Assembly (NCBI RefSeq): GCF_019966545.1
Contig: NZ_JAIMIC010000002.1
Location: 372,001-436,000 of the forward strand
Direction: 5' to 3'
DNA length: 64,000 nucleotides
Source: Heliomarina baculiformis
GTDB taxonomy: Bacteria > Pseudomonadota > Alphaproteobacteria > Rhodobacterales > Rhodobacteraceae
The notes beneath the pieces were generated by a model. It did not search any database, was not told the origin of the DNA, and saw only the letters and a list, made by a program, of their open reading frames with translations. Shown here piece by piece: positions 1-64,000 of the stretch. Position numbers and translations under genes: made by a program. Each line of letters starts with the position of its first letter. Position 1 is the stretch's first letter.

Positions 1-67
1 CCCCATGCGCTGTTTCCGGATCGATCCGGTGCATGAAGGCAAGGCCAAGACGCTCGATCAGGCTCAC
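1..67 (-). CDS. pyrD: Dihydroorotate dehydrogenase (quinone), 5' end only
   Basis: Only the first 22 codons lie in the window; the gene runs off the left edge. Read from a GTG start at 67 the peptide contains ERLGLAFMHRIDPETAHG, which I recognise as the amino terminus of class 2 (membrane-associated, quinone-linked) dihydroorotate dehydrogenase, the pyrimidine-synthesis enzyme that oxidises dihydroorotate to orotate. The GTG overlaps the TGA of the upstream DUF952 gene (GTGA), so the two are probably translationally coupled. The call rests on a short peptide plus the known DUF952-pyrD adjacency in Rhodobacterales. Confidence 0.75.
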   Translation of the reverse strand, partial: MSLIERLGLAFMHRIDPETAHG

Positions 68-402
68 GCCATGTCCTCCGGGAACTGGTGTACACCGTCA
101 ACCAGCGGCAGCGGCTTGTGCCAGCTCACATCGTCGATCCGCAACGGGCGGTAGAGATGTGGGAACAGGGCGCCATCACGCGAGGGCTCCCAGTGCAGCG
201 CATCGCCAAGCGAGTCGGCCTCGACAGCCAAAAGAACCAGCCCATCGACCCCGGCGAAATGTTTCGCGGCGGTCTCGGCAGCCTGTTCGGCGGTCGAGAA
301 ATGAACAAACCCGTCGTCGATGTCGATGGGCGCGCCCAGCGTGGACCCATCGGCAACCAGTGCCTCCCATTCGGGGGAGCGGAATATCTTGTAGATCAGC
401 AT
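64..402 (-). CDS. DUF952 family protein
   Basis: A 112-residue protein beginning MLIYKIFRSPEW and containing DGFVHFSTAEQ, the typical DUF952 signature of a small soluble cytoplasmic protein of unknown biochemical role. The frame stays open upstream to 513, but homologues start at the internal ATG at 402, so that start is used. Its stop overlaps the GTG start of pyrD, indicating one operon with pyrimidine synthesis. No catalytic residues can be assigned. Confidence 0.8.
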   Translation of the reverse strand: MLIYKIFRSPEWEALVADGSTLGAPIDIDDGFVHFSTAEQAAETAAKHFAGVDGLVLLAVEADSLGDALHWEPSRDGALFPHLYRPLRIDDVSWHKPLPLVDGVHQFPEDMA

Positions 403-585
403 GGTTTGCAGATGCCGGTCTTTGACGATCCGGTCAAGAGTGCGCGCTTTTGCCCATGTAAAAGGCGTCTCGGGAGAGGCATCGGCGCGCGGTGCGAATT
501 GCCCCTGCGACAAGCCGCATGAGAGCTTTGACAGGGCCAGCGGAAATGGCGCACCATTCGCGCATAACCAACCGGGAGAGTAATA

Positions 586-2142
586 ATGATGAACCGATTC
601 CTGATGTCTGCTGCGGCGCTTGGCCTGAGTGCCGGTGCGGCCGCTGCCGACTATTTACTGACGATTCTGCACACCAACGATTTCCATGCCCGGTTCGAAC
701 CGATCAACAAGTACGACAGCGGTTGCTCTTCCGAAGACAACACCGAAGGCAAGTGTTTCGGCGGTTCTGCCCGTCTGATGAGCGCAATCCGCGATGCCCG
801 TGCGCGGCTCGACAATTCTCTGCTCGTTGACGGCGGCGACCAGTTCCAGGGCACGCTGTTTTATACCTATTACAAGGGCAAACTGGCCGCCGAAATGATG
901 AACAAGATGGGCTATGACGCGATGACTGTGGGCAACCACGAATTCGACGATGGGCCCGAAGTACTGCGCGGCTTCATGGACGCGCTCGAATTTCCCATCC
1001 TCATGAGCAACGCCGATGTCAGCGGTGAGCCGCTGCTGGCCGATGTGCTCAAGAAATCCACCGTGATCGAAAAGAACGGTGAAAAGATCGGCCTGATCGG
1101 CCTGACCCCGCAGGACACGGATGAGCTTGCCAGCCCCGGCCCGAACGTCATCTTTACCGTCCCCGCCGACGCGGTGCAGGGCGAAGTCGACAAGCTGACC
1201 GAGATGGGCGTGAACAAGATCATTGTGCTGTCGCATTCCGGTTATGGGGTTGATCTGGAACTGGCCGAGCAAACCACCGGTGTCGATGTGATCGTGGGCG
1301 GGCATACGAATACGCTATTGGGCGATATGGAACGCGCAGAGGGGCCTTATCCGACAATGGTGGGCGATACGGCGATCGTTTCGGCCTATGCCTATGGCAA
1401 GTTTCTTGGTGAGCTGAACGTCACTTTTGACGACGATGGCAAGGTGATCGAAGCAAGCGGCGCGCCGCTTCTGATGGATGCCGCCGTGGTCGAGGATGAA
1501 GAGACCATTGCTCGGATCGTCGAGGCGGCCAAACCGCTGGACGAGATCCGCAACAAGGTGGTCGCCCAGACGGACGAGGCCATCGGCGGTGATCGTGAAA
1601 CCTGCCGCAGTCAGGAATGCACCATGGGCAACCTGATCGCGGATGCGATGCTCGACCGGGTCAAGGATCAGGGTATCGACGTCGCGATCCAGAACGGCGG
1701 CGGTATCCGGGCCAGCATCGACGCGGGCGAGGTCACCATGGGCGAAGTGCTGACGGTGCTGCCCTTCCAGAACACCTTGTCGACCTTTCAGGTCACCGGC
1801 GCAACGCTTGTCGAGGCGCTGGAAAACGGCGTGAGCCAGATCGAGGAGGGAGCGGGACGTTTCGCGCAGGTCGCCGGCATGACCTATGCCTTTGACGCTT
1901 CTAAGCCCGCGGGCGAGCGTGTCAGCGACGTCATGATTGGCGGCGCACCGGTCGAGATGGACAAGCTTTACGGCGTTGTGTCGAACAACTACGTGCGCAG
2001 CGGTGGCGACGGTTACAAGATGTTCACGGATGCCCAGAACGCCTATGACTTCGGGCCGGATCTTGCGGAAGTGACGGCGGAGTATCTGGCCGAGAAAGCC
2101 CCCTACAAGCCCTATACGGATGGCCGCATCGCGGTGAAGTGA
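586..2142 (+). CDS. Periplasmic 5'-nucleotidase / UDP-sugar hydrolase family protein
   Basis: This 518-residue protein has an N-terminal signal peptide (about residues 1-21, ending in an Ala-rich stretch), a calcineurin-like metallophosphatase domain and a 5'-nucleotidase C-terminal substrate domain. Metal-binding motifs are visible as HTNDFHA (29-35), GGDQFQG (about 83), VGNHEFD (about 116), SHSGYG (about 215) and GGHTN (about 238). The C-terminal half has NGGGIRASI (about 370) and NNYVRSGGDGY (about 467), which belong to the nucleotide-binding domain. It probably hydrolyses exogenous nucleotides in the periplasm to nucleosides and phosphate. A GGGAGAG ribosome site precedes the tandem ATG codons at 586 and 589. 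The gene stands alone and ends at an intrinsic terminator. UshA-like specificity versus a cyclic-nucleotide or other phosphatase cannot be decided. Confidence 0.88.
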   Translation: MMNRFLMSAAALGLSAGAAAADYLLTILHTNDFHARFEPINKYDSGCSSEDNTEGKCFGGSARLMSAIRDARARLDNSLLVDGGDQFQGTLFYTYYKGKLAAEMMNKMGYDAMTVGNHEFDDGPEVLRGFMDALEFPILMSNADVSGEPLLADVLKKSTVIEKNGEKIGLIGLTPQDTDELASPGPNVIFTVPADAVQGEVDKLTEMGVNKIIVLSHSGYGVDLELAEQTTGVDVIVGGHTNTLLGDMERAEGPYPTMVGDTAIVSAYAYGKFLGELNVTFDDDGKVIEASGAPLLMDAAVVEDEETIARIVEAAKPLDEIRNKVVAQTDEAIGGDRETCRSQECTMGNLIADAMLDRVKDQGIDVAIQNGGGIRASIDAGEVTMGEVLTVLPFQNTLSTFQVTGATLVEALENGVSQIEEGAGRFAQVAGMTYAFDASKPAGERVSDVMIGGAPVEMDKLYGVVSNNYVRSGGDGYKMFTDAQNAYDFGPDLAEVTAEYLAEKAPYKPYTDGRIAVK

Positions 2143-2175
2143 CCGCTGGCGTTCTGCTGGTAAAAGACGATGGGA

Positions 2176-2200
2176 ACGGGGGCTTCGGCCTCCGTTTTCA
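2176..2200 (+). terminator. Intrinsic terminator after the 5'-nucleotidase gene
   Basis: A GC-rich stem of eight pairs (one G-U) closed by a TTCG-type loop spans 2176-2195 and is followed by TTTTCATTTT. It lies 34 bp after the nucleotidase stop. Confidence 0.8.
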
Positions 2201-2342
2201 TTTTGAACTCGCCATATTATTCTGCCTCGATCCCGTCGCTCTGGTACGATCAGGTAAAAAGTCGGTGGCTCGGCCTCTCCGCAGAAATCACTGACGTTTC
2301 GTGGTATACTGTCCCTGCGTCAGCAGTGAGGGAGGAACTGTC

Positions 2343-3149
2343 ATGGCTGAGCAAATGGAAAAGGCCGCCGCAGGTCAGATCACTGCCGAGGCCGCCGCTG
2401 TTTATGAAAACTTCTTTGTTCCGGCGCTCTTTGGCCAGTTCGCGCCGTGGCTGGTAGAGCTGTCCGGGGCCGGTCCGGGCGACAAGGTTCTGGATGTCGC
2501 GACAGGTACGGGCGTGGTGGCGCGTGTCGCGGCGGCCACCGGTGCCCGCGTGACGGCTGTCGACATTAACGAGGGCATGCTGACGGTGGCGCGCCGACAT
2601 GCCCGCGAAGTCGATTTCCAACATGCAGTGGCCGAAAACCTGCCCTTTGAAGATGGTCAGTTCGACGCGGTGCTGTGCCAGTTCGGGCTGATGTTCTTTG
2701 CTGACCGGCCCCGGGCGCTGACCGAAATGGCGCGGGTCTGCAAGCCGGGCGGAAAGGTTGCCGTCGCCGTATTCGAGGCGTGGGAGAAATCACCGGGCTA
2801 TCGCGACCTGATCCCGCTGGTGGGTGAAGTTGTTGGCAATGACGGGGCCGAAGCGCTCAAGGCGCCCTTTTGTCTTGGCGAGGGCGAGGCGTTCGAGGAA
2901 GTACTCGACAAGGGCGGGCTGCCGCATGTGCAGATTTCCCGAAAGGTCGGGATGATCCGGCATGCCTCGCTAAGCGATTGGCTCGACACGGAAATCGGCG
3001 GCTGGACTCTGGCACGCATGGTGGACGCCACGATGATGCAGACGCTCAAGGAAAAAGCGCGCGAGCGGCTTGCGGGCTATGTGGGGGCCGAGGGGAGCGT
3101 ATCCTTTGAGGCGCCAGCGCTGTTCGCGGTCAGCACCATCGAGGCGTAA
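2343..3149 (+). CDS. Class I SAM-dependent methyltransferase
   Basis: A 268-residue soluble methyltransferase of the UbiE/Methyltransf_11 type. The SAM-binding motif I is VLDVATGTG (about residues 49-57), followed by an acidic motif II (VTAVDINEGML) and a later motif around FDAVLCQFGLMFF. The ATG at 2343 is chosen over an upstream in-frame codon at 2301 because GGGAGGAA lies seven bases before it. It follows the nucleotidase terminator and so has its own promoter region. The substrate is unknown: UbiE-like small-molecule methyltransferases act on quinones, lipids or toxic metabolites, and nothing nearby narrows this. Confidence 0.85.
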   Translation: MAEQMEKAAAGQITAEAAAVYENFFVPALFGQFAPWLVELSGAGPGDKVLDVATGTGVVARVAAATGARVTAVDINEGMLTVARRHAREVDFQHAVAENLPFEDGQFDAVLCQFGLMFFADRPRALTEMARVCKPGGKVAVAVFEAWEKSPGYRDLIPLVGEVVGNDGAEALKAPFCLGEGEAFEEVLDKGGLPHVQISRKVGMIRHASLSDWLDTEIGGWTLARMVDATMMQTLKEKARERLAGYVGAEGSVSFEAPALFAVSTIEA

Positions 3150-3153
3150 CCCT

Positions 3154-4902
3154 TCAGTCGCCTTCAATCTCCGGCCACAGCGCCGGATCAAGTTTGTCGA
3201 TGAACTCACGCAGCATGGCTTCATGTGCTCTCCACCCCCCGACTGAGCGTTGATGCACGGGCTGGCGGATCTGCGCCGCGCTCATGGTGAGAACCTGACC
3301 GGCGGATTCGTTCGGGCGGGCCATCGCGGCATCCCATTCCAACCCGCACCAGTCGGCGAGGGAACGGCTGGCGCTGTCGATATTGGAAACCATCTCTTCG
3401 TAGGACAGGTCAAGGATCTGGCCGGGCAGCACCTTGTGCCAGTGGGCCATCATCCGGGCATAGGTGTTGAATCGCCGTGCCATCGTCTGCTGGTCATAGG
3501 TGTAATCGAGCGCCCGTCCGGTGAACCGGCCACGCCACATCGAAAGCGCGATATCGCGCGGATCGCGGCGCATATTGATGATCCGGCATTCGGGGTGCGC
3601 GGTCTTGAGGAAACCGATAAGCCTATAATTTTCGGGCATTTTATCGACGAAAGCCTGCGTGCCATCGGGGAGCGGCGGCAGGGCTGCGGCCTCCATCCTG
3701 CGAAAGACGTCGGCGTCGAATTCGGCATCTGAATCTATCAGGGGATAGATCGCGATGCCGGCGGTGGCGCGTTCGCCCAAGGCGCTGACACGGGGATGCG
3801 CGCCAAGCACCGCTTCGGCAAGGGTCGTGCCGGAGCGCGGCAGGCCGAGAACGTAGATCGGGCGCGGACCGTTTTTGTTCCCGCCCTTCGTTGAAAGTGT
3901 CAGCGGGGCGGGGAACCGCGCGAGGATCCTGTCGTTGAACGCCTCGTCCGCCTCGCTGTCAAAGGGGCGCAGGGCGGCCATGTTCCGGTTGGCGTCCCTC
4001 AGCCATTCGGCAGCTTCTTCGGCGTCGCCCTGCTGCTGCGCCATGCGGGCCTGCGCAAAGGCCAGCGCCGCGCGGGTCTCGCTGTTCTTTGGCGCTTTCC
4101 TGTAGGCCCGTCGGACCGCGGGGCCAAGCGCCTCGTTCGCGTCGGCATCGTTCAGCGTCACCAGCTGTTCGTAGGCTTCGCCATTCAGCGGGTCGATCTC
4201 GATTGCCGCAGCAAAAGCGGCCTTTGCCTCTTCGGTCTGGCCCGCTTCTAGCATGGTCATCCCCAGCCGCAGGCGCGCGGCGAGATGGCCGGGGGCAAGA
4301 GCCACGGCGCGGCGGACGGCATCGGTCGCCTCATCCACGCGAAGCTGGCGCGCCAGCGGCAGGCTGATATTGACCAGTGTTTCCACGTCATTCGGGTTCA
4401 GCGCCAGCGCTTTCTCGAAAGCCTCCAGCGCCTCTGCGGGCTGGCCGAGCCTGTCATGCAGCAAGCCACGCAGGTTATGATTACGCGCCTGTTTCGGGTC
4501 GATCAAAATGGCTTGTTCGATATCCTCAAGCGCCTGCTCCAGTTGTCCGGTCTGCAACCGCGCCTGCGCCAGCAGATACCAGACCGCCCCGTCGCGCGGG
4601 GTTTCGCGCACCAGCCGGGCAAGCTGGGTTTCTGCAGGGGCGAACTGGCCAAGCAGGATCATCGTCTGGGCAAGGTTCTTGCGCGCATCGCTGAAATCCG
4701 CGCTGAGGTTCAGAGCCTTTTTGAAATACTGGATGCCTTCGGCGTATTTCCCGTTACCGCAGAGTGCGATACCCGCGATATTGGGAAATTCAGGCTGGGT
4801 CTTGTGACGGCCCATGGCTTTTCGGGCGGCGTCATAGGCAGCTTTCTGTCGGCCGCCCTGAAGCAGCGTCATACATGTCGTCAGGTCAGACTGAACTGTC
4901 AT
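3154..4902 (-). CDS. TPR-repeat sulfotransferase family protein
   Basis: A 582-residue two-part protein. Roughly residues 1-290 are tandem tetratricopeptide repeats (recurrent A-x-x-x-A-L/F-x-x-A-L-x-L-N/D-P units). The C-terminal part is a sulfotransferase domain with the 5'-phosphosulfate loop GLPRSGTT (about 351-358) and the 3'-phosphate motif RRDPRDIALSMW (about 444-455), both expected for PAPS binding. Such fusions are common in marine alphaproteobacteria; acceptors are generally unknown, and tyrosyl-protein or polysaccharide sulfation are possibilities. The start is set at the ATG at 4902 (MTVQSDL) rather than the in-frame codon at 4938; both remain possible. It is convergent with the methyltransferase, with only four bases between the stops. 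Confidence 0.85.
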   Translation of the reverse strand: MTVQSDLTTCMTLLQGGRQKAAYDAARKAMGRHKTQPEFPNIAGIALCGNGKYAEGIQYFKKALNLSADFSDARKNLAQTMILLGQFAPAETQLARLVRETPRDGAVWYLLAQARLQTGQLEQALEDIEQAILIDPKQARNHNLRGLLHDRLGQPAEALEAFEKALALNPNDVETLVNISLPLARQLRVDEATDAVRRAVALAPGHLAARLRLGMTMLEAGQTEEAKAAFAAAIEIDPLNGEAYEQLVTLNDADANEALGPAVRRAYRKAPKNSETRAALAFAQARMAQQQGDAEEAAEWLRDANRNMAALRPFDSEADEAFNDRILARFPAPLTLSTKGGNKNGPRPIYVLGLPRSGTTLAEAVLGAHPRVSALGERATAGIAIYPLIDSDAEFDADVFRRMEAAALPPLPDGTQAFVDKMPENYRLIGFLKTAHPECRIINMRRDPRDIALSMWRGRFTGRALDYTYDQQTMARRFNTYARMMAHWHKVLPGQILDLSYEEMVSNIDSASRSLADWCGLEWDAAMARPNESAGQVLTMSAAQIRQPVHQRSVGGWRAHEAMLREFIDKLDPALWPEIEGD

Positions 4903-5059
4903 GGAAGTGTCATTTGCCTTAATTGGCGGAAGACACAATCGCGTTTTCGATGATCTGCCGTTTCCCGCCGAATATTATCACGTGTTTGGTTTGTGAAGAC
5001 GCTTTTTTGAGCCCATCTATCGGCTTTACTAAGCCGCGTGTAAATCTAGACTGTCGGAT

Positions 5060-5716
5060 ATGTGCGGTAGATTTGCAGTCACCCTGCCTCCGGATGCGAT
5101 GGCCCAGCTTTTCGCGGCCAAGCCCGCTAATGCCTTGCCCCCAGTGCCGAATTTTAATGTCTGCCCGACAAATCAGGTACATGTGATTCTGGGCGAAGAC
5201 AGCGGTCGGCGGCTGGTCTCGATGCGCTGGGGGTTCCTGCCGCACTGGTACAAGGCCGAGAATTACGGCCCGCTTCTGATCAATGCGCGGGCCGAGACGG
5301 TGGCGGACAAACCGGCCTTCAAATCCGCCTGTCGTGAGCGGCGCTGCCTGATCCTTGCGACCGGGTTCTTTGAGTGGACCAAGGATGAGAAGGGCAACCG
5401 TTTGCCGTGGTATTTCCAGCGTCAGGATGGTGAACCGATTGCCTTTGGCGGTATCTGGCAAGGCTGGGGCAAGGACGAAACGCAGGACACCTGCGCCATT
5501 GTCACGACGGCGGCGAACAAGCGGGTTTCAGAGCTGCATCACCGCATGCCGCTGATCGTGGAACCGGAGAACTGGCCGCTCTGGCTGGGGGAGGCGGGCC
5601 GCGGGGCGGCCCGGCTCATGGTGCCGGGGGACGAGGACGTTCTGAGCTGGTATCGGGTCGATCCCAAGGTCAATTCGAACCGGGCCAGCGGGCCCGACCT
5701 GATCGAGCCGATCTGA
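5060..5716 (+). CDS. SOS response-associated peptidase (SRAP/YedK/HMCES family)
   Basis: A 218-residue protein starting MCGRF, in which Cys2 becomes the N-terminal nucleophile after Met removal. Family-conserved residues are present at the expected positions: Asn75 (INARAET), Glu105 (FFEW) and His160 (ELHHRMPLIV). YedK/HMCES proteins form a covalent thiazolidine link to abasic sites in single-stranded DNA and so protect them from cleavage. No LexA box was recognised upstream. The 3' flank carries one copy of a dispersed GTACA repeat. Confidence 0.93.
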   Translation: MCGRFAVTLPPDAMAQLFAAKPANALPPVPNFNVCPTNQVHVILGEDSGRRLVSMRWGFLPHWYKAENYGPLLINARAETVADKPAFKSACRERRCLILATGFFEWTKDEKGNRLPWYFQRQDGEPIAFGGIWQGWGKDETQDTCAIVTTAANKRVSELHHRMPLIVEPENWPLWLGEAGRGAARLMVPGDEDVLSWYRVDPKVNSNRASGPDLIEPI

Positions 5717-5731
5717 CCGAAAACAGGGGGG

Positions 5732-5771
5732 GTGATATCGATGCACAACCTGTACACCCCCTGTACGTCGG
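5732..5771. repeat. Dispersed 40-bp intergenic repeat, copy A
   Basis: A 40-bp element beginning GTGATATC and ending in GTCGG, with GTACA-like units (GCACA 5743, GTACA 5752, GTACG 5763). It matches 60494-60533 at 34 of 40 positions. It starts 16 bp after the SRAP stop, between that gene and the convergent flavin reductase. Function unknown. Confidence 0.7.
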
Positions 5772-5799
5772 CGGTGCACCGTTCCGCCCTTGGTCCGGA

Positions 5800-6405
5800 T
5801 CAGTCGTCGGGGCGCGTGAGTTCGAACAGGTCGGTCACACGAGTGTAGTCACGATACCCAAGACGCGACAGTGGATGGAACGTGGTTATGTCGAACCGGC
5901 CATCGACCAAGCAGTTGTCGCGGATATGGACACCGGTGACTTCGCCCAGCACGAGACGGTTGGCTTCGCCCGGCAGGTCGATGATCCGGGTCAGCTTGCA
6001 TTCCAGCGCGGCGGGCGCACCGGCGACGCGGGGGCAGTTGATGGTTTCGCATTCCTCGAAATCGAGCCCGGCGACTTTGAATTCGTCCTCCTCCTTGGGC
6101 AGGTTCATGGAGGTCTCGTTCATCGCGTTGCGCATTTCGTATTCAACGATGTTGACACAGAAAACGCCGGTCTCGCGGATATTGGCGACGCTGTCCTTGG
6201 TGCCGTCCTGATCGTCCTTGGCGCTGGTCGAGGAAAACATCACCTGCGGCGGGAAATAGGCGATGGCGTTGAAAAAGGAATAGGGCGCAAGGTTGTTCTG
6301 CCCTGCGGCGTTGCGGGTCGAGATCCAGCCGATCGGGCGCGGCGTGACGATAGCGTTGAACGGGTTATGGGGCAGGCCGTGGCCATCTTCGGGGCGATAG
6401 AACAT
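5800..6405 (-). CDS. Flavin reductase family protein (FMN-binding split barrel)
   Basis: A 201-residue protein starting MFYRPEDGHGLPHNPFNAIV. It has the split-barrel flavin reductase hallmarks TPRPIGWIST (about 22-31), APYSFFNAIAYFPP and GVFCVNIV. Members bind FMN and reduce free flavin with NAD(P)H, or serve as reductase partner of two-component monooxygenases. No monooxygenase lies next to it, so its partner is unknown. It is convergent with the SRAP gene and divergent from the GNAT gene. Confidence 0.85.
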   Translation of the reverse strand: MFYRPEDGHGLPHNPFNAIVTPRPIGWISTRNAAGQNNLAPYSFFNAIAYFPPQVMFSSTSAKDDQDGTKDSVANIRETGVFCVNIVEYEMRNAMNETSMNLPKEEDEFKVAGLDFEECETINCPRVAGAPAALECKLTRIIDLPGEANRLVLGEVTGVHIRDNCLVDGRFDITTFHPLSRLGYRDYTRVTDLFELTRPDD

Positions 6406-6491
6406 TAGATAACTCCTGACGTTTGCCCTAGGGATAGCGGCGTGATACGCGGATTGCCACCAAATAGACTTAAAGAAAGCCAGCCTCTCCC

Positions 6492-6992
6492 GTGTATGCC
6501 CCTTTGATCGACATGCATCCGGAACTTGCGAGCGACTGGTGGGAGGTCGAAGCGCTTTTCGATCTGTGTTTCGCGCCGGGCCGGACTGCCCTTTCTTCGT
6601 ACCGGCTGCGCGAGGATGTGCCGCCGGTTGCGGGCCTCTCGACGGTTGCGCGCGATGCGCAGGGCATTCTCGCCGGGGCGATCCGGTACTGGCCGGTCCG
6701 AATCGGTGCGGCGCGGTCGCTGTTGCTGGGGCCGGTCGCTGTGCACCCGACGCACCAGGGCGAAGGGCTGGGGGCGCTGCTGATCCAGGGCACCTTGCAG
6801 AAAGCCGCCGAAACCGGGTGGGAGCGCGTCATGCTGGTTGGCGATGCGCCCTATTATTCGCGCTTCGGGTTCGAGCGGCTGGATGACGTACATATGCCAC
6901 CGCCCACCAACCCCGACCGGGTGCTTGGCCGGGCTTTGATTGACGATGCATGGCTGGGCATCTGCGGAGATGTGACCCGCTGGGACGCATAA
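6492..6992 (+). CDS. GNAT-family N-acetyltransferase
   Basis: A 166-residue single-domain GNAT protein. The acetyl-CoA pyrophosphate-binding segment is LLLGPVAVHPTHQGEGLG (about 76-93), with the Q-x-x-G-x-G pattern, followed by YYSRFGFERL typical of the YhbS-like subgroup. The acetyl acceptor cannot be predicted. It is followed after a single base by the EcsC-family gene and probably shares its transcript. Confidence 0.85.
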   Translation: MYAPLIDMHPELASDWWEVEALFDLCFAPGRTALSSYRLREDVPPVAGLSTVARDAQGILAGAIRYWPVRIGAARSLLLGPVAVHPTHQGEGLGALLIQGTLQKAAETGWERVMLVGDAPYYSRFGFERLDDVHMPPPTNPDRVLGRALIDDAWLGICGDVTRWDA

Positions 6993-6993
6993 C

Positions 6994-7809
6994 TTGATTG
7001 AAATGCCGCGCATTCGTGCCAATCTTATCGGGAAGCCGGGAGGGTTTGGCATGAATGACATCGTGATGGCACGGCCAGTGGACGCCGAGGCAGAGCTTGA
7101 CAGGCTGGCAAAGCGTTACCGTGCGGCCAGCGGGATTGGCATGCGGCTGCTGAACGTGCTCGGCAGCCGTGCCGAGAACCTGCTTGATCGTCTGCCCACG
7201 CCGATCCGCAACGGCATGGAAGGCGCGACCCAGGCAGCGCTGAAAGTCGCGATGGAGGGCGCGCGTCAGTCGCGCCGGCAGGTGCCGGACCAGAAGGCGT
7301 GGATCAACACCGCGATGACCACCGCTATGGGTGCGGCCGGAGGCATGGGCGGATTGCCAACCGCGATGATAGAGCTTCCGGCGACGACCACCGTTCTGAT
7401 GCGCGCGATACAGGGCGTTGCGGCCGAGAACGGGTTCAACCCCGACGAGGAAAGCGTACAGTTCGACTGTCTTCGGGTCTTTGCCGCGGCAGGGCCGCTG
7501 GATCAGGACGACGGGGCCGATCTCTCTTTTGTCACGCTGCGGCTGACCCTGACCGGCCCGACGATGCACCGGATGATCGCGGCGGTTGCGCCGAAACTGG
7601 CCACCGTTCTGGGGCAGAAACTCGCAACGCAGACGGTGCCTCTCTTGGGGGCCGTGGCCGGGGCGACGACGAATTATCTCTTTACCAGCTACTACCAGGA
7701 AATCGCCCAGGTCCACTTTGGCCTGCGCCGTCTGGCCATCGACTCGGGCGTCTCCGAGGCCGAGTTGGTGACCCGACTCAATCGGCGGATGGCCAAGCCT
7801 CTGCGCTAG
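6994..7809 (+). CDS. EcsC family protein
   Basis: A 271-residue protein with the glycine/alanine-rich core of the EcsC family (GAAGGMGGLPTAMIELPATTTVL, about residues 110-132, and GAVAGATTNYLFTSYY near 220). The function of EcsC in Gram-negative bacteria is not established. Hydrophobic stretches suggest membrane association rather than classic transmembrane helices. The start lies right after the GNAT stop; an internal ATG at 7051 (MNDIVMARP) preceded by a GGGAGGG-like sequence is a credible alternative. Confidence 0.75.
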   Translation: MIEMPRIRANLIGKPGGFGMNDIVMARPVDAEAELDRLAKRYRAASGIGMRLLNVLGSRAENLLDRLPTPIRNGMEGATQAALKVAMEGARQSRRQVPDQKAWINTAMTTAMGAAGGMGGLPTAMIELPATTTVLMRAIQGVAAENGFNPDEESVQFDCLRVFAAAGPLDQDDGADLSFVTLRLTLTGPTMHRMIAAVAPKLATVLGQKLATQTVPLLGAVAGATTNYLFTSYYQEIAQVHFGLRRLAIDSGVSEAELVTRLNRRMAKPLR

Positions 7810-7831
7810 GGCGGGCATCGGAGATTTCTGC

Positions 7832-7849
7832 AACCGCCCGTCGGTTTTT
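7832..7849 (+). terminator. Possible weak terminator after the EcsC gene
   Basis: AACCG/CGGTT stem with a five-base loop followed by TTT. The stem is short. A second perfect 8-bp hairpin (7897-7904 with 7911-7918) follows and may be the true end or a leader element of the Nudix gene. Confidence 0.4.
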
Positions 7850-7940
7850 CCGGCTTCAGGTGAGAAATCGCGTGAACTGGGCTGCGTCCCATTGTAGTTT
7901 TTCCTGACAGGGAAAAACCCGCAGGAAGTGGGAAGACCAG

Positions 7941-8402
7941 ATGATAAGGCAATTGCCGATGCGCATCCGCGCGACGCACAAAAGCGACGTACGCACTCAG
8001 TTCGGTGCGCTCTGCTATCGCGTGGAAAACGGCAAGGTCAAAATCCTTCTTATCACGTCGCGCCGGAGCAAACGCTGGATCATTCCCAAGGGCTGGCCCA
8101 TCGACAAGCTGACACCGGCGCGATCCGCCGCCCGCGAAGCATGGGAAGAGGCGGGCGTGATTGGTGCTGCCATTAATCAGTGCGTCGGGCTTTATGCCTA
8201 TAACAAGACCAGCGCCCAGAACGGGACGCTGCCTTGTGTCGTCATGGTCTATCCGGTGCGCGTCAAATCCCTCGACCCGGAATTTCCAGAGCAAAATCAA
8301 CGGCGTGTAAAATGGTTTTCGCCCAAGAAAGCTGCGGCGCGTGTGGTCGAGCCGGAACTGGCGCGGATTTTGAGAGACTTTCGTCCGCAGCAGTTGCGCT
8401 GA
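7941..8402 (+). CDS. Nudix hydrolase
   Basis: A 153-residue Nudix protein. The Nudix box occupies about residues 51-73: GWPIDKL, then AAREAWEEAGV with the metal-binding REAWEE helix intact. The first Glu of the classical GX5E element is Leu here, which I believe is usual for this alphaproteobacterial GWP subfamily, related to diphosphoinositol polyphosphate phosphohydrolases. It probably cleaves a nucleoside diphosphate-linked or polyphosphate substrate in the cytoplasm. The gene stands between EcsC and DUF1178. Confidence 0.88.
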   Translation: MIRQLPMRIRATHKSDVRTQFGALCYRVENGKVKILLITSRRSKRWIIPKGWPIDKLTPARSAAREAWEEAGVIGAAINQCVGLYAYNKTSAQNGTLPCVVMVYPVRVKSLDPEFPEQNQRRVKWFSPKKAAARVVEPELARILRDFRPQQLR

Positions 8403-8464
8403 CAGGTCTTGATCTTAACAATTCAACAAATAATTAAAGCACAACGGTTTAACTTGGCACGACC

Positions 8465-8893
8465 ATGATTCAATACGCCTTGAAATGCTCGAACGGGCAC
8501 ACATTCGACAGCTGGTTTCAGTCCGCCAGCGCCTTTGACCGGCTTGCCGGGGCGGGAATGGTGGAATGCAGCGTATGTGGCGGATCTGACGTCGAAAAGG
8601 CGATGATGACGCCGCGTGTCGGAGCCGCGCGCGAAGGGCAAAAGCCGGCACCGGCGCTTGCCAAGGAACGCAGCCCGGCGGAACAGGCGCTGGCCGAATT
8701 GCGTAAGAACATCGAGAAAAACGCAAGCTACGTCGGTGACAAGTTCGTGAGCGAAGCCCGCGCGATGCATGCAGGCGAGGCCCCTGAACGCGCCATCTAT
8801 GGCGAAGCACGACTGGACGAGGCCAAGAAGCTGGTCGACGAAGGCGTGCCGGTCGCGCCGCTCCCTTTCCTCCCAACCAGAAAAGCGAACTGA
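8465..8893 (+). CDS. DUF1178 family protein
   Basis: A 142-residue protein starting MIQYALKCSNGHTFDSWFQS, diagnostic of DUF1178. Cys8, His12 and the Cys35-x2-Cys38 pair (ECSVCGG) resemble a small zinc-ribbon site. Function unknown. Its TGA overlaps the ATG of the following SDR gene (ATGA), so the two are co-translated. Confidence 0.85.
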   Translation: MIQYALKCSNGHTFDSWFQSASAFDRLAGAGMVECSVCGGSDVEKAMMTPRVGAAREGQKPAPALAKERSPAEQALAELRKNIEKNASYVGDKFVSEARAMHAGEAPERAIYGEARLDEAKKLVDEGVPVAPLPFLPTRKAN

Positions 8894-9537
8894 TGAAAGT
8901 TTTGATCACCGGAGGTAATCGCGGCATCGGGCAGGCGATTGCAAATGTGTATCGCGACGCCGGAGAGACGGTGATCGCCACGGCGCGCGACACGTCGGGC
9001 GATGCCAAGCTGGACGTGACCGATCCGGAATCACATCGCCATCTGGCGCAAGCGCTGACCGGAGAGCCGCTCGATCTGCTCGTCTGCAACGCGGGTGTTT
9101 ATCTCGACAAGGGGCAAAAGCTTGACGACGGGTTCGCGCCCGAGCTTTGGGCCGACATGTTCGCGGTCAACGTGACCGGTGTCTTCCTGACGATCCAGTC
9201 GCTGCTGCCAAGCCTGCGCATGGCGTTGGCCCCGAAAATCGCGATCATTTCCTCGCAGATGGCCTCGCAGGAACGGGCGCCGGGAGGCAGTTATATCTAT
9301 CGCGCTTCCAAGGCGGCGGCGCTGAACCTTGGGCGCAACCTTGCCACGGATCTGCAGGTTGAAGACATTGCCGTCGGCATCTATCACCCTGGCTGGGTGC
9401 GCACCGATATGGGCGGCGGCACGGCCGATATCGATGTGGATGAGGCAGCCCGGGGGCTGAAATCGCGTTTCGAGGCGCTGTCGGTCGAGACCACCGGTTG
9501 TTTCGAGACATGGGACGGGCGCGCGCATCCGTTCTGA
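8893..9537 (+). CDS. Short-chain dehydrogenase/reductase
   Basis: A 214-residue SDR enzyme with nucleotide-binding GGNRGIGQA (7-15), the conserved CNAGVY near residue 63 and the catalytic Tyr136-x3-Lys140 (YRASK). The helper Ser lies in IISSQMAS. The protein is short for a classical SDR (usually about 250) because of a compact C-terminus. The substrate is unknown. It is coupled to the DUF1178 gene by an ATGA overlap. Confidence 0.85.
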   Translation: MKVLITGGNRGIGQAIANVYRDAGETVIATARDTSGDAKLDVTDPESHRHLAQALTGEPLDLLVCNAGVYLDKGQKLDDGFAPELWADMFAVNVTGVFLTIQSLLPSLRMALAPKIAIISSQMASQERAPGGSYIYRASKAAALNLGRNLATDLQVEDIAVGIYHPGWVRTDMGGGTADIDVDEAARGLKSRFEALSVETTGCFETWDGRAHPF

Positions 9538-9623
9538 TTGAGACTTTGGCGCATGTAAAACCTGTTGCCCTTGGTGTTTACCGCAAGTAAAGCGGGCGCG
9601 TTCTTAGGCACGAAGGAAGTAAC

Positions 9624-10862
9624 ATGCCCGTTCTCGTGATGAAATTCGGGGGCACCTCGGTGGCAACGCTTGATCGCATCAAGCGGGCGGCGAAACGCGT
9701 CGGTGTCGAAGTCGCCAAGGGCTATGATGTTATCGTCATCGTTTCCGCCATGTCGGGCAAGACCAACGAGCTGGTTGGCTGGGTCAATGAAACCTCGCCC
9801 ATGTACGACGCGCGTGAATACGACGCGGTAGTGTCGAGCGGTGAAAACGTGACCGCCGGGCTGATGGCGCTGACGCTTCAGGAAATGGACGTGCCCGCGC
9901 GCAGCTGGCAAGGCTGGCAGGTACCGGTCAAGACCACGTCGAGCCATTCCGCCGCACGGATCGAAGAAATCCCGACCGAGAACATCATGGGCCGGTTCGA
10001 GCAGGGAATGCGCGTGGCCGTTGTCGCGGGCTTTCAGGGCGTGAGTCCCGAGGGACGGATCACCACGCTGGGACGGGGCGGGTCGGATACGACTGCCGTG
10101 GCCTTTGCGGCGGCCTTTGGGGCGGAACGCTGCGATATCTACACGGATGTGGATGGCGTTTATACGACCGATCCGCGCATCTGCGAAAAAGCCCGCAAAC
10201 TTGACAGGATCGCCTTTGAAGAGATGCTCGAACTGGCATCGCTTGGGGCCAAGGTGCTTCAGACCCGCTCGGTCGAGCTCGCCATGCGCTACAAGGTGCG
10301 CCTGCGGGTGTTGTCGAGCTTTGAGGAACAGTCGGACGAGGCGGGAACGCTTGTCTGTGATGAGGATGAGATTATGGAATCCAATGTAGTCGCCGGTGTC
10401 GCCCATTCCCGTGACGAGGCCAAGATGACGCTTTTGTCGGTTGCCGACCGTCCGGGCATCGCCGCCACGATCTTTACCGCGCTGTCCGATGCGAATGTGA
10501 ACGTCGACATGATCGTGCAGAACATCTCGGAAGAGGGTCGCACGGACATGACCTTTTCCTGCCCGACCGATCAGGTTGCTCGCGCCGACAAGGCGCTGGC
10601 CGCGGCCAAGGCAGATGGCGTGCTGAACTTCTCGGAACTGGTGGCCGATACGAACGTGTGCAAGGTGTCGGTCGTCGGGATCGGAATGCGCTCGCACACG
10701 GGTGTCGCGGCCAAGATGTTCCGTGTCCTGTCCGATGAGGCGATCAACATCAAGGTGATCACGACCTCCGAGATCAAGATTTCTGTCCTGATCGATCGCA
10801 AGTACATGGAGCTTGCCGTGCAGGCGCTGCATGACGCTTTCGAACTGGACAAGGCAGGCTGA
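9624..10862 (+). CDS. lysC: Aspartate kinase
   Basis: A 412-residue aspartokinase catalysing phosphorylation of aspartate, the first step to lysine, threonine, methionine and diaminopimelate. It has the N-terminal KFGGTSVA (6-13), the kinase active-site segment TTLGRGGSDTTAVA (about 151-164) and two C-terminal ACT domains (about 268-340 and 347-412; the second has VSVVGIGMRSHTGVA) that bind feedback inhibitors. Length and architecture match the monofunctional lysine/threonine-sensitive type. It is followed by tandem hairpins and then ptsP. Confidence 0.96.
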   Translation: MPVLVMKFGGTSVATLDRIKRAAKRVGVEVAKGYDVIVIVSAMSGKTNELVGWVNETSPMYDAREYDAVVSSGENVTAGLMALTLQEMDVPARSWQGWQVPVKTTSSHSAARIEEIPTENIMGRFEQGMRVAVVAGFQGVSPEGRITTLGRGGSDTTAVAFAAAFGAERCDIYTDVDGVYTTDPRICEKARKLDRIAFEEMLELASLGAKVLQTRSVELAMRYKVRLRVLSSFEEQSDEAGTLVCDEDEIMESNVVAGVAHSRDEAKMTLLSVADRPGIAATIFTALSDANVNVDMIVQNISEEGRTDMTFSCPTDQVARADKALAAAKADGVLNFSELVADTNVCKVSVVGIGMRSHTGVAAKMFRVLSDEAINIKVITTSEIKISVLIDRKYMELAVQALHDAFELDKAG

Positions 10863-10882
10863 CCCTCCGCATCGGCGCGCTG

Positions 10883-10928
10883 GAAATTTCTTGAAGAAAT
10901 TTCGGAAAAAATTGCGATCAATTTTTTT
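10883..10928 (+). terminator. Two tandem perfect hairpins ending the lysC unit
   Basis: Hairpin 1 pairs 10883-10891 with 10895-10903 (9 bp, three-base loop). Hairpin 2 pairs 10906-10914 with 10919-10927 (9 bp, CGAT loop) and supplies a run of Ts to 10928. Both stems are AT-rich, unlike the surroundings. They could terminate transcription or protect the 3' end. Confidence 0.7.
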
Positions 10929-11072
10929 GCGGATTTGCGCCGGCGTTGGGTTTTCTCTGGCAATCTTCGGGCCTTCCGCCACGGAAATCCATTTCGCTTT
11001 TCCGCGTCATGTGTTCTATAGGCTTCGGTCGGGCTGAACGCCCGGAGGTTGCATAGGACACCTGTCGCCAGA

Positions 11073-13322
11073 ATGGCTGAACGCATGGAAACCGAAAGCC
11101 GCAAGCTTTTGCGGCGGTTGCGAGACACGATGGCCAGCGATGTGGCCGGGCAGGCGCGGCTGGATCAGATCACCCATCTGATTGCCGACAGCATGGGGTC
11201 CGAGGTCTGCTCCGTTTACCTTTTCCGGGACGAGGAAACGCTGGAGCTCTGCGCGACCGAAGGTCTGAAACCCGAGGCCGTTCACCAGACCCGTATGCGG
11301 CTGGGCGAGGGTCTTGTCGGGCGTGTGGCGCGTACCGGGCAAGTGGTGAATACCCCCGACGCCCCGGCGGCCAAGGGGTTCCGCTATATGCCGGAAACCG
11401 GCGAAGAGCGGTATTCCTCTTTCCTTGGCGTGCCGATTCAGCGGCTTGGCGAAAAGCTGGGCGTGCTGGTGGTGCAGTCCCGCGATGCGCGGGAGTTTTC
11501 CGAAGACGAGCAATACGCGCTGGAAGTGGTGGCGATGGTGCTGGCCGAGATGACCGAGCTTGGTGCCTTTATCGGTGAGGGTGCAGCGCTGTCGGCGCGC
11601 CATCAGCAGGCCGTCCTTTTGCGCGGGACGACCGGGCAGGAAGGCGCGGCCGAGGGTCATGTCTGGTTGCATGAACCTCGTGTGGTGGTCGCCAACCCGA
11701 TCTCGGACGACCCTCAGAGCGAGCTGGTGCGTCTTACCGAGGCCGTCGAGCAGTTGAGGGTCGGCGTTGACCGGATGCTGGAGATGTCCCTGACCGGGGA
11801 CAAGGACCAGCTTCAGGTGCTTGAAGCCTATCGCATGTTCGCCAATTCCAAGGGCTGGATGCGGCGGATGGAGGAAGACATCAGCCGGGGTCTTTCTGCC
11901 GAAGCTGCCGTGGAAAAGGAACAGTCGCAGGCGCGGGCTCGGATGCAGCAGGTGCAGGACGCCTATCTGCGAGAGCGACTTTCGGATCTGGACGACCTTT
12001 CGAACCGTCTTTTGCGTATCCTGACCGGGCAGGGGAGCGAGACCGGGGCAGAGATGCCGCCCGATCCGATCCTGATCGCGCGCAACATTGGCCCCGGGGA
12101 TCTGCTTGAATACGGGCGCAAATTGCGTGGCATCGTGCTCGAGGAAGGGTCGGTCGGCTCGCACGCGGCCATTGTCGCGCGGGCGCTGGCGATTCCGCTG
12201 GTGGTCCATGCCAGCCGGATCACCACCGAGGCGCTGAACGGCGATCACATCATGGTCGATGGCGATCAGGGCGTGGTGCATCTGCGCCCGGACGATACGG
12301 TGGTCAGTGCCTTCCGCGACAAGATCGCGATGCTGGCGCAGGCGCAGGAGCGGTTCAGTTCGATCCGGGGGTTACCAGCCGAGACCAAATGCGGCCGCAC
12401 CATCGGGATGCATATGAATGCCGGGCTGATGGCGGATCTGCCGTCGCTGGAAAGTTCGGGCGCCGAGGGGGTAGGGCTTTTCCGCACGGAATTGCAGTTT
12501 CTGGTGCGCAACCAGATGCCAAAACGGTCGGAACTGAGCGCACTTTATGCGCGGGTTCTGGATTCGGCCAAGGGCAAGCGGGTGGTCTTTCGGACGCTGG
12601 ATATCGGCTCGGACAAGGTGCTGCCCTATATGAAGCCCAATGACGAACCGAACCCGGCGCTGGGCTGGCGCGCGATACGGGTGGGACTCGACAAGCCCGG
12701 CATCATGCGGATGCAGCTGCAGGCGCTGATCCGTGCGGCGGCGGGTCGGCCGCTGACGCTGATGTTCCCGTTCATTGCGCAGTTCGAGGAATATACTGCG
12801 GCGCGGGCCGAACTCGACAAGACCATCGCCCGAGAGGAACGTCTGGGCCATGTGCTGCCGGAATCCATCGAAATCGGCGCAATGCTCGAGACGCCTTCGC
12901 TGGCCTTCGCACCCAAGAAATTCTTTGACGATGTCGGGTTCCTGTCGATTGGCGGCAACGATCTTAAACAGTTCTTTTTTGCCGCCGACCGGGAAAACGA
13001 ACGCGTGAGGCGTCGCTATGACACGCTGAACGTCAGCTTCCTGAGCCTGATCGACAAGGTGGTGCAGCGCTGCCGGGAATCGAATACGCCGCTGTCTTTC
13101 TGCGGAGAAGACGCGGGCCGGCCTATAGAAGCCCTATGCCTTGCGGCCATCGGGGTAGAGACCCTGTCGATGCGCCCGGCGTCGATCGGTCCGGTCAAGA
13201 GCCTGCTGCGGCGGGTGAACCTTGAAGAGGCGCGCGAGATCATCTGGGATGCGCGCGAAAGAGGCGAACAATCGGTGCGCCCGGCCATCGTGGAATGGCT
13301 GCGCAGCCAGAACGGCAATTAA
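11073..13322 (+). CDS. ptsP: Phosphoenolpyruvate-protein phosphotransferase PtsP (GAF-EI)
   Basis: A 749-residue enzyme I of the nitrogen-type phosphotransferase system. A GAF domain covers about residues 17-150, followed by the phosphohistidine domain with the active His364 (GSHAAIVARA), then the PEP-binding barrel with LFRTELQFL, SIGGNDLKQFF and catalytic Cys677 (FCGEDAG). It passes phosphate from PEP to NPr and so to EIIANtr, a regulatory cascade sensing nitrogen and carbon state; in E. coli the GAF domain binds glutamine. The ATG at 11073 is chosen; an in-frame TTG at 11049 has GGAGG directly abutting it, too close to act. The stop codon overlaps the stop of the convergent hutC gene. Confidence 0.93.
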   Translation: MAERMETESRKLLRRLRDTMASDVAGQARLDQITHLIADSMGSEVCSVYLFRDEETLELCATEGLKPEAVHQTRMRLGEGLVGRVARTGQVVNTPDAPAAKGFRYMPETGEERYSSFLGVPIQRLGEKLGVLVVQSRDAREFSEDEQYALEVVAMVLAEMTELGAFIGEGAALSARHQQAVLLRGTTGQEGAAEGHVWLHEPRVVVANPISDDPQSELVRLTEAVEQLRVGVDRMLEMSLTGDKDQLQVLEAYRMFANSKGWMRRMEEDISRGLSAEAAVEKEQSQARARMQQVQDAYLRERLSDLDDLSNRLLRILTGQGSETGAEMPPDPILIARNIGPGDLLEYGRKLRGIVLEEGSVGSHAAIVARALAIPLVVHASRITTEALNGDHIMVDGDQGVVHLRPDDTVVSAFRDKIAMLAQAQERFSSIRGLPAETKCGRTIGMHMNAGLMADLPSLESSGAEGVGLFRTELQFLVRNQMPKRSELSALYARVLDSAKGKRVVFRTLDIGSDKVLPYMKPNDEPNPALGWRAIRVGLDKPGIMRMQLQALIRAAAGRPLTLMFPFIAQFEEYTAARAELDKTIAREERLGHVLPESIEIGAMLETPSLAFAPKKFFDDVGFLSIGGNDLKQFFFAADRENERVRRRYDTLNVSFLSLIDKVVQRCRESNTPLSFCGEDAGRPIEALCLAAIGVETLSMRPASIGPVKSLLRRVNLEEAREIIWDARERGEQSVRPAIVEWLRSQNGN

Positions 13323-14011
13323 ATCTCTAGTCTGACCCGGTGGTTCGGCGCGAAATGCGTTGTGACCAGCGTTGCGGCGTGGTCGCCGGGGCCAAAGGTG
13401 CTGCGCTGCATGCAGAGCAGGGCGGTGCCGGGGGCGCAGCCGAGCTGTTCCGCCTCGAAATCACCGGCCGGCGCGGCGCTATAGTCCAGCGTGCCATGTG
13501 AAAACGGCGCATGCTGGACAAGCCATTCATTCGGGCTGGTTTTTTCCAGCTCGGCGGTCTCGAAACCCGGCGCGGCGGACAGGTGCACCCAGCGGTCCTC
13601 CAGCGCGAAGGGGTGACCGTCAGCCAGATAGAGCGTCTGGACCCGTTCCACCGGGGCGTCATCCGACAGACCAAGCGCGGCACGCAGAGGGCTGGGCATT
13701 TTTGAACGGCTGCGGGACAGGATGCGATGGGCGAAACGCTGGCCGCGCGCCTCGATTTCCTCGCGCAGGAGCGGGATGGCAAGCTGGGCGCGGCGTTGCG
13801 GGGCGCGGGCGACCCGGGTGCCGGCCTTTCGGCGACGTTCGAGCCATCCTGCCTCGGCCAGCGCCCGCAGGGCCCGGTTGACCGTGGCGCGCGAACAGCC
13901 GAACTCCTCGGCAAGGTCAGCCTCGTTCGGGATCAGCGTGTCGGGCGCCCATTCGCGGCTGTGAATGCGGCGCAGCGCTTCCTTGTGGATGTCCTGCCAG
14001 CTTTGCGCCAT
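13319..14011 (-). CDS. hutC: Histidine utilisation repressor HutC (GntR family)
   Basis: A 230-residue regulator with an N-terminal GntR winged helix-turn-helix (about 8-70, including EEFGCSRATVNRALRAL) and a C-terminal UTRA ligand domain (about 90-225, with VERVQTLYLADGHPFALE). HutC proteins repress hut operons and are released by urocanate. It sits directly behind hutF (the hutF TGA and hutC ATG share one base), so it is co-transcribed and probably autoregulated through the operator at 15386-15421. An in-frame GTG at 14014 is an alternative start. The stop overlaps that of ptsP on the other strand. Confidence 0.93.
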   Translation of the reverse strand: MAQSWQDIHKEALRRIHSREWAPDTLIPNEADLAEEFGCSRATVNRALRALAEAGWLERRRKAGTRVARAPQRRAQLAIPLLREEIEARGQRFAHRILSRSRSKMPSPLRAALGLSDDAPVERVQTLYLADGHPFALEDRWVHLSAAPGFETAELEKTSPNEWLVQHAPFSHGTLDYSAAPAGDFEAEQLGCAPGTALLCMQRSTFGPGDHAATLVTTHFAPNHRVRLEI

Positions 14012-15363
14012 CACATGACCTCGGCCAAGCGAGAGAGGCAGGCGCGGTAGTTTGCGGTGATGGTCTCACGGGCGATGTGGCGGCCACCCTGTACGACGTG
14101 ACGCCCGGCGGACCATACATCGCGCACCAGCCGGTCGTCGCGGGCAAAAATCCATGTGTCGAGGATCTGATCGCCGCTGCGCCCGATGAGGTCGGCATCA
14201 TCCGCATCCAGCGCGATGAGATCGGCAAGATATCCCGTCGCGATACGGCCGGATTTGCGCCCAATGGCTTGTGCGCCGCCTGCCGTGGCCGCGTCGAACA
14301 GGCGTCGGCCCGTGCTGCCGCCGGGCGCGGCGAGAACGGCGCGGCCCTTGTCGCGCAGCCGCTGGGAGTATTCGAGCTGACGGAGTTCTTCGGCAAGGGA
14401 AATCCGGATGTTGCTGTCCGACCCGATCCCGATGGCACCGTCGTTTTCCAGCCAGCGCACACCGTCGAAAATCCCGTCGCCCAGCGAGGATTCGGTCAGC
14501 GGGCAAAGTCCGGCCACTGCGCCACTCTGCGCCAGCGCGGCGGTTTCATGCGGCTCCATCTGGGTGCAATGGATCAGGCACCAGTTCTTATCCGGCGGGC
14601 AATTGTCGAGCATCCATTCGACCGGGCGGGCGCCGTAGGCGGCCTTGATCTCATCCACTTCGGCGACCTGTTCAGCAAGATGCATGTGGATCGGGCTGCT
14701 GGATTTGGCCAGTTCTGCCAGTGCGTTACGGGTGACCGCGCGAAGAGAATGAGGCGCGGCGCCGATCTTTGCGTCCTCGGGGAGTAGGCTTAGCGCCTTG
14801 GCTGTCTGCGCGTGAAGATTGTGAAAACGGTCAAGATCGTTGCCGAAGCGGATCTGTCCGGGGCCAAGCGGTCGCCCATCGACGCCGCCTTGCTCATAGA
14901 GCACTGGCAGGAGGGTCAGACCGATGCCTGTCTCACTGGCGGCGGCGCAGATCGCGGCGCTCGTCTCGGCGAGGTTGGCATATGGCGTGCCCCCCGGCTG
15001 GTGGTGCAGATAGTGGAATTCGCCGCTGGCCGCATAGCCGGATTCCAGCATCTCCATCTGTACCTGCGCGGTGATGGCGCGGATGTCTTCGGGGGTGAGC
15101 CGGTCGAGAAAGCGGAACATGAGCTGCCGCCATGTCCAGAAACTGTCACGCCCCGATGGCCCGCGCGCTTCCGTCAGCCCCGCCATCGCGCGCTGAAACG
15201 CGTGGGAATGCACGTTCGCAGGGGCGGGGAGCAGGATGCCGACATGATGATCGGGGCTTTCGCCGCCGAGCCGCGCAATCGTGCCATCCGGCGCAAGGGT
15301 AAGCGTGACATCACTTTGCCACCCATCGGTAAGCAAGGCGGCGCCGGCATGGAAAACGGTCAT
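14011..15363 (-). CDS. hutF: Formimidoylglutamate deiminase
   Basis: A 450-residue amidohydrolase-superfamily enzyme converting N-formimino-L-glutamate to N-formylglutamate and ammonia. The metal ligands His52 and His54 (ANVHSHAFQ) open the barrel; later His-containing segments are IHMHLAEQ and LIHCTQM, and the final metal-site Asp is in [10 protein letters not shown]. Together with hutG this defines the five-step histidine pathway that releases formate instead of formamide. It is the first gene of the leftward hut unit and shares the operator region with hutI. Confidence 0.94.
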
Positions 15364-15385
15364 TTGGACTCTCTTGACGACTCAA

Positions 15386-15421
15386 TTATGTCTATACATA
15401 AAGTTATTAAAGTAGACATAA
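15386..15421. promoter_or_regulatory. HutC-like operator in the hutF-hutI divergent region
   Basis: Three related half-sites sit between the divergent hut units. TTATGT (15386-15391) and ACATAA (15396-15401) form a perfect inverted repeat with a four-base centre. The longer TTATGTCTA (15386-15394) is exactly mirrored by TAGACATAA (15413-15421). Known HutC sites are likewise AT-rich palindromes with TGT/ACA cores. The site lies 23 bp upstream of the hutF start and 15 bp upstream of the hutI start, so it can control both directions. Confidence 0.75.
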
Positions 15422-15435
15422 AAGGTCAATCACGG

Positions 15436-16629
15436 ATGGTGGAGCGAGTTCTGGTCGGGGTGCGGATCGCGACGATGACCGGCGGCGGTTACGGGCTGAT
15501 CGAACATGGGGTGATTGCCCTGCGGGATGGAGTGATCGCCCATGTGGGGCAGGCCATTCCCGATGATTTCGCAGGCGTGACGCCCGAGGATATGGGCGGG
15601 CGGCTGGTCACTCCGGCGCTGATCGATTGCCACACGCATCTGGTTTTTGGCGGCAACCGGGCCTTGGAATTCGAGATGCGGCTGAATGGCGCGAGCTATG
15701 AGGAGGTCGCCCGCGCCGGGGGCGGCATCGTTTCGACAGTACGCGACACGCGGGCGGCGGATGAGACGGCGCTTGTCGAGGGGGCGCTGGCGCGGCTTGA
15801 TGCGCTGATCGCCGAAGGGGTCGGCGTGGTCGAGGTGAAGTCCGGCTATGGGCTCGACCTCGATACCGAGTTGCGGATGCTGCGGGCGGCGCGGACACTG
15901 GGCGTGCGCCGCAACGTGGCGGTACGGACCTCATTCCTCGGCGCACACGCCGTTCCGGCAGAATACAAGGATCGCCCTGATGCCTATCTCGACGAGGTCT
16001 GTATCCCCACGCTCAAGGCCGCCCACGCCGAGGGGCTGGTTGATGCGGTGGACGGGTTCTGCGAGGGAATTGCTTTTGACTGCAAGCAGATCGCGCGCGT
16101 CTTTGATGTCGCCAAGGAACTGGGCCTGCCGGTAAAGCTCCACGCGGAGCAACTGTCCCATCTGGGCGGAATGGCCTTGGCGGCCGAATACGGGGCGCTG
16201 TCGGCCGATCACGTGGAATACGCGAATGACGAGGACGCGCGGGCACTAGCGGCCGCGGGAACCGTCGCCGTGCTGCTGCCCGGGGCGTTTTACACGCTGC
16301 GCGAGACGCAGGTGCCGCCAGTGCAGGCGTTTCGGAATCACGGGGTGGCGATGGCGCTGGCGACTGATTGCAATCCGGGCTCCTCGCCGCTGGCCTCGCT
16401 GTTGTTGACACTCAACATGGGCTGCACCCTGTTCCGCCTGACGCCCGAAGAGGCGCTGGCCGGGGTGACCTGCCACGCCGCCCGCGCGCTGGGCCTGACG
16501 GATCGCGGAGAGATCGCGCCGGGATACCGCGCGGATCTGGCAGTCTGGGATGTCGAAACACCGGGCGAGCTTGCTTATCGGATCGGGTTCAACCCGCTTT
16601 ATGCCCGCATCATTGGAGGTGAAGGATGA
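15436..16629 (+). CDS. hutI: Imidazolonepropionase
   Basis: A 397-residue amidohydrolase hydrolysing 4-imidazolone-5-propionate to N-formimino-L-glutamate. It has metal-binding His66 and His68 ([10 protein letters not shown]), the substrate segment [10 protein letters not shown], and a C-terminal [10 protein letters not shown] metal/substrate motif. The reading frame is open far upstream (to 14812), but this would run through the divergent hutF gene and the operator. The ATG at 15436 gives the normal family length. Its TGA overlaps the hutH start (ATGA). Confidence 0.94.
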
Positions 16630-18131
16630 TCGTGACACCGGGGCAGGTTTCCCTGTCGGATCTTGAGCGCATCTATCGCAATGAAACGCCCGTGCGCCTT
16701 GCGGACGAGGCACGTCCAAAGGTCGAGGCGGCTGCGGAACTGGTGGCCAAGGCGGCAGCGGCAAGCGCGCCGGTCTATGGGGTGAACACCGGGTTCGGCA
16801 AGCTCGCGAGCCGCAAGATCGCCCCGCAAGATACCGCAAAGCTTCAGGAAAACCTGATCCTGTCCCATTGCTGCGGCGTCGGCGCGCCGCTGTCTGAACG
16901 GCTGACGCGGCTGATGATGGTGCTTAAGCTGATGTCGCTGGGGCGTGGGGCTTCGGGCGTGCGCTGGGATATTTGCGCGCTGATCGAAGGGATGCTGGAG
17001 GCAGGGGTTACGCCGGTCGTGCCGCATCAGGGATCGGTCGGGGCCTCCGGCGATCTGGCGCCGCTCGCCCATATGACGGCGGTTTTGATCGGGGCGGGCG
17101 AGGCGTTTTACAAGGGGGAACGTCTGTCCGGTGGTGCGGCGCTTGAAAAGGTCGGGCTGACGCCGGTTGTTTTGGGGGCGAAAGAGGGGCTCGCGCTGAT
17201 CAACGGCACGCAGTTTTCCACGGCCTGCGCGCTGGCCGGGTGTTTCGGGGCCGAGCGGGCGGTACAGAATTCGATCATCATCGCCGCGCTGTCGACTGAT
17301 GCGATCATGGGCTCTACCGCGCCGCTGACGCCGGAAATCCATGCTTTGCGCGGTCACAAGGGGCAGATCGACGTGGCGGCGCGGATGCGGGCGCTGATGG
17401 AAGGCTCGGAAATCCGCGAAAGCCATCGTGACAATGACACGCGGGTGCAGGACCCGTATTGCATCCGGTGCCAACCGCAGGTGGTTGGCGCGTCATGGGA
17501 CGTAATCCGGCGTGCCGGGCAAACCCTTGAAATCGAAGCGAATGCGGTGACGGACAACCCCTTGGTGCTGGTCGAAACCGGGCAGATCGTTTCGGGCGGA
17601 AATTTCCACGCGGAACCGGTGGGCTTTGCCGCCGACGATATCGCGCTGGCGCTTGCCGAGATCGGTGCCATCGGGCAGCGTCGCGTCGCGCTGATGGTCG
17701 ATCCGACGCTGAGTTATGACCTTCCGCCGTTTCTGACACCCGATCCGGGGCTGAATTCCGGCTTTATGATCGCCGAAGTGACCACGGCGGCAATGATGAG
17801 CGAGAATAAGCATCTCGCCAACCCATGTGTGACCGACAGCACGCCGACCTCTGCCAACCAGGAAGATCACGTGAGCATGGCGGCCCATGGGGCGTTTCGC
17901 CTAATGCGGATGATCGAGAACCTGAACGTCATTCTGGGGATCGAGGCGCTCTGCGCGGCGCAGGGGGTCGAAGCGCGAGCGCCGTTGCAAACCTCGGGGC
18001 CGCTGGGCAGGGTTATCAAACGGTTAAGGCAAGACGTTCAACCTTTAGTTGATGATCGGTTCCTCGCGCCGGACATTGAAATCGCGTCTTCTCTGGTGCG
18101 CGACGGTGTCTTCCCGGAGGTCGTGGCATGA
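16626..18131 (+). CDS. hutH: Histidine ammonia-lyase
   Basis: A 501-residue enzyme deaminating L-histidine to trans-urocanate, the first hut step. The internal Ala140-Ser141-Gly142 ([14 protein letters not shown]) would cyclise to the MIO prosthetic group, and [11 protein letters not shown] near residue 40 carries the catalytic Tyr. Length is normal. It overlaps hutI by four bases upstream and hutG by four bases downstream, giving a tightly coupled operon. Confidence 0.96.
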
Positions 18132-18922
18132 TCGAAATTCAACGTGGAGAGGGGCCGCTCGTGCTGGGCCTGCCGCATACGGGGACCGATCTGCCCGAGG
18201 AGGTCGCCGCGCGGCTGAACGAACGCGGGCTGGCGATAGCGGACACGGACTGGCACATCCATCGGCTGTATGACGGGCTGCTTGACGGGGTGACGACAGT
18301 GCGCACGCCGATCCACCGCTATGCCATTGATGTTAATCGAGGACCTGACGATTCAAGCCTGTATCCGGGGCAGAATACGACGGGTTTGTGCCCGGTGACC
18401 GATTTCGACGGCAATCCAATATATCGGACAGGCGAAGAGCCGGATGCCGCTGAGATCGAACACCGGAGAGAGCGCTATCACGCGCCGTATCACGATGCCC
18501 TGTCCGCTGAATTACAGCGCGTGAAGGATATCCACGGTGTTGCGGTCTTGTACGATTGCCACTCGATCAGGTCGTGGATTCCCTATTTGTTCGACGGCAA
18601 ATTGTCGGATCTCAACATTGGGACCAATGCAGGGCAGAGTTGCGATCCGCTTGTGGAAAACTGTGTGGATAAGATTTGCCGCTCAACTCAGGGTTACACG
18701 TCGATCCTTAACGGAAGGTTTAAGGGAGGCTGGACAACGCGCCATTATGGAAGACCTTTCGAGGGTTTTCACGCGATCCAGATGGAGCTGGCGCAATCGA
18801 CCTATATGACGGAATCCGCGCCCTGGACCTATCTGCCTGAGAAGGCTGGTCCAACCCGTACCGTGCTTTCGGAAATCCTTCAATCCTTGCAAACTCTCGC
18901 CCTATCCGGAGACCTGACATGA
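18128..18922 (+). CDS. hutG: N-formylglutamate deformylase
   Basis: A 264-residue member of the N-formylglutamate amidohydrolase (FGase) family, hydrolysing N-formyl-L-glutamate to glutamate and formate. Recognisable segments are [10 protein letters not shown] near the N-terminus, [11 protein letters not shown] (about 59-69) and the metal-site [10 protein letters not shown] (about 141-150). It acts on the product of HutF. ATGA overlaps link it to hutH and hutU. Confidence 0.92.
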
Positions 18923-20601
18923 CCAATCCGCGCCATAATATCCGCGATATTTTCCCGCCCACCGGGCCCGAGATCACCGCCAAAAGCTGGCTGACCGAGG
19001 CGCCGATGCGGATGCTGATGAACAATCTGCATCCCGATGTCGCGGAAAACCCGCATGAGCTGGTGGTTTACGGCGGCATCGGCCGGGCCGCGCGGACGTG
19101 GGAAGATTTTGATCGTATCGTCGCCGCGCTGAAAGAGCTTGAAGCGGATGAGACGCTGCTTGTGCAGTCGGGCAAGCCCGTGGGTGTGTTCAAAACCCAT
19201 GAAAACGCGCCGCGCGTTTTGATCGCGAATTCAAACCTCGTGCCGCATTGGGCGAATTGGGATCACTTCAACGAGCTCGATAAAAAGGGGCTGGCCATGT
19301 ACGGCCAGATGACGGCCGGGTCGTGGATTTACATTGGCACGCAAGGGATTGTGCAGGGAACCTATGAGACATTCGCCGAGGCCGGTCGTCAGCATTACGG
19401 CGGGGACCTGACGGGAAAATGGATCCTGACGGGCGGTCTTGGCGGCATGGGTGGGGCGCAGCCACTGGCCGCTGTCTTTGCCGGTGCATGCTGTCTGGCG
19501 GTCGAGTGCAATCCTGACAGCATCGATTTCCGCCTGCGCACGAAATACCTCGACGAAAAGGCGGAAACGCTGGACGAGGCGCTGGAGATGATCGAGCGCT
19601 GGACCAAGGCGGGCGAGGCGAAGTCGGTCGGTCTTCTGGGGAATGCGGCGGATGTTTTTCCGGAACTTGTCCGGCGCATGAACGAAGGCGGCATCCGTCC
19701 GGATATGGTGACCGATCAGACCAGCGCGCATGATCCACTGAACGGGTATCTGCCGCAGGGCTGGGGCCTCGCCGAATGGCGCGAAAAGCGCGAAAGCGAT
19801 CCGAAAGCGGTGGAAAAGGCTGCGCGGGCGAGCATGAAAACCCACGTGGCTGCAATGGTCGATTTCTGGAACGCAGGTGTGCCGACGCTGGATTATGGTA
19901 ACAATATCAGGCAGGTGGCGCTGGACGAAGGTCTGGACAATGCCTTTGCCTTTCCGGGATTCGTGCCTGCCTATATCCGGCCGTTGTTCTGCCGGGGTGT
20001 CGGTCCGTTCCGTTGGTGTGCGCTCTCCGGTGATCCGGAGGACATTTACAAGACGGACCAGAAGGTCAAGGAACTGATCCCCGATGACGAGCATCTGCAC
20101 CAGTGGCTTGACATGGCGCGCGAACGTATTGCGTTTCAAGGGCTGCCCGCGCGGATCTGCTGGGTCGGGCTGGGGCAGCGGCACCGGCTGGGGCTGGCGT
20201 TCAACGAAATGGTCCGCAATGGCGAGCTGAAAGCGCCGGTGGTGATTGGGCGCGATCATCTCGACAGCGGTTCGGTCGCTTCGCCCAACCGTGAAACCGA
20301 GGCGATGAAGGACGGCTCGGACGCCGTGTCGGACTGGCCTCTGCTGAATGCGTTGCTGAACACGGCGAGCGGGGCGACATGGGTGTCGCTGCATCACGGT
20401 GGCGGTGTGGGCATGGGGTTCAGCCAGCATTCCGGCATGGTGATCTGCTGTGACGGGACGGAAGAGGCCGATAAACGTCTCGAGCGCGTGTTGTGGAACG
20501 ACCCGGCGACGGGTGTGATGCGCCATGCGGATGCAGGGTATGACATCGCGCTTGATTGCGCGCGCGAGCAAGGGCTGAACCTGCCGGGTATCCTCGGCTG
20601 A
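18919..20601 (+). CDS. hutU: Urocanate hydratase
   Basis: A 560-residue urocanase converting urocanate to imidazolonepropionate with tightly bound NAD+. Hallmarks are [13 protein letters not shown] near residue 52, the NAD-binding [13 protein letters not shown] (about 174-186), [12 protein letters not shown] (about 267-278) and the C-terminal [15 protein letters not shown]. Length is typical. It is the last gene of the hutIHGU unit, about 150 bp before an intrinsic terminator. Confidence 0.97.
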
Positions 20602-20752
20602 TCGGTTCCTGAAGCTGGTAGAAACTGGCGCTGGTTGGCGTCATCTTATGCTGTGGAGGATCCTTGGCGGCCTTCCAGCGCGGGTCAGATGTCCTGACGT
20701 CAATTGGCGTCACATCTATGACATGAATAGCTGTATAGGCTGGAAATGATCG

Positions 20753-20784
20753 AATGGCGCGAGAATCACTCGCGCCATTTTTTG
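20753..20784 (+). terminator. Intrinsic terminator of the hutIHGU operon
   Basis: A perfect 11-bp stem (20753-20763 with 20769-20779) closed by a five-base loop and followed by a T run to about 20783. Confidence 0.88.
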
Positions 20785-20844
20785 TATGGTTGCGTCGCAA
20801 AACCGTAGCAAACGGTCCTTGGAGGGCCAAAGTTCCGATTAAAT

Positions 20845-20862
20845 TTTGTCCAATTGGAAAAA
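20845..20862. promoter_or_regulatory. Palindromic operator candidate upstream of the BMP importer
   Basis: The core TCCAATTGGA (20849-20858) is a perfect 10-bp palindrome flanked by TTTG and AAAA, giving an 18-bp element symmetric at all but one pair. It lies about 190 bp upstream of the substrate-binding protein start and is AT-rich relative to its surroundings. The regulator is unknown. Confidence 0.45.
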
Positions 20863-21048
20863 TTTTCGCGATCTAACGGCAAACCGGGCTGTGTTTGCTT
20901 TGACGCGATGCCCCGGCAGGGGACAGCGTGACTTTTGTACCGGCTATTTTCCGGGTGCAAGCCAATATTCCGATCCGCGTTCGAAACTCGGTGAAACACG
21001 TCGTGCGTGAACGAAGCCGCGCACCATAAGCAAATGCAGGGAACCGAT

Positions 21049-22131
21049 ATGACTACCTTTCGCACCTTTTTCCGGCTGATGGCGGCAAGCGCCATTCTGG
21101 CTGCTCAAGGCGTTACCGCTCAGGCGGAATTTGCCGCCGTGGGGAACCCCAGCCCGGCCGTCATTCTTTTTGGCCAGTCCGATGACGGTGGCTGGTCGCA
21201 ATCCATCGACGAGGCGCGCGGCAAGCTTGAAGAAGAGCTGGATCTGCGCATCCCGATGGCCGAGGAGGTCCCCGAATCTGCCACGGCAATCCGTCCGGCG
21301 GCCGAGCTGTTCATCGAACGCGGCGCCAATATCATCCTTGGCTCGGCCTTTGGGTATTCCGACACGTTCAAGGAACTTTCCGAGCAATATCCGGATGTTG
21401 TCTTTATCAACCCGGCGGGCACGACCAACGGCGACAACCTCAAGAGCGTCTACGGCCGCACCTATGAGAGCCAGTATCTCTGCGGGATGGTTGCCGGCGG
21501 TCTGACCGAATCCAACAAGCTGGGCTTTGTCGCGGCGAACCCCTTTGGACTCGTGAACTGGACGGTGAACGCCTATCTGATGGGCGCGCGGCAGGTGAAC
21601 CCGGATGCGGAGCTGACGGTTGTCTTTACCGGCGCATGGGCCGACCCGGTCAAGGAGCGCGCGGCAGCGGAGGCGCTGATCGAGCAGGGGGTCGATGTGA
21701 TCGGCCAGCACGTCGATACGCCGACCGTGCAGATCGTTGCGGCTGAAAAGGGTATCTACGGCACCGGCCACCACCGCGACCTGTCAGAATTCTCCGAAGC
21801 AACGCAGTGTTCGTCAATCTGGACATGGGACAAGTTCCTCAAGCCTGAGATCGAAAAAATCGCGGCAGGTGAGTTCGAACCGGCCCCCTATGGCGCGTTC
21901 CTGTCGATTGCCGAGGGCGGCACCGATATCGCCTGCTGTGGTCCGGCGGTTTCCGAAGAGCTGAAAGCGCAGGTCATGGCCGAACGCGACGCGATCATCA
22001 ATGGCAAGCATGTCTTTGCCGGTCCGCTAAGCGACCGCGACGGCACCGAGCGCGTGGCCGAGGGCGAAGTTCTGGGCGACGGCGATCTCTGGGGCATGGA
22101 TTGGTTCGTTGACGGCGTTTCGGGCCAGTAA
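21049..22131 (+). CDS. BMP-family ABC transporter substrate-binding protein
   Basis: A 360-residue periplasmic protein. The signal peptide ends around residue 26 (VTAQA). The mature part has the BMP/PnrA-like pattern ILFGQSDDGGWSQ and later GSAFGYSDTF and YESQYLCGMVAGG. BMP-family proteins bind nucleosides, purines or, in some cases, other heterocycles. The ATG at 21049 follows GCAGGGA; an in-frame start at 21007 would spoil the signal peptide. It heads a run of an ATPase, two permeases and three enzymes. Confidence 0.9.
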   Translation: MTTFRTFFRLMAASAILAAQGVTAQAEFAAVGNPSPAVILFGQSDDGGWSQSIDEARGKLEEELDLRIPMAEEVPESATAIRPAAELFIERGANIILGSAFGYSDTFKELSEQYPDVVFINPAGTTNGDNLKSVYGRTYESQYLCGMVAGGLTESNKLGFVAANPFGLVNWTVNAYLMGARQVNPDAELTVVFTGAWADPVKERAAAEALIEQGVDVIGQHVDTPTVQIVAAEKGIYGTGHHRDLSEFSEATQCSSIWTWDKFLKPEIEKIAAGEFEPAPYGAFLSIAEGGTDIACCGPAVSEELKAQVMAERDAIINGKHVFAGPLSDRDGTERVAEGEVLGDGDLWGMDWFVDGVSGQ

Positions 22132-22143
22132 CCGGGGATGGTG

Positions 22144-23634
22144 ATGACTGACACTCTGGCTCTTTCGTCGGTGTCCAAGAGTTTCGGGGGCTTTCGGGCC
22201 CTCGATACCGTCGACTTCGTGGCGCGGGCCGGGGAGGTGCATGCGCTGCTGGGCGAAAACGGCGCCGGGAAATCGACGCTGATGAATATTGCCTGCGGCC
22301 TGTACGCGCCGGACGAGGGCCATGTGGCCATTGACGGGAAAACCGTGCGGATTTCCGGGGCGCGGGACGCGGCGGCACGGGGCATCGGCATGGTGCACCA
22401 GCATTTCAAGCTGGTGCCAGCCTTTTCCGTGCTCGAGAATATCATGCTGTTCAACCCGGGTCGCAGCCCAAGTGAGGTAGCGAGCAAGGCGCAGGATCTG
22501 GCGCGGCAGATGGGGTTCGAGATTTCGCTCTCGGACAAGGCCGGGACGCTGGGCGTGGCCGAGCAGCAGCGGATCGAGATATTGAAAGTGCTCTTGGCGG
22601 GCGCGCGGATCGTCATTCTGGATGAACCCACCGCCGTGCTCAGCCCCGAAGAGGGGCGGATGCTCATGGGGCTGGTGCGAAAGCTGGCCGAGGCGGGCAG
22701 CGCGGTGATCCTTGTCACTCACAAGTTGCACGAGGCGCTGCACCATTCCGACCGGATCACGGTGATGCGAGGCGGGCGCAAGATTTCAGAGACCACGCCC
22801 GAAGGGATGGACCCGGCGAGCCTGACGACGTTGATCGTGGGCGAGCAGATTATTGAAAAACCGCAGCTTTCCAAGGCGGTCGGGCCGATCGAGGTTGAGC
22901 TTGAGAACGTGACGCTGAGCGGGGAGAGCGGGCGCAAAGGGCTGGTCGATGTGAGCTTTCGCGTGCGTCGGGGCGAGATTTACGGCGTCGCGGGCGTGTC
23001 GGGCAACGGTCAGAACGAACTCTCGGCCGCGATCATGGGCCTGTCCTTTCCGTCTTCGGGGCGGATCGGGATGAACGGATTGGGCGATGTCTCCAAACGC
23101 GGGCCCGGTTATCGGCGGCGGCACGGGCTGGGTTGTATTCCGGTGGATCGCTACAGCCACGGGCTGGCCGGACGGATCAGCGTGACGGACAATTACGCGG
23201 TCAATGGTGCGATGGCCGGAGCCTATGGCGGCTGGGGCTATTTCAAGCGCGGACTGGCGCAGGCCGCCGCGCGTGAGGCGGTTGCCGCTTATGACGTGCA
23301 GGGCGTGCGCAGCCTTGGTCAGCGGGCCGGGCTTTTGTCGGGCGGCAACGCGCAAAAGCTTGTTATCGCGCGGGAATTTGAAGGCGCGCCGCGTGTGGTA
23401 CTGGCCCATAGCCCGTCGCGGGGTCTTGATGTGCGGGCCGGAGCGGCGGTCCATGACCGGTTGCGGGCCGCGCGGGATCGGGGCGCGGCGGTCATCCTGA
23501 TCAGCGACGATCTGGACGAGATCATGCTGCTTTCTGACCGGATCGGCGTGCTGAACAGCGGACGTCTGACACGCGAATTCAAGGCACCGGCTGAACGCGG
23601 CGACATCGGTGCGGCGATGGTTTCACATGAGTAG
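22144..23634 (+). CDS. BMP-type ABC importer ATPase (duplicated ATP-binding domains)
   Basis: A 496-residue protein with two ATP-binding cassettes in tandem, as in sugar and nucleoside importers (RbsA/NupA-like). The first has Walker A GENGAGKS (37-44) and Walker B VILDEPTAVL. Its signature is degenerate (LGVAEQQRIE), as usual in this family. The second has a degenerate P-loop (GVSGNGQNE) but an intact LLSGGNAQK signature near residue 400. The ATG at 22144 is preferred because GGGG at 22134-22137 is then at proper distance; an ATG at 22138 abuts it. It energises uptake of the unknown ligand. Confidence 0.92.
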   Translation: MTDTLALSSVSKSFGGFRALDTVDFVARAGEVHALLGENGAGKSTLMNIACGLYAPDEGHVAIDGKTVRISGARDAAARGIGMVHQHFKLVPAFSVLENIMLFNPGRSPSEVASKAQDLARQMGFEISLSDKAGTLGVAEQQRIEILKVLLAGARIVILDEPTAVLSPEEGRMLMGLVRKLAEAGSAVILVTHKLHEALHHSDRITVMRGGRKISETTPEGMDPASLTTLIVGEQIIEKPQLSKAVGPIEVELENVTLSGESGRKGLVDVSFRVRRGEIYGVAGVSGNGQNELSAAIMGLSFPSSGRIGMNGLGDVSKRGPGYRRRHGLGCIPVDRYSHGLAGRISVTDNYAVNGAMAGAYGGWGYFKRGLAQAAAREAVAAYDVQGVRSLGQRAGLLSGGNAQKLVIAREFEGAPRVVLAHSPSRGLDVRAGAAVHDRLRAARDRGAAVILISDDLDEIMLLSDRIGVLNSGRLTREFKAPAERGDIGAAMVSHE

Positions 23635-24754
23635 TACAGAGTTGACAGATACAGGGCATGAAACGGTGGCGGCGACGCCCCCCGCGACGCGGCTGCGCAT
23701 GGTGCCGCTGCTTGAAGTGCGCCAGAGCGTTTCCGAGAGGTTGCGGATCGGCGTATATGTCATAAGCCTCTTGGTGGCGGCGGCGTTGTCCGTCGCATTG
23801 CTGGCGTGGTCTGGCGTCGCGCCCTCCGATCTGGGACGCGAGATTGCCACGACCGCCTTTTCGAGCCCGCGCGCGCTCGGTTCGGTTCTGGTGCGCACGG
23901 CGCCGCTGGTCATTGCAGGGCTGGCGACGGCCATCGCCTTTCGCGCCAATTTCTGGAACATTGGTCTGGAAGGGCAGATGATCCTTGGTGCGATCTTTGC
24001 CTCGGCTGTGGCGATATATGACATCGGGCCGGAGAACGGGCGCGTTGTGACCATGGCGCTGGCCGCCTGTCTGGGCGGGATGCTCTGGATCGCGGGGCCG
24101 GGTCTGCTGAAGCAACGTCTTGGCATCAACGAGGTCATCACCACGCTGTTGCTGAACTACGTGGCGTTCAACCTTTTGCTGCATATGGTGTACGGGCCGT
24201 GGAAAGACCCGGTCAGCGCCTTTCCCCATACCGAGCAATACGAGACCTTTGAACGGCTGCCGATGCTGGGCTGGCTCAACCTGAACTGGGCGCTGCCGCT
24301 GGCGGTGGGGCTGGCGCTGATCCTGTGGTGGATCATGTCGTTCAGCCGGGTCGGATACCTGCTGGACCTGATGAGTTCGAACGCGCGGATGGCGGGGGCC
24401 GTGGGCGTGCCGGTGGCTGGTCTGACGGTGGCCGCGATCCTTGGGTCGGGGGCGGTGGGAGGTCTGACGGGGTTCGCGATTTCCGCCGGGGTCGAATTCC
24501 GCATGACGCAGGATTTCTTTAGCGGCTACCTGTTTTCCGGGGTGCTGATCGCCTTTCTGGGGCGCAATCATCCGCTGGGCGTGGTGGTCGTTGCCTTCTT
24601 TATGGCGGTGCTTTTACTCGTGGGACAGAGCCTTCAGGTGTTCTTTGGCGTGCCTTTCGCACTGGTGCAGCTGATCCAGGCGATCTTTATCACCTGCGTC
24701 GCGGCCTCGGAATTCTTCCTGACCTACCGGATGCACTGGAGGCAGGCGGCATGA
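23627..24754 (+). CDS. BMP-type ABC importer permease 1
   Basis: A 375-residue membrane protein of the BPD_transp_2 family with a cytoplasmic N-terminal tail of about 45 residues followed by some eight to ten hydrophobic helices. The segment FRANFWNIGLEGQMILGA is characteristic of nucleoside importer permeases (NupB/YufP-like). Its start overlaps the end of the ATPase gene by eight bases, and its stop overlaps the next permease start (ATGA). Confidence 0.92.
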   Translation: MSSTELTDTGHETVAATPPATRLRMVPLLEVRQSVSERLRIGVYVISLLVAAALSVALLAWSGVAPSDLGREIATTAFSSPRALGSVLVRTAPLVIAGLATAIAFRANFWNIGLEGQMILGAIFASAVAIYDIGPENGRVVTMALAACLGGMLWIAGPGLLKQRLGINEVITTLLLNYVAFNLLLHMVYGPWKDPVSAFPHTEQYETFERLPMLGWLNLNWALPLAVGLALILWWIMSFSRVGYLLDLMSSNARMAGAVGVPVAGLTVAAILGSGAVGGLTGFAISAGVEFRMTQDFFSGYLFSGVLIAFLGRNHPLGVVVVAFFMAVLLLVGQSLQVFFGVPFALVQLIQAIFITCVAASEFFLTYRMHWRQAA

Positions 24755-25641
24755 GCGATTTCCTTCTGAACTGGCTGATCAACATTCCCGGGTTTGCCGC
24801 GCCTTTTGCGCTGGCGGCGCTGGGGCTCATCATCACCGAAAGGGCCGGGGTGCTGAACCTTGGCGCAGAGGGGTTCATGCTGGTCGGTGCGCTGGCCGGT
24901 GTGGGCGCGATGCTCAACGGTTCGGCACCGCTCTTGGCGCTGGGCGGATCGGTGGTGGCAGGTATGCTGCTGGGGCTGCTTTTTGCGGTCATGGTCGCTT
25001 CGCTGCGGATCAATCACGTGATCTCTGGTCTGGCGCTGGTGTTCTTCGCGCAGGCGCTGGTGAGTTTCATCGCAAGCGCGGAGCGCTGGAATAACAAGGC
25101 GATAGCCGGGCTTGAACCGGTCTTCCTGGGGCAAGACGTGGTGATATTCGCGGTGCCGGTGCTGACGCTTGCGGTGCTCTGGCTACTGAACAAAACGCGG
25201 TTCGGGCTTTCCCTGCGAGCGGTTGGTGAAAACCCGGGCGCGGCGGATGCGGCGGGGATTGACGTCACTGCGATGCGTTTTGCCGCCATCGTCATCGGTG
25301 CGGGGCTGATCGGTCTGGCGGGCGGGTATCTGACCGTGGCGGTGTCGCGCATCTGGGTCGATACGGTTGTCGGCGGGCGCGGCTGGATCGCAATTGCGCT
25401 TGTGATCTTTGCGCGCTGGCATCCGTGGCGCGCGGTACTGGGCGCGGTGCTCTTTGGCTGTATCGAGGCGCTGATCCCGAGGATCGCGGCGACCGGCGCG
25501 GATGTACCCCGTTATTTCCTGCAGATGACCCCCTACCTGGCCACGCTGGGCGTCATGATCTGGGCCGCGCTGCGCGGGTCGGACCGCTGGGCGCAACCGG
25601 CTGCCCTTGGCCAGCATCACATAAGAGAAGAGCGTGACTGA
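24751..25641 (+). CDS. BMP-type ABC importer permease 2
   Basis: A 296-residue integral membrane protein, the partner permease (NupC/YufQ-like). It has the pair-mate signature ERAGVLNLGAEGFMLVGAL and the coupling-helix segment RAVGENPGAADAAGIDV. Around eight transmembrane helices are apparent. It overlaps the first permease by four bases. Confidence 0.92.
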   Translation: MSDFLLNWLINIPGFAAPFALAALGLIITERAGVLNLGAEGFMLVGALAGVGAMLNGSAPLLALGGSVVAGMLLGLLFAVMVASLRINHVISGLALVFFAQALVSFIASAERWNNKAIAGLEPVFLGQDVVIFAVPVLTLAVLWLLNKTRFGLSLRAVGENPGAADAAGIDVTAMRFAAIVIGAGLIGLAGGYLTVAVSRIWVDTVVGGRGWIAIALVIFARWHPWRAVLGAVLFGCIEALIPRIAATGADVPRYFLQMTPYLATLGVMIWAALRGSDRWAQPAALGQHHIREERD

Positions 25642-25682
25642 GCGCCTGAACCCTGAAACGAACTCAAGAGGACTTTGAGACC

Positions 25683-26669
25683 ATGATCATCTACGAACCC
25701 CCTCACGCGGCGACGGAAATCCCGCTGATCGACCTGACCGACAGCTTTTCCGACGACATCGAAAAGCGCAAGAAAGTGGCTTGGGAAATTCACAAGGCCT
25801 GTGTCGATACCGGTTTCTTTTACATCAAGAACCACGGCATCCCGCAGGAGGTGATGGACAACCAGATCAAGCTCGCGGCCGAATTCTTTGACCTGCCGCT
25901 GGAAGAGAAGATGAAGCTCGATTCCGTCAACCAGCATTCGACCCGTGGCTATGAGCCGATGGCGGCGCAGACGCTGGACGAGGGCTCTCCGCCGGATCTG
26001 AAAGAAGGCTATATGTCGAGCGTCGAGGCCGGGCCGGAGCATCGCTATACCAAGGCGAACGTGCCGGGCACCGGGGCGAACCAGTGGCCCGAAACCTTCC
26101 CCGAGTTTCGCCCGCAATACGAAGCCTATGTGGAAAAGGTTCTGGATCTGGGGCGTCATCTGGCGCAGCTGGTCGCGTTGTCGCTGGAACTTCCCGAGGA
26201 TTATTTTGACCAGGCGCTGGAAGAGCCGCTACATTACTGCCGCATCCTGAAATATCCGCCGATGCCAAAAGATGCTGCCGCCAACCAGCTGGGCGCGGGC
26301 GCGCATTCGGACTGGGGTCTGCTGACGCTGCTGCTGCAGGACGATATCGGCGGTCTGGAAGTGCGCAACGCCGATGGCGAATGGATCGCCGCGCCGCCGA
26401 TCCCGGGCACCTATATCATCAACCTCGGAGAGATGCTGCCGGTCATCACCAATGACCGTTACAAGGCGACCTATCACCGGGTTCTGAACAACCACAGCGA
26501 CAAGACCCGCTATTCCTGCCCGACGTTCTGCGATCCGGAATATTTCTACAAGGTCGAGTGCGCGCCGACGATCCTCGAGCATGACGGCTATGCCAAGTAC
26601 CCGGCGATGACGGCGGGCGAGCATTTGCGTGCACAGTTCGAAAAGACCTTTGGCATCGCTGCGGCATAA
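25683..26669 (+). CDS. 2-oxoglutarate/Fe(II)-dependent oxygenase (isopenicillin N synthase-like)
   Basis: A 328-residue enzyme with the N-terminal DIOX_N domain (IPLIDLTDSF, TGFFYIKNHGIP) and a double-stranded beta-helix core. The iron ligands are visible as His208-x-Asp210 (GAHSDWG) and His265 (YHRVLNN), with the co-substrate Arg276-x-Ser278 (TRYSC). It is therefore probably active and 2-oxoglutarate dependent. The substrate is unknown; its place behind a BMP importer suggests it hydroxylates or demethylates the imported compound. A GAGGA ribosome site precedes the ATG. Confidence 0.9.
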   Translation: MIIYEPPHAATEIPLIDLTDSFSDDIEKRKKVAWEIHKACVDTGFFYIKNHGIPQEVMDNQIKLAAEFFDLPLEEKMKLDSVNQHSTRGYEPMAAQTLDEGSPPDLKEGYMSSVEAGPEHRYTKANVPGTGANQWPETFPEFRPQYEAYVEKVLDLGRHLAQLVALSLELPEDYFDQALEEPLHYCRILKYPPMPKDAAANQLGAGAHSDWGLLTLLLQDDIGGLEVRNADGEWIAAPPIPGTYIINLGEMLPVITNDRYKATYHRVLNNHSDKTRYSCPTFCDPEYFYKVECAPTILEHDGYAKYPAMTAGEHLRAQFEKTFGIAAA

Positions 26670-26678
26670 GGAAAAACC

Positions 26679-27068
26679 ATGAATCTGTTGATGCAGGTGA
26701 GCCTCTTTTCCGAGGATTTCATCACCCTGTCCGAGTTCTATCGCGACCTGTTCGACCTGACCGAGAACGAAAGCCTGCGCTCGGACGTGTTCCGGGGCTA
26801 TATGTCGGGCGACGTCATGGTCGGCTTCAGCGCGCTGGCCGCTTACGAAATGCTGGGGCTTGAGCCGCGCAAGGCAGGCGAGGGCGACCAGACCGCCTTT
26901 ACCTTCCAATGCGAGAGCAAGGAGGCGCTGGACGCTATCGTCGAAAAGGCCAAGGGCATGGGCGGCACCATGGTACAGGAACAGTTCATGACCTATTACC
27001 ACTGGTACATGGCGGTGATGCGCGATCCGGATGGAAACGCGATCCGGCTGGCCTGCACAACGCCGTAA
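26679..27068 (+). CDS. VOC (glyoxalase/dioxygenase superfamily) protein
   Basis: A 129-residue single VOC module: MNLLMQVSLFSEDFITLSEF at the start and the typical VMRDPDGNAIRLA near the C-terminus. VOC proteins are metal-dependent isomerases, lyases, dioxygenases or binding proteins. It begins 9 bp after the oxygenase stop, so it probably acts on the same compound. No specific function can be assigned. Confidence 0.8.
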   Translation: MNLLMQVSLFSEDFITLSEFYRDLFDLTENESLRSDVFRGYMSGDVMVGFSALAAYEMLGLEPRKAGEGDQTAFTFQCESKEALDAIVEKAKGMGGTMVQEQFMTYYHWYMAVMRDPDGNAIRLACTTP

Positions 27069-27146
27069 CGGTTCGGCCCGCGGGCCGGTTTCAGGGCGGG
27101 CGCAACGTGCGGCCGCCTTTTTCATATAGAGACAAGGGGTAATCAC

Positions 27147-27833
27147 GTGAAAGCGTTGGTTTACGGGGCAGAAAAGGACCTGCCCGACGAGACATTCGGC
27201 GCATGGGTGTCGCGCGCGGATACGGCGATCATTTCCATCGACATGCACGAGGGGCATCTGTCTGAGGACCCGATGTGCCCTTGTCCGGCACCACGCGGGC
27301 GCGAGATCATCGCGCCGGTCAACGCTTTTCACCGTGAGGCGCGGGCTCTGGGTGTACCGATCGTTCATGTCCGCTCGGTCCTGCGCAAGGGCGGTCAGGA
27401 CGATCTGGCCGGGGCGCATCCGGCGGCGTGGCGGACGCTGTTCCCGCTGACGGTCGGAGCGATACCGGGCGAGGCGGATCATGCGCTTGAGGGTACGAAA
27501 TGGACCGAGTTCTCGACCGAGGTGCTGGAACAGGACCTGATCGTCGAAACCAAGCGGCGCCTGTCGCCCTTTTATCCGACCGATCTGGATTTCCTGTTGC
27601 GTAGCATGGGGATAAAGCGCGTCGTTCTGAATGGCGGGATGACCGATTGCTGCGTACTGAACGCGACATTCGATGCCTCGAACATCGGTTATCGGGTCTG
27701 TGTCGCCGCCGATCTGGTGCGCGGGACGAATGAGGAAATGGAGGATGCCGCGCTAAAGATGGTGTCGCTGCATACAGGTCTGGTGATGCAATCCAAAGAA
27801 ATCCTGCGCGTCTGGGGCGGGGAAACCGGCTGA
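27147..27833 (+). CDS. Cysteine hydrolase (isochorismatase-like family)
   Basis: A 228-residue member of the isochorismatase-like hydrolase superfamily. The catalytic triad is visible as Asp32 (IISIDMHEGH), Lys136 (VETKRRLS) and Cys169 (GGMTDCCVLNA), so it is an amidase/carbamoyl-hydrolase type rather than a true isochorismatase. Relatives hydrolyse N-carbamoylsarcosine, ureidoacrylate or nicotinamide. It ends the BMP-transporter run, 78 bp after the VOC gene, and would fit release of ammonia or carbamate from a ring-opened product, but that is inference. Confidence 0.87.
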   Translation: MKALVYGAEKDLPDETFGAWVSRADTAIISIDMHEGHLSEDPMCPCPAPRGREIIAPVNAFHREARALGVPIVHVRSVLRKGGQDDLAGAHPAAWRTLFPLTVGAIPGEADHALEGTKWTEFSTEVLEQDLIVETKRRLSPFYPTDLDFLLRSMGIKRVVLNGGMTDCCVLNATFDASNIGYRVCVAADLVRGTNEEMEDAALKMVSLHTGLVMQSKEILRVWGGETG

Positions 27834-27913
27834 GCCGACTATTCGGTTGCAAAGACCACGGTCCCTAAGCCTATATTGGCGCAAGAGAAAACAATAAACG
27901 GGGATATTCTGAA

Positions 27914-28837
27914 ATGAAAACCACGCTCTCTACTTCTGTTCTGGCACTGGCGGTCAGCGCTGGCGCAGCCATGGCTGACTGCGAATCCGTCACCTTTTCG
28001 GACGTGGGCTGGACCGACATCACCGCAACGACCGCGGCGACGACGGTCGTGCTCGATGTGCTGGGCTATGAGACCGACATCAAGATTTTGTCGGTGCCGG
28101 TGACCTATACCTCTCTCGCCAAAGGCGACATCGACGTATTCCTCGGCAACTGGATGCCGACGATGGAGGCGGATATCGCGCCCTATCGCGAAGACGGCAC
28201 GGTAGACACGGTGCGCGCGAACCTTGAAGGCGCGAAATACACGCTGGCTGTGAATGCGGCGGCGGCCGATCTGGGGATCACCAGCTTTGGCGATATCGCC
28301 GCGCAGGCCGAAGCGCTTGACGGCAAGATCTATGGCATCGAGCCGGGCAACGACGGCAACCGCCTGATCCAGTCGATGATCGATGAAGACGCCTTTGGCC
28401 TGTCCGGGTTCGAGGTGGTCGAAAGTTCCGAGCAGGGGATGCTGGCGCAGGTCGCGCGGGCGGATCGCCGCAGCGAGCCTGTGGTATTCCTTGGCTGGGA
28501 GCCGCATCCGATGAACGCGAATTTCGACCTGACCTATCTTGAGGGCGGCGACGATTATTTCGGCCCGAACCTTGGCGGTGCGACGGTCTATACCAACACC
28601 AGCGCGGGCTTTGTCGAGGAATGCCCCAACGTGGGCAAGCTGCTGAACAATCTCGAATTTACGCTGGCCATGGAAAACGAGATCATGGGCGCGATCCTTG
28701 ATGACGGTAAGGACCCGTCCGAAGCGGCGGCGGTCTGGATCAAGGAAAACCCAGAGGTTCTGGATACATGGCTTGCCGGTGTGACCACCATCGACGGTGG
28801 CGACGCGATGGCAGCAGCCGAAGAAAAGCTGAAGTAA
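27914..28837 (+). CDS. choX: Choline ABC transporter substrate-binding protein
   Basis: A 307-residue OpuAC-family periplasmic binding protein. The signal peptide ends at AMA (about residue 21). The mature part opens with VTFSDVGWTDITATTA and contains FLGNWMPTMEADI, the pattern of ChoX and related proteins with an aromatic cage for quaternary ammonium ligands. It is the first gene of choXWV. Carnitine or betaine specificity cannot be excluded. A possible promoter (TTGCAA 27847, TATATT 27872) has a long 19-bp spacer. Confidence 0.88.
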   Translation: MKTTLSTSVLALAVSAGAAMADCESVTFSDVGWTDITATTAATTVVLDVLGYETDIKILSVPVTYTSLAKGDIDVFLGNWMPTMEADIAPYREDGTVDTVRANLEGAKYTLAVNAAAADLGITSFGDIAAQAEALDGKIYGIEPGNDGNRLIQSMIDEDAFGLSGFEVVESSEQGMLAQVARADRRSEPVVFLGWEPHPMNANFDLTYLEGGDDYFGPNLGGATVYTNTSAGFVEECPNVGKLLNNLEFTLAMENEIMGAILDDGKDPSEAAAVWIKENPEVLDTWLAGVTTIDGGDAMAAAEEKLK

Positions 28838-28847
28838 TCAGCATGGC

Positions 28848-28878
28848 GACCCTGCCCGCGCCGAAAGCGGGCGGGGTC
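28848..28878 (+). promoter_or_regulatory. Stem-loop between choX and choW
   Basis: A 12-pair stem (28848-28859 with 28867-28878, one G-U) with a seven-base loop, lying 10 bp after the choX stop and without a T run. Such hairpins after binding-protein genes typically stabilise the upstream message, so ChoX can be made in excess over the membrane parts. Confidence 0.6.
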
Positions 28879-29024
28879 ATTCCGGCGGCTGGGCGAGACG
28901 GTTTTCCAGGCAGAGCTTCTAGTTTGGAAACGATAATCTGCGAAAAACACCCCGTGCATTTCGTGCGTAGTACGGCGTTTTTCTCTCTTCCGGTCGTATC
29001 GGCAAAACACGGATAGTCGCATTC

Positions 29025-29858
29025 ATGAATTGGCTCACGGATAACAAGATACCGGTCGGGGACACTGCCGAGGTGGTGTTCGACTGGTTGCAGATTAACG
29101 GGGCCTGGTTCTTTGACGGGCTAGCCGACGGGATGGAATGGCTGATCGAGGCCGTTCTCTGGGTGTTGCAGAGCCCGCACCCGCTGATCGTGATCGCTGT
29201 TTTCGCAGGCCTGACATGGGTGATCCAGCGCGGCTGGAAGATGCCGCTTTTTGTCGTGGTCGGGTTCCTGTTCATCCTGAACCAGGGCTATTGGGAGGAA
29301 ACGACCGAAAGCCTCACGCTGGTTTTGTCGGCTTGCGTGGTCTGCATGGGGGTGGGCGTGCCAATTGGCATCGCGGCGGCGCACCGGCCCAAGCTGTATG
29401 CATGGATGGCGCCGGTTCTGGATTTGATGCAGACTCTGCCGACCTTTGTCTATCTTATTCCCGCGATTGTGTTTTTCGGCATCGGCATGGTGCCGGGACT
29501 CATCGCGACGGTAATTTTCGTGCTGCCTGCGCCGATCCGGCTGACGCAGCTTGGGATCAGCTCGACCCCCACGGCGCTGCTTGAGGCGGCCGAGGCTTTC
29601 GGGGCGAAACCGAGCCAGACGCTCTGGAAGATCGAGCTGCCCTATGCGCTGCCGCAGATCATGACCGGGCTGAATCAGACCATCATGCTGTCGCTGTCGA
29701 TGGTGGTGATCGCCGCGCTTGTCGGCGCGGATGGGCTGGGCGTGCCGGTCGTGCGTGCGCTCAACCAGGTGAACACGGGGCTTGGGTTTGAGTCGGGCTT
29801 TATCATCGTCGTGGTCGCAATCATGCTCGACCGGATGCTGCGGGTGGGCAAGAAATGA
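29025..29858 (+). CDS. choW: Choline ABC transporter permease
   Basis: A 277-residue membrane protein of the BPD_transp_1 family with about six helices. The coupling segment EAAEAFGAKPSQTLWKIELP carries the EAA motif and contacts the ATPase. The N-terminal MNWLTDNKIPVGDTAEVVFD resembles ProW/ChoW proteins. The start at 29025 lies 187 bp after choX, with a stem-loop between. Its stop overlaps choV (ATGA). Confidence 0.9.
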   Translation: MNWLTDNKIPVGDTAEVVFDWLQINGAWFFDGLADGMEWLIEAVLWVLQSPHPLIVIAVFAGLTWVIQRGWKMPLFVVVGFLFILNQGYWEETTESLTLVLSACVVCMGVGVPIGIAAAHRPKLYAWMAPVLDLMQTLPTFVYLIPAIVFFGIGMVPGLIATVIFVLPAPIRLTQLGISSTPTALLEAAEAFGAKPSQTLWKIELPYALPQIMTGLNQTIMLSLSMVVIAALVGADGLGVPVVRALNQVNTGLGFESGFIIVVVAIMLDRMLRVGKK

Positions 29859-30895
29859 CGACAGCGGTAGAATTCGACAACGTTTCCATCGTCTTCGGGG
29901 ACAAGCCTGAGGTGGCGCTGCCCTTGATGGACAAGGGCCAGAGCCGCGCGGAAATCCAGCAGGAAACCGGGCAGGTGCTGGGCGTGCACAATTGCTCTCT
30001 CAGCGTGGAAGAGGGCGAGATCCTTGTGCTGATGGGGCTGTCCGGTTCGGGCAAATCCACGCTCTTGCGGGCGGTGAACAGGCTGAACCCGACGGCGCGC
30101 GGCACGGTGCGGATCTTCGATGGCGACTGGTCCTGCGACGTGGCCAATGCCAATGCGGCTGATCTGCGCCGGGTGCGCCGCGAATGCGTGTCGATGGTTT
30201 TCCAGCAATTCGGTCTGCTGCCGTGGCGGACCGTACGCGATAACGTTGCGCTGGGGCTGGAACTGGCGGGGGTACCCAAGGCCGAACGGCTGAAACGCAC
30301 GGACCGTCAGCTTGAACTGGTCGGGCTGATCGACTGGGCCGACCGCAAGGTGGGTGAGCTGTCGGGCGGGATGCAGCAGCGCGTCGGCCTTGCGCGCGCC
30401 TTTGCCACGGATGCGCCGATCCTGCTGATGGACGAGCCGTTTTCGGCGCTCGACCCGCTGATCCGCTCGCGGCTTCAGGACGAGCTCTTGGAACTGCAGC
30501 GTGATCTGAAACGCACGATCATCTTCGTGAGCCACGATCTCGACGAGGCTTTCAAGCTGGGCGGACGTATCGCGATCATGGAGGGTGGGCGCATCGTGCA
30601 ATGCGGCACCCCGCGCGAGATTTTCTCGGCACCCGCCACAGATTACGTCACCGAGTTCGTCGCGAACATGAATCCGCTCGGCGCGCTGTGCGCGCGCGAT
30701 GTGATGGTGCCGGCCGAGGGTGGCACAGAGGCAAGCGCGGTTACAGCGGATCATCCGCTGCTGGATGTGATCGACCGGCTGAACGATGCGCCTGGCGGGC
30801 TGGGCGTGACCGAAGGTGGCAAGGTCATCGGGGTGGTCAGCTCGGACAGTATTGTCGCGCGGCTGGCCCAGACGGTCGAGACCAACAAGACGTGA
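29855..30895 (+). CDS. choV: Choline ABC transporter ATP-binding protein
   Basis: A 346-residue ATPase with Walker A GLSGSGKST (61-69), signature LSGGMQQRVGLA and Walker B ILLMDEPFSAL. A C-terminal extension (about 270-340) looks like a single CBS-type regulatory region, as in quaternary amine importers of the ProV/OpuAA group. It overlaps choW by four bases and ends the cho operon. No betaine-synthesis (bet) genes lie nearby. Confidence 0.92.
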   Translation: MTTAVEFDNVSIVFGDKPEVALPLMDKGQSRAEIQQETGQVLGVHNCSLSVEEGEILVLMGLSGSGKSTLLRAVNRLNPTARGTVRIFDGDWSCDVANANAADLRRVRRECVSMVFQQFGLLPWRTVRDNVALGLELAGVPKAERLKRTDRQLELVGLIDWADRKVGELSGGMQQRVGLARAFATDAPILLMDEPFSALDPLIRSRLQDELLELQRDLKRTIIFVSHDLDEAFKLGGRIAIMEGGRIVQCGTPREIFSAPATDYVTEFVANMNPLGALCARDVMVPAEGGTEASAVTADHPLLDVIDRLNDAPGGLGVTEGGKVIGVVSSDSIVARLAQTVETNKT

Positions 30896-30918
30896 TTGGA
30901 AAAGGCGGCACGAGTCCC

Positions 30919-30948
30919 TTGACCTGAAAGCGCCAAGTTTCCTATAGA
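30919..30948 (+). promoter_or_regulatory. Sigma-70-type promoter upstream of the carboxynorspermidine genes
   Basis: TTGACC (30919-30924) and TATAGA (30943-30948) are separated by 18 bp and lie 24 bp before the ATG of the decarboxylase gene. This is one of the best promoter matches in the window and would separate this unit from choXWV. Confidence 0.6.
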
Positions 30949-30972
30949 CCGGCTTCCTGTTTGGCCTAGCTC

Positions 30973-32091
30973 ATGACCCAGAAAGGGGCATTCGCGTTGC
31001 AGACACCGTACTATCTGGTCGATAAATCCCGGCTTTTGCCGAACATGGAAAAAATCGCATGGCTGCGAGAAAACTCCGGGGCCAAGGCGCTTTTGGCGCT
31101 GAAATGTTTCGCCACCTGGTCCGTGTTCGACATGATGAGCGAATACATGGACGGCACAACCTCCAGTTCGCTGTTCGAGGTAAAGCTGGGGCGCGAGAAA
31201 TTCCCGGGCGAAACCCATGCCTATTCCGTGGCCTGGGCCGATCATGAGATCGACGAGGTTCTCGCGAACTCGGACAAGGTGATTTTCAATACCACCGGGC
31301 AGTTGTCGCGATTTGAAAGCGAGTCCGAGGGCCATGTGCGCGGCATCCGGGTCAATCCCGGCGTGTCGACGTCGGAATTCGATCTGGCCGATCCGGCGCG
31401 GCCTTTCAGCCGTCTGGGGGAGCACGATCCGGCGGTGATCGAGCCCTTTGCCGACCGGATCACCGGATTCATGTTCCACAACAATTGCGAGAACGCCGAT
31501 TTCGACCGGTTCGACGCGATGCTGGGCAGTATCGAACAACGCTTTGGCCACCTGATCCGCGCGATGGACTGGATCAGTCTTGGCGGCGGCATTCATTTCA
31601 CGGGCGAGGGCTATCCGCTTGACCGTCTGGCCGAGCGGCTAAAACGCTTTGCAGGGGAAAACGAGGTTCAAGTCTATCTGGAGCCGGGCGAGGCCGCTAT
31701 CACCAAGTCCACGACGCTGGAAGTTTCGGTGCTGGATACGCTTTACAACGGCAAGAACCTCGCCATTGTCGACAGCTCGATCGAGGCTCATATGCTCGAT
31801 CTGCTGATCTATCGCGAATCCGCCAAGATGGAACCCGACGCGGGTCCCGAAGAATGGATGATCTGCGGCAAATCCTGCCTTGCGGGCGATATCTTTGGCG
31901 AGTTCCGCTTTCCCGAGGCGCTGAAGCCCGGCGACCGGCTGAGCGTACAGGACGCGGCCGGTTACACGATGGTAAAGAAGAACTGGTTCAACGGCGTCAA
32001 GATGCCCGCAATCGCGGTCCGTGAATTGGACGGCAGCGAACGGATGGTGCGCGACTTTACCTATGAGGATTTTGCAGCGGCGCTTTCCTGA
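30973..32091 (+). CDS. nspC: Carboxynorspermidine/carboxyspermidine decarboxylase
   Basis: A 372-residue PLP enzyme of the alanine-racemase-fold decarboxylase group. The PLP Lys is Lys44 (LLALKCFATW). C-terminal active-site segments include EPGEAAI and CGKSCLAGD. It removes CO2 from carboxy(nor)spermidine to give (nor)spermidine, the last step of the alternative polyamine pathway. The dehydrogenase gene that makes the substrate follows 48 bp later. Confidence 0.9.
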   Translation: MTQKGAFALQTPYYLVDKSRLLPNMEKIAWLRENSGAKALLALKCFATWSVFDMMSEYMDGTTSSSLFEVKLGREKFPGETHAYSVAWADHEIDEVLANSDKVIFNTTGQLSRFESESEGHVRGIRVNPGVSTSEFDLADPARPFSRLGEHDPAVIEPFADRITGFMFHNNCENADFDRFDAMLGSIEQRFGHLIRAMDWISLGGGIHFTGEGYPLDRLAERLKRFAGENEVQVYLEPGEAAITKSTTLEVSVLDTLYNGKNLAIVDSSIEAHMLDLLIYRESAKMEPDAGPEEWMICGKSCLAGDIFGEFRFPEALKPGDRLSVQDAAGYTMVKKNWFNGVKMPAIAVRELDGSERMVRDFTYEDFAAALS

Positions 32092-32139
32092 GCGCGGCTT
32101 GTCCCTTCGCACGAAATAACAACACACGAGGATATCACG

Positions 32140-33375
32140 TTGAAAAAGAACGTTCTTATCATCGGCGCTGGTGGCGTCGCACAGGTGGTGGCGCATAAAT
32201 GTGCTCAGAACAATGACGTGCTGGGCGATATTCATATCGCCAGCCGTACGCTTTCGAAATGCGAGGCGATCATCGACAGCGTGCGCGAAAAGAGCGCGAT
32301 GAAAGTGGACGGCGTGCTGAAGGCGTATCAGGTCGATGCGCTCGACAGTGCGGCTGTCGCCAAGGTCATCACTGATACCGGCGCGCAGATCGTGATTAAC
32401 GTGGGCTCGGCATTTGTGAACATGTCGGTCATGGATGCCTGCATCGAAACCGGTGCGGCCTATATCGACACGGCGATCCATGAAGAACCCGACAAGATCT
32501 GCGAAACCCCGCCGTGGTATGCGAATTACGAATGGAAAAAGCGCGACCTGTGCGCGGAAAAGGGCGTCACCGCAATCCTTGGTGCCGGGTTCGATCCGGG
32601 CGTGGTGAATGCCTTTGCGCGCTTTGCCATCGACACGATGGACGAGGTCAAGAGCGTCGATATCGTCGACATCAACGCGGGCAGCCACGGCAAGTATTTC
32701 GCGACCAACTTCGACCCCGAGATCAACTTCCGCGAATTCACCGGCACGGTCTATTCCTGGCAGGGCGGCGAGTGGAAAGAGAATTCCATGTTCGAGGTTG
32801 GCCATGAATGGGATCTGCCGGTGGTTGGCAAGCAGATGGCCTATATGTCGGGCCATGACGAGGTACATTCGCTGGCGACGAATTATCCGCAGGCCGATAT
32901 CCGGTTCTGGATGGGCTTTGGCGAGCATTACATCAACGTCTTCAGCGTGTTGAAGAACATTGGCCTGCTGTCTGAACAACCCGTCACGCTGGCCGAAGGG
33001 CAAGAAGTCGTGCCGCTCAAGGTGGTCAAGGCTTGCCTGCCGGATCCATCCTCGCTCGCGCACGACTACACCGGCAAGACCTGCATCGGCGATCTGGTGA
33101 AGGGTACGCGCGACGGCAAAGACGTTGAAATGTTCGTCTATAACGTTGCCGATCACAAGGAAGCCTATCTTGAGGTCGGCTCGCAGGGGATCTCTTATAC
33201 GGCGGGCGTGCCGCCGGTGGCGGCCGCGATGCTGGTGGCAGACGGGACCTGGGATGCCAAGACCATGAAAAACGTCGAGGAAATGGACCCGAAACCGTTC
33301 TTTACCATCCTCGACCGGATCGGCCTGCCGACCCGCGTCAAGGACGAAAACGGCGACCGCGCCTGGAATGAATAA
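32140..33375 (+). CDS. Carboxynorspermidine/carboxyspermidine dehydrogenase (saccharopine dehydrogenase family)
   Basis: A 411-residue NAD(P)-dependent enzyme with an N-terminal Rossmann fold (LIIGAGGVAQVV, residues 6-17) and the family segments GAGFDPGVVNAFA and DINAGSHGKYFATNF. It condenses aspartate semialdehyde with putrescine or diaminopropane to carboxy(nor)spermidine. The start is a TTG at 32140, supported by CGAGGA seven bases upstream and by the N-terminal sequence; no in-frame ATG fits the fold. It ends at a strong terminator. Confidence 0.88.
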   Translation: MKKNVLIIGAGGVAQVVAHKCAQNNDVLGDIHIASRTLSKCEAIIDSVREKSAMKVDGVLKAYQVDALDSAAVAKVITDTGAQIVINVGSAFVNMSVMDACIETGAAYIDTAIHEEPDKICETPPWYANYEWKKRDLCAEKGVTAILGAGFDPGVVNAFARFAIDTMDEVKSVDIVDINAGSHGKYFATNFDPEINFREFTGTVYSWQGGEWKENSMFEVGHEWDLPVVGKQMAYMSGHDEVHSLATNYPQADIRFWMGFGEHYINVFSVLKNIGLLSEQPVTLAEGQEVVPLKVVKACLPDPSSLAHDYTGKTCIGDLVKGTRDGKDVEMFVYNVADHKEAYLEVGSQGISYTAGVPPVAAAMLVADGTWDAKTMKNVEEMDPKPFFTILDRIGLPTRVKDENGDRAWNE

Positions 33376-33417
33376 CATTCCTCCGGTGCCCTGAGCATAC
33401 TGATTTTGCCTGATTGG

Positions 33418-33450
33418 AAACCGGCCCCTGTCAAAAGGGGCCGGTTTTTT
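33418..33450 (+). terminator. Intrinsic terminator of the carboxynorspermidine operon
   Basis: A GC-rich stem CCGGCCCC/GGGGCCGG (33421-33428 with 33437-33444), extended by A-T pairs, with an eight-base loop and six Ts. A textbook rho-independent terminator. Confidence 0.93.
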
Positions 33451-33476
33451 CGTGGTTCGATCAGGCCAGCGTGTAA

Positions 33477-33502
33477 ACGCAATCGGGCGGCGCGGATTGC
33501 GT
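33477..33502. promoter_or_regulatory. 26-bp operator-like element, copy 1 (acyl-CoA synthetase)
   Basis: ACGCAATC (33477-33484) is exactly mirrored by GATTGCGT (33495-33502) around a 10-bp GC spacer. The element lies 73 bp upstream of the acyl-CoA synthetase ATG. A second copy, identical at 21 of 26 positions, is at 37790-37815 in front of the TRAP transporter genes. Most likely the binding site of one of the local GntR regulators. Confidence 0.65.
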
Positions 33503-33575
33503 GGTTGTCTTGCTCTCGCATCCGGTTAGGTTGACGCGGGGCGGCCTTGGGAGGGGCCGCGAGGAGGAGAGAATC

Positions 33576-35147
<1,572 letters not shown>

Positions 35148-35185
35148 GGCCATCGCGGGGGGCTGGGAAGAGGGTTTCCCTGCCA

Positions 35186-35239
35186 TCGGACATTCATGTT
35201 GACTTTGCGTGAATCGAGCGACAGTGTGTGAATGTCCGA
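35186..35239. promoter_or_regulatory. Inverted repeat bracketing a putative promoter of the GntR gene
   Basis: TCGGACATTCA (35186-35196) and TGAATGTCCGA (35229-35239) form an exact 11-bp inverted repeat with a 32-bp spacer. Between the arms lie TTGACT (35199-35204) and, 17 bp on, CAGTGT (35222-35227), a possible -35/-10 pair with a weak -10. Two operators flanking a promoter suit autorepression. The element lies about 95 bp before the GntR start. Confidence 0.55.
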
Positions 35240-35333
35240 CACTAATTCAGTATTGATCGTGTCGGCCAAAAGCGTCCGGGCCTACCGGGCGCGGCACGGT
35301 TTTCGCGTTGGGAGGCGCGGAACAGGGGGGAGA

Positions 35334-36077
35334 ATGGGCCTTGAACGGCGTCAGATTCACGTGGCCTATGCTTATCAGCGCATCGCTGAAGAGATCGAAT
35401 CCCAGATTCTCGAAGGCACGTTGAAGCCGGGCGAGCAACTGCCCGGTGAGACGGAGATGGCAGAGATGTTCGGCGTCACCCGGTCTACCGTTCGCGAGGG
35501 ATTGAGGCGGCTGGAAAGCGAAGGTCTAGTCTGCCGTCCGACTCCGCGGCGGATGGTCGTGGCGATCCCGCGCATTGACCGGCTTTCGACACGATCCGGG
35601 CGTACCATGGCCCTGATGAAAGTCACCTATCGCGAGCTGTGGCAGGTGACGCTGAAAACCGAGATGCTGGCCGCCCGGCTTGCGGCGGAAATGGCGCAGG
35701 ATGACGAAATCGCGGTATTGAAATCTCTCCACGAAGATCTCTCCGGCGCCGAAGGCAATGCAAGCCGGACCATCGAACTGGACGGGCGGTTTCATTCGCA
35801 GGTGGCGCGGATCGGCAAGAACCGCGTTCTGGGCCTCGCGCGCGAGCCGGTGGCCCATCTGCTGTTTCGCGGCTTTGCGCAGGTCGCCCCCTTTGTCCCG
35901 CAATTCTACAAACGCCAGATCGAGGCGCATTCTAATGTCGTGTGCGCAATCGAGGCCCGCGATCCCATCCGGGCCGAAACCTGGGCGCGCAAGCACATCG
36001 AGGATTTCTGGCGCGCCGTGCAGATCGCCGGGCTGGAGGACGAAGCGGCTGTTAACAACGTAAAGGCATTGTCATGA
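35334..36077 (+). CDS. GntR/FadR-family transcriptional regulator (FCD domain), paralogue 1
   Basis: A 247-residue regulator with an N-terminal winged helix (LPGETEMAEMFGVTRSTVRE, about residues 38-57) and a C-terminal all-helical FCD ligand domain with conserved Asp/His positions (DGRFHSQVARIG, RQIEAHSNVV). FCD regulators sense small organic acids or acyl-CoAs. The ATG at 35334 follows AGGGGGGAGA; the frame is open to 35232 without good context. It is closely similar, at the same length, to the regulator at 40924-41667. Its stop overlaps the first crotonase start (ATGA). Confidence 0.9.
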   Translation: MGLERRQIHVAYAYQRIAEEIESQILEGTLKPGEQLPGETEMAEMFGVTRSTVREGLRRLESEGLVCRPTPRRMVVAIPRIDRLSTRSGRTMALMKVTYRELWQVTLKTEMLAARLAAEMAQDDEIAVLKSLHEDLSGAEGNASRTIELDGRFHSQVARIGKNRVLGLAREPVAHLLFRGFAQVAPFVPQFYKRQIEAHSNVVCAIEARDPIRAETWARKHIEDFWRAVQIAGLEDEAAVNNVKALS

Positions 36078-36949
36078 GCGCGACGACACTGACCACGGAT
36101 ATTCAGGACCGGGTGATGGTGATCACGCTGAACCGGCCTGACCGGTTGAACGCCTTCACACTGGGCATGATGCACGAAATGATCGCGGCAATTGACGAAG
36201 CGGATGCCGATGATGATATTCGCGCGGTGATCGTCACGGGGGCAGGGCGCGGGTTTTGCGCCGGTGTCGATCTTGACGATGACGACGCGTTCACCGCGGC
36301 CAAGCCCGACCCGATGTCAAAGGCCCCTGAGGTCTGGGCCGACCCGGCCAACCGCGACATGGGCGGCGTGCTGACGCTGAGATTGTTCAATTCACTCAAG
36401 CCTTTGATCGCCGCTGTCAACGGCCCCTCGGTGGGGATCGGGGCAACGATGCAATTGCCGATGGATATCCGCATCGCCTCGGAAAAGGCCCGGTTCGGGT
36501 TTGTCTTTGCCCGGCGCGGGATCGTGCCCGAGGCGGCTTCGTCATGGTTCCTGCCGCGTCTCGTGGGTATGTCTCAGGCACTGGAATGGGCAATTTCCGG
36601 TCGCGTCTTTGACGCAGACGAAGCCCTGCGCGGCGGACTGGTCCGGTCGGTTCATGCGCCCGGGGATCTGCTGGACGAGGCGCATCGCATCGCCAGTGAA
36701 ATCGCGGCCAATACCGCGCCGGTGTCGGTCGCGCTGACCCGCCAGATGATGTGGCGCATGGCGGGGGCCGAACATCCGATGATGGCCCATCGCATAGACA
36801 GCCGGGCAATCGCGGCGCGCGGTTCTTCCGGCGATGCGGCGGAGGGCGTCGCCAGTTTTCTCGAAAAACGACCGGCGCAGTTTCCCGACAGGGTCAGCGC
36901 CGATATGCCGGGTTTCTTTCCGTGGTGGCAGGAGCCGCCATGGGCATGA
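36074..36949 (+). CDS. Enoyl-CoA hydratase/isomerase family protein (crotonase 1)
   Basis: A 291-residue crotonase-fold protein. The oxyanion-hole segments are GAGRGFCAGVDLDD (about 56-69) and GPSVGIGATMQLPMD. The two catalytic Glu of classical hydratases appear replaced (Thr and Phe at the aligned positions), whereas a Glu follows in IVPEAASSWF. This points to isomerase- or hydrolase-type chemistry rather than simple hydration, though the alignment was done by eye. It is coupled to the GntR gene by a four-base overlap. Confidence 0.87.
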   Translation: MSATTLTTDIQDRVMVITLNRPDRLNAFTLGMMHEMIAAIDEADADDDIRAVIVTGAGRGFCAGVDLDDDDAFTAAKPDPMSKAPEVWADPANRDMGGVLTLRLFNSLKPLIAAVNGPSVGIGATMQLPMDIRIASEKARFGFVFARRGIVPEAASSWFLPRLVGMSQALEWAISGRVFDADEALRGGLVRSVHAPGDLLDEAHRIASEIAANTAPVSVALTRQMMWRMAGAEHPMMAHRIDSRAIAARGSSGDAAEGVASFLEKRPAQFPDRVSADMPGFFPWWQEPPWA

Positions 36950-36968
36950 GCAACGATAGGAGAATGTG

Positions 36969-37742
36969 ATGAGCGATCACATACTGGTTGAAAAGCAAGG
37001 GCCGGTGACGGTTTTGCGCCTGAATGACCCCGGTTCGATGAACGCGATGACCGGAGAGATGGCGACGGATCTGCGCAAGCTGCTGCAGTCCGAAAGTGAA
37101 ACCGCGCGGGCTATCATTTTAGCCGGGAACGAACGTGCCTTTTCGTCCGGCGCGAACCTTAAGTCGGCGATGCCAACCGGCCGTACGTCGCTGGATGCCG
37201 GCAAAACGCTGGAGGAGCATTACAACCCGCTGATGGAAACGATCCGCGATTTGCCGGTGCCACTGATCTCGGCGGTGCGGGGCGCGGCGGCGGGTGTCGG
37301 GGCCTCGATCTCGCTCGCCTGCGATATCATCGTTGCCGGGAAGAGCGCCTATTTCCTTGAGGCATTCGCCCGTATCGGCCTGATCCCCGACGGGGGCGCG
37401 ACGTGGCTCTTGACCCGCGCCGTGGGCCGGGTGCGCGCGATGGAGATGATGCTGCTGGCAGAAAAGATCCCGGCACCGCAGGCGATGGAATGGGGCCTGA
37501 TCACCCGGCTTGCCGAAGATGACGCGGTTGAAAGCACGGCGATGGCGCTTGCAGAACGGCTTGCTGCAGGGCCGTCGCAAAGCTATGCGCTGATCCGCAA
37601 GGCCGCGTGGAGCGCCGCCGACAGCGATTTCAGCTCGACGCTTGCAACGGAACGGGAATTGCAGCGGCAGGCCGGACTGACAGACAACTTCGCGGAAGGC
37701 GTTGCGGCGTTTCTCGAAAAGCGCCCGGCAAACTTCGGCTAG
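36969..37742 (+). CDS. Enoyl-CoA hydratase/isomerase family protein (crotonase 2)
   Basis: A 257-residue crotonase. The oxyanion segments are ERAFSSGANLKSAM and AAAGVGASISLACD. The classical catalytic Glu positions are Ser and Phe, and IGLIPDGGATWLL carries an Asp where PaaG-type 1,2-epoxyphenylacetyl-CoA isomerases have theirs, so an isomerase role is plausible. The ATG at 36969 is preferred to a GTG one codon earlier. It follows crotonase 1 by 19 bp, and the TRAP unit begins about 120 bp later. Confidence 0.87.
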   Translation: MSDHILVEKQGPVTVLRLNDPGSMNAMTGEMATDLRKLLQSESETARAIILAGNERAFSSGANLKSAMPTGRTSLDAGKTLEEHYNPLMETIRDLPVPLISAVRGAAAGVGASISLACDIIVAGKSAYFLEAFARIGLIPDGGATWLLTRAVGRVRAMEMMLLAEKIPAPQAMEWGLITRLAEDDAVESTAMALAERLAAGPSQSYALIRKAAWSAADSDFSSTLATERELQRQAGLTDNFAEGVAAFLEKRPANFG

Positions 37743-37789
37743 GCGAAAGAATGCAACCGTGGGCGGGCGCCGGCTGAGGAGGGCCGGTT

Positions 37790-37815
37790 ACGCAAGCGGG
37801 AGTGGCGGATCGCGT
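37790..37815. promoter_or_regulatory. 26-bp operator-like element, copy 2 (TRAP transporter)
   Basis: ACGCAAGC and GATCGCGT around a GC-rich 10-bp spacer, 46 bp before the dctP-like ATG. It matches copy 1 (33477-33502) at 21 of 26 positions, including spacer ends GGG and GCG, with slightly weaker symmetry. Confidence 0.6.
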
Positions 37816-37861
37816 GTGACGCGCGATTCCGGGGTTTCGAATTTCAGGAGGAGGAAATCGA

Positions 37862-39001
37862 ATGACGAAACTATTCAAGGGATTACTGACCGGCGCATCA
37901 CTGCTGGCACTGGCGCCAGCAGTTCAGGCGGCGGATCAGCTGAGCTATGCGGGCGGCTGGCCACCGGGATCGGGCCCGACCGGGGCGCTTGAGAATTATG
38001 CCGAAGCCGTGGGTGAGGCGAGCGGCGGCGAGCTGACCATGCGGGTGTTCCCGCTGTCGCTGCTCAGCTTTGCCGAAAGCAATGCGGGTCTGCGCGACGG
38101 TCTGGCCGACCTTTCGACGATCTTGACGCCATATTTCTCGGCCGAGTTTCCCAATCTCAACATGATCTCCGAATTCTCGGAAATGGTTGAACTGGAAGAC
38201 TTTTCCGGTGAGCTCAGCTCGCTTGCCTTTGCGGGCGCGGTGTCGGAATACGTGATGCTGAACTGCGACAGCTGCCAGAAAGAGGTTGCGGCGCAGAACC
38301 AGGTTTACATGGGTGCGGGGATGACGACCTCTTATGCGCTGCAATGCACGGTGCCGGTGACCTCGCCCGAGGAACTGACCGGCAAACGTGTCCGGGCGGG
38401 CGGCGCTTACTGGGCGCGCTGGGCCGAGGCGATGGGCGCGGTGCCGGTTTCGATCTCGATCAACGAGACTTTCGAGGCGCTAAGCCAGGGGGTGCTGGAC
38501 TGTACCGCCAGTAACCCCGCAGAACTGGTGAACTTCAGCTTTATCGACGTCGTAAAGCATGTCTACATCGGGCTTCCCGGCGGGCAGTTCACCGTGCCGA
38601 CGATGATGAACAGGGACCGCTGGCAGGGGCTGAGCGAGGAATCGCGTCAGGCGCTGATGAAGGCGAATGCCGATCTCGCGGCGGAAATGACCTGGGTCTA
38701 TCTTGAAGAGGCACGCTCGGGCCTGTCGCAATCCAAAGAGCGCGGCATCGAGGTGACCGACGCCAACGACAGCCTGATCTCGATGAACCAGGACTTTATC
38801 GAACAAGACCTGTCTTCGGTCGTCGACATTTACTCGGAACGCTTTGATCTGGAGAATGGCGCCGATGCCAGCGCAAAGGTGCGGGAATTGCTGACGCGCT
38901 GGACCGAGCTGACCTCGGGTGTCGAGAGCGCAGAGGAGCTTGCGACGATCTACTGGGATGAAATCTATTCCAAGATCGACGTGTCCAGCTACGGCATGTG
39001 A
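37862..39001 (+). CDS. TRAP transporter solute-binding protein (DctP family)
   Basis: A 379-residue periplasmic protein with a signal peptide ending near residue 23 (PAVQA). The mature part opens with DQLSYAGGWPPGSGPTGALE and has the DctP-type core (ELTGKRVRAGGAYWARWAEA, about 172-191). It delivers a carboxylate-type ligand to the DctQM membrane parts. Two Cys in NCDSCQKE could form a disulphide. AGGAGGAGG precedes the ATG. The substrate is presumably the acid activated by the nearby CoA ligase. Confidence 0.9.
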   Translation: MTKLFKGLLTGASLLALAPAVQAADQLSYAGGWPPGSGPTGALENYAEAVGEASGGELTMRVFPLSLLSFAESNAGLRDGLADLSTILTPYFSAEFPNLNMISEFSEMVELEDFSGELSSLAFAGAVSEYVMLNCDSCQKEVAAQNQVYMGAGMTTSYALQCTVPVTSPEELTGKRVRAGGAYWARWAEAMGAVPVSISINETFEALSQGVLDCTASNPAELVNFSFIDVVKHVYIGLPGGQFTVPTMMNRDRWQGLSEESRQALMKANADLAAEMTWVYLEEARSGLSQSKERGIEVTDANDSLISMNQDFIEQDLSSVVDIYSERFDLENGADASAKVRELLTRWTELTSGVESAEELATIYWDEIYSKIDVSSYGM

Positions 39002-39010
39002 ATAGGTTAC

Positions 39011-39032
39011 GGGCCCCTCATGACAGGGGCCC
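39011..39032 (+). promoter_or_regulatory. Stem-loop between TRAP binding-protein and small permease genes
   Basis: A perfect 8-bp stem (39011-39018 with 39025-39032) with a six-base loop, 9 bp after the dctP-like stop and no T run. It is probably an mRNA-stability or attenuation element giving excess binding protein, as after choX. Confidence 0.6.
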
Positions 39033-39056
39033 GGCCACGCTTTGGGGAGGAAGCAG

Positions 39057-39593
39057 ATGTACAAAATCGGCAGGATCTTGTCCGGCCTGACAAGGGTTGC
39101 GTCCTTTCTGGGGACGCTTTGTATCGTCCTCATGATGCTGCACGTGACCGCCGATGTGGCGGGGCGCTATCTGTTCAACCGGCCGCTACCGGGGACAATC
39201 GCGATTGTCGGGCATTTCTACATGATCGCGGTGGTCTTTATCGCGCTGGGCGTTGCCGAAGAACAGCGGGCGCATATTTCGGTGGAATTCCTGACCGACA
39301 TGCTGCCGAACAGCTTTCAGGGCTGGATCGCGGTCTTCTCGAGCGTCCTGTCTGCGGCGGTTTTCGGACTGTTGGCGGTGCGCGCCTATGAAGAGGCAGT
39401 GAAAAAGACAAAGGTTGGCGCCGCGATGGAGCAGGGCTCGGCCATGATCCCGGTCTGGCAGAGCTATTGGTTCATCCCGTTGGGGGCCGGTCTGATCGCG
39501 CTGATCTGTGTTTACAGGGCGCTGGTCACGGCCTCGGGCAGCCGTAGCGGGCTGCGGGAAACGGATCTGGACGTAGAGATTATTCATGACTGA
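39057..39593 (+). CDS. TRAP transporter small permease (DctQ family)
   Basis: A 178-residue protein with four hydrophobic segments typical of DctQ. DVAGRYLFNRPLPGT and LGVAEEQRAHISVEFLTD are the characteristic conserved regions. The ATG at 39057 has GGGGAGG before it; an in-frame TTG at 39042 is less likely. Its end overlaps the large permease start by eight bases. Confidence 0.9.
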   Translation: MYKIGRILSGLTRVASFLGTLCIVLMMLHVTADVAGRYLFNRPLPGTIAIVGHFYMIAVVFIALGVAEEQRAHISVEFLTDMLPNSFQGWIAVFSSVLSAAVFGLLAVRAYEEAVKKTKVGAAMEQGSAMIPVWQSYWFIPLGAGLIALICVYRALVTASGSRSGLRETDLDVEIIHD

Positions 39594-40893
39594 TGTTGCA
39601 ATTGGGCTGACCGGGCTGGGGTCGCTGCTGGTGCTGATCGGGCTGCGTGTGCCAATTGGCGTGTCGCTGATCGGTGTTTCCTTTGTGGGGCTCTGGTCGC
39701 TGATGGGCTGGCGCGTGGCATGGGGGGCGCTGGGCACGATCCCGTACCAGTTCACCGCCAACTGGGTGCTGAGTTCGATCCCGATGTTCCTGTTCCTCGG
39801 GTTCATCAGCTATCACACGCAGCTGACTCGCGGGCTTTTTCAGGCGGCGCGGGCTTGGATGTCGGGCCTGCCGGGGGGGCTTGCCATCGCCTCGATCTTT
39901 GGTTCGGCCGGGTTTGCCGCCGTATCCGGTTCGTCGCTGGCCTGTTCGGCCGCCATGGGGCGTATCGCGATCCCCGAGATGATCAAGCACAAGTACCACC
40001 CGGAGCTGGCCACCGGCACGGTCGCCGTCGCCGGTACGATCGGCGCGCTGATCCCGCCTTCGATCATCCTGATCCTGTACGGCGTGATCGCGCAGGTTTC
40101 GATTGCCAAGCTGTTTCTGGGCGGTGTGAGCGCCGGTATCCTGACCGCCATCGGCTATATCATCGTGGTTCTGGTACGGGTGAAACTGAATCCGGATCTG
40201 GCCCCGTCGCGGGATGACCGGGCCAGCCTCTCTGAAAAGATCGTCGCGCTCAAGGATACATGGCCGATCCTGCTGGTGATGATCGGCATTTTCGGGGGGC
40301 TGTTCAGCGGGATCTTCACGCCCACCGAAGCCGGGGCCGTGGGGGCGTTCCTTGCCTGTCTCGTGGCCCTGATCAGCGGTGAGCTGACGCTTGAGCGGTT
40401 TCTCAAAGCCGCGCGCGAGACCACGACGACCACCGCATCGCTCTTGATCATCGCGGTAGGGGCCAGCCTGTTGACCCGCTTCCTTGCGCTGTCTGGTGCT
40501 GGCGATTACCTGTCGGCTGGCATCATGTCGGTGGCGGCAAACCCGGCACTGCTTTTGCTGGGGATCGTTTTGGTCTACCTGCTGCTCGGCATGTTCCTTG
40601 AGCCGATCGGGGCGATGCTTTTGACCCTCCCGATCATCCTGCCTGTCGTCGATGCGTCGGGCTGGAGCCTTCTGTGGTTCGGCGTCGTACTGACCAAGCT
40701 GCTTGAAATCGGGATGATCACGCCGCCCATCGGCATGAATGTCTTTGTGATCAAGGGTGTGGTCGGCGATCTGGTAAAGACTTCGGCCATCTTCCGCGGC
40801 GTGCTTTGGTTCATGGTGATGGACCTTGTGATCGTCGTGGTCCTGTCGGTCTGGCCTTCGCTGGTTCTGATGCTGCCCGACCTGATCGGCTAG
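39586..40893 (+). CDS. TRAP transporter large permease (DctM family)
   Basis: A 435-residue integral membrane protein with about twelve helices. Family segments include GSAGFAAVSGSSLACSAAMG (about 105-124), GTVAVAGTIGALIPPSIIL, FTPTEAGAVGAF and GMITPPIGMNVFVIKG. It uses an ion gradient to move the ligand released by the binding protein. It is the last gene of the rightward unit and is convergent with the second GntR gene, with 30 bp between the stops. Confidence 0.94.
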   Translation: MTDVAIGLTGLGSLLVLIGLRVPIGVSLIGVSFVGLWSLMGWRVAWGALGTIPYQFTANWVLSSIPMFLFLGFISYHTQLTRGLFQAARAWMSGLPGGLAIASIFGSAGFAAVSGSSLACSAAMGRIAIPEMIKHKYHPELATGTVAVAGTIGALIPPSIILILYGVIAQVSIAKLFLGGVSAGILTAIGYIIVVLVRVKLNPDLAPSRDDRASLSEKIVALKDTWPILLVMIGIFGGLFSGIFTPTEAGAVGAFLACLVALISGELTLERFLKAARETTTTTASLLIIAVGASLLTRFLALSGAGDYLSAGIMSVAANPALLLLGIVLVYLLLGMFLEPIGAMLLTLPIILPVVDASGWSLLWFGVVLTKLLEIGMITPPIGMNVFVIKGVVGDLVKTSAIFRGVLWFMVMDLVIVVVLSVWPSLVLMLPDLIG

Positions 40894-40923
40894 GCGAGGG
40901 GGGCAGTATTCGCCCGCCCGCTG

Positions 40924-41667
40924 TTATTGCAAAACGCTTGGGTCGGTGATCGGTGTCGCGTCTTCCAGCCCGGCAAGCTGAATGCCGCGCCAGAAATCCT
41001 CGATATGACGGCGCGACCATTCACGGGCGCGTTCCGGATCGCGATCGCGTATCGCCGCAAGCAGCTGCGAATGCGCCTCGATCTGGCGCGAGATCGCCTG
41101 CGGCACTTTCGGCGCGACCTGTGTAAAGCCTTGATAAAGCAGCAGGGCAATCGGCTCGCGCGCAAGGCTCAGCACGCGGTTCTTGCCCGCTTCGGCGATG
41201 AGCGAATGAAACCGCGTATCCAGCTGGATTGTTTCGTCTTCGTTTCCCTTGGCCGCAATCAGCGCGTCGTGCAGTTCTTCCAGCGCGGTTACTTCCGCGT
41301 CGGTCGCGAATTCGGCCGCGAGCGCGGCTGCGAGAGGTTCGGTTTCCAGCGCGACCTGCCAGAGTTCGCGAAACGTCACGTTCATCAGGACCATGGCACG
41401 GCTGGACCGGCTGGACAGCTTGTCGCTTTGCGGGCGGGCAACCTCGAGCCGGCGTGGAGTCGGGCGGCAAACAAGACCCTCGCTTTCGAGTTGCCGCAGC
41501 CCTTCGCGTACGGTCGAGCGGGTGACGCCGAACATCTCGGCCAGCGCAATTTCGCCGGGCAGGCGCTCGCCGGGTTTCAGTGTTCCCTGCATGATCTGGT
41601 CTTCGATCTCATCGGCGAACTGACGATAAGCATAGTTCACGGTCAATTGCTGTCCCCGCAGACCCAT
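40924..41667 (-). CDS. GntR/FadR-family transcriptional regulator (FCD domain), paralogue 2
   Basis: A 247-residue regulator of the same length and architecture as the one at 35334-36077, with long identical stretches (AEMFGVTRSTVREGLR; SEGLVCRPTPRR). It has a winged helix at about 10-75 and an FCD domain at about 90-225 (LDTRFHSLIAEAGKNRVL). Divergence is greatest in the ligand domain, so the two may read different ligands while recognising similar DNA. The ATG at 41667 is chosen over an in-frame TTG at 41676. Confidence 0.88.
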   Translation of the reverse strand: MGLRGQQLTVNYAYRQFADEIEDQIMQGTLKPGERLPGEIALAEMFGVTRSTVREGLRQLESEGLVCRPTPRRLEVARPQSDKLSSRSSRAMVLMNVTFRELWQVALETEPLAAALAAEFATDAEVTALEELHDALIAAKGNEDETIQLDTRFHSLIAEAGKNRVLSLAREPIALLLYQGFTQVAPKVPQAISRQIEAHSQLLAAIRDRDPERAREWSRRHIEDFWRGIQLAGLEDATPITDPSVLQ

Positions 41668-42047
41668 ATTCCCCAACTCCCTTCCTTACGGCTCCAGACT
41701 ACCCTGACTGGCTGCTGCCACGACATGATTTTTTCTTGAGCCTTGTGTAAAACCCGTTCTGTCGCAGCGCCGCGCTTAGCAGCGGGCAAAAGGGGATGAC
41801 AGCCGCCCCGCCCGAAATTCCGCAGGCAAAGGCCAAAGAACGGCGCCTGGGTCAATTATTGGGCATGAGACCGTAACACGCGGCGGGGCCCGAGAGCGGC
41901 AGATTTGGCTTTTCGCGACAAAGCTTTACAATCGATGACTAACGCTGCTGTGCAGCGGCTGCGTCCGTTATGTGCGATCACGCATGTTTTCGATCCGTTC
42001 GGGCCGCTATCTAAGAAGCACCCATATCAAGGTTTCCGGAAAACTCC
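41668..42047. other. Divergent intergenic region between GntR paralogue 2 and the MFS gene
   Basis: A 380-bp region with no supported gene. It should hold both promoters. A short palindrome TGCGATCACGCA near 41973-41984 is the only symmetric element I noticed; no copy of the 26-bp element is present. Confidence 0.5.
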
Positions 42048-43235
42048 ATGCTCGCGTTTTTTAAAGATCCACGGGCCGTTGCATTGTTGCTGGCGGCATC
42101 GCTTACCATCCTGTCCAACACGATCATCAGCCCGGCTCTGCCCGGGTTGCAGGCAAGCTTTCCGGACAATCCCAACGCGGAACTGATGACCCGGTTGCTG
42201 GTCACGGCGCCTTCGCTGCTCGTGGCGTTCTTTGCGCCCTTTGCCGGTATGGTGGCAGATCGTTTTGGTCGTCGGCGCCAGATATTGGTGGGCGCCTTGC
42301 TGTTTTCGGTGGCGGGATGTGCCGGGACGCTTTTGCCAAGCCTCGAAACCATCCTTGTCAGCCGCCTGTTCCTTGGGCTTTCGGTTGCAATGGTCATGAC
42401 GGGGCAGGCCGCTCTCATCGGTGACTATTTCGACGGCGAAGCGCGCGGCAAGTTCATGGGGCTGCAGATCGCGGTCGTCAATTTCAGCGGATTTGCCTTT
42501 ATCGCCCTCTCGGGCTGGCTTGCGGGCATGTCACCGCGCCTGCCGTTCCTGATCTACGCGCTTGGAGCGATCATCTTTCCCTATCTCTGGTTCACGGTAA
42601 AGGATCCGGTTGCCAAAGCATCCACCGGCCCCGAGGTCGCCGGCGAAAACGCCGGGTCAGCGGGATGGGTTCTGACGCTGGTAGTTATCGTAACGCTTTC
42701 GGCGCTCAGCTTTGTCCTGTTTTACCTCGTGCCGACGCAGATCCCGTTTTACCTCGCGACCATCGGTTTCGACAGCGCCTCTGACCCGGCGCAGGTTCTT
42801 GCCATGGTGACGCTTGCAGGGGGTGCGACGGCGCTTGCCTTCGGGCGAATTCACGCCCGTCTCGGGCATGGGCTGACGCCGGCGTGCGGTTTCCTGTTCA
42901 TGGCCTGCGGCTTTGGCTTGCTTGACTGGGTGCACAGTATGGCCCTGATCGACCTTGCAGCGCTGTGTATCGGCGCCGGGTTTGGCCTGACGATGCCGAC
43001 CTTCTTTGCCGTTGCGCTTGACGCGGCGCCGGCGCAGCACCGGGGTCTTGTTTCGGGCGCTATCACGACGAGCATCTTCCTGGGCCAGTTCATCTCGCCG
43101 ATCTTCAGCATGCCGATGGTCGGCGCGATCGGGTACGAGGGCACCTTCGGCGTAGCGGCTATCATCCTCGTGGTCACCGCGGTCTTGGTCTACCTGTTCT
43201 TCCAGCGTCGCGGACGTTCCACCGTTCCTGCGTAA
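42048..43235 (+). CDS. MFS transporter
   Basis: A 395-residue membrane protein with about twelve hydrophobic helices. MFS motif A appears as GMVADRFGRRRQI after helix 2, and SRLFLGLSVAMVMTGQAALI resembles the motif B region of drug-efflux type members. Substrate unknown; export of a metabolite or drug is as likely as uptake. It lies between the acyl-CoA locus and the signalling cluster without obvious operon partners. Confidence 0.88.
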   Translation: MLAFFKDPRAVALLLAASLTILSNTIISPALPGLQASFPDNPNAELMTRLLVTAPSLLVAFFAPFAGMVADRFGRRRQILVGALLFSVAGCAGTLLPSLETILVSRLFLGLSVAMVMTGQAALIGDYFDGEARGKFMGLQIAVVNFSGFAFIALSGWLAGMSPRLPFLIYALGAIIFPYLWFTVKDPVAKASTGPEVAGENAGSAGWVLTLVVIVTLSALSFVLFYLVPTQIPFYLATIGFDSASDPAQVLAMVTLAGGATALAFGRIHARLGHGLTPACGFLFMACGFGLLDWVHSMALIDLAALCIGAGFGLTMPTFFAVALDAAPAQHRGLVSGAITTSIFLGQFISPIFSMPMVGAIGYEGTFGVAAIILVVTAVLVYLFFQRRGRSTVPA

Positions 43236-43323
43236 CTGTTTTGCGGGAGCGGGCGCGTCGCCGTTTGCGCCCTGTGCTCGGTAAGGTGATGTTTTGCAGG
43301 GGGACGGGATCATTCAGACCAGT

Positions 43324-43983
43324 TCACGCCTTGCGCAGTGGTCCAGTCTGAAAGCAAAAGTCATCGTCCTTGGTGAATTCCATGAGATAACCCTTCAGAT
43401 GCGCGTGCTTTTCCTGTTTTTTCTCGCGTGCGATCGACTGCGCCGCTTCGGACATTGCCGCCATGATGGTGGGGCGCAGCGATTGGCGGAAGCTATCGTC
43501 GCGCAAGGCTGAAATAAGCGCGTGTTCAGCTTCGCGCTTCAGCATTGTAGGATCAAACTGCTGAACACGATTTTCCAGTGCTTGCAGGATCGCAGAGCGC
43601 AGACTTTCGGGCGAGATATCCTGTTTCGGCAAAAAGTCTGAACACCCGGCTTTCAGTGCCGCGACTGCCAGTTCGATCTGCCCGTTTCCGGAGATCATGA
43701 TGGTCGCGGCATTCCGGTTCTTGCTACTCGCCTGGACAATGTCCAAAGCCGAAAAACCGTCACCATCGGCCAGCCGGTAATCTACGAGCACAAGGTCATA
43801 GGCGTGCTCCTGCATGGATTGTTCCATCGTTTCCAGCGTCGGAACAGAATGCATCGTAATGGGAAGACCCAGCCCATCGCTCATCCGGCAGATACGCCGC
43901 CGGTCAAATTCGTCATCGTCAAGCAGGAGCGCATTCACCGCTTTTGGCTCTGCCGAAGGATAGATCGTTGAAGGCTCAGTCAT
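43324..43983 (-). CDS. Response regulator without DNA-binding domain (receiver 1)
   Basis: A 219-residue protein. The receiver domain covers about residues 16-135 with the acidic pocket Asp22-24 (LLLDDDEFDRRR), phosphoacceptor Asp68 (LVLVDYRLADGDG), Ser98 and Lys120 (FLPKQD). The remaining 85 residues are predicted helical and match no output domain I know. It is paralogous to the receiver at 45112-45807 (shared DDxxFDRRRI). It lies 144 bp behind the kinase at 44128-44877 on the same strand, the likely partner. Start at MTEPST; the frame extends to 44004. Confidence 0.85.
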   Translation of the reverse strand: MTEPSTIYPSAEPKAVNALLLDDDEFDRRRICRMSDGLGLPITMHSVPTLETMEQSMQEHAYDLVLVDYRLADGDGFSALDIVQASSKNRNAATIMISGNGQIELAVAALKAGCSDFLPKQDISPESLRSAILQALENRVQQFDPTMLKREAEHALISALRDDSFRQSLRPTIMAAMSEAAQSIAREKKQEKHAHLKGYLMEFTKDDDFCFQTGPLRKA

Positions 43984-44127
43984 TTGCGACCCCCGAATTG
44001 CCACCCGTAGCGACTGTATCCGGTAGCAATCCGGATTTCGTTAATTTCGCCAGGGTGAGAAGGGCGCGCGTGTCGAAGGTTTTACTAAACTTCCTGTCGG
44101 GTCGTTTTTGCGAAGCCGTGAGTATCG

Positions 44128-44877
44128 CTAGCCAACGGTCCGACAGGAATTTGGAAACTTGATCGCTATGCGGGTGCCTCGAATGCCTTCGGTGGGGAGC
44201 CATTCAATCTGCGCCTTGTACAGGTTCGCGATCTTGCGGACGTTGGCCAGACCCATACCGCTGCCCTCGATTTCATCCCGGGGTTTCAGGGTCGTCATGA
44301 CCTCGAAAACTTTCTCTCGCGATTTTTTCGGAATGCCGGGGCCATCGTCCCAGACTGACAAAACCGGCCCCTGCGGCGTGTCATGGGTGGATATCTTGAT
44401 AAATCCAGTTTCACTGTCGTGATGCTTTATTGAATTTGAGAGAAGCGAAGACACAAGGGTAAGCGCATCATGTTCGCCGAGAAAGATAGTTGGCGAATGT
44501 ATTTCCCTGTTAAGCTCGAAACCCTGCGGAACGGGAACCTGATCAAGGGTCGTATCAATGACCGTGTTCCAGTGCAATTGAATGGATTCCTGCATTCGCC
44601 CAATCCGCGAGTAAACCAAAAGGTCTATCAGCATCCGGTCCAATCGTCGCGTATGGGTGTTCATCAGTTCGATATTACCGGCGAGGGATTTGGAAATTGG
44701 CAGTCCGGCATCCCTGATATCTTCTTCGATCCATTGGGGGAGTTCGAGAAGCGCGCGTACGGAGTTCCGTACGTCATGACTCACTAAATATATGAAATCC
44801 TCGAATTCCTGTGCGGCATTTTCAATTGAAACAACGGCCGACGTATTCGTATCCACTTTTCTTTCTGGCAGAGACAT
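44128..44877 (-). CDS. Sensor-less histidine kinase (kinase 1)
   Basis: A 249-residue cytoplasmic histidine kinase. The phosphoacceptor is His34 (LVSHDVRN); the ATPase domain has SNSIKHHD (N box), WDDGPGIP (G1) and GSGMGLANVRK (G2). There is no transmembrane or PAS segment, only about 25 residues before the dimerisation helix. The H-box style resembles the light-sensing phytochrome kinase group, but the photosensory part is missing. It must receive its input from another protein. It is divergent from receiver 2. Confidence 0.87.
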   Translation of the reverse strand: MSLPERKVDTNTSAVVSIENAAQEFEDFIYLVSHDVRNSVRALLELPQWIEEDIRDAGLPISKSLAGNIELMNTHTRRLDRMLIDLLVYSRIGRMQESIQLHWNTVIDTTLDQVPVPQGFELNREIHSPTIFLGEHDALTLVSSLLSNSIKHHDSETGFIKISTHDTPQGPVLSVWDDGPGIPKKSREKVFEVMTTLKPRDEIEGSGMGLANVRKIANLYKAQIEWLPTEGIRGTRIAIKFPNSCRTVG

Positions 44878-45111
44878 CGTGTATCCTTGATCATGCTAAG
44901 CCTGAGCTTCGTAACGCTTTTGACCTAACGGACTCTTAAGTCGTCATTCCGGCGATTATGAAACGGGTTCGAATCACCGCTGCTTTCAAAAATCCTAAAA
45001 GTTTTCACAATATCCGTGATCGTATTTCACCAATGGGTAACCGGTTCGAAGCTAGGTTCCCATGTTAAGGGGCGCGTTTTCGTTGGCCACACCTTATCGA
45101 AGGGAGTAGAT

Positions 45112-45807
45112 ATGAAGCAGAATATTCAAGAGATTGAAACTGTTACCGTCAAGGCCCCGTGCTCAGAGCCGGGAATCAAAGCTCTTATTCTGGACGACAG
45201 CGTCTTTGACCGACGGCGCATCCGTCGCCTGAGTGATGATACCGCGTTGGGAATAACTCTTGATGAGACAGCATCGATCGAGGGCTTGCAAGAAGCATTG
45301 GATCAGGAACGGTTCGACGTGATCCTCATTGATTACAATCTTCCTCAAGGCGATGGGATTGAGGCCCTCCAGGTGATTCGTAACCATCAGGTGAACGGAT
45401 CCTGCCCAACGATCATGGTTACCGGGGACGATAAATCGGATGTCGCCGTCAAATCCTTAAAGATGGGGTGCGAAGATTACCTTACCAAAGATGAAATGAC
45501 TCCCGAGACTTTAAAGTTCAGTATCGTGGGGGCAATTAAAAGTGCAGCAAAGAACGCCGGAATAGACGCGCTGGTTCAATCGGAAATTGAACAGGTCACG
45601 TCCGTTATCATGGCCAAATACACGAACGCGCTGCAGCCCAAATTGGCACGGGTTATTCGTGATATGAGAAGCCTGAGATCCTCACTTCCGGATAAAGACG
45701 TGAATGTTCCGGGTGAACTGGAAAATATCGAGCGTCAATGTATCAAACTGTGGTCACTGCTGCTTGATCCTCACACGGTGTCGCGCCGGCAAGAATTTCG
45801 ACATTAA
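45112..45807 (+). CDS. Response regulator without DNA-binding domain (receiver 2)
   Basis: A 231-residue paralogue of receiver 1. The acidic pair is Asp28-Asp29 (LILDDSVFDRRR), the phosphoacceptor Asp74 (ILIDYNLPQGDG), with Thr104 (IMVTGDD) and Lys126 (YLTKDE). A helical C-terminal tail of about 95 residues contains no HTH. AAGGGAG precedes the ATG at 45112; an open frame to 45016 is discounted. It is followed by a PAS kinase and a third receiver on the same strand. Confidence 0.86.
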   Translation: MKQNIQEIETVTVKAPCSEPGIKALILDDSVFDRRRIRRLSDDTALGITLDETASIEGLQEALDQERFDVILIDYNLPQGDGIEALQVIRNHQVNGSCPTIMVTGDDKSDVAVKSLKMGCEDYLTKDEMTPETLKFSIVGAIKSAAKNAGIDALVQSEIEQVTSVIMAKYTNALQPKLARVIRDMRSLRSSLPDKDVNVPGELENIERQCIKLWSLLLDPHTVSRRQEFRH

Positions 45808-45930
45808 AGTCCAAAACGGGTGTCTAAGACGACTCTTGCATGAAAGATGGAAGAGCGACCGGCGGGCTTGTTTTCAGTAGCTCATATCGCTTGAAGAATG
45901 AAGAATTCTTCTTCGGGCCGAGGTCTCGAT

Positions 45931-47370
45931 ATGTCGACGATATTATTGTCTATCGATCACTTTCCGGCTCCTGCCTTACTCGTTTCAGAATCGGGCGTAA
46001 TAACTGAATGTAATTTGATGGCGGCCGAACTGCTGAAGGCACCTCGGAGTGAGGTTGAAGGCAAACCGCTCGATAGCTTGCTTGTGGATTTATGGTTTGG
46101 CCGACAAAATTCGACACCCGTTCATGCCTTGCTCAGTGCAACCCCACCGGAAACGTTGCTCAAGCAGAGCAGCAAAACAATGGACGGCCGGGATGTCACC
46201 GTTTCCATCTCTGCCGGACCTTCCGAGGGGCGCACATCGGTTTCTTATTGCATTGCGCTCAGCCAAGGAGAGGCGCCAGGATCATCCTCGCAGAATTTCC
46301 GCGATATTGTGGATGCCTCGGCCAGCGCCATCATCATGTGTGATGCAACGGGGGCGATCAGGTTTGCCAGCCGCGCGGCAGGTGGGCTGTTTGGGTACGA
46401 TTTGGACAGCCTGATTGGGATGTGCGTGGACCAGCTGGTGCCTGGTAAGCTCAAGAGGCACCACAAGGATTACCGGATCGAATTTAGCAAGGCGATGAAA
46501 CCCCGCGCCATGGGCCGCAAGAGCAAGGTTACTGCGGTTCACAAGGAAGGGCATGAAATCCCGATTGAAATCGTGCTGACGCCTGTCAACGAGGCGGATG
46601 CCGAGATCATGTGCACCATCGTCGATTTGACCGAGCACGTGGCGACGAGAACGGAAATTTCGCAAAAAGCAAAAGAGCTTGAGCAGCTTAACGCCGAACT
46701 TTCGGCCTTTGCCAATAGTGCCAGTCATGATCTCAAGGCGCCGCTTTGTTCAATCGAGGGCTTGCTGAGCCTATGTCTGGAGGATCTAGAAGCTGGCGAC
46801 GCCGACGAATTGAAGAAGAACCTTGAAGAGGCGCTGCTGATCAGCCGTTCAAATGCCAGCAAGGTGGAGAAAATCATCGAACTTGCGCAGGCAGGACAGG
46901 CCAAGTTGCACAAGGAAAGATTTTCACTGCGCGCGGATATCGTCGAAATCTGGCGCAGTTTGCGGTCCGTTGGATCTGCGGGCGCGGTACTGGAATTTGA
47001 CCTGCGCCACGGCGACATCGTCAATCTCGAGCGCGCCGCGATGAACATGATACTCGCCAACCTTTTGTCGAATGCCCTGCGCTATGGCGACCCGGAGAAA
47101 CCATCTCACGTAATCAGGATTTCAAGTCGGCGGGAAAACAACCAGTTGCAGATGGTGGTGGGCGACAACGGGCGCGGTATTTCCGGAGGTAATCTGCAGC
47201 GCGTCTTTACCTATTTCTCAAGGTTCGATGAGCTAAGCAATGAGGGGGTCGGCCTCGCGCTGGTGCGCAAACAGATCGAACGGCTGGGCGGCGCGATTTC
47301 GGTTCACAGCGTCGAAGGGCAGGGCACTGAATTCAGCTTTCTAATTCCACTGGAAGAAAGAGAGGAATGA
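45931..47370 (+). CDS. PAS-domain histidine kinase (kinase 2)
   Basis: A 479-residue soluble kinase. Two PAS-like modules (about 5-110 and 125-240; the second has DASASAIIMCDATGAIRFAS and GHEIPIEIVLTPV) are followed by a short coiled coil, a HisKA helix with His266 (NSASHDLKAPL) and an ATPase domain with NLLSNALRYGD, GDNGRGIS and GVGLALVRKQ. No transmembrane helix is seen, so it senses a cytoplasmic cue. The ATG at 45931 after GAGGT is preferred to the one at 45898. Its stop overlaps the start of receiver 3. Confidence 0.88.
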   Translation: MSTILLSIDHFPAPALLVSESGVITECNLMAAELLKAPRSEVEGKPLDSLLVDLWFGRQNSTPVHALLSATPPETLLKQSSKTMDGRDVTVSISAGPSEGRTSVSYCIALSQGEAPGSSSQNFRDIVDASASAIIMCDATGAIRFASRAAGGLFGYDLDSLIGMCVDQLVPGKLKRHHKDYRIEFSKAMKPRAMGRKSKVTAVHKEGHEIPIEIVLTPVNEADAEIMCTIVDLTEHVATRTEISQKAKELEQLNAELSAFANSASHDLKAPLCSIEGLLSLCLEDLEAGDADELKKNLEEALLISRSNASKVEKIIELAQAGQAKLHKERFSLRADIVEIWRSLRSVGSAGAVLEFDLRHGDIVNLERAAMNMILANLLSNALRYGDPEKPSHVIRISSRRENNQLQMVVGDNGRGISGGNLQRVFTYFSRFDELSNEGVGLALVRKQIERLGGAISVHSVEGQGTEFSFLIPLEEREE

Positions 47371-47807
47371 TGAAGATACCGGTGATGGTCATCGATGATG
47401 AAACCGTCGACAGGTACACGGCAAAGCGCCGGCTCGACAAGCACGGCGGTTTCGAAGAGGTTGTCGAAGTGTGCTCCGGTGACCAGTTTCTCGAAAGGCA
47501 TTGCACTGAAAAAAATGGTTTACAGCCTCACCGGCCGCTATTGATTCTGATCGATATCAACATGCCCGGCCGCAACGGGTTTGAAACCATCGCCGAACTC
47601 GAAAAGCGGCAAAAGCTTGGGATCGCCCCGCAGGCTGTGGTCGTGATGATGTTCACGTCATCTGGCAATCCCAAGGACAAGGCGGCTGCCGCCTCTTTTT
47701 CACTGGTGAGAGGGTACATCGAAAAGCCGCTGGATGCGGCGGGCGCAGAAGAACTCTACCAGATATACCGGGCTGCTTTTCCGAATATCGTTGATGAAAC
47801 CGCCTGA
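47367..47807 (+). CDS. Single-domain response regulator (receiver 3, Rcp1-like)
   Basis: A 146-residue stand-alone receiver: Asp10-Asp11 (VMVIDDETVD), phosphoacceptor Asp63 (ILIDINMPG), a Thr-Ser pair in VVMMFTSSGN and Lys in YIEKPLD. It resembles cyanobacterial Rcp1, the partner of phytochrome kinases, and with the kinase upstream forms an ATGA-coupled pair. With no output domain it acts by protein contact or as a phosphate relay. It abuts the convergent ureG stop with no gap. Confidence 0.87.
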   Translation: MMKIPVMVIDDETVDRYTAKRRLDKHGGFEEVVEVCSGDQFLERHCTEKNGLQPHRPLLILIDINMPGRNGFETIAELEKRQKLGIAPQAVVVMMFTSSGNPKDKAAAASFSLVRGYIEKPLDAAGAEELYQIYRAAFPNIVDETA

Positions 47808-48419
47808 CTAAAGACCGCCAATATCCCGGATTGATTGTACAATCGCATCGAGCCCTTCTTGCTTTCGCAGAGAGGCGAAAAAGAACGGCCGCTCTTTGCG
47901 CATCTTTATGCTGTCCCGTTCCATCACTTCGAGCGACGCGCCGACATGGGGGGCCAGATCGGTTTTGTTGATGACCAGAATGTCGGACTTGGTGATTGCG
48001 GGCCCCCCTTTGCGCGGGATCTCTTCACCTGCGGCTACGTCGATCACGTAGATGGTCAAATCGGCCAGCTCCGGCGAAAAGGTCGCCGACAGGTTGTCGC
48101 CACCGGATTCGATCAGTATGACATCTAGATCCGGATGTCTTTCACGCATTCGGGCAATCGCGGCGAGGTTGATGGACGCGTCTTCGCGGATAGCCGTATG
48201 CGGACAGCCGCCGGTTTCCACGCCCATGATCCGGTCCAAAGGCAGTACCTGAAGCCGCATCAGGGCTTCGGCATCTTCCTGCGTGTAGATATCGTTCGTG
48301 ATGACCGCGACGGAAAAATCATCGCGCATCGCGGCGCAAAGGGCGGCGGTCAGTGTGGTCTTTCCGGCACCGACCGGGCCGCCGATACCGATGCGCAGGG
48401 GGCCGTGATTTGAACTCAT
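47808..48419 (-). CDS. ureG: Urease accessory GTPase UreG
   Basis: A 203-residue SIMIBI-class GTPase that drives nickel insertion into urease. P-loop GPVGAGKT (14-21), [13 protein letters not shown], the metal-site Cys-Pro-His (GGCPHTAIR) and NKTDLAP are all present. Its ATG overlaps the ureF stop (ATGA). It is the last gene of ureEFG and its stop abuts that of receiver 3. Confidence 0.97.
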
Positions 48420-49069
48420 GAGCGGAACATCCTCGAATATTGGTCTTCATGCGTCATCGACGCGATATCGCCAATGAAACTGCTTGAGCCGATAGCTTCA
48501 AGCGATTCATCAATGTAGGTAGAGCCCAGCTGATCGCAGAGCGGGGCGAGAGTGCGAACGATGCTTTGCCCCTCGGTCTGGCCAAGCGGCACGATCCGGA
48601 TTGCCGCAGAAACGAGCGAGCTGGTCAGCGCGTGAAGATACATGCAGGCTGTTTCATGCAGCGGCATGCCGCAGGTTCGGGCAGACGCACCGATGGCCAC
48701 CGGATAGCATAGGGGTGGCAGATCGCTGCCCCAGACTTCGTTGATCGTACGAATAAAGGCTTCGCCCTGCACCTCGGTTTCGAGGAGACGTTCCTTGGAC
48801 GGCGACAGGGCCCGGGCGAGCGCATCGACTTCCTTGATCTCCTCCGTTGAGGACGCACGGAAAGACGCGGCCATCAGGATCACATCATTGCGTCCCGCGC
48901 CGTAATTCAGCACCGAGTTCAGCCAGGCCTCGACATCCTCTGCGGCACGGATTTCATCCGTTTCAACAAGGGATTCCAGCCCGTGGCTAAAGCTGAAAGC
49001 ACCGATGGGGAAAGCTGGCGAAAACCATTGCGCCAGCGTCAGCATCACGTCCGGTGTGTCAGTGCTCAT
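48416..49069 (-). CDS. ureF: Urease accessory protein UreF
   Basis: A 217-residue all-helical UreF, which bridges UreD/UreH and UreG during urease activation. [20 protein letters not shown] near the N-terminus is the family signature, and the C-terminal tail SRMFRS is typical. The ATG at 49069 (MSTDTPD) overlaps the ureE end by 11 bases; a start at 49093 is possible. Confidence 0.93.
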
Positions 49070-49511
49070 GCGAATGGGTGCGACCGTGCCCATAAGCGCC
49101 GCCTTCGGGCGTGAAGGGCTCGACCACCTCGCGGAGCGTGGCGCCCAGAAGGGTCAGCATATCCTGCATCACATGGTTGCGCTGGATCAGCAGGCGGTCT
49201 GTTTCGATTTGGCAGGGAGTGTGGCGGTTGCCAACGTGCCAAGCGAGCCGGACGAGATCGTCGCCCGTCACTTCGAGCAGTTCTTCGGCGGCGGCCTGCA
49301 CTTCGATAAGCGAGCCGTCATTCAGTTCGAGCGCGTCGCCGTGATCGAGCGACTCCGTGTGTTCGAGGTCGACCAGAAAGCGTTTTCCCGCGCTGGTTTC
49401 CAGCACTTTGCGCCGCAGGAAACGGTCGTCATAGCTAAGGGTGCAGGTGTCGCCGGCCGTGTTCCACGCGCCGTGGCGGTGCAGGATTTGGGCGGTAGGC
49501 AGATCGCTCAT
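49059..49511 (-). CDS. ureE: Urease nickel metallochaperone UreE
   Basis: A 150-residue UreE with the N-terminal peptide-binding half and the C-terminal nickel-binding half containing GNRHTPCQIE. The tail is His-rich ([10 protein letters not shown]), as in many nickel-storing UreE proteins. The ATG at 49511 (MSDLPTAQ) is used; the open frame reaches 49583. It heads the ureEFG group, about 190 bp after a terminator-like hairpin. Confidence 0.92.
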   Translation of the reverse strand: MSDLPTAQILHRHGAWNTAGDTCTLSYDDRFLRRKVLETSAGKRFLVDLEHTESLDHGDALELNDGSLIEVQAAAEELLEVTGDDLVRLAWHVGNRHTPCQIETDRLLIQRNHVMQDMLTLLGATLREVVEPFTPEGGAYGHGRTHSHEH

Positions 49512-49698
49512 GATGTTATGTCCCCGATTGGCGCAGATCCGGGCAATCCCCGTTCTTCCACGCGGCACTGCACGCTTTGTCACGGGTGCATGTAGCGGAC
49601 GAAAGTTCGGGAAACGCTTGAGGAATCATGCCATTAGAGAATGGCGGGCGCAAGTATCAGGGGGTTGGCAAACCACGGTAATCCGCCGGTTTGCACGC

Positions 49699-49724
49699 GG
49701 AAAACGCCAGAGGTGGCGTTTTCC
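49699..49724 (-). terminator. Hairpin terminator downstream of the DUF1127 gene
   Basis: A perfect 10-bp stem (49699-49708 with 49715-49724) with a six-base loop, 57 bp after the DUF1127 stop. It has a short T stretch within the stem and could partly insulate ureEFG from upstream transcription. Confidence 0.6.
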
Positions 49725-49780
49725 TATGGTTTTGCTGCACGGCCCAAGGGGCCGCGCGGCAATTGCAGCAACGCGCGCGA

Positions 49781-50014
49781 TCAGAGGTGCATCAGGTCTC
49801 GGAAAACATACATCGGGATGTCTTCGCGACGCAGGCCCAGTTTGGCCAGCTCGGCATCGGATTTCATGTTCAGGCGCTTGACCTGATCGGACCGCGAGGC
49901 GCGCTCGATATAAAGGTTGAATGCATCGCGCAGGCTTGCGGTGAAAGCGCCAAAAGCGGAACGGAGACCAGCGCCGCGGATTTCGGATTTCGTTTCAAAA
50001 GCTGTAACTGCCAT
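49781..50014 (-). CDS. DUF1127 small protein
   Basis: A 77-residue basic protein starting MAVTAFETKSEIRG, whose C-terminal half has the DUF1127 pattern (RLNMKSDAELAKLGLRREDI). DUF1127 proteins in Rhodobacter and relatives are small RNA-binding or stress-related proteins, often linked to small RNAs. It sits inside the urease cluster, between ureC and ureE, but has its own 131-bp leader and a downstream hairpin, so it may be an independent unit. GGTTCCCG before the ATG is a weak ribosome site. Confidence 0.82.
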   Translation of the reverse strand: MAVTAFETKSEIRGAGLRSAFGAFTASLRDAFNLYIERASRSDQVKRLNMKSDAELAKLGLRREDIPMYVFRDLMHL

Positions 50015-50145
50015 CGGGAACCTCATTCAAATCTGTGTCAGCATGTCGTCCTTGATAGGTAAGGTATGCTGACCCAGGCCCGGTGACCAATGCAAATGCA
50101 GCATTTTTGTTATGCATCTGCAGCAATGCTGCCTAGTTCTCTGTT

Positions 50146-51897
50146 TTAGAACATAAAATATCGCTGTGCCATGGGCAGAACCTCGGCCGGCTCGCAGGTC
50201 AGAAGCTCTCCGTCGGCGCGAACTTCGTAGGTTTCGGGGTTCACTTCGATCTTGGGCGTGGCGTTGTTCAGCAGCAGATCGGCCTTGCCGATGTCGCGCG
50301 TATTCTGCACCGCAATCGTCTGTTTCGCGAGCCCGAGCTTGTCGCGCAGACCGTCGGCCTGCGCCGCTTCGGAGATGAATGTCACCGCCGAATGTTCCAG
50401 CGACCGGCCAAAGGCGCCGAACATCGGGCGCGTGTAGACCGGCTGCGGTGTCGGGATCGAGGCGTTGGGGTCGCCCATCTGAGCGCAGACAATGGTGCCG
50501 CTCATCAGGACCATTTCCGGTTTCACGCCGAAAAAGGCCGGGTTCCACAACACTAGATCGGCGCGCTTGCCTTCCTCGATCGACCCGATCTCTTTCGAGA
50601 TTCCGTGGGCGATGGCCGGGTTGATCGTGTATTTGGCGATATAGCGGCGAACGCGGAAGTTGTCGTTGTCGCCTTTTTCCTCGGGCAGACGACCACGCTG
50701 TTTCTTCATCTTGTCGGCGGTCTGCCATGTACGGATCAGCACTTCGCCGACGCGGCCCATCGCCTGACTGTCCGAGGCGATGATCGAAAAGGCGCCCATG
50801 TCATGCAGGATGTCTTCGGCGGCAATGGTTTCGCGCCGGATGCGGGATTCGGCGAATGCCACGTCTTCGGGGATCGACTTGTCGAGATGGTGGCAGACCA
50901 TCAACATGTCGAGATGTTCTTCCAGCGTGTTCACCGTAAAGGGACGCGTGGGGTTCGTCGACGAAGGTAGAACATGCGCCTCGCCGCAGATCTTGATGAT
51001 GTCCGGCGCGTGTCCACCGCCCGCGCCTTCGGTGTGAAAGGCGTGGATCGTGCGGCCTTTCATGGCTTTGACGGTGTGTTCGACAAAGCCGGATTCATTC
51101 AGCGTATCGGTATGGATCATCACCTGCACGTCCATCGCGTCCGCCACGCCAAGGCAGCAGTCGATGGCGGCGGGGGTGGTGCCCCAGTCTTCGTGCAATT
51201 TGAGCGCGCAGGCGCCGGCCTTGATCTGTTCTTCCAGCGCGGCGGGCAGCGAGGCATTGCCCTTGCCAGCAAAGGCGAGGTTCATCGGGAACGCATCTGC
51301 GGCCTGCAACATGCGCGCCATGTGCCAGGGGCCGGGCGTGACAGTCGTGGCCAGCGTGCCATGCGCCGGGCCGGTGCCGCCGCCAAGCATCGTGGTCAGG
51401 CCGGAATGCAGCGCGTCCTCAATCTGCTGTGGGCAGATAAAGTGGATGTGGCTGTCGAAACCGCCCGCGGTCAGGATGCGGCCTTCGCCTGCGATGATCT
51501 CGGTACCGGGGCCGATGATGATGTCGACACCCGGCTGGGTGTCCGGGTTGCCCGCCTTGCCGATCTTGTGGATGCGCCCGTCTTTCAAGCCCACGTCGGC
51601 CTTGTAGATACCGGTGTGATCGACGATCAGCGCGTTGGTGATGACCGTATCGACGGCGCCCTCGGCGCGGGTCATCTGGCTTTGACCCATGCCGTCGCGG
51701 ATCACCTTGCCGCCACCGAACTTGACCTCTTCGCCATAGATCGGCGCGTTGCGGCTGCCAAGGCCCTGGGCCGCGCGTTCGGCGGTCAGGTCGTTTTCGA
51801 CCTCAATGATAAGGTCGGTATCGGCAAGGCGCAGGCGGTCCCCGGTTGTGGGGCCGAACATGGCGGCATAATCAGCGCGGTCGATCTTTGCGGGCAT
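50146..51897 (-). CDS. ureC: Urease subunit alpha
   Basis: The 583-residue catalytic subunit hydrolysing urea to ammonia and carbamate. The nickel ligands include [12 protein letters not shown], the carbamylated Lys233 ([11 protein letters not shown]) and [13 protein letters not shown]; the flap His is in MVCHHLDKS. It is slightly longer than the usual 567-570 residues, part of this from an insertion around [27 protein letters not shown] lies before the ATG, and the gene follows the 113-residue ORF by 12 bp. Confidence 0.98.
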
Positions 51898-51909
51898 CGG
51901 GCGGTCCTT

Positions 51910-52251
51910 TCAGCGGCGCGGGCCGGATTGGCGGGTCATGCCCCGCTTGGCCAGTCTGCGGGAATTCGAACGGGTCTTGCGGCGCAGCCGGGTCACGGCG
52001 ACGTCGACGATCTGGTCGGGACGTTTCCCGGCAAGAGCCGCCCGTTGGGCGGCAGCAATGGAGCCCATGAAGGCCAGCGGTTTCTCGGACACCATGCGCT
52101 TGTTCTCGGACGGGGTGACCGACCACATACCGGCCATGCCGAGCATCCGCATCGACATCACGGACATGGTTTCGATCCAGAGCATATTCATATTCATCCA
52201 CTGCCCGATCATATCTGTGGGCGTTGCGAACTGATTACCCTTGCGTGCCAT
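51910..52251 (-). CDS. Met-rich small protein within the urease operon
   Basis: A 113-residue protein I cannot assign. The first half is Met/Trp-rich and amphipathic (QWMNMNMLWIETMSVMSM, residues 17-34, then MRMLGMAGMW). The second half is Arg/Lys-rich and basic. This resembles phasin-like helical proteins in composition only. It starts one base after the ureB stop and ends 12 bp before ureC, so it is translated as part of the operon. Met side chains could bind soft metals, but no motif proves it. Confidence 0.72.
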   Translation of the reverse strand: MARKGNQFATPTDMIGQWMNMNMLWIETMSVMSMRMLGMAGMWSVTPSENKRMVSEKPLAFMGSIAAAQRAALAGKRPDQIVDVAVTRLRRKTRSNSRRLAKRGMTRQSGPRR

Positions 52252-52252
52252 G

Positions 52253-52558
52253 TCAGAGGTCTCCCATCACGGCCTGGTTGAAACCGAAAACCCGTCGGTT
52301 GCCGGTCAGCGGGATAAGCGTGACGTCGCGGCGCTGACCGGGTTCGAAACGCACAGCCGTTCCGGCGGCAATATCGAGCCGCATGCCGCGCGCCTTGTCC
52401 CGGTCAAAGTCGAGCGCGGGGTTGGTTTCGGCGAAATGATAGTGCGAGCCGACTTGAACCGGGCGGTCGCCGGTGTTGGCCACCTGAAGCGTGATCGGCT
52501 CGCGCCCTTCGTTCAATGTGATCTCGCCGGGCGCAGGGAACAGTTCGCCCGGGATCAT
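52253..52558 (-). CDS. ureB: Urease subunit beta
   Basis: A 101-residue beta subunit: [37 protein letters not shown] and RFEPGQ are family signatures. It has no catalytic residues but stabilises the (alpha-beta-gamma)3 enzyme. Its ATG overlaps the stop of the upstream 64-residue gene (ATGA). Confidence 0.97.
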
Positions 52559-52749
52559 TTTCTGGGTCCGCTTGTATAGAAATAGGCACCGACGGCAGCG
52601 GCGACGACAAAGAGCGCAGCGACGATGGCCAGCCAGCTTTCGCCGCCATGCGGGTGCAGGTGCGCGTGATCGCCCTGATGCGCAAGGGCAGGGTGGGCGG
52701 CAAGGATTGTCAGGGCGATTGCAAGATAGGTGGGGGCCTGCTTGAACAT
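52555..52749 (-). CDS. Small His-rich exported membrane protein in the urease operon
   Basis: A 64-residue protein with a cleavable-looking signal (residues 1-22, ending ALA), then a His-rich segment [13 protein letters not shown] (24-36) and a single transmembrane helix (about 39-58) with a basic tail. I do not know the family. The ATGA overlap with ureB and position 25 bp after ureA make it a genuine operon member. A periplasmic His cluster in a nickel-enzyme operon suggests metal binding at the membrane, but that is inference. Confidence 0.75.
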
Positions 52750-52774
52750 GTGAATGACCTTTTTCTGCGGAATA

Positions 52775-53077
52775 CTAGCGGATGGGGTTATGGACGGTCA
52801 CCAGTTTGGTGCCGTCGGGAAAGGTGGCTTCGACCTGTACGTCATGGATCATTTCGGGGATGCCCTCCATACATTGATCGCGGGTGATAACGCGGGCCCC
52901 GGCTTCCATCATCTCGGCGACCGAGCGCCCGTCGCGGGCACCTTCGACAACCGCGTCGGTGATCAGGGCAATTGCCTCGGGGTGGTTCAGCTTGACGCCG
53001 CGCGCCAGTCGCTTGCGGGCAACTTCGGCGGCAAGGGCGACCAGCAGCTTGTCTTTTTCTCTCGGGGTCAATTGCAT
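52775..53077 (-). CDS. ureA: Urease subunit gamma
   Basis: A 100-residue gamma subunit starting [13 protein letters not shown], with [17 protein letters not shown] and VTVHNPI at the C-terminus, exactly as in family members. The open frame to 53182 is ignored because all homologues start with MxLTPRE. It begins one base after the ureD stop. Confidence 0.97.
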
Positions 53078-53078
53078 G

Positions 53079-53882
53079 TCAAATCGTCCATGTTCTTGGA
53101 ATCGGGGCATCTTGCAGGCGTTCAATAACCGGCACAAGGCTTTGGCGCAGCAGGTAGCCGTCGGCGGCCAGCAGGCGCGCAAAGAGAACGCCGGGGCGGA
53201 TCAGGCTGACGCCGCCACGCTCGGGCATGAGTTCTTTCAGCGGTGCGAGAAAACTCTCGGCGTCATCCGCGACGTAGACGACGCTGGCGAATGCGCGTGC
53301 TCCCCCGGCGATAAAGCGTTCGTCGAGATGTCCTGCGACATCCCCGGTCAGCCGCGTGGCATCGGCAAAGACAAGTTCGCCGTCTCGGCGTATTTCATAG
53401 TGGTCGCTGAAACGCGCAGTCCGAACCTCTTCGCGGCTGGCGCGGCGTCCCGCTAATACAGGTTCGACCAGCAAAAGCCGCCCGTTGCCTGTGATCTCGG
53501 CGCTGAGGCGACGCTCGAATGCGCAGTGGTCGAACAGGATCGTTTCCTGCGGCAGCCAGTCGATCCGGGCGCCGTCGGCAACCGAAAGGCGCGTCGACAT
53601 GCGCCCGATCTCGCCGGGCTGGGCGCGGTAGATTCGTTCCGCTGCCTGCGTCGTCATGGTCAGGCGGCTGTTCTCGCCCGCGCTGATGGTTGCGTCAAAG
53701 CGATCGCCGCCGGTGATTCCGCCCGCCGTATTCAGCGAAACCGCTGTCAGGGCACGGCCGCTGACCCGCGGCAAGAGCGCCTTGGACGCGCCGGATTGAT
53801 ACAGATCGTCCAGCACCGAACGCTCGCCACGCGCCTTTGAGGATACCCTCAGCCTGCCAAGCGCACGGGGCTGGCGCGGCAT
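53079..53882 (-). CDS. ureD: Urease accessory protein UreD
   Basis: A 267-residue UreD/UreH scaffold for metallocentre assembly, with [11 protein letters not shown] at the start, [13 protein letters not shown] and the late [11 protein letters not shown]. It heads the urease operon and is divergent from urtA. The first in-frame ATG is at 53882, but it lacks a ribosome site. GGAGG lies on this strand at 53924-53928, and the frame between them (read ...IPSALFPQET) looks like genuine UreD N-terminal sequence. The true start may therefore be a non-canonical codon upstream. Confidence 0.92.
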
Positions 53883-54313
53883 GGTTTCCTGCGGAAAAAG
53901 AGCGCTGGGAATATTGATGGCGACCTCCGAAACCAGCCTTGATCGGCCATCAAATGGATGCCGTTCTATAGCAGTGAATACACGTCAGAATCGCGGATTC
54001 GGTCAAGATTGCGACGCTGCGCGCTTAATCTATGTGCATTTACCAAGGCGGCGCCTAAAAAGTAATCGACGCAACCCGGTTGCTCGCGGACCGGGCTGCA
54101 AATCTGTTGATGGCAGAGCCGTTCACATCCTTGCTGTACCGGCCCGACATCGCGAAAACGCTGAATAAAAAGAACGGGTGTGTGACGATCCGCTGAATGG
54201 GACTTCGACAGGATCGCCACACGGATGCAACGATAGTGTTGCGGGGGATTAGCTAGCATTGCGCGCCGACAAGGCAAGCGCAGGGCTGCCGGTTGTCCGC
54301 ACGGAGGACTTCT
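53883..54313. other. Divergent control region between ureD and urtA
   Basis: A 431-bp stretch without a supported gene. It must hold the promoters for urease and the urea importer. A near-perfect 12-bp inverted repeat lies at 54180-54222; GCAAC/GTTGC arms at 54227-54242 form a smaller one. I found no clear -24/-12 or NtrC consensus by eye. Confidence 0.55.
54180..54222. promoter_or_regulatory. Inverted repeat upstream of urtA
   Basis: GTGTGACGATCC (54180-54191) pairs with GGATCGCCACAC (54211-54222) at 11 of 12 positions, the exception being a G-U-type pair, with a 19-bp spacer. It lies about 90 bp before the urtA start and could be an operator or a leader hairpin. Confidence 0.5.
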
Positions 54314-55594
54314 ATGAAATTTGTAAAAACCGCACTGGCGAGCTCTGTCGCCCTCGGACTGTGCGCGCTGCCTGCATTTGCACAGGACTGCCCGATCAAG
54401 ATCGGCGTTCTGCACTCGCTGTCCGGGACAATGGCGATCTCGGAAACCACGCTGAAAGACACCATGCTGATGCTGGTCGAAAAGCAGAACGAAAAGGGCG
54501 GTCTGCTCGGCTGCGAACTCGAAGCTGTTGTCGTGGACCCGGCCTCTGACTGGCCTCTCTTTGCCGAAAAAGCGCGCGAACTGCTGAGCGTCGAAAAAGT
54601 CGACGTGATCTTTGGCGCATGGACCTCGGTCAGCCGTAAATCGGTTCTGCCGGTCATCGAGGAACTGAACGGTCTGATGTTCTACCCCGTCCAGTACGAG
54701 GGCGAGGAATCCTCCAAGAACGTCTTTTATACCGGCGCCGCGCCCAACCAGCAGGCCATTCCGGCGACCGATTACTTTCTCGAAGAGCTTGGCGTCGAGA
54801 AATTCGCCCTGCTCGGCACCGACTATGTCTATCCGCGTACCACGAACAACATCCTTGAAAGCTACCTCAAGGAAAAGGGCATCGCCGAGGAAGATATCTT
54901 CGTGAACTACACGCCCTTCGGTCATTCCGACTGGTCCAAGATCGTTTCTGACGTTGTCGCGCTGGGCGCTGACGGCAAGAAAGTCGGCGTAATCTCGACC
55001 ATCAACGGCGACGCGAACATTGGTTTCTACAAGGAACTGGCAGCGGCAGGTGTTTCGGCGGATGACATCCCGGTCGTGGCCTTCTCGGTCGGCGAAGAAG
55101 AGCTGTCGGGTCTCGACACCACCAACCTCGTCGGTCACCTCGCGGCATGGAACTACTTCCAGTCCGCCGACACCGACGTCAACGCCGAGTTCATCGAGGA
55201 ATGGAAAGCCTTCGCCGGTGAAGAGCGCGTGACAAACGACCCAATGGAAGCGCATGTGATCGGCTTCAACATGTACGTGAAAGCCGTCGAAGCGGCAGGC
55301 ACGACCGACGTCGATGCCGTACGTGAGGCGATGTATGGCATTGAAGTGCCCAACCTGACTGGCGGCACCGCCACCATGCTGCCGAACCACCACCTGACCA
55401 AACCGGTTCTGATCGGCGAAATCCAGGAAGACGGCCAGTTCGACATCATCAGCCAGACCGAAGAGGTCCCCGGCGATGCATGGACGGATTATCTGCCTGA
55501 ATCCGCGGTTCTGACCTCGGATTGGAAGGAACTTGGCTGTGGGATGTACAATACCGAAACCAAGAGCTGCGTTCAGATCCAGTCCAACTACTGA
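54314..55594 (+). CDS. urtA: Urea ABC transporter substrate-binding protein
   Basis: A 426-residue periplasmic binding protein of the amide-binding family. Signal peptide to about residue 22 (LPAFA). Hallmarks are IKIGVLHSLSGTMAISETTL, FGAWTSVSRKSVLPV, FYPVQYEGEE and LGTDYVYPRTTNNI, all typical of UrtA. GGAGGA precedes the ATG at 54314. It heads urtABCDE, opposite the urease genes. Confidence 0.96.
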   Translation: MKFVKTALASSVALGLCALPAFAQDCPIKIGVLHSLSGTMAISETTLKDTMLMLVEKQNEKGGLLGCELEAVVVDPASDWPLFAEKARELLSVEKVDVIFGAWTSVSRKSVLPVIEELNGLMFYPVQYEGEESSKNVFYTGAAPNQQAIPATDYFLEELGVEKFALLGTDYVYPRTTNNILESYLKEKGIAEEDIFVNYTPFGHSDWSKIVSDVVALGADGKKVGVISTINGDANIGFYKELAAAGVSADDIPVVAFSVGEEELSGLDTTNLVGHLAAWNYFQSADTDVNAEFIEEWKAFAGEERVTNDPMEAHVIGFNMYVKAVEAAGTTDVDAVREAMYGIEVPNLTGGTATMLPNHHLTKPVLIGEIQEDGQFDIISQTEEVPGDAWTDYLPESAVLTSDWKELGCGMYNTETKSCVQIQSNY

Positions 55595-55666
55595 ACCTGA
55601 TCTCCCTGCACATACCGGCGAGAGGGGGCATTCTCCTCTCGTCCACCCAAGGGGTACAGAATACCG

Positions 55667-57622
55667 ATGTGGCGCATTCTCGCGGCTCTGACCGCATTCC
55701 TCCTGCTTGCGACCTCGCCCGAGGCGCAGGAAACGCCCGTACAGGACCTGCTGGCGCAAAACCTTGACCTGATTTCGGAAAGCTCGCGCCGGACAATCGG
55801 CCCCGCCATCGACGCGATTGCTGAAAGCGGATTGCCCGAGGCGCAGGTGGTACTTCAGAAATGGCAGAACCGGGAAATGTGGCTGCGCGAAAGCGACGGC
55901 AAGTTCTTCTGGGCCGAAGAGATCGACCGCGATACATTGCGGATCTTCGATTTCGACACCGGCGATGACCTCGGTGAAGTTCCCGACGACGATTTCGACC
56001 AGATCAAACCCAACAGCGGTATCCGCGCTCTGATCGGTGTCGCGCTGGTCCGCTTTCAACTGACCGATCCCAATCCCGCGCGGCGCTGGGATGCGCTTCA
56101 GGCCATCGAACGCGATGCCGAAGCCGCGCTTCTCGAGCCGTTGCGCGCCTCTATCCCCGATGAACCAGATCCGGCGATCCGCGCCAAGAAGGAACGGCTC
56201 GAACGGCTGCTGACGATCAGCTACGACGCAGATGAGGCCGCCCGGCTTGAAGCGATCGGTGACGTGTCCGGCGATATCTCTCTTGACGTGCGCGGCACGC
56301 TGAACCCGTTGCTGCAGACCCGCCGCAAGGTTGTCGAGGGCGAGATTCCCGACACTGATAACGTCGCCCGCCAACTGACACCCGGAACTGACGCCCTGCC
56401 GCGCGCCGAAGCCTATGCCATGCTGGTCGATGCAGGCATGGCACCGGCGCGCGTCTCCGACGCGGATCTCATGAACGCGCTGACAGCGAATATCGACGGG
56501 GCAGTCGTGGGCGGGGTGCCGGTCGCGCAGCTGAACACGATCGACGCCCGCGAGCGCGCCTATCGTGCGCTGATGGCCGAAGACCTCGTGCCGCCTTTCG
56601 TCAGCCAAGGGGAAATCGACACGGCTCTTTCTGCGCACGCATTCTACGACGCCTATGTCGAGCCGTCGACGGCTGTCACCGATGCCGCCGAAGACGCGAT
56701 GACCGCCATCACCCGCAATGTCGGCGCGTCGCAGGCCATCGACCTGACGCTCGACGCCCTGTCGCTCGCATCGATCTTTTTCCTCGCGGCCATCGGTCTT
56801 GCGATCACCTTCGGAGTCATGGGGGTGATCAACATGGCCCATGGCGAATTTATCATGATGGGTGCCTATACCGGCTATGTGGTCCAGCAGGTGATCCCCA
56901 ATTACACGGTCTCCATCCTCGTGGCCCTGCCACTGGCCTTCGCGGTGACCTTCGCCGCCGGTGTCGCGATGGAACGCCTTGTGATCCGCTGGCTCTACGA
57001 CCGCCCGCTGGAGACGCTGCTCGCCACCTTCGGCATCTCCATCGCGCTGCAGCAGATCGCCAAGAACATCTTCGGCACGCAGGCCCGGCCCCTGACATCG
57101 CCGGAATGGCTCGATGGGGCACTGGTCATCAACGACGTCATCGGGATCAGCTACATCCGCATTGCGATCTTCGTGCTGGCGCTGATCTTCCTCTGCATCT
57201 TCCTGTTCATCATGAAGAAAACCCGCCTTGGCCTCGAAACCCGGGCCGTCACGCAGAACCCGCGCATGGCCGCCTCGATGGGCATCAACCCGGATCGCGT
57301 CAACATGCTTACCTTCGGGCTCGGCTCGGGTATCGCCGGGATCGCCGGGGTCGCCATCGGCCTCTTCGCCAAGGTCACCTCCGAACTTGGACAGGACTAC
57401 ATCGTCCAGTCCTTCATGACTGTGGTGGTCGGCGGCGTCGGCAATATCTGGGGCACGCTCGCCGGGGCCACGATGATCGGCTTTTTCCAGAAAGGCGTCG
57501 AATGGCTGAACCCGTCGAACACGCTGGCGGCCCAGACCTACATGATCGTCTTCATCATCATCTTCATCCAGTTCCGCCCCCGGGGCATCATCGCCCTCAA
57601 GGGCCGCGCGGCAGGAGACTGA
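55667..57622 (+). CDS. urtB: Urea ABC transporter permease UrtB
   Basis: A 651-residue permease. A signal sequence (about 1-20) is followed by a long soluble, probably periplasmic, region to about residue 350, then a LivH-type membrane domain of about eight helices (LSLASIFFLAAIGLAITFGV, MAHGEFIMMGAYTGYV, QNPRMAASMGINPDRVNML). The soluble extension is known in UrtB, but the protein is longer than the roughly 530 residues I expect for the family. Start at the ATG at 55667. Confidence 0.93.
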   Translation: MWRILAALTAFLLLATSPEAQETPVQDLLAQNLDLISESSRRTIGPAIDAIAESGLPEAQVVLQKWQNREMWLRESDGKFFWAEEIDRDTLRIFDFDTGDDLGEVPDDDFDQIKPNSGIRALIGVALVRFQLTDPNPARRWDALQAIERDAEAALLEPLRASIPDEPDPAIRAKKERLERLLTISYDADEAARLEAIGDVSGDISLDVRGTLNPLLQTRRKVVEGEIPDTDNVARQLTPGTDALPRAEAYAMLVDAGMAPARVSDADLMNALTANIDGAVVGGVPVAQLNTIDARERAYRALMAEDLVPPFVSQGEIDTALSAHAFYDAYVEPSTAVTDAAEDAMTAITRNVGASQAIDLTLDALSLASIFFLAAIGLAITFGVMGVINMAHGEFIMMGAYTGYVVQQVIPNYTVSILVALPLAFAVTFAAGVAMERLVIRWLYDRPLETLLATFGISIALQQIAKNIFGTQARPLTSPEWLDGALVINDVIGISYIRIAIFVLALIFLCIFLFIMKKTRLGLETRAVTQNPRMAASMGINPDRVNMLTFGLGSGIAGIAGVAIGLFAKVTSELGQDYIVQSFMTVVVGGVGNIWGTLAGATMIGFFQKGVEWLNPSNTLAAQTYMIVFIIIFIQFRPRGIIALKGRAAGD

Positions 57623-57650
57623 CAGCCATGGCATCGCTCATCCCCTGTTT

Positions 57651-57706
57651 TCCTCTTGCCTCAAATACTCCGGGGGGAGGCCATAGGCCGGGGGGCAGCG
57701 CCCCCC
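57651..57706. repeat. Rhodobacterales-type palindromic intergenic repeat
   Basis: Between urtB and urtC. TTGCCTCAAATACTCCGGGG followed by a GGGGGGC/GCCCCCC stem (57690-57696 with 57700-57706) resembles a dispersed element I recall from many Rhodobacteraceae genomes. Only one copy is in this window. It could modulate urtB/urtC message ratios. Confidence 0.55.
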
Positions 57707-57734
57707 ATGCCCGCCCCGAACAGGAGCCCATCGC

Positions 57735-58964
57735 ATGAGACAAAGCTTCTTTGCCCGCAACCCGTCGGTGGTGATCTTCCTCTGCTGCCTCGCGGCCTTC
57801 ACGCTAGTGGTCAGCCTGCTCTCCGAAGGCGCGGGCACCGGGTTCATCTCGACCAGTTTCATCAAGACGCTGGGCAAGACACTCTGTCTCTGCCTGATCG
57901 CCGTGGCGATGGATCTGGTCTGGGGCTACACCGGTATCCTCAGCCTCGGCCATTTCGCCTTTTTCGGGCTGGGCGGCTACATGATCGGCATGTGGCTCAT
58001 GTACGAGCGTACCCGGGATATCGTTGTCTCCTCCATGGCCAATGCCCAGATCCCGCCGACGGAACAAGAGGTCGTGGACGCGATCGGCACGCAGATTTTC
58101 GGCGTCGTCGGCTCGTCTGAGTTTCCGCTGGTCTGGGCCTTTGCCGACAGTCTCGTGCTGCAATTGGCCATGGTGGTGCTGATCCCGGGCCTGCTCGCGC
58201 TGGTCTTCGGCTGGCTCGCCTTCCGATCGCGCGTGACCGGCGTCTACCTCTCGATCCTGACGCAGGCGATGACGCTGGCCCTCTCGCTCTACCTGTTCCA
58301 GAACGATTCCGGTCTGCGCGGCAATAACGGTCTCTCCGGGCTTCAGAACCTGCCGGGAGTCGAGGCCAGCCAGGCGGTGGTCTCTGTCTGGTTCCTCTGG
58401 GCTTCAGCGCTCGCGCTGGGGCTTGGCTACATGCTGGCCGCTTGGGTGGTCTCGGGCAAGTTCGGGTCGGTGATCCGGGGCATCCGCGATGACGAGGCGC
58501 GAGTCCGCTTCCTTGGCTATTCGGTCGAGGGCTACAAGCTCTTCATCTTCGTGCTCAGTGCCGTCATCGCCGGGATCGCGGGGGCGCTCTATTACCCGCA
58601 GGCGGGCATCATCAACCCGGCCGAGGTCGCCCCGATCGCCTCGATCTACCTCGCTGTGTGGGTTGCCATCGGCGGGCGCGGGCGGCTCTACGGTGCCGTG
58701 ATCGGCGCGGCCTTCGTGAGCCTTGTTTCCACGTGGTTCACCGGCGGGCAGGTGCCCTCGCTCGATATCGGATTTTACCGGATCGACTGGGTAGAGTGGT
58801 GGCAGGTGATCCTTGGCCTTTCCTTCGTGATCGTGACCTTGTTCGCCCCGAAAGGGATCGGCGGCTTGTTCGACCTGATCACCGACCGGGTAAGACCCGA
58901 CCGGCACGGAGCGGATTACGGCCCCGACAAGGGATCGTTTCAGGAAGCGGAGGGCCGGGAATGA
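57735..58964 (+). CDS. urtC: Urea ABC transporter permease UrtC
   Basis: A 409-residue LivM-type permease with about nine to ten helices. MDLVWGYTGILSLGHFAFF near residue 55 and IRDDEARVRFLGYSVEGYKL (coupling segment, about 250-270) are typical. A hydrophilic loop at about 95-135 is characteristic of UrtC. Its TGA overlaps the urtD ATG. Confidence 0.95.
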   Translation: MRQSFFARNPSVVIFLCCLAAFTLVVSLLSEGAGTGFISTSFIKTLGKTLCLCLIAVAMDLVWGYTGILSLGHFAFFGLGGYMIGMWLMYERTRDIVVSSMANAQIPPTEQEVVDAIGTQIFGVVGSSEFPLVWAFADSLVLQLAMVVLIPGLLALVFGWLAFRSRVTGVYLSILTQAMTLALSLYLFQNDSGLRGNNGLSGLQNLPGVEASQAVVSVWFLWASALALGLGYMLAAWVVSGKFGSVIRGIRDDEARVRFLGYSVEGYKLFIFVLSAVIAGIAGALYYPQAGIINPAEVAPIASIYLAVWVAIGGRGRLYGAVIGAAFVSLVSTWFTGGQVPSLDIGFYRIDWVEWWQVILGLSFVIVTLFAPKGIGGLFDLITDRVRPDRHGADYGPDKGSFQEAEGRE

Positions 58965-59701
58965 GAACGCTTCTCGAAGTTTCGGGCGTCTCCGTCACCT
59001 TTGACGGGTTTCGCGCGATCAATAACCTGTCCTTCCAGATCGGCCCGGCCGAGATGCGCGCGATCATCGGGCCGAACGGCGCGGGGAAGACGACCTTCAT
59101 GGATATCGTCACCGGCAAGACCCGCCCTGACGAGGGCCGTGTGATCTGGGGCGATAAATCCGTTTCGCTGATCCGCATGTCCGAGGCCCAGATCGCCCGG
59201 GCCGGGATTGGCCGTAAATTCCAGCGCCCGACGGTGTTCGAGGATCAGAACGTCTTCGATAACCTTCTGCTCGCGCTCAAAAAAAACCGGAACCCCTTTT
59301 CCGTGCTGACCTACCGGCGCAGCGAGGAGGACGCCCGGAAGGTCCGCGCACTGGCCGAGGAAATTGGCCTTTCCGACCAGCTTTCGCGCAAGTCCGGAGA
59401 GCTGAGCCACGGTCAAAAGCAATGGCTCGAAATCGGGATGTTGCTCGCGCAGGACCCGCAGCTTTTGCTGGTCGACGAACCCGCCGCCGGTATGACCGTC
59501 GAAGAACGCGAACACACCACGGCGATCCTTGTCGAGGCGGCCAAGACCCGTGCGGTCGTGGTGGTCGAACATGACATGGAGTTCGTTCGGCGGCTGAACT
59601 GCAAGGTCACGGTGCTGCACGAGGGCTCGGTTCTGGCCGAAGGTAGCCTTGATCACGTGACCGCCAACAAGGACGTCATCGACGTCTATCTGGGGCGCTG
59701 A
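58961..59701 (+). CDS. urtD: Urea ABC transporter ATPase UrtD
   Basis: A 246-residue LivG-type ATPase. Walker A GPNGAGKTT (37-45), signature ELSHGQKQWLE and Walker B LLLVDEPAAGM. In the signature, His replaces the second Gly of the usual LSGGQ, as is common in UrtD. The ATG at 58961 overlaps urtC by four bases; the frame is open far upstream within urtC. Confidence 0.95.
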   Translation: MRTLLEVSGVSVTFDGFRAINNLSFQIGPAEMRAIIGPNGAGKTTFMDIVTGKTRPDEGRVIWGDKSVSLIRMSEAQIARAGIGRKFQRPTVFEDQNVFDNLLLALKKNRNPFSVLTYRRSEEDARKVRALAEEIGLSDQLSRKSGELSHGQKQWLEIGMLLAQDPQLLLVDEPAAGMTVEEREHTTAILVEAAKTRAVVVVEHDMEFVRRLNCKVTVLHEGSVLAEGSLDHVTANKDVIDVYLGR

Positions 59702-59801
59702 GCGATGGGCGGCTTGAGACAGACGATACTGGCGCTGCCCTTGCCCGTGCGAGAAGAACCGGCAGGGCGGAACGACAGAAACACAGCAGGGAATGGCTGA
59801 C

Positions 59802-60497
59802 ATGCTGAACGTGGAAAACCTCTGTCTGCATTACGGCGGCTCGCAGATCCTTTACGATGTCTCGATGCAGGCACAGGCGGGGCAGGTGACTTGCGTGATG
59901 GGCACGAACGGTGTGGGCAAGACCTCCTTGCTCAAGGCGCTGTCAGGCACGCATCAGCGATCCTCGGGCGAGATCACCTTTGCCGGAGAGCAGATCGGCA
60001 AGCTGCCCGCGCATGTGCTGGCCCACAAGGGCGTCGGGTATGTGCCGCAGGGGCGAATGATCTTTCCCCTGCTGACGGTGAAAGAGAACATGGAAACCGC
60101 CTATGCCTGCCTGCCGAGGTCCGAGCATTTCATCCCCGACGAAATCTACGAATTATTCCCCATCCTCAAAGAATTCCTTAACCGGCGGGGCGGTGACCTG
60201 TCCGGCGGCCAGCAACAGCAGCTTGCCATCGCGCGGGCGATGCTGACCAAGCCCAAGCTGCTCTTGCTGGATGAACCCACCGAAGGGATTCAACCCAATA
60301 TCATCCAACAGATCGGTGAGGTGATCCGGTATCTGCGCGACAAGGGCGATATGGCGATTATCCTTGTAGAACAGTACTTTGATTTTGCCCACCGCATCGC
60401 CGACAATTTCGTGGTCCTGCGCCGGGGCGCAGTACTCAAATCCGGCGATCATGACAGTCTGAGCCGCGAGGAACTTATGCAGGCAATCTCGGTGTGA
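59802..60497 (+). CDS. urtE: Urea ABC transporter ATPase UrtE
   Basis: A 231-residue LivF-type ATPase with Walker A GTNGVGKTS (34-42), signature LSGGQQQQLAIARAM and Walker B LLLLDEPTEGIQPN. The start MLNVENLCLHYGG at 59802 leaves nine bases to AGGGA; the ATG at 59793 abuts it. It is the last gene of the urt operon, and its stop codon lies inside copy B of the dispersed GTACA repeat. Confidence 0.95.
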   Translation: MLNVENLCLHYGGSQILYDVSMQAQAGQVTCVMGTNGVGKTSLLKALSGTHQRSSGEITFAGEQIGKLPAHVLAHKGVGYVPQGRMIFPLLTVKENMETAYACLPRSEHFIPDEIYELFPILKEFLNRRGGDLSGGQQQQLAIARAMLTKPKLLLLDEPTEGIQPNIIQQIGEVIRYLRDKGDMAIILVEQYFDFAHRIADNFVVLRRGAVLKSGDHDSLSREELMQAISV

Positions 60498-60533
60498 TAT
60501 CCGTACACCTCCTGTACACCCCCTGTACATCGG
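60494..60533. repeat. Dispersed 40-bp intergenic repeat, copy B
   Basis: It shares 34 of 40 bases with 5732-5771, including GTGATATC at the start and a CTGTACACCCCCTGTAC core. Three GTACA units begin at 60503, 60514 and 60525, exactly 11 bp apart. It starts at the urtE stop codon. Confidence 0.7.
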
Positions 60534-60862
60534 AATGGCCGTTTTGGCGCTATTCAGAGGGAATTGAGGGAATGGATCGGTGTTCTGACCGGCAAAGATG
60601 AACAGTTCGTAAAAGCCTCGAACCCGTCTGTGGCATGCGTCGATAGGGCCTGTGCAAAGGATACTATCGGCTTTTGGCGTGTCCCATTCGTCACGGCCGA
60701 ATGATGAGCAAATTTCCGGCAGATGCGCCTGAATTAACATCTGCTTAGGCATAGCCGGGATCCCGTTCACCATTCCTGTGCCGCAGCGGTTGCACTCGAC
60801 TTAGAACCTTTCTATCTAGTCGGCGAGGGAGGAGATGACATGAATTGTAAGGATAATGCGCC
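60498..60862. other. Intergenic region urtE to peroxiredoxin
   Basis: A 365-bp stretch. It contains repeat copy B, a possible promoter at 60790-60818 and an 8-codon leader ORF at 60840-60866. The middle (60540-60780) shows no gene or structure that I can support. Confidence 0.5.
60790..60818 (+). promoter_or_regulatory. Possible promoter of the peroxiredoxin gene
   Basis: TTGCAC (60790-60795) and TATCTA (60813-60818) are 17 bp apart, with the peroxiredoxin ATG 45 bp downstream. Both hexamers match the consensus only partly. Confidence 0.4.
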
Positions 60863-60866
60863 ATGA
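60840..60866 (+). CDS. Short leader peptide coupled to peroxiredoxin
   Basis: An 8-codon ORF (MNCKDNAP) with an excellent GGGAGGAG site five bases upstream. Its TGA overlaps the peroxiredoxin ATG (ATGA). The peroxiredoxin gene has only AAGGA as its own site, so translation may be coupled. A single Cys codon is present. Whether the peptide is made is unproven. Confidence 0.4.
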   Translation: MNCKDNAP

Positions 60867-61411
60867 GAGCCGGAGTCGCCCTTCCCAACGTAACTTTCCG
60901 TACCCGAGTCCGCGATGAATCCATCGAAGGCCCGAACCCTTATCGCTGGCAGGACATGACCACTGCCGACTATTTCAAGGGCAAGCGGGCCATCCTGTTT
61001 TCGCTGCCGGGCGCCTTTACCCCGACCTGTTCCACCTACCAGCTGCCCGGTTTCGAAAAGAATGCCGAAACCTTCGCTGAATACGGTATCGACGAGATCT
61101 ATTGCATGTCGGTCAACGACAGCTTTGTCATGAACAAGTGGGCCCAGTCGCAGGACCTGAAAACCGTCAAGGTGATCCCCGATGGTTCGGGTGAGTTCAC
61201 CCGCAAGGTCGGTATGCTGGTTTCCAAGGACAACCTTGGCTTTGGTATGCGTTCCTGGCGTTATGCGGCTGTCGTCAACGACGGCATCGTCGAAGCATGG
61301 TTCCCCGAGGAAGGTTTCAGCGATAACTGCGCCGACGACCCCTATGGCGTGTCGAGCCCCGAGGCGCTGCTGGAATATCTTGCCGAGCAGGCCAAGACCG
61401 AAGCGGCCTGA
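60863..61411 (+). CDS. Peroxiredoxin (Prx5 type)
   Basis: A 182-residue thiol peroxidase of the Prx5/hybrid group. The peroxidatic Cys56 lies in PGAFTPTCS, with the TxxC and later Arg (GMRSWRYA) needed for catalysis. Two further Cys (EIYCMSV, SDNCADD) could resolve the sulfenate, or glutathione/glutaredoxin may do so. It reduces peroxides in the cytoplasm. A short coupled ORF precedes it and a terminator follows. Confidence 0.93.
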   Translation: MRAGVALPNVTFRTRVRDESIEGPNPYRWQDMTTADYFKGKRAILFSLPGAFTPTCSTYQLPGFEKNAETFAEYGIDEIYCMSVNDSFVMNKWAQSQDLKTVKVIPDGSGEFTRKVGMLVSKDNLGFGMRSWRYAAVVNDGIVEAWFPEEGFSDNCADDPYGVSSPEALLEYLAEQAKTEAA

Positions 61412-61455
61412 GTTCTATAGATTGCAGGGGCCGGATCATTCCGGTCCCTAAAGAA

Positions 61456-61486
61456 AACGCGCTGCCGATTGGTGGCGCGTTTTTTT
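61456..61486 (+). terminator. Intrinsic terminator after the peroxiredoxin gene
   Basis: An 11-pair stem (61456-61466 with 61471-61481, including G-U pairs) with a GATT loop and a T run to 61486. A second nine-pair hairpin (61427-61435 with 61440-61448) lies just upstream. Confidence 0.85.
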
Positions 61487-61513
61487 GTCATCCGGTTGCG
61501 CGGAAATGGTGAC

Positions 61514-61627
61514 CTAGCGTGAGCCGCCGCGTCCGCCGGTCAGATCGTAGGGGCGCTGACTTGTCGTCGATGTCGGTTCGCAGGCAGCGAGGGCGAGCAG
61601 GAGGAGAGGCAAGGCAAGACGCAACAT
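61514..61627 (-). CDS. Small lipoprotein, 37 residues
   Basis: A very short gene encoding a lipoprotein precursor: MLRLALPLLLLALAACEPTS is a textbook signal with the lipobox LAAC, Cys16 being the lipidated residue. The mature tail (about 22 residues) ends GGRGGSR. GGAGA lies six bases before the ATG. Function unknown; tiny lipoproteins of this shape are frequent in Rhodobacterales. It is convergent with the peroxiredoxin gene. Confidence 0.72.
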   Translation of the reverse strand: MLRLALPLLLLALAACEPTSTTSQRPYDLTGGRGGSR

Positions 61628-62047
61628 GGGGGATCTCCGTGGTTATCCGCCCGAGGTTCGAGAGGTGTGGGCCTCAAGTCAAGGCGGTGCTTGCTTTGCG
61701 TCACTCTCTTTTGAGGGGAGCGTGAGGCGGCGTGACCTGACCTTGTTCGCGGATTGGCAAGATTTCTTCGCTAGATTTTCCCTAGCCGTGCCGATTCGAA
61801 CGCGTTGGAACAAGCGAGGTATCCGGGGCGAGGGACAGACAGTTTGGTAATCAGTTAGAGGAGGGGCGAAGCAGACAGATCAAGACCGCAGAGTTCAAGA
61901 TTTGAGCTTGTCGCGAGATGGTCGCGGGAAAACATTTGCACGTCGATAGGCTGGACGCCTTATTGCGGCGCTAACCGCAAACACGTTTGGGACCTGATGG
62001 CAGGGGTTAGCCGGGGAAACCTGTTGCTGGTACCCCCGGCAAAGGGA
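61628..62047. other. Intergenic region upstream of the lipoprotein and downstream of the uronate dehydrogenase-like gene
   Basis: A 420-bp stretch on which I support no gene. It holds the lipoprotein ribosome site (61634-61638, minus strand) and a GCCGGGG/CCCCGGC hairpin (62010-62016 with 62034-62040) behind the leftward epimerase-family gene, without a T run. Confidence 0.5.
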
Positions 62048-62881
62048 TCAGTTGCCTTCGCTCATCTTTTTGATGAACTGAACGCCGCTCACACCAAGCG
62101 GGACAGTGGCGAAGGGGCCACCGTGGCACATATGGGCCTTGTCCTGCGGATCGATCTGCGGGGTTTTTGCAAGGATCTCTTCGGCGAAATCCTCGGCATT
62201 GTCCTTGGGGCGGTAGCCAAGGAAAGCCGCCTTGGAATTGTCCACGGGCGAGCGGTCGTTGTTCGACACACCATAAACGACGGAAAAGCCGGTGACGGGC
62301 GAGGTCACGGATTTCTCGACCAGCTGGATCAGATCGTCATAGGACAGCCAAGATCCCAGCGCGCGGGCGTTCTGAACCGGGCCGGAAGCGGAATAGATAC
62401 GCAGACAGACGGCTTCGAGACCGTATTTGTCCCAGTACATGGAGGCCATATCCTCGGCAAAGCACTTGGAGAGGCCATAGAAGGTATCCGGGCGGTGCGG
62501 CATGTCCGTGGTGATGCGCGTGGTCTTGGGATACATGCCCATCGCGTGGATCGAGCTGGCATAGATGATCCGGCGCACGCCATGTTTGTGGGAGGCGTTC
62601 CAGACCGTGTAGGCGCCAAGGAAGTTTGAATGCAGGATCTCTTCAAAGGAGGCTTCGTCCGGGATCGCGCCGAAATGCACGACCATGTCGGCACCTTCGA
62701 TCAGGTCCATCATCGCGGCCTGATCGCCCACATCGGCTTTGACATAGGTTTCATTGCTGCCAAGGTTTTCCAGCCCGTCGACGAGGTCGCTTGAAACAAG
62801 TTCCTCCGCGAGCTTTGCAAGCGGCGCGCGCAACTGGCTGCCAAGGGCGCCGGCGGCGCCGGTCAGAACGATCTTTTTCAT
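62048..62881 (-). CDS. NAD-dependent epimerase/dehydratase family, uronate dehydrogenase-like
   Basis: A 277-residue extended SDR. NAD-binding TGAAGALGSQL (7-17), Ser110 in YASSIHAMG, and Tyr135-x3-Lys139 (YGLSK). Order and spacing, plus the C-terminal DNSKAAFLGYRPKDNAE, closely follow bacterial uronate dehydrogenase, which oxidises galacturonate or glucuronate to the lactone. Here another sugar or polyol acid remains possible. It lies 36 bp behind the FAD oxidoreductase gene on the same strand, so the two are probably co-transcribed. Confidence 0.82.
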   Translation of the reverse strand: MKKIVLTGAAGALGSQLRAPLAKLAEELVSSDLVDGLENLGSNETYVKADVGDQAAMMDLIEGADMVVHFGAIPDEASFEEILHSNFLGAYTVWNASHKHGVRRIIYASSIHAMGMYPKTTRITTDMPHRPDTFYGLSKCFAEDMASMYWDKYGLEAVCLRIYSASGPVQNARALGSWLSYDDLIQLVEKSVTSPVTGFSVVYGVSNNDRSPVDNSKAAFLGYRPKDNAEDFAEEILAKTPQIDPQDKAHMCHGGPFATVPLGVSGVQFIKKMSEGN

Positions 62882-62917
62882 GTCGGGTCTCTCCTTTGTT
62901 CGGGGGCGTGCCTGCCC

Positions 62918-64000
62918 TCAGATCACCGCTTTTTCAAGCAGTGAAGCGTTATTGGCGATGCGCTCGAAAGCGAAGGGGGTAAGGTCCATGCTGCGATATT
63001 CGCCATAGGCCAGATATTCCGCCATGCCGCGCCCGATGGCGGGGGCCTGTTGCAACCCGTGCCCGGAAAAGCCGTTCACGAAATGGAAATTGGTGATCTC
63101 GGGATGTGGGCCGACAATCGCGTTCTGATCAAAAGTGTTATAGGCATAGTGACCGGCCCATGAATTGATGAGCTTGATCGCCTCGAACTGCGGGATGCGG
63201 TGGGCGATGGCAGGCCAGACCTTTTCCTCCCAGATCGAGTGATCCATCGTGAAATCGTCGAACGGTGCGGCAGGGTCTTGATACGGGGGGCATCCGGCCA
63301 TGTAATAGCGCCCGTCGGTGCGCATGTGCACGCCCGAGGGGTCGATGGTCAGCGGCAGATCCTGCGACAGCGGTTTCTCGGCGGCGAAGATAAAGGTGAA
63401 ACGCTTGCGCGGCTCGACGGGGAGGCGGATCCCGGCCATTTGTGCGGTCACTGCGGCGCGCGGACCGGAGGCGTTCACGACCTGACCACAGGCGATTTTC
63501 TCGCCCGATTCCAGATGGATGCTTTGCACCTTGGCGTGGTCGACGGTCATGCCGGTGACTTCGTTGGCGATATACTCGATCCCGTTTGCGCGGCCTGCAC
63601 GGCGGAACCAGTCGAACATGGTGCCCCCGTCGAAATAGCCCTCTTCCACGAGGTTATGGTTGCCGACGAGGATGTCTTCGAGGTTGTAGAACGGGTAGGC
63701 GGCGGCGATCTGCTTGCGGCTCATGTGTTCTGTCGCCGCGCCCATCGCGGATTGAACCGCATGGGCCGCGCGCAGGGCGTCGGCAAAGGCCGGGGTGCTG
63801 GCGAGGTACATGTAGCCAAAGCTTTGCAGGGCGAGCGCGGGGGCTTCGGGATCACCGATTTCCTCACGGAAATTCTTGATGAACTCGGCCCCGTATTGCG
63901 AGATCTTTACGTTGATTTCCTGGCTGTATTGCTGGCGGATGCAACTGTTGGTGTGCGAGGTCGAGGCGAATTCATAATTCGGATCGCGCTCGACAACCAG
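62918..64000 (-). CDS. FAD-dependent oxidoreductase (D-amino acid oxidase/glycine oxidase type), 5' end missing
   Basis: The last 360 codons of a DAO-superfamily enzyme; the start and the GxGxxG FAD motif lie beyond the right edge. The frame is open from 64000 (LVVERDPNYEFASTSHTNSC) to the stop at 62918. The segments VVNASGPRA, FGYMYLAST and NGFSGHGLQQAPAIGRGMAEY are typical of the family. Substrates of relatives include D-amino acids, sarcosine and dimethylglycine; here it is unknown. Confidence 0.87.
   Translation of the reverse strand: MVVERDPNYEFASTSHTNSCIRQQYSQEINVKISQYGAEFIKNFREEIGDPEAPALALQSFGYMYLASTPAFADALRAAHAVQSAMGAATEHMSRKQIAAAYPFYNLEDILVGNHNLVEEGYFDGGTMFDWFRRAGRANGIEYIANEVTGMTVDHAKVQSIHLESGEKIACGQVVNASGPRAAVTAQMAGIRLPVEPRKRFTFIFAAEKPLSQDLPLTIDPSGVHMRTDGRYYMAGCPPYQDPAAPFDDFTMDHSIWEEKVWPAIAHRIPQFEAIKLINSWAGHYAYNTFDQNAIVGPHPEITNFHFVNGFSGHGLQQAPAIGRGMAEYLAYGEYRSMDLTPFAFERIANNASLLEKAVI

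Follow-up and report, generated by a model that had tools for sequence, protein, structure and literature searches.

Response regulators usually deliver their output by acting on DNA or as enzymes, and the locus described here raises the question of how receivers without a recognised output domain pass on a signal. It lies in the window, a stretch of 64,000 nucleotides of Heliomarina baculiformis (contig NZ_JAIMIC010000002.1, positions 372,001 to 436,000), to whose own numbering the coordinates below refer. In the open-licence literature that we searched, no paper describing these receivers was found.

Genes of the island

The island consists of five open reading frames organised into two divergent arms, which are separated by an intergenic region at 44878-45111. 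The minus strand carries R1 (43324-44004, 226 aa), a receiver with the Pfam Response_reg domain at residues 26-139 followed by a tail, and K1 (44128-44877, 249 aa), a soluble histidine kinase. The plus strand carries R2 (45112-45807, 231 aa), also a receiver with a tail, the histidine kinase K2 (45898-47370), and R3 (47367-47807, 146 aa), a lone receiver (Response_reg at residues 6-124) overlapping the end of K2. R2 is given a GTG start at 45016 in the list of reading frames; the true start is probably the ATG at 45112, because the relative in locus L039 begins there (231 aa). The first-pass annotation had described a kinase and receiver island without an output domain, each arm pairing a kinase with a receiver of the DDxxFDRRRI type. 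The reading frames and the sequence confirm this layout, and no output family reaches the Pfam cut-off.

In K1, Pfam recognises HATPase_c and a sub-threshold HisKA and no sensor domain, while K2 has two PAS stretches, HisKA and HATPase_c, as that annotation had proposed. The H, N and G boxes can be read in both kinases, the acceptor histidines being His34 of K1 (44776-44778, minus strand) and His277 of K2 (46726-46728, plus strand). Response_reg is assigned to all three receivers, and the Asp pocket, the Ser/Thr and the Lys are readable in each. R3 is a REC-only protein with a phosphorylation site (Asp, Thr/Ser, Lys), for which the name 'Rcp1-like', proposed earlier, may be appropriate. The nearest named relative is Phaeobacter sp. 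22II1-1F12B, where R1 is 89% identical.

Neither receiver tail gave anything above the Pfam cut-off, nor did Pfam assign an output family to any of 46 aligned tails of the R2 type and 20 of the R1 type. HTH and wHTH output domains were absent by Pfam from R1, R2, R3 and both sets of tails, and a C-terminal HATPase_c was not found in R2. Sequence searches of solved structures with the profiles of both tail types returned no output family, and when the model of whole R2 was compared with the PDB the match list was filled by the receiver domain. NCBIfam recognised only general two-component models in the five proteins, whole-protein equivalogs scoring far below their cut-offs. No sigma-70-like site was found within 43250-47900.

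The tail of R2 and kinase DHp domains

The R2 tail (45565-45804, plus strand), modelled alone with AlphaFold2, forms a hairpin of two helices (residues 2-40 and 48-67, pLDDT 83). It had been said to resemble no known output domain; we find it instead in register with the DHp domain of histidine kinases, minus the phospho-acceptor histidine. Asn172 (45625-45627) occupies the corresponding column in R2, and the histidine is lost in all 46 R2-type tails, while the neighbouring H-box positions (E/D, M/L/I, R/K/Q) are mostly retained.

The register was recovered in several ways. A profile built from the tails only, without any kinase, was run on 388 genomes of the same bacterial family and gave nine matches below E 1e-3 at places that had not been identified as these receivers. 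Of the nine, six are kinases with a Pfam HisKA domain, aligned without gaps through the H-box and with the kinase histidine on one fixed column of the tail; most of the six are alike, so they do not count as six independent matches. Among 92 kinases neighbouring the receivers, this column fell within five residues of the kinase histidine in 45 of the 61 that could be scored and within one residue in 29; with the reversed tail profile as a control, the corresponding figures were 2 of 42 and none. Four kinase DHp profiles aligned to the R2 tail over 61-68 columns, a span of 60 columns being reached by none of 480 permutation alignments that preserved helical phase. The first Foldseek match to the tail is the DHp complex of RetS and GacS (PDB 7n0e, probability 0.90), and 15 histidine-kinase or DHp chains are among the best 50 matches listed.

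Other measures give the tail less resemblance to a DHp. Foldseek E-values are all above 0.6 and not significant, and unrelated hairpins score the same structural Z (about 7). The hhalign probabilities are low (4-27% in the first alignment, 4-14% in the alignment used for the permutation control), and for the REC-HK profile 9 of 120 permutations scored above the real alignment. Pfam HisKA (PF00512) was not seen for the 46 tails even at E 10 among the best 25 of 41 families, the others matching one tail each, and at E up to 10 the R2 tail itself drew one unrelated weak match. When solved structures were searched with the tail profile by hmmsearch, no kinase was among the matches listed, the best being a designed helical bundle. 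Outside the bacterial family the tail profile matched in three places, one of which reads as a coiled-coil protein while another lies in an unrelated gene region.

The R2 tail thus shares with HisKA-type DHp domains the two-helix hairpin and the profile register, and lacks a PF00512 match above the cut-off and the acceptor histidine. As this histidine is present in 0 of 46 tails, we class the tail as DHp-derived rather than as a working DHp. Its descent from a kinase DHp is well supported by these sequence comparisons. R2 is probably a degenerate DHp fusion left by a kinase ancestor of REC-DHp-CA architecture after loss of the histidine and the catalytic domain; we read it as a response regulator that has captured a pseudo-DHp as its output. 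An anti-anti-sigma or HPt fold, for which a check of the receiver tails had been suggested, gains no support here: the histidine is missing from the acceptor column in the 46 tails, and no such family is among the best 25 of the 41 Pfam families.

It could still be that the tail is an unrelated two-helix hairpin resembling a DHp by chance, as the absence of Pfam HisKA from those 25 families and the non-significant structure matches would allow. We regard this as quite unlikely, since the register with the kinase histidine is position-specific when set against reversed and permuted controls and the blind genome matches fall in DHp domains of kinases.

Tail classes and recurrence of the genes

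The receiver family occurs in 51 of 394 sampled genomes of the same bacterial family, about one in eight; the matches on contig C11 of G002 and on contig C66 of G355 lie outside the regions that were opened. Five short receivers were removed before the tails were aligned, and four tails were excluded by eye (one OmpR-like protein and three poor fits). The remainder split into the R2-type (46 tails) and R1-type (20 tails) classes, whose patterns are conserved across many genera. An acidic-aromatic C-terminal motif, DDDFCF in R1 (43351-43368, minus strand), is present in 18 of 20 R1-type tails, 0 of 46 R2-type tails and 8 of 219 other reading frames, a count that is partly circular, since class membership was decided by eye and the motif pattern and classes were picked after looking at the data. 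The R1-type tail was considered as a second DHp and rejected, its register not being consistent. R1 and R2, proposed to be paralogues, are 33% identical, and R2 is the best match to R1 elsewhere in the genome; their tails belong to different classes.

Co-conservation of the genes, also raised earlier, applies to pairs rather than to the whole set. A short kinase adjoins the R1-type receiver in 18 of 19 fetched loci, and of 39 R3-type receivers 29 come immediately after a kinase; the complete five-gene set is rare, being found also in L039 and L042, with four of the five genes in L041. R2-type receivers also turn up where no short kinase is close by: 26 of 62 loci lack both this kinase and an R1-type receiver. 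A REC-kinase and the short kinase seldom occur together (both in 2 loci, REC-kinase only in 13, short kinase only in 33, neither in 14; Fisher p 1.7e-4 for 62 loci). In a tree used for distances only, since its groups are only partly resolved, the REC domains of these receivers lie at a mean distance of 3.3 from the REC of the REC-kinases and of 4.9-5.2 from other RECs. The receiver-family profile (positions 24-223) also matches the Leptospira REC-histidine kinase LvrB (PDB 8vc9, chain residues 4-207), well beyond the length of a receiver. LvrB likewise has an N-terminal REC followed by kinase parts and is annotated as a histidine kinase, whereas R2 stops after the degenerate DHp.

Genes recurring around the receivers are kinases and receivers; apart from these, a single family, a solute-binding protein, is repeatedly found next to the kinases, in several clusters of this kind. 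Two further leads to a partner came to nothing: a 541-aa frame in L136, considered as a partner-revealing fusion, looks more like an open frame that runs on at its upstream end, and none of ten neighbouring kinases tested is a bacteriophytochrome.

Possible modes of action

As its tail resembles a decayed fragment of a sensor kinase, R2 may signal by gripping kinases rather than by switching genes directly. Output by protein contact, envisaged from the beginning, seems to us the likeliest mode. Heterodimerisation of DHp domains is a known mode of control: in Pseudomonas aeruginosa the kinase-derived DHp of RetS controls another kinase, GacS, by DHp pairing (PMC12148439). By analogy, R2 probably acts by contact with the kinases of the island, although RetS is a complete kinase that includes a sensor, whereas R2 is a receiver that lacks a catalytic domain and has a DHp-like tail without the histidine. 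In the Caulobacter pseudo-histidine kinase DivL, according to PMC4211667, the phospho-acceptor histidine is replaced and the protein binds rather than catalyses; in DivL, however, the PAS and CA domains are retained and DivK~P is sensed in trans, whereas R2 has its own receiver in cis. Osp and FixT are receiver-like kinase inhibitors acting by contact in related bacteria, Osp being described in PMC9430884 as a protein of 120 residues, unphosphorylated and without an acidic pocket. R1 and R2, in contrast, keep the pocket with its DD pairs, carry tails and measure 226 and 231 aa against about 120 aa.

The explanation that we favour, and to which we give even chances as a whole, is a multi-kinase network in which the R2 pseudo-DHp pairs with a kinase DHp while R1 and R3 relay by contact, the island being one form of such two-component networks in the host's bacterial family. 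K1, K2 or both would phosphorylate R2, and phosphorylation would cause the pseudo-DHp either to pair with the DHp of a kinase in the network or to release it, the sensor-less K1 being the prime candidate. Together, K1 and R2 may stand in for the single REC-kinase that the sister cluster has. In favour of this explanation are also the rarity of loci with both a REC-kinase and a short kinase and the short distance between the receivers' REC domains and those of REC-kinases; against it are the R2-type receivers with no short kinase close by. R1, the operon partner of K1, would pass the signal on by contact, perhaps through its acidic-aromatic peptide, and so might R3, the partner of K2. Gene content, intact active-site motifs, the DHp-like register, the histidine loss and the synteny were computed; for phosphotransfer pairs, DHp pairing, the direction of regulation and the final target we give what we infer.

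DHp domains are dimerisation domains. The R2 tail could accordingly do no more than homodimerise R2, leaving the kinases untouched and the output to some other protein. The modelled hairpin would suit a homodimeric four-helix bundle, and some R2-type receivers have no kinases nearby; yet with kinases, receivers and the solute-binding protein as the recurring neighbours, no other partner of R2 is evident, and we consider this reading unlikely, if worth keeping in view. A plain phosphorelay or phosphate sink, in which the three receivers vie for the phosphoryl groups of K1 and K2 and no particular task falls to the tails, would agree with the active-site residues kept in all receivers and with R3 being a lone receiver. 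Conservation of the tail pattern in many genera (46 and 20 tails) and a C-terminal motif specific to one tail class make it distinctly unlikely. Alphaproteobacteria use PhyR/NepR partner switching, as stated in PMC12148442, so a receiver might mimic a sigma factor or an anti-sigma partner. We find this highly improbable here: Pfam detects no sigma-like domain, the REC is N-terminal and not C-terminal, and among the gene families that recur nearby we noticed none for a sigma factor or NepR.

If the pairing of R2 with network kinases holds, a recurrent class of receivers with a dead DHp as output would show how bacteria assemble multi-kinase networks with hard-wired cross-talk, and receivers whose tails are left unannotated by domain databases would gain a testable function. 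Single-residue predictions follow for the former histidine column and the hairpin interface. More broadly, and with rather less than even confidence, we propose a family-wide class of response regulators in which a captured, His-less DHp is the output and the phosphorylated receiver feeds back on kinases, K1 and R2 representing a split REC-kinase joined by DHp-DHp contacts.

Arrangement of the island and its building blocks

In the window, the five signalling genes are flanked by a putative MFS-type transporter gene (42048-43235) and putative urease accessory genes (from 47808), both named by sequence reading of the ORFs. The receiver gene R1 (43324-44004, minus strand) and the kinase gene K1 (44128-44877, minus strand) are transcribed leftward, while the receiver gene R2 (45112-45807), the kinase gene K2 (45898-47370) and the lone receiver gene R3 (47367-47807), all on the plus strand, are transcribed rightward. 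The gene order, domain content and lack of an annotated output domain proposed in the first-pass annotation were borne out by ORF calls, Pfam and NCBIfam. Judging by a relative in locus L039, R2 more likely starts at 45112 than at 45016. Active-site residues read as intact in all five proteins, receivers and kinases alike. The nearest named genome, Phaeobacter sp. 22II1-1F12B, carries all five genes in an identical arrangement.

R3 is adjoined by a ureG-like gene (putative, named by reading), and the island abuts the urease accessory genes. Since an ORF family lying over the ureG-like gene, partly an opposite-strand reading, recurs beside the islands of loci L039, L041 and L042, this urease-side setting looks old.

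Searches with the five proteins of the window served to classify the genes of 63 loci (62 genome stretches, and L039 from a named-genome collection); 62 of these loci contain an R1/R2-family receiver. Four blocks recur: R1/R2-family receivers, K1-like short kinases, longer sensor kinases (carrying PAS, HAMP or CHASE domains in the examples tested) and REC-kinases of about 360-400 residues, built of a receiver domain (REC), a dimerisation/phosphotransfer domain (DHp) and a catalytic domain. Longer sensor kinases commonly have an R3-type receiver immediately after them; for 29 of the 39 R3 genes, the gene just upstream on that strand encodes a kinase. Short kinases and REC-kinases are largely mutually exclusive: 33 loci have only the former, 13 only the latter, two have both and 14 neither. 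Besides the window, a short kinase is present, at most 429 bases away, in 18 of the 19 loci with an R1-type receiver. R1-type and R2-type receivers occur together with a short kinase in six further loci (L039, L042, L049, L101, L102 and L108), and the complete five-gene set only in L039 and L042.

Receiver tails and the likeness of the R2 tail to DHp

Of 75 aligned receivers, five proved too short to keep and the tails of four more were excluded; sorting of the remainder by eye gave 46 R2-type and 20 R1-type tails. R2-type tails broadly follow the pattern C..EMR..L...LR..R.LR, a loop, then L...E..C..LW. R1-type tails share little beyond an acidic-aromatic end, e.g., DDDFCF or DEFIFH, found in 18/20 of them, 0/46 R2-type tails and 8/219 background ORFs (the motif was picked after inspection).

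The R2 of the window ends in RH (45799-45804). His is the last residue of 16/46 R2-type and 4/20 R1-type receivers, as against 3/219 background ORFs, and both CAC and CAT occur as its codon in this family.

On sequence comparison, the R2 tail is DHp-like. Among the matches listed, Pfam HisKA matched none of the 46 R2-type tails, so this claim rests on more sensitive tests. Alignment of the R2-tail family by hhalign with DHp profiles from neighbouring kinases gave low probabilities, 4-27% (4-14% in the permutation-controlled run); the alignments were full length and in a single register, and none of 480 permutation alignments reached 60 columns. The observed score was reached by 9, 1, 0 and 0 of 120 permutations for the four kinase sets. 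The R2-tail profile alone, run against 388 genomes, gave 13 matches with E between 1e-6 and 1e-3: four R1/R2-family receivers (that in genome G050 being the receiver of L064), six histidine kinases, and three others, of which one looks like a carbohydrate-active enzyme, one looks like a coiled coil, and the third is a 41-residue frame. All six kinases, several of which resemble one another, carry Pfam HisKA and aligned through the H-box, with the kinase His on model position 23 of the profile. Across 92 neighbouring kinases, this position fell within 5 residues of the kinase His in 45 of 61 scored cases, compared with 2 of 42 for the reversed profile. The corresponding column of R2-type tails holds P, S, A, N, Q, G, E, R, T, D or K, and never H. 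The R2 tail alone was predicted to form a hairpin, for which the first Foldseek match was the RetS/GacS DHp complex, with a non-significant E-value.

Possible origin and mode of action

R1 and R2 aside, the best match of R1 in the Heliomarina baculiformis genome (contig C32, E 4.4e-12) falls inside a REC-kinase of 377 residues. This agrees with distances in the REC tree, where R2-type receivers lie 2.4 from R1-type receivers, 3.3 from REC-kinases and 4.9-5.2 from other RECs. Loss of the catalytic domain and the His from a REC-kinase would result in the R2 layout.

K1 comprises a DHp and a catalytic domain with no sensor, and R2 a receiver and a DHp-like hairpin with no catalytic domain. The short kinase is usually missing where a REC-kinase is present. 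In the simplest mechanism, the R2 hairpin would pair with K1 (or K2) through the DHp of that kinase, and phosphorylation of R2 would control this pairing. DHp pairing is described as able to block a kinase in RetS-GacS (PMC12148439), and the His-less DHp of DivL as still signalling, by binding (PMC4211667). The acidic-aromatic end of R1 could be a docking element for a receiver or kinase; such a tail of the kinase WalK is reported to be important for contact with its regulator (PMC9087282).

Among the papers listed in searches of open-licence literature, none described R1/R2-family receivers, and Osp of Cereibacter sphaeroides is a different receiver-like kinase inhibitor outside the R1/R2 class (PMC9430884). 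We therefore regard the island as a new variation on two-component signalling, in which R2-type proteins form a response regulator class with what appears to be a captured pseudo-DHp (a DHp-like tail lacking the acceptor His) as output.

Distribution and related clusters

Searches with R1 found relatives at E 1e-15 or better in 51 of the 394 genomes sampled from the window's bacterial family; searches with R2 found them in 20 of 149. The R2-tail profile (E 0.001) matched in 52 of 388 family genomes, or 43 once nine whose matches are not established as R1/R2-family receivers (G034, G092, G119, G230, G297, G306, G354, G365 and G380) are set aside. When sampling was extended to the whole class, matches came from six of 385 genomes, three in the same family and three from elsewhere with marginal scores; two of the latter three did not look like receivers on reading.

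Loci L046, L107 and L136, from three genomes, have a family receiver with no neighbouring kinases, between metK-like and aroA-like genes (putative, named by reading). A second Heliomarina baculiformis cluster (L135, contig C32, 1-12000) consists of a long kinase, an R3-type receiver and a REC-kinase, with no R1/R2-type receiver alongside. A family of solute-binding proteins, predicted to be extracellular, recurs near the clusters of L047, L050, L058, L101, L106 and L110; the L101 member matches Pfam SBP_bac_8. As in several of these clusters the solute-binding protein adjoins a membrane kinase, its recurrence suggests periplasmic ligand sensing in sister systems of the island.
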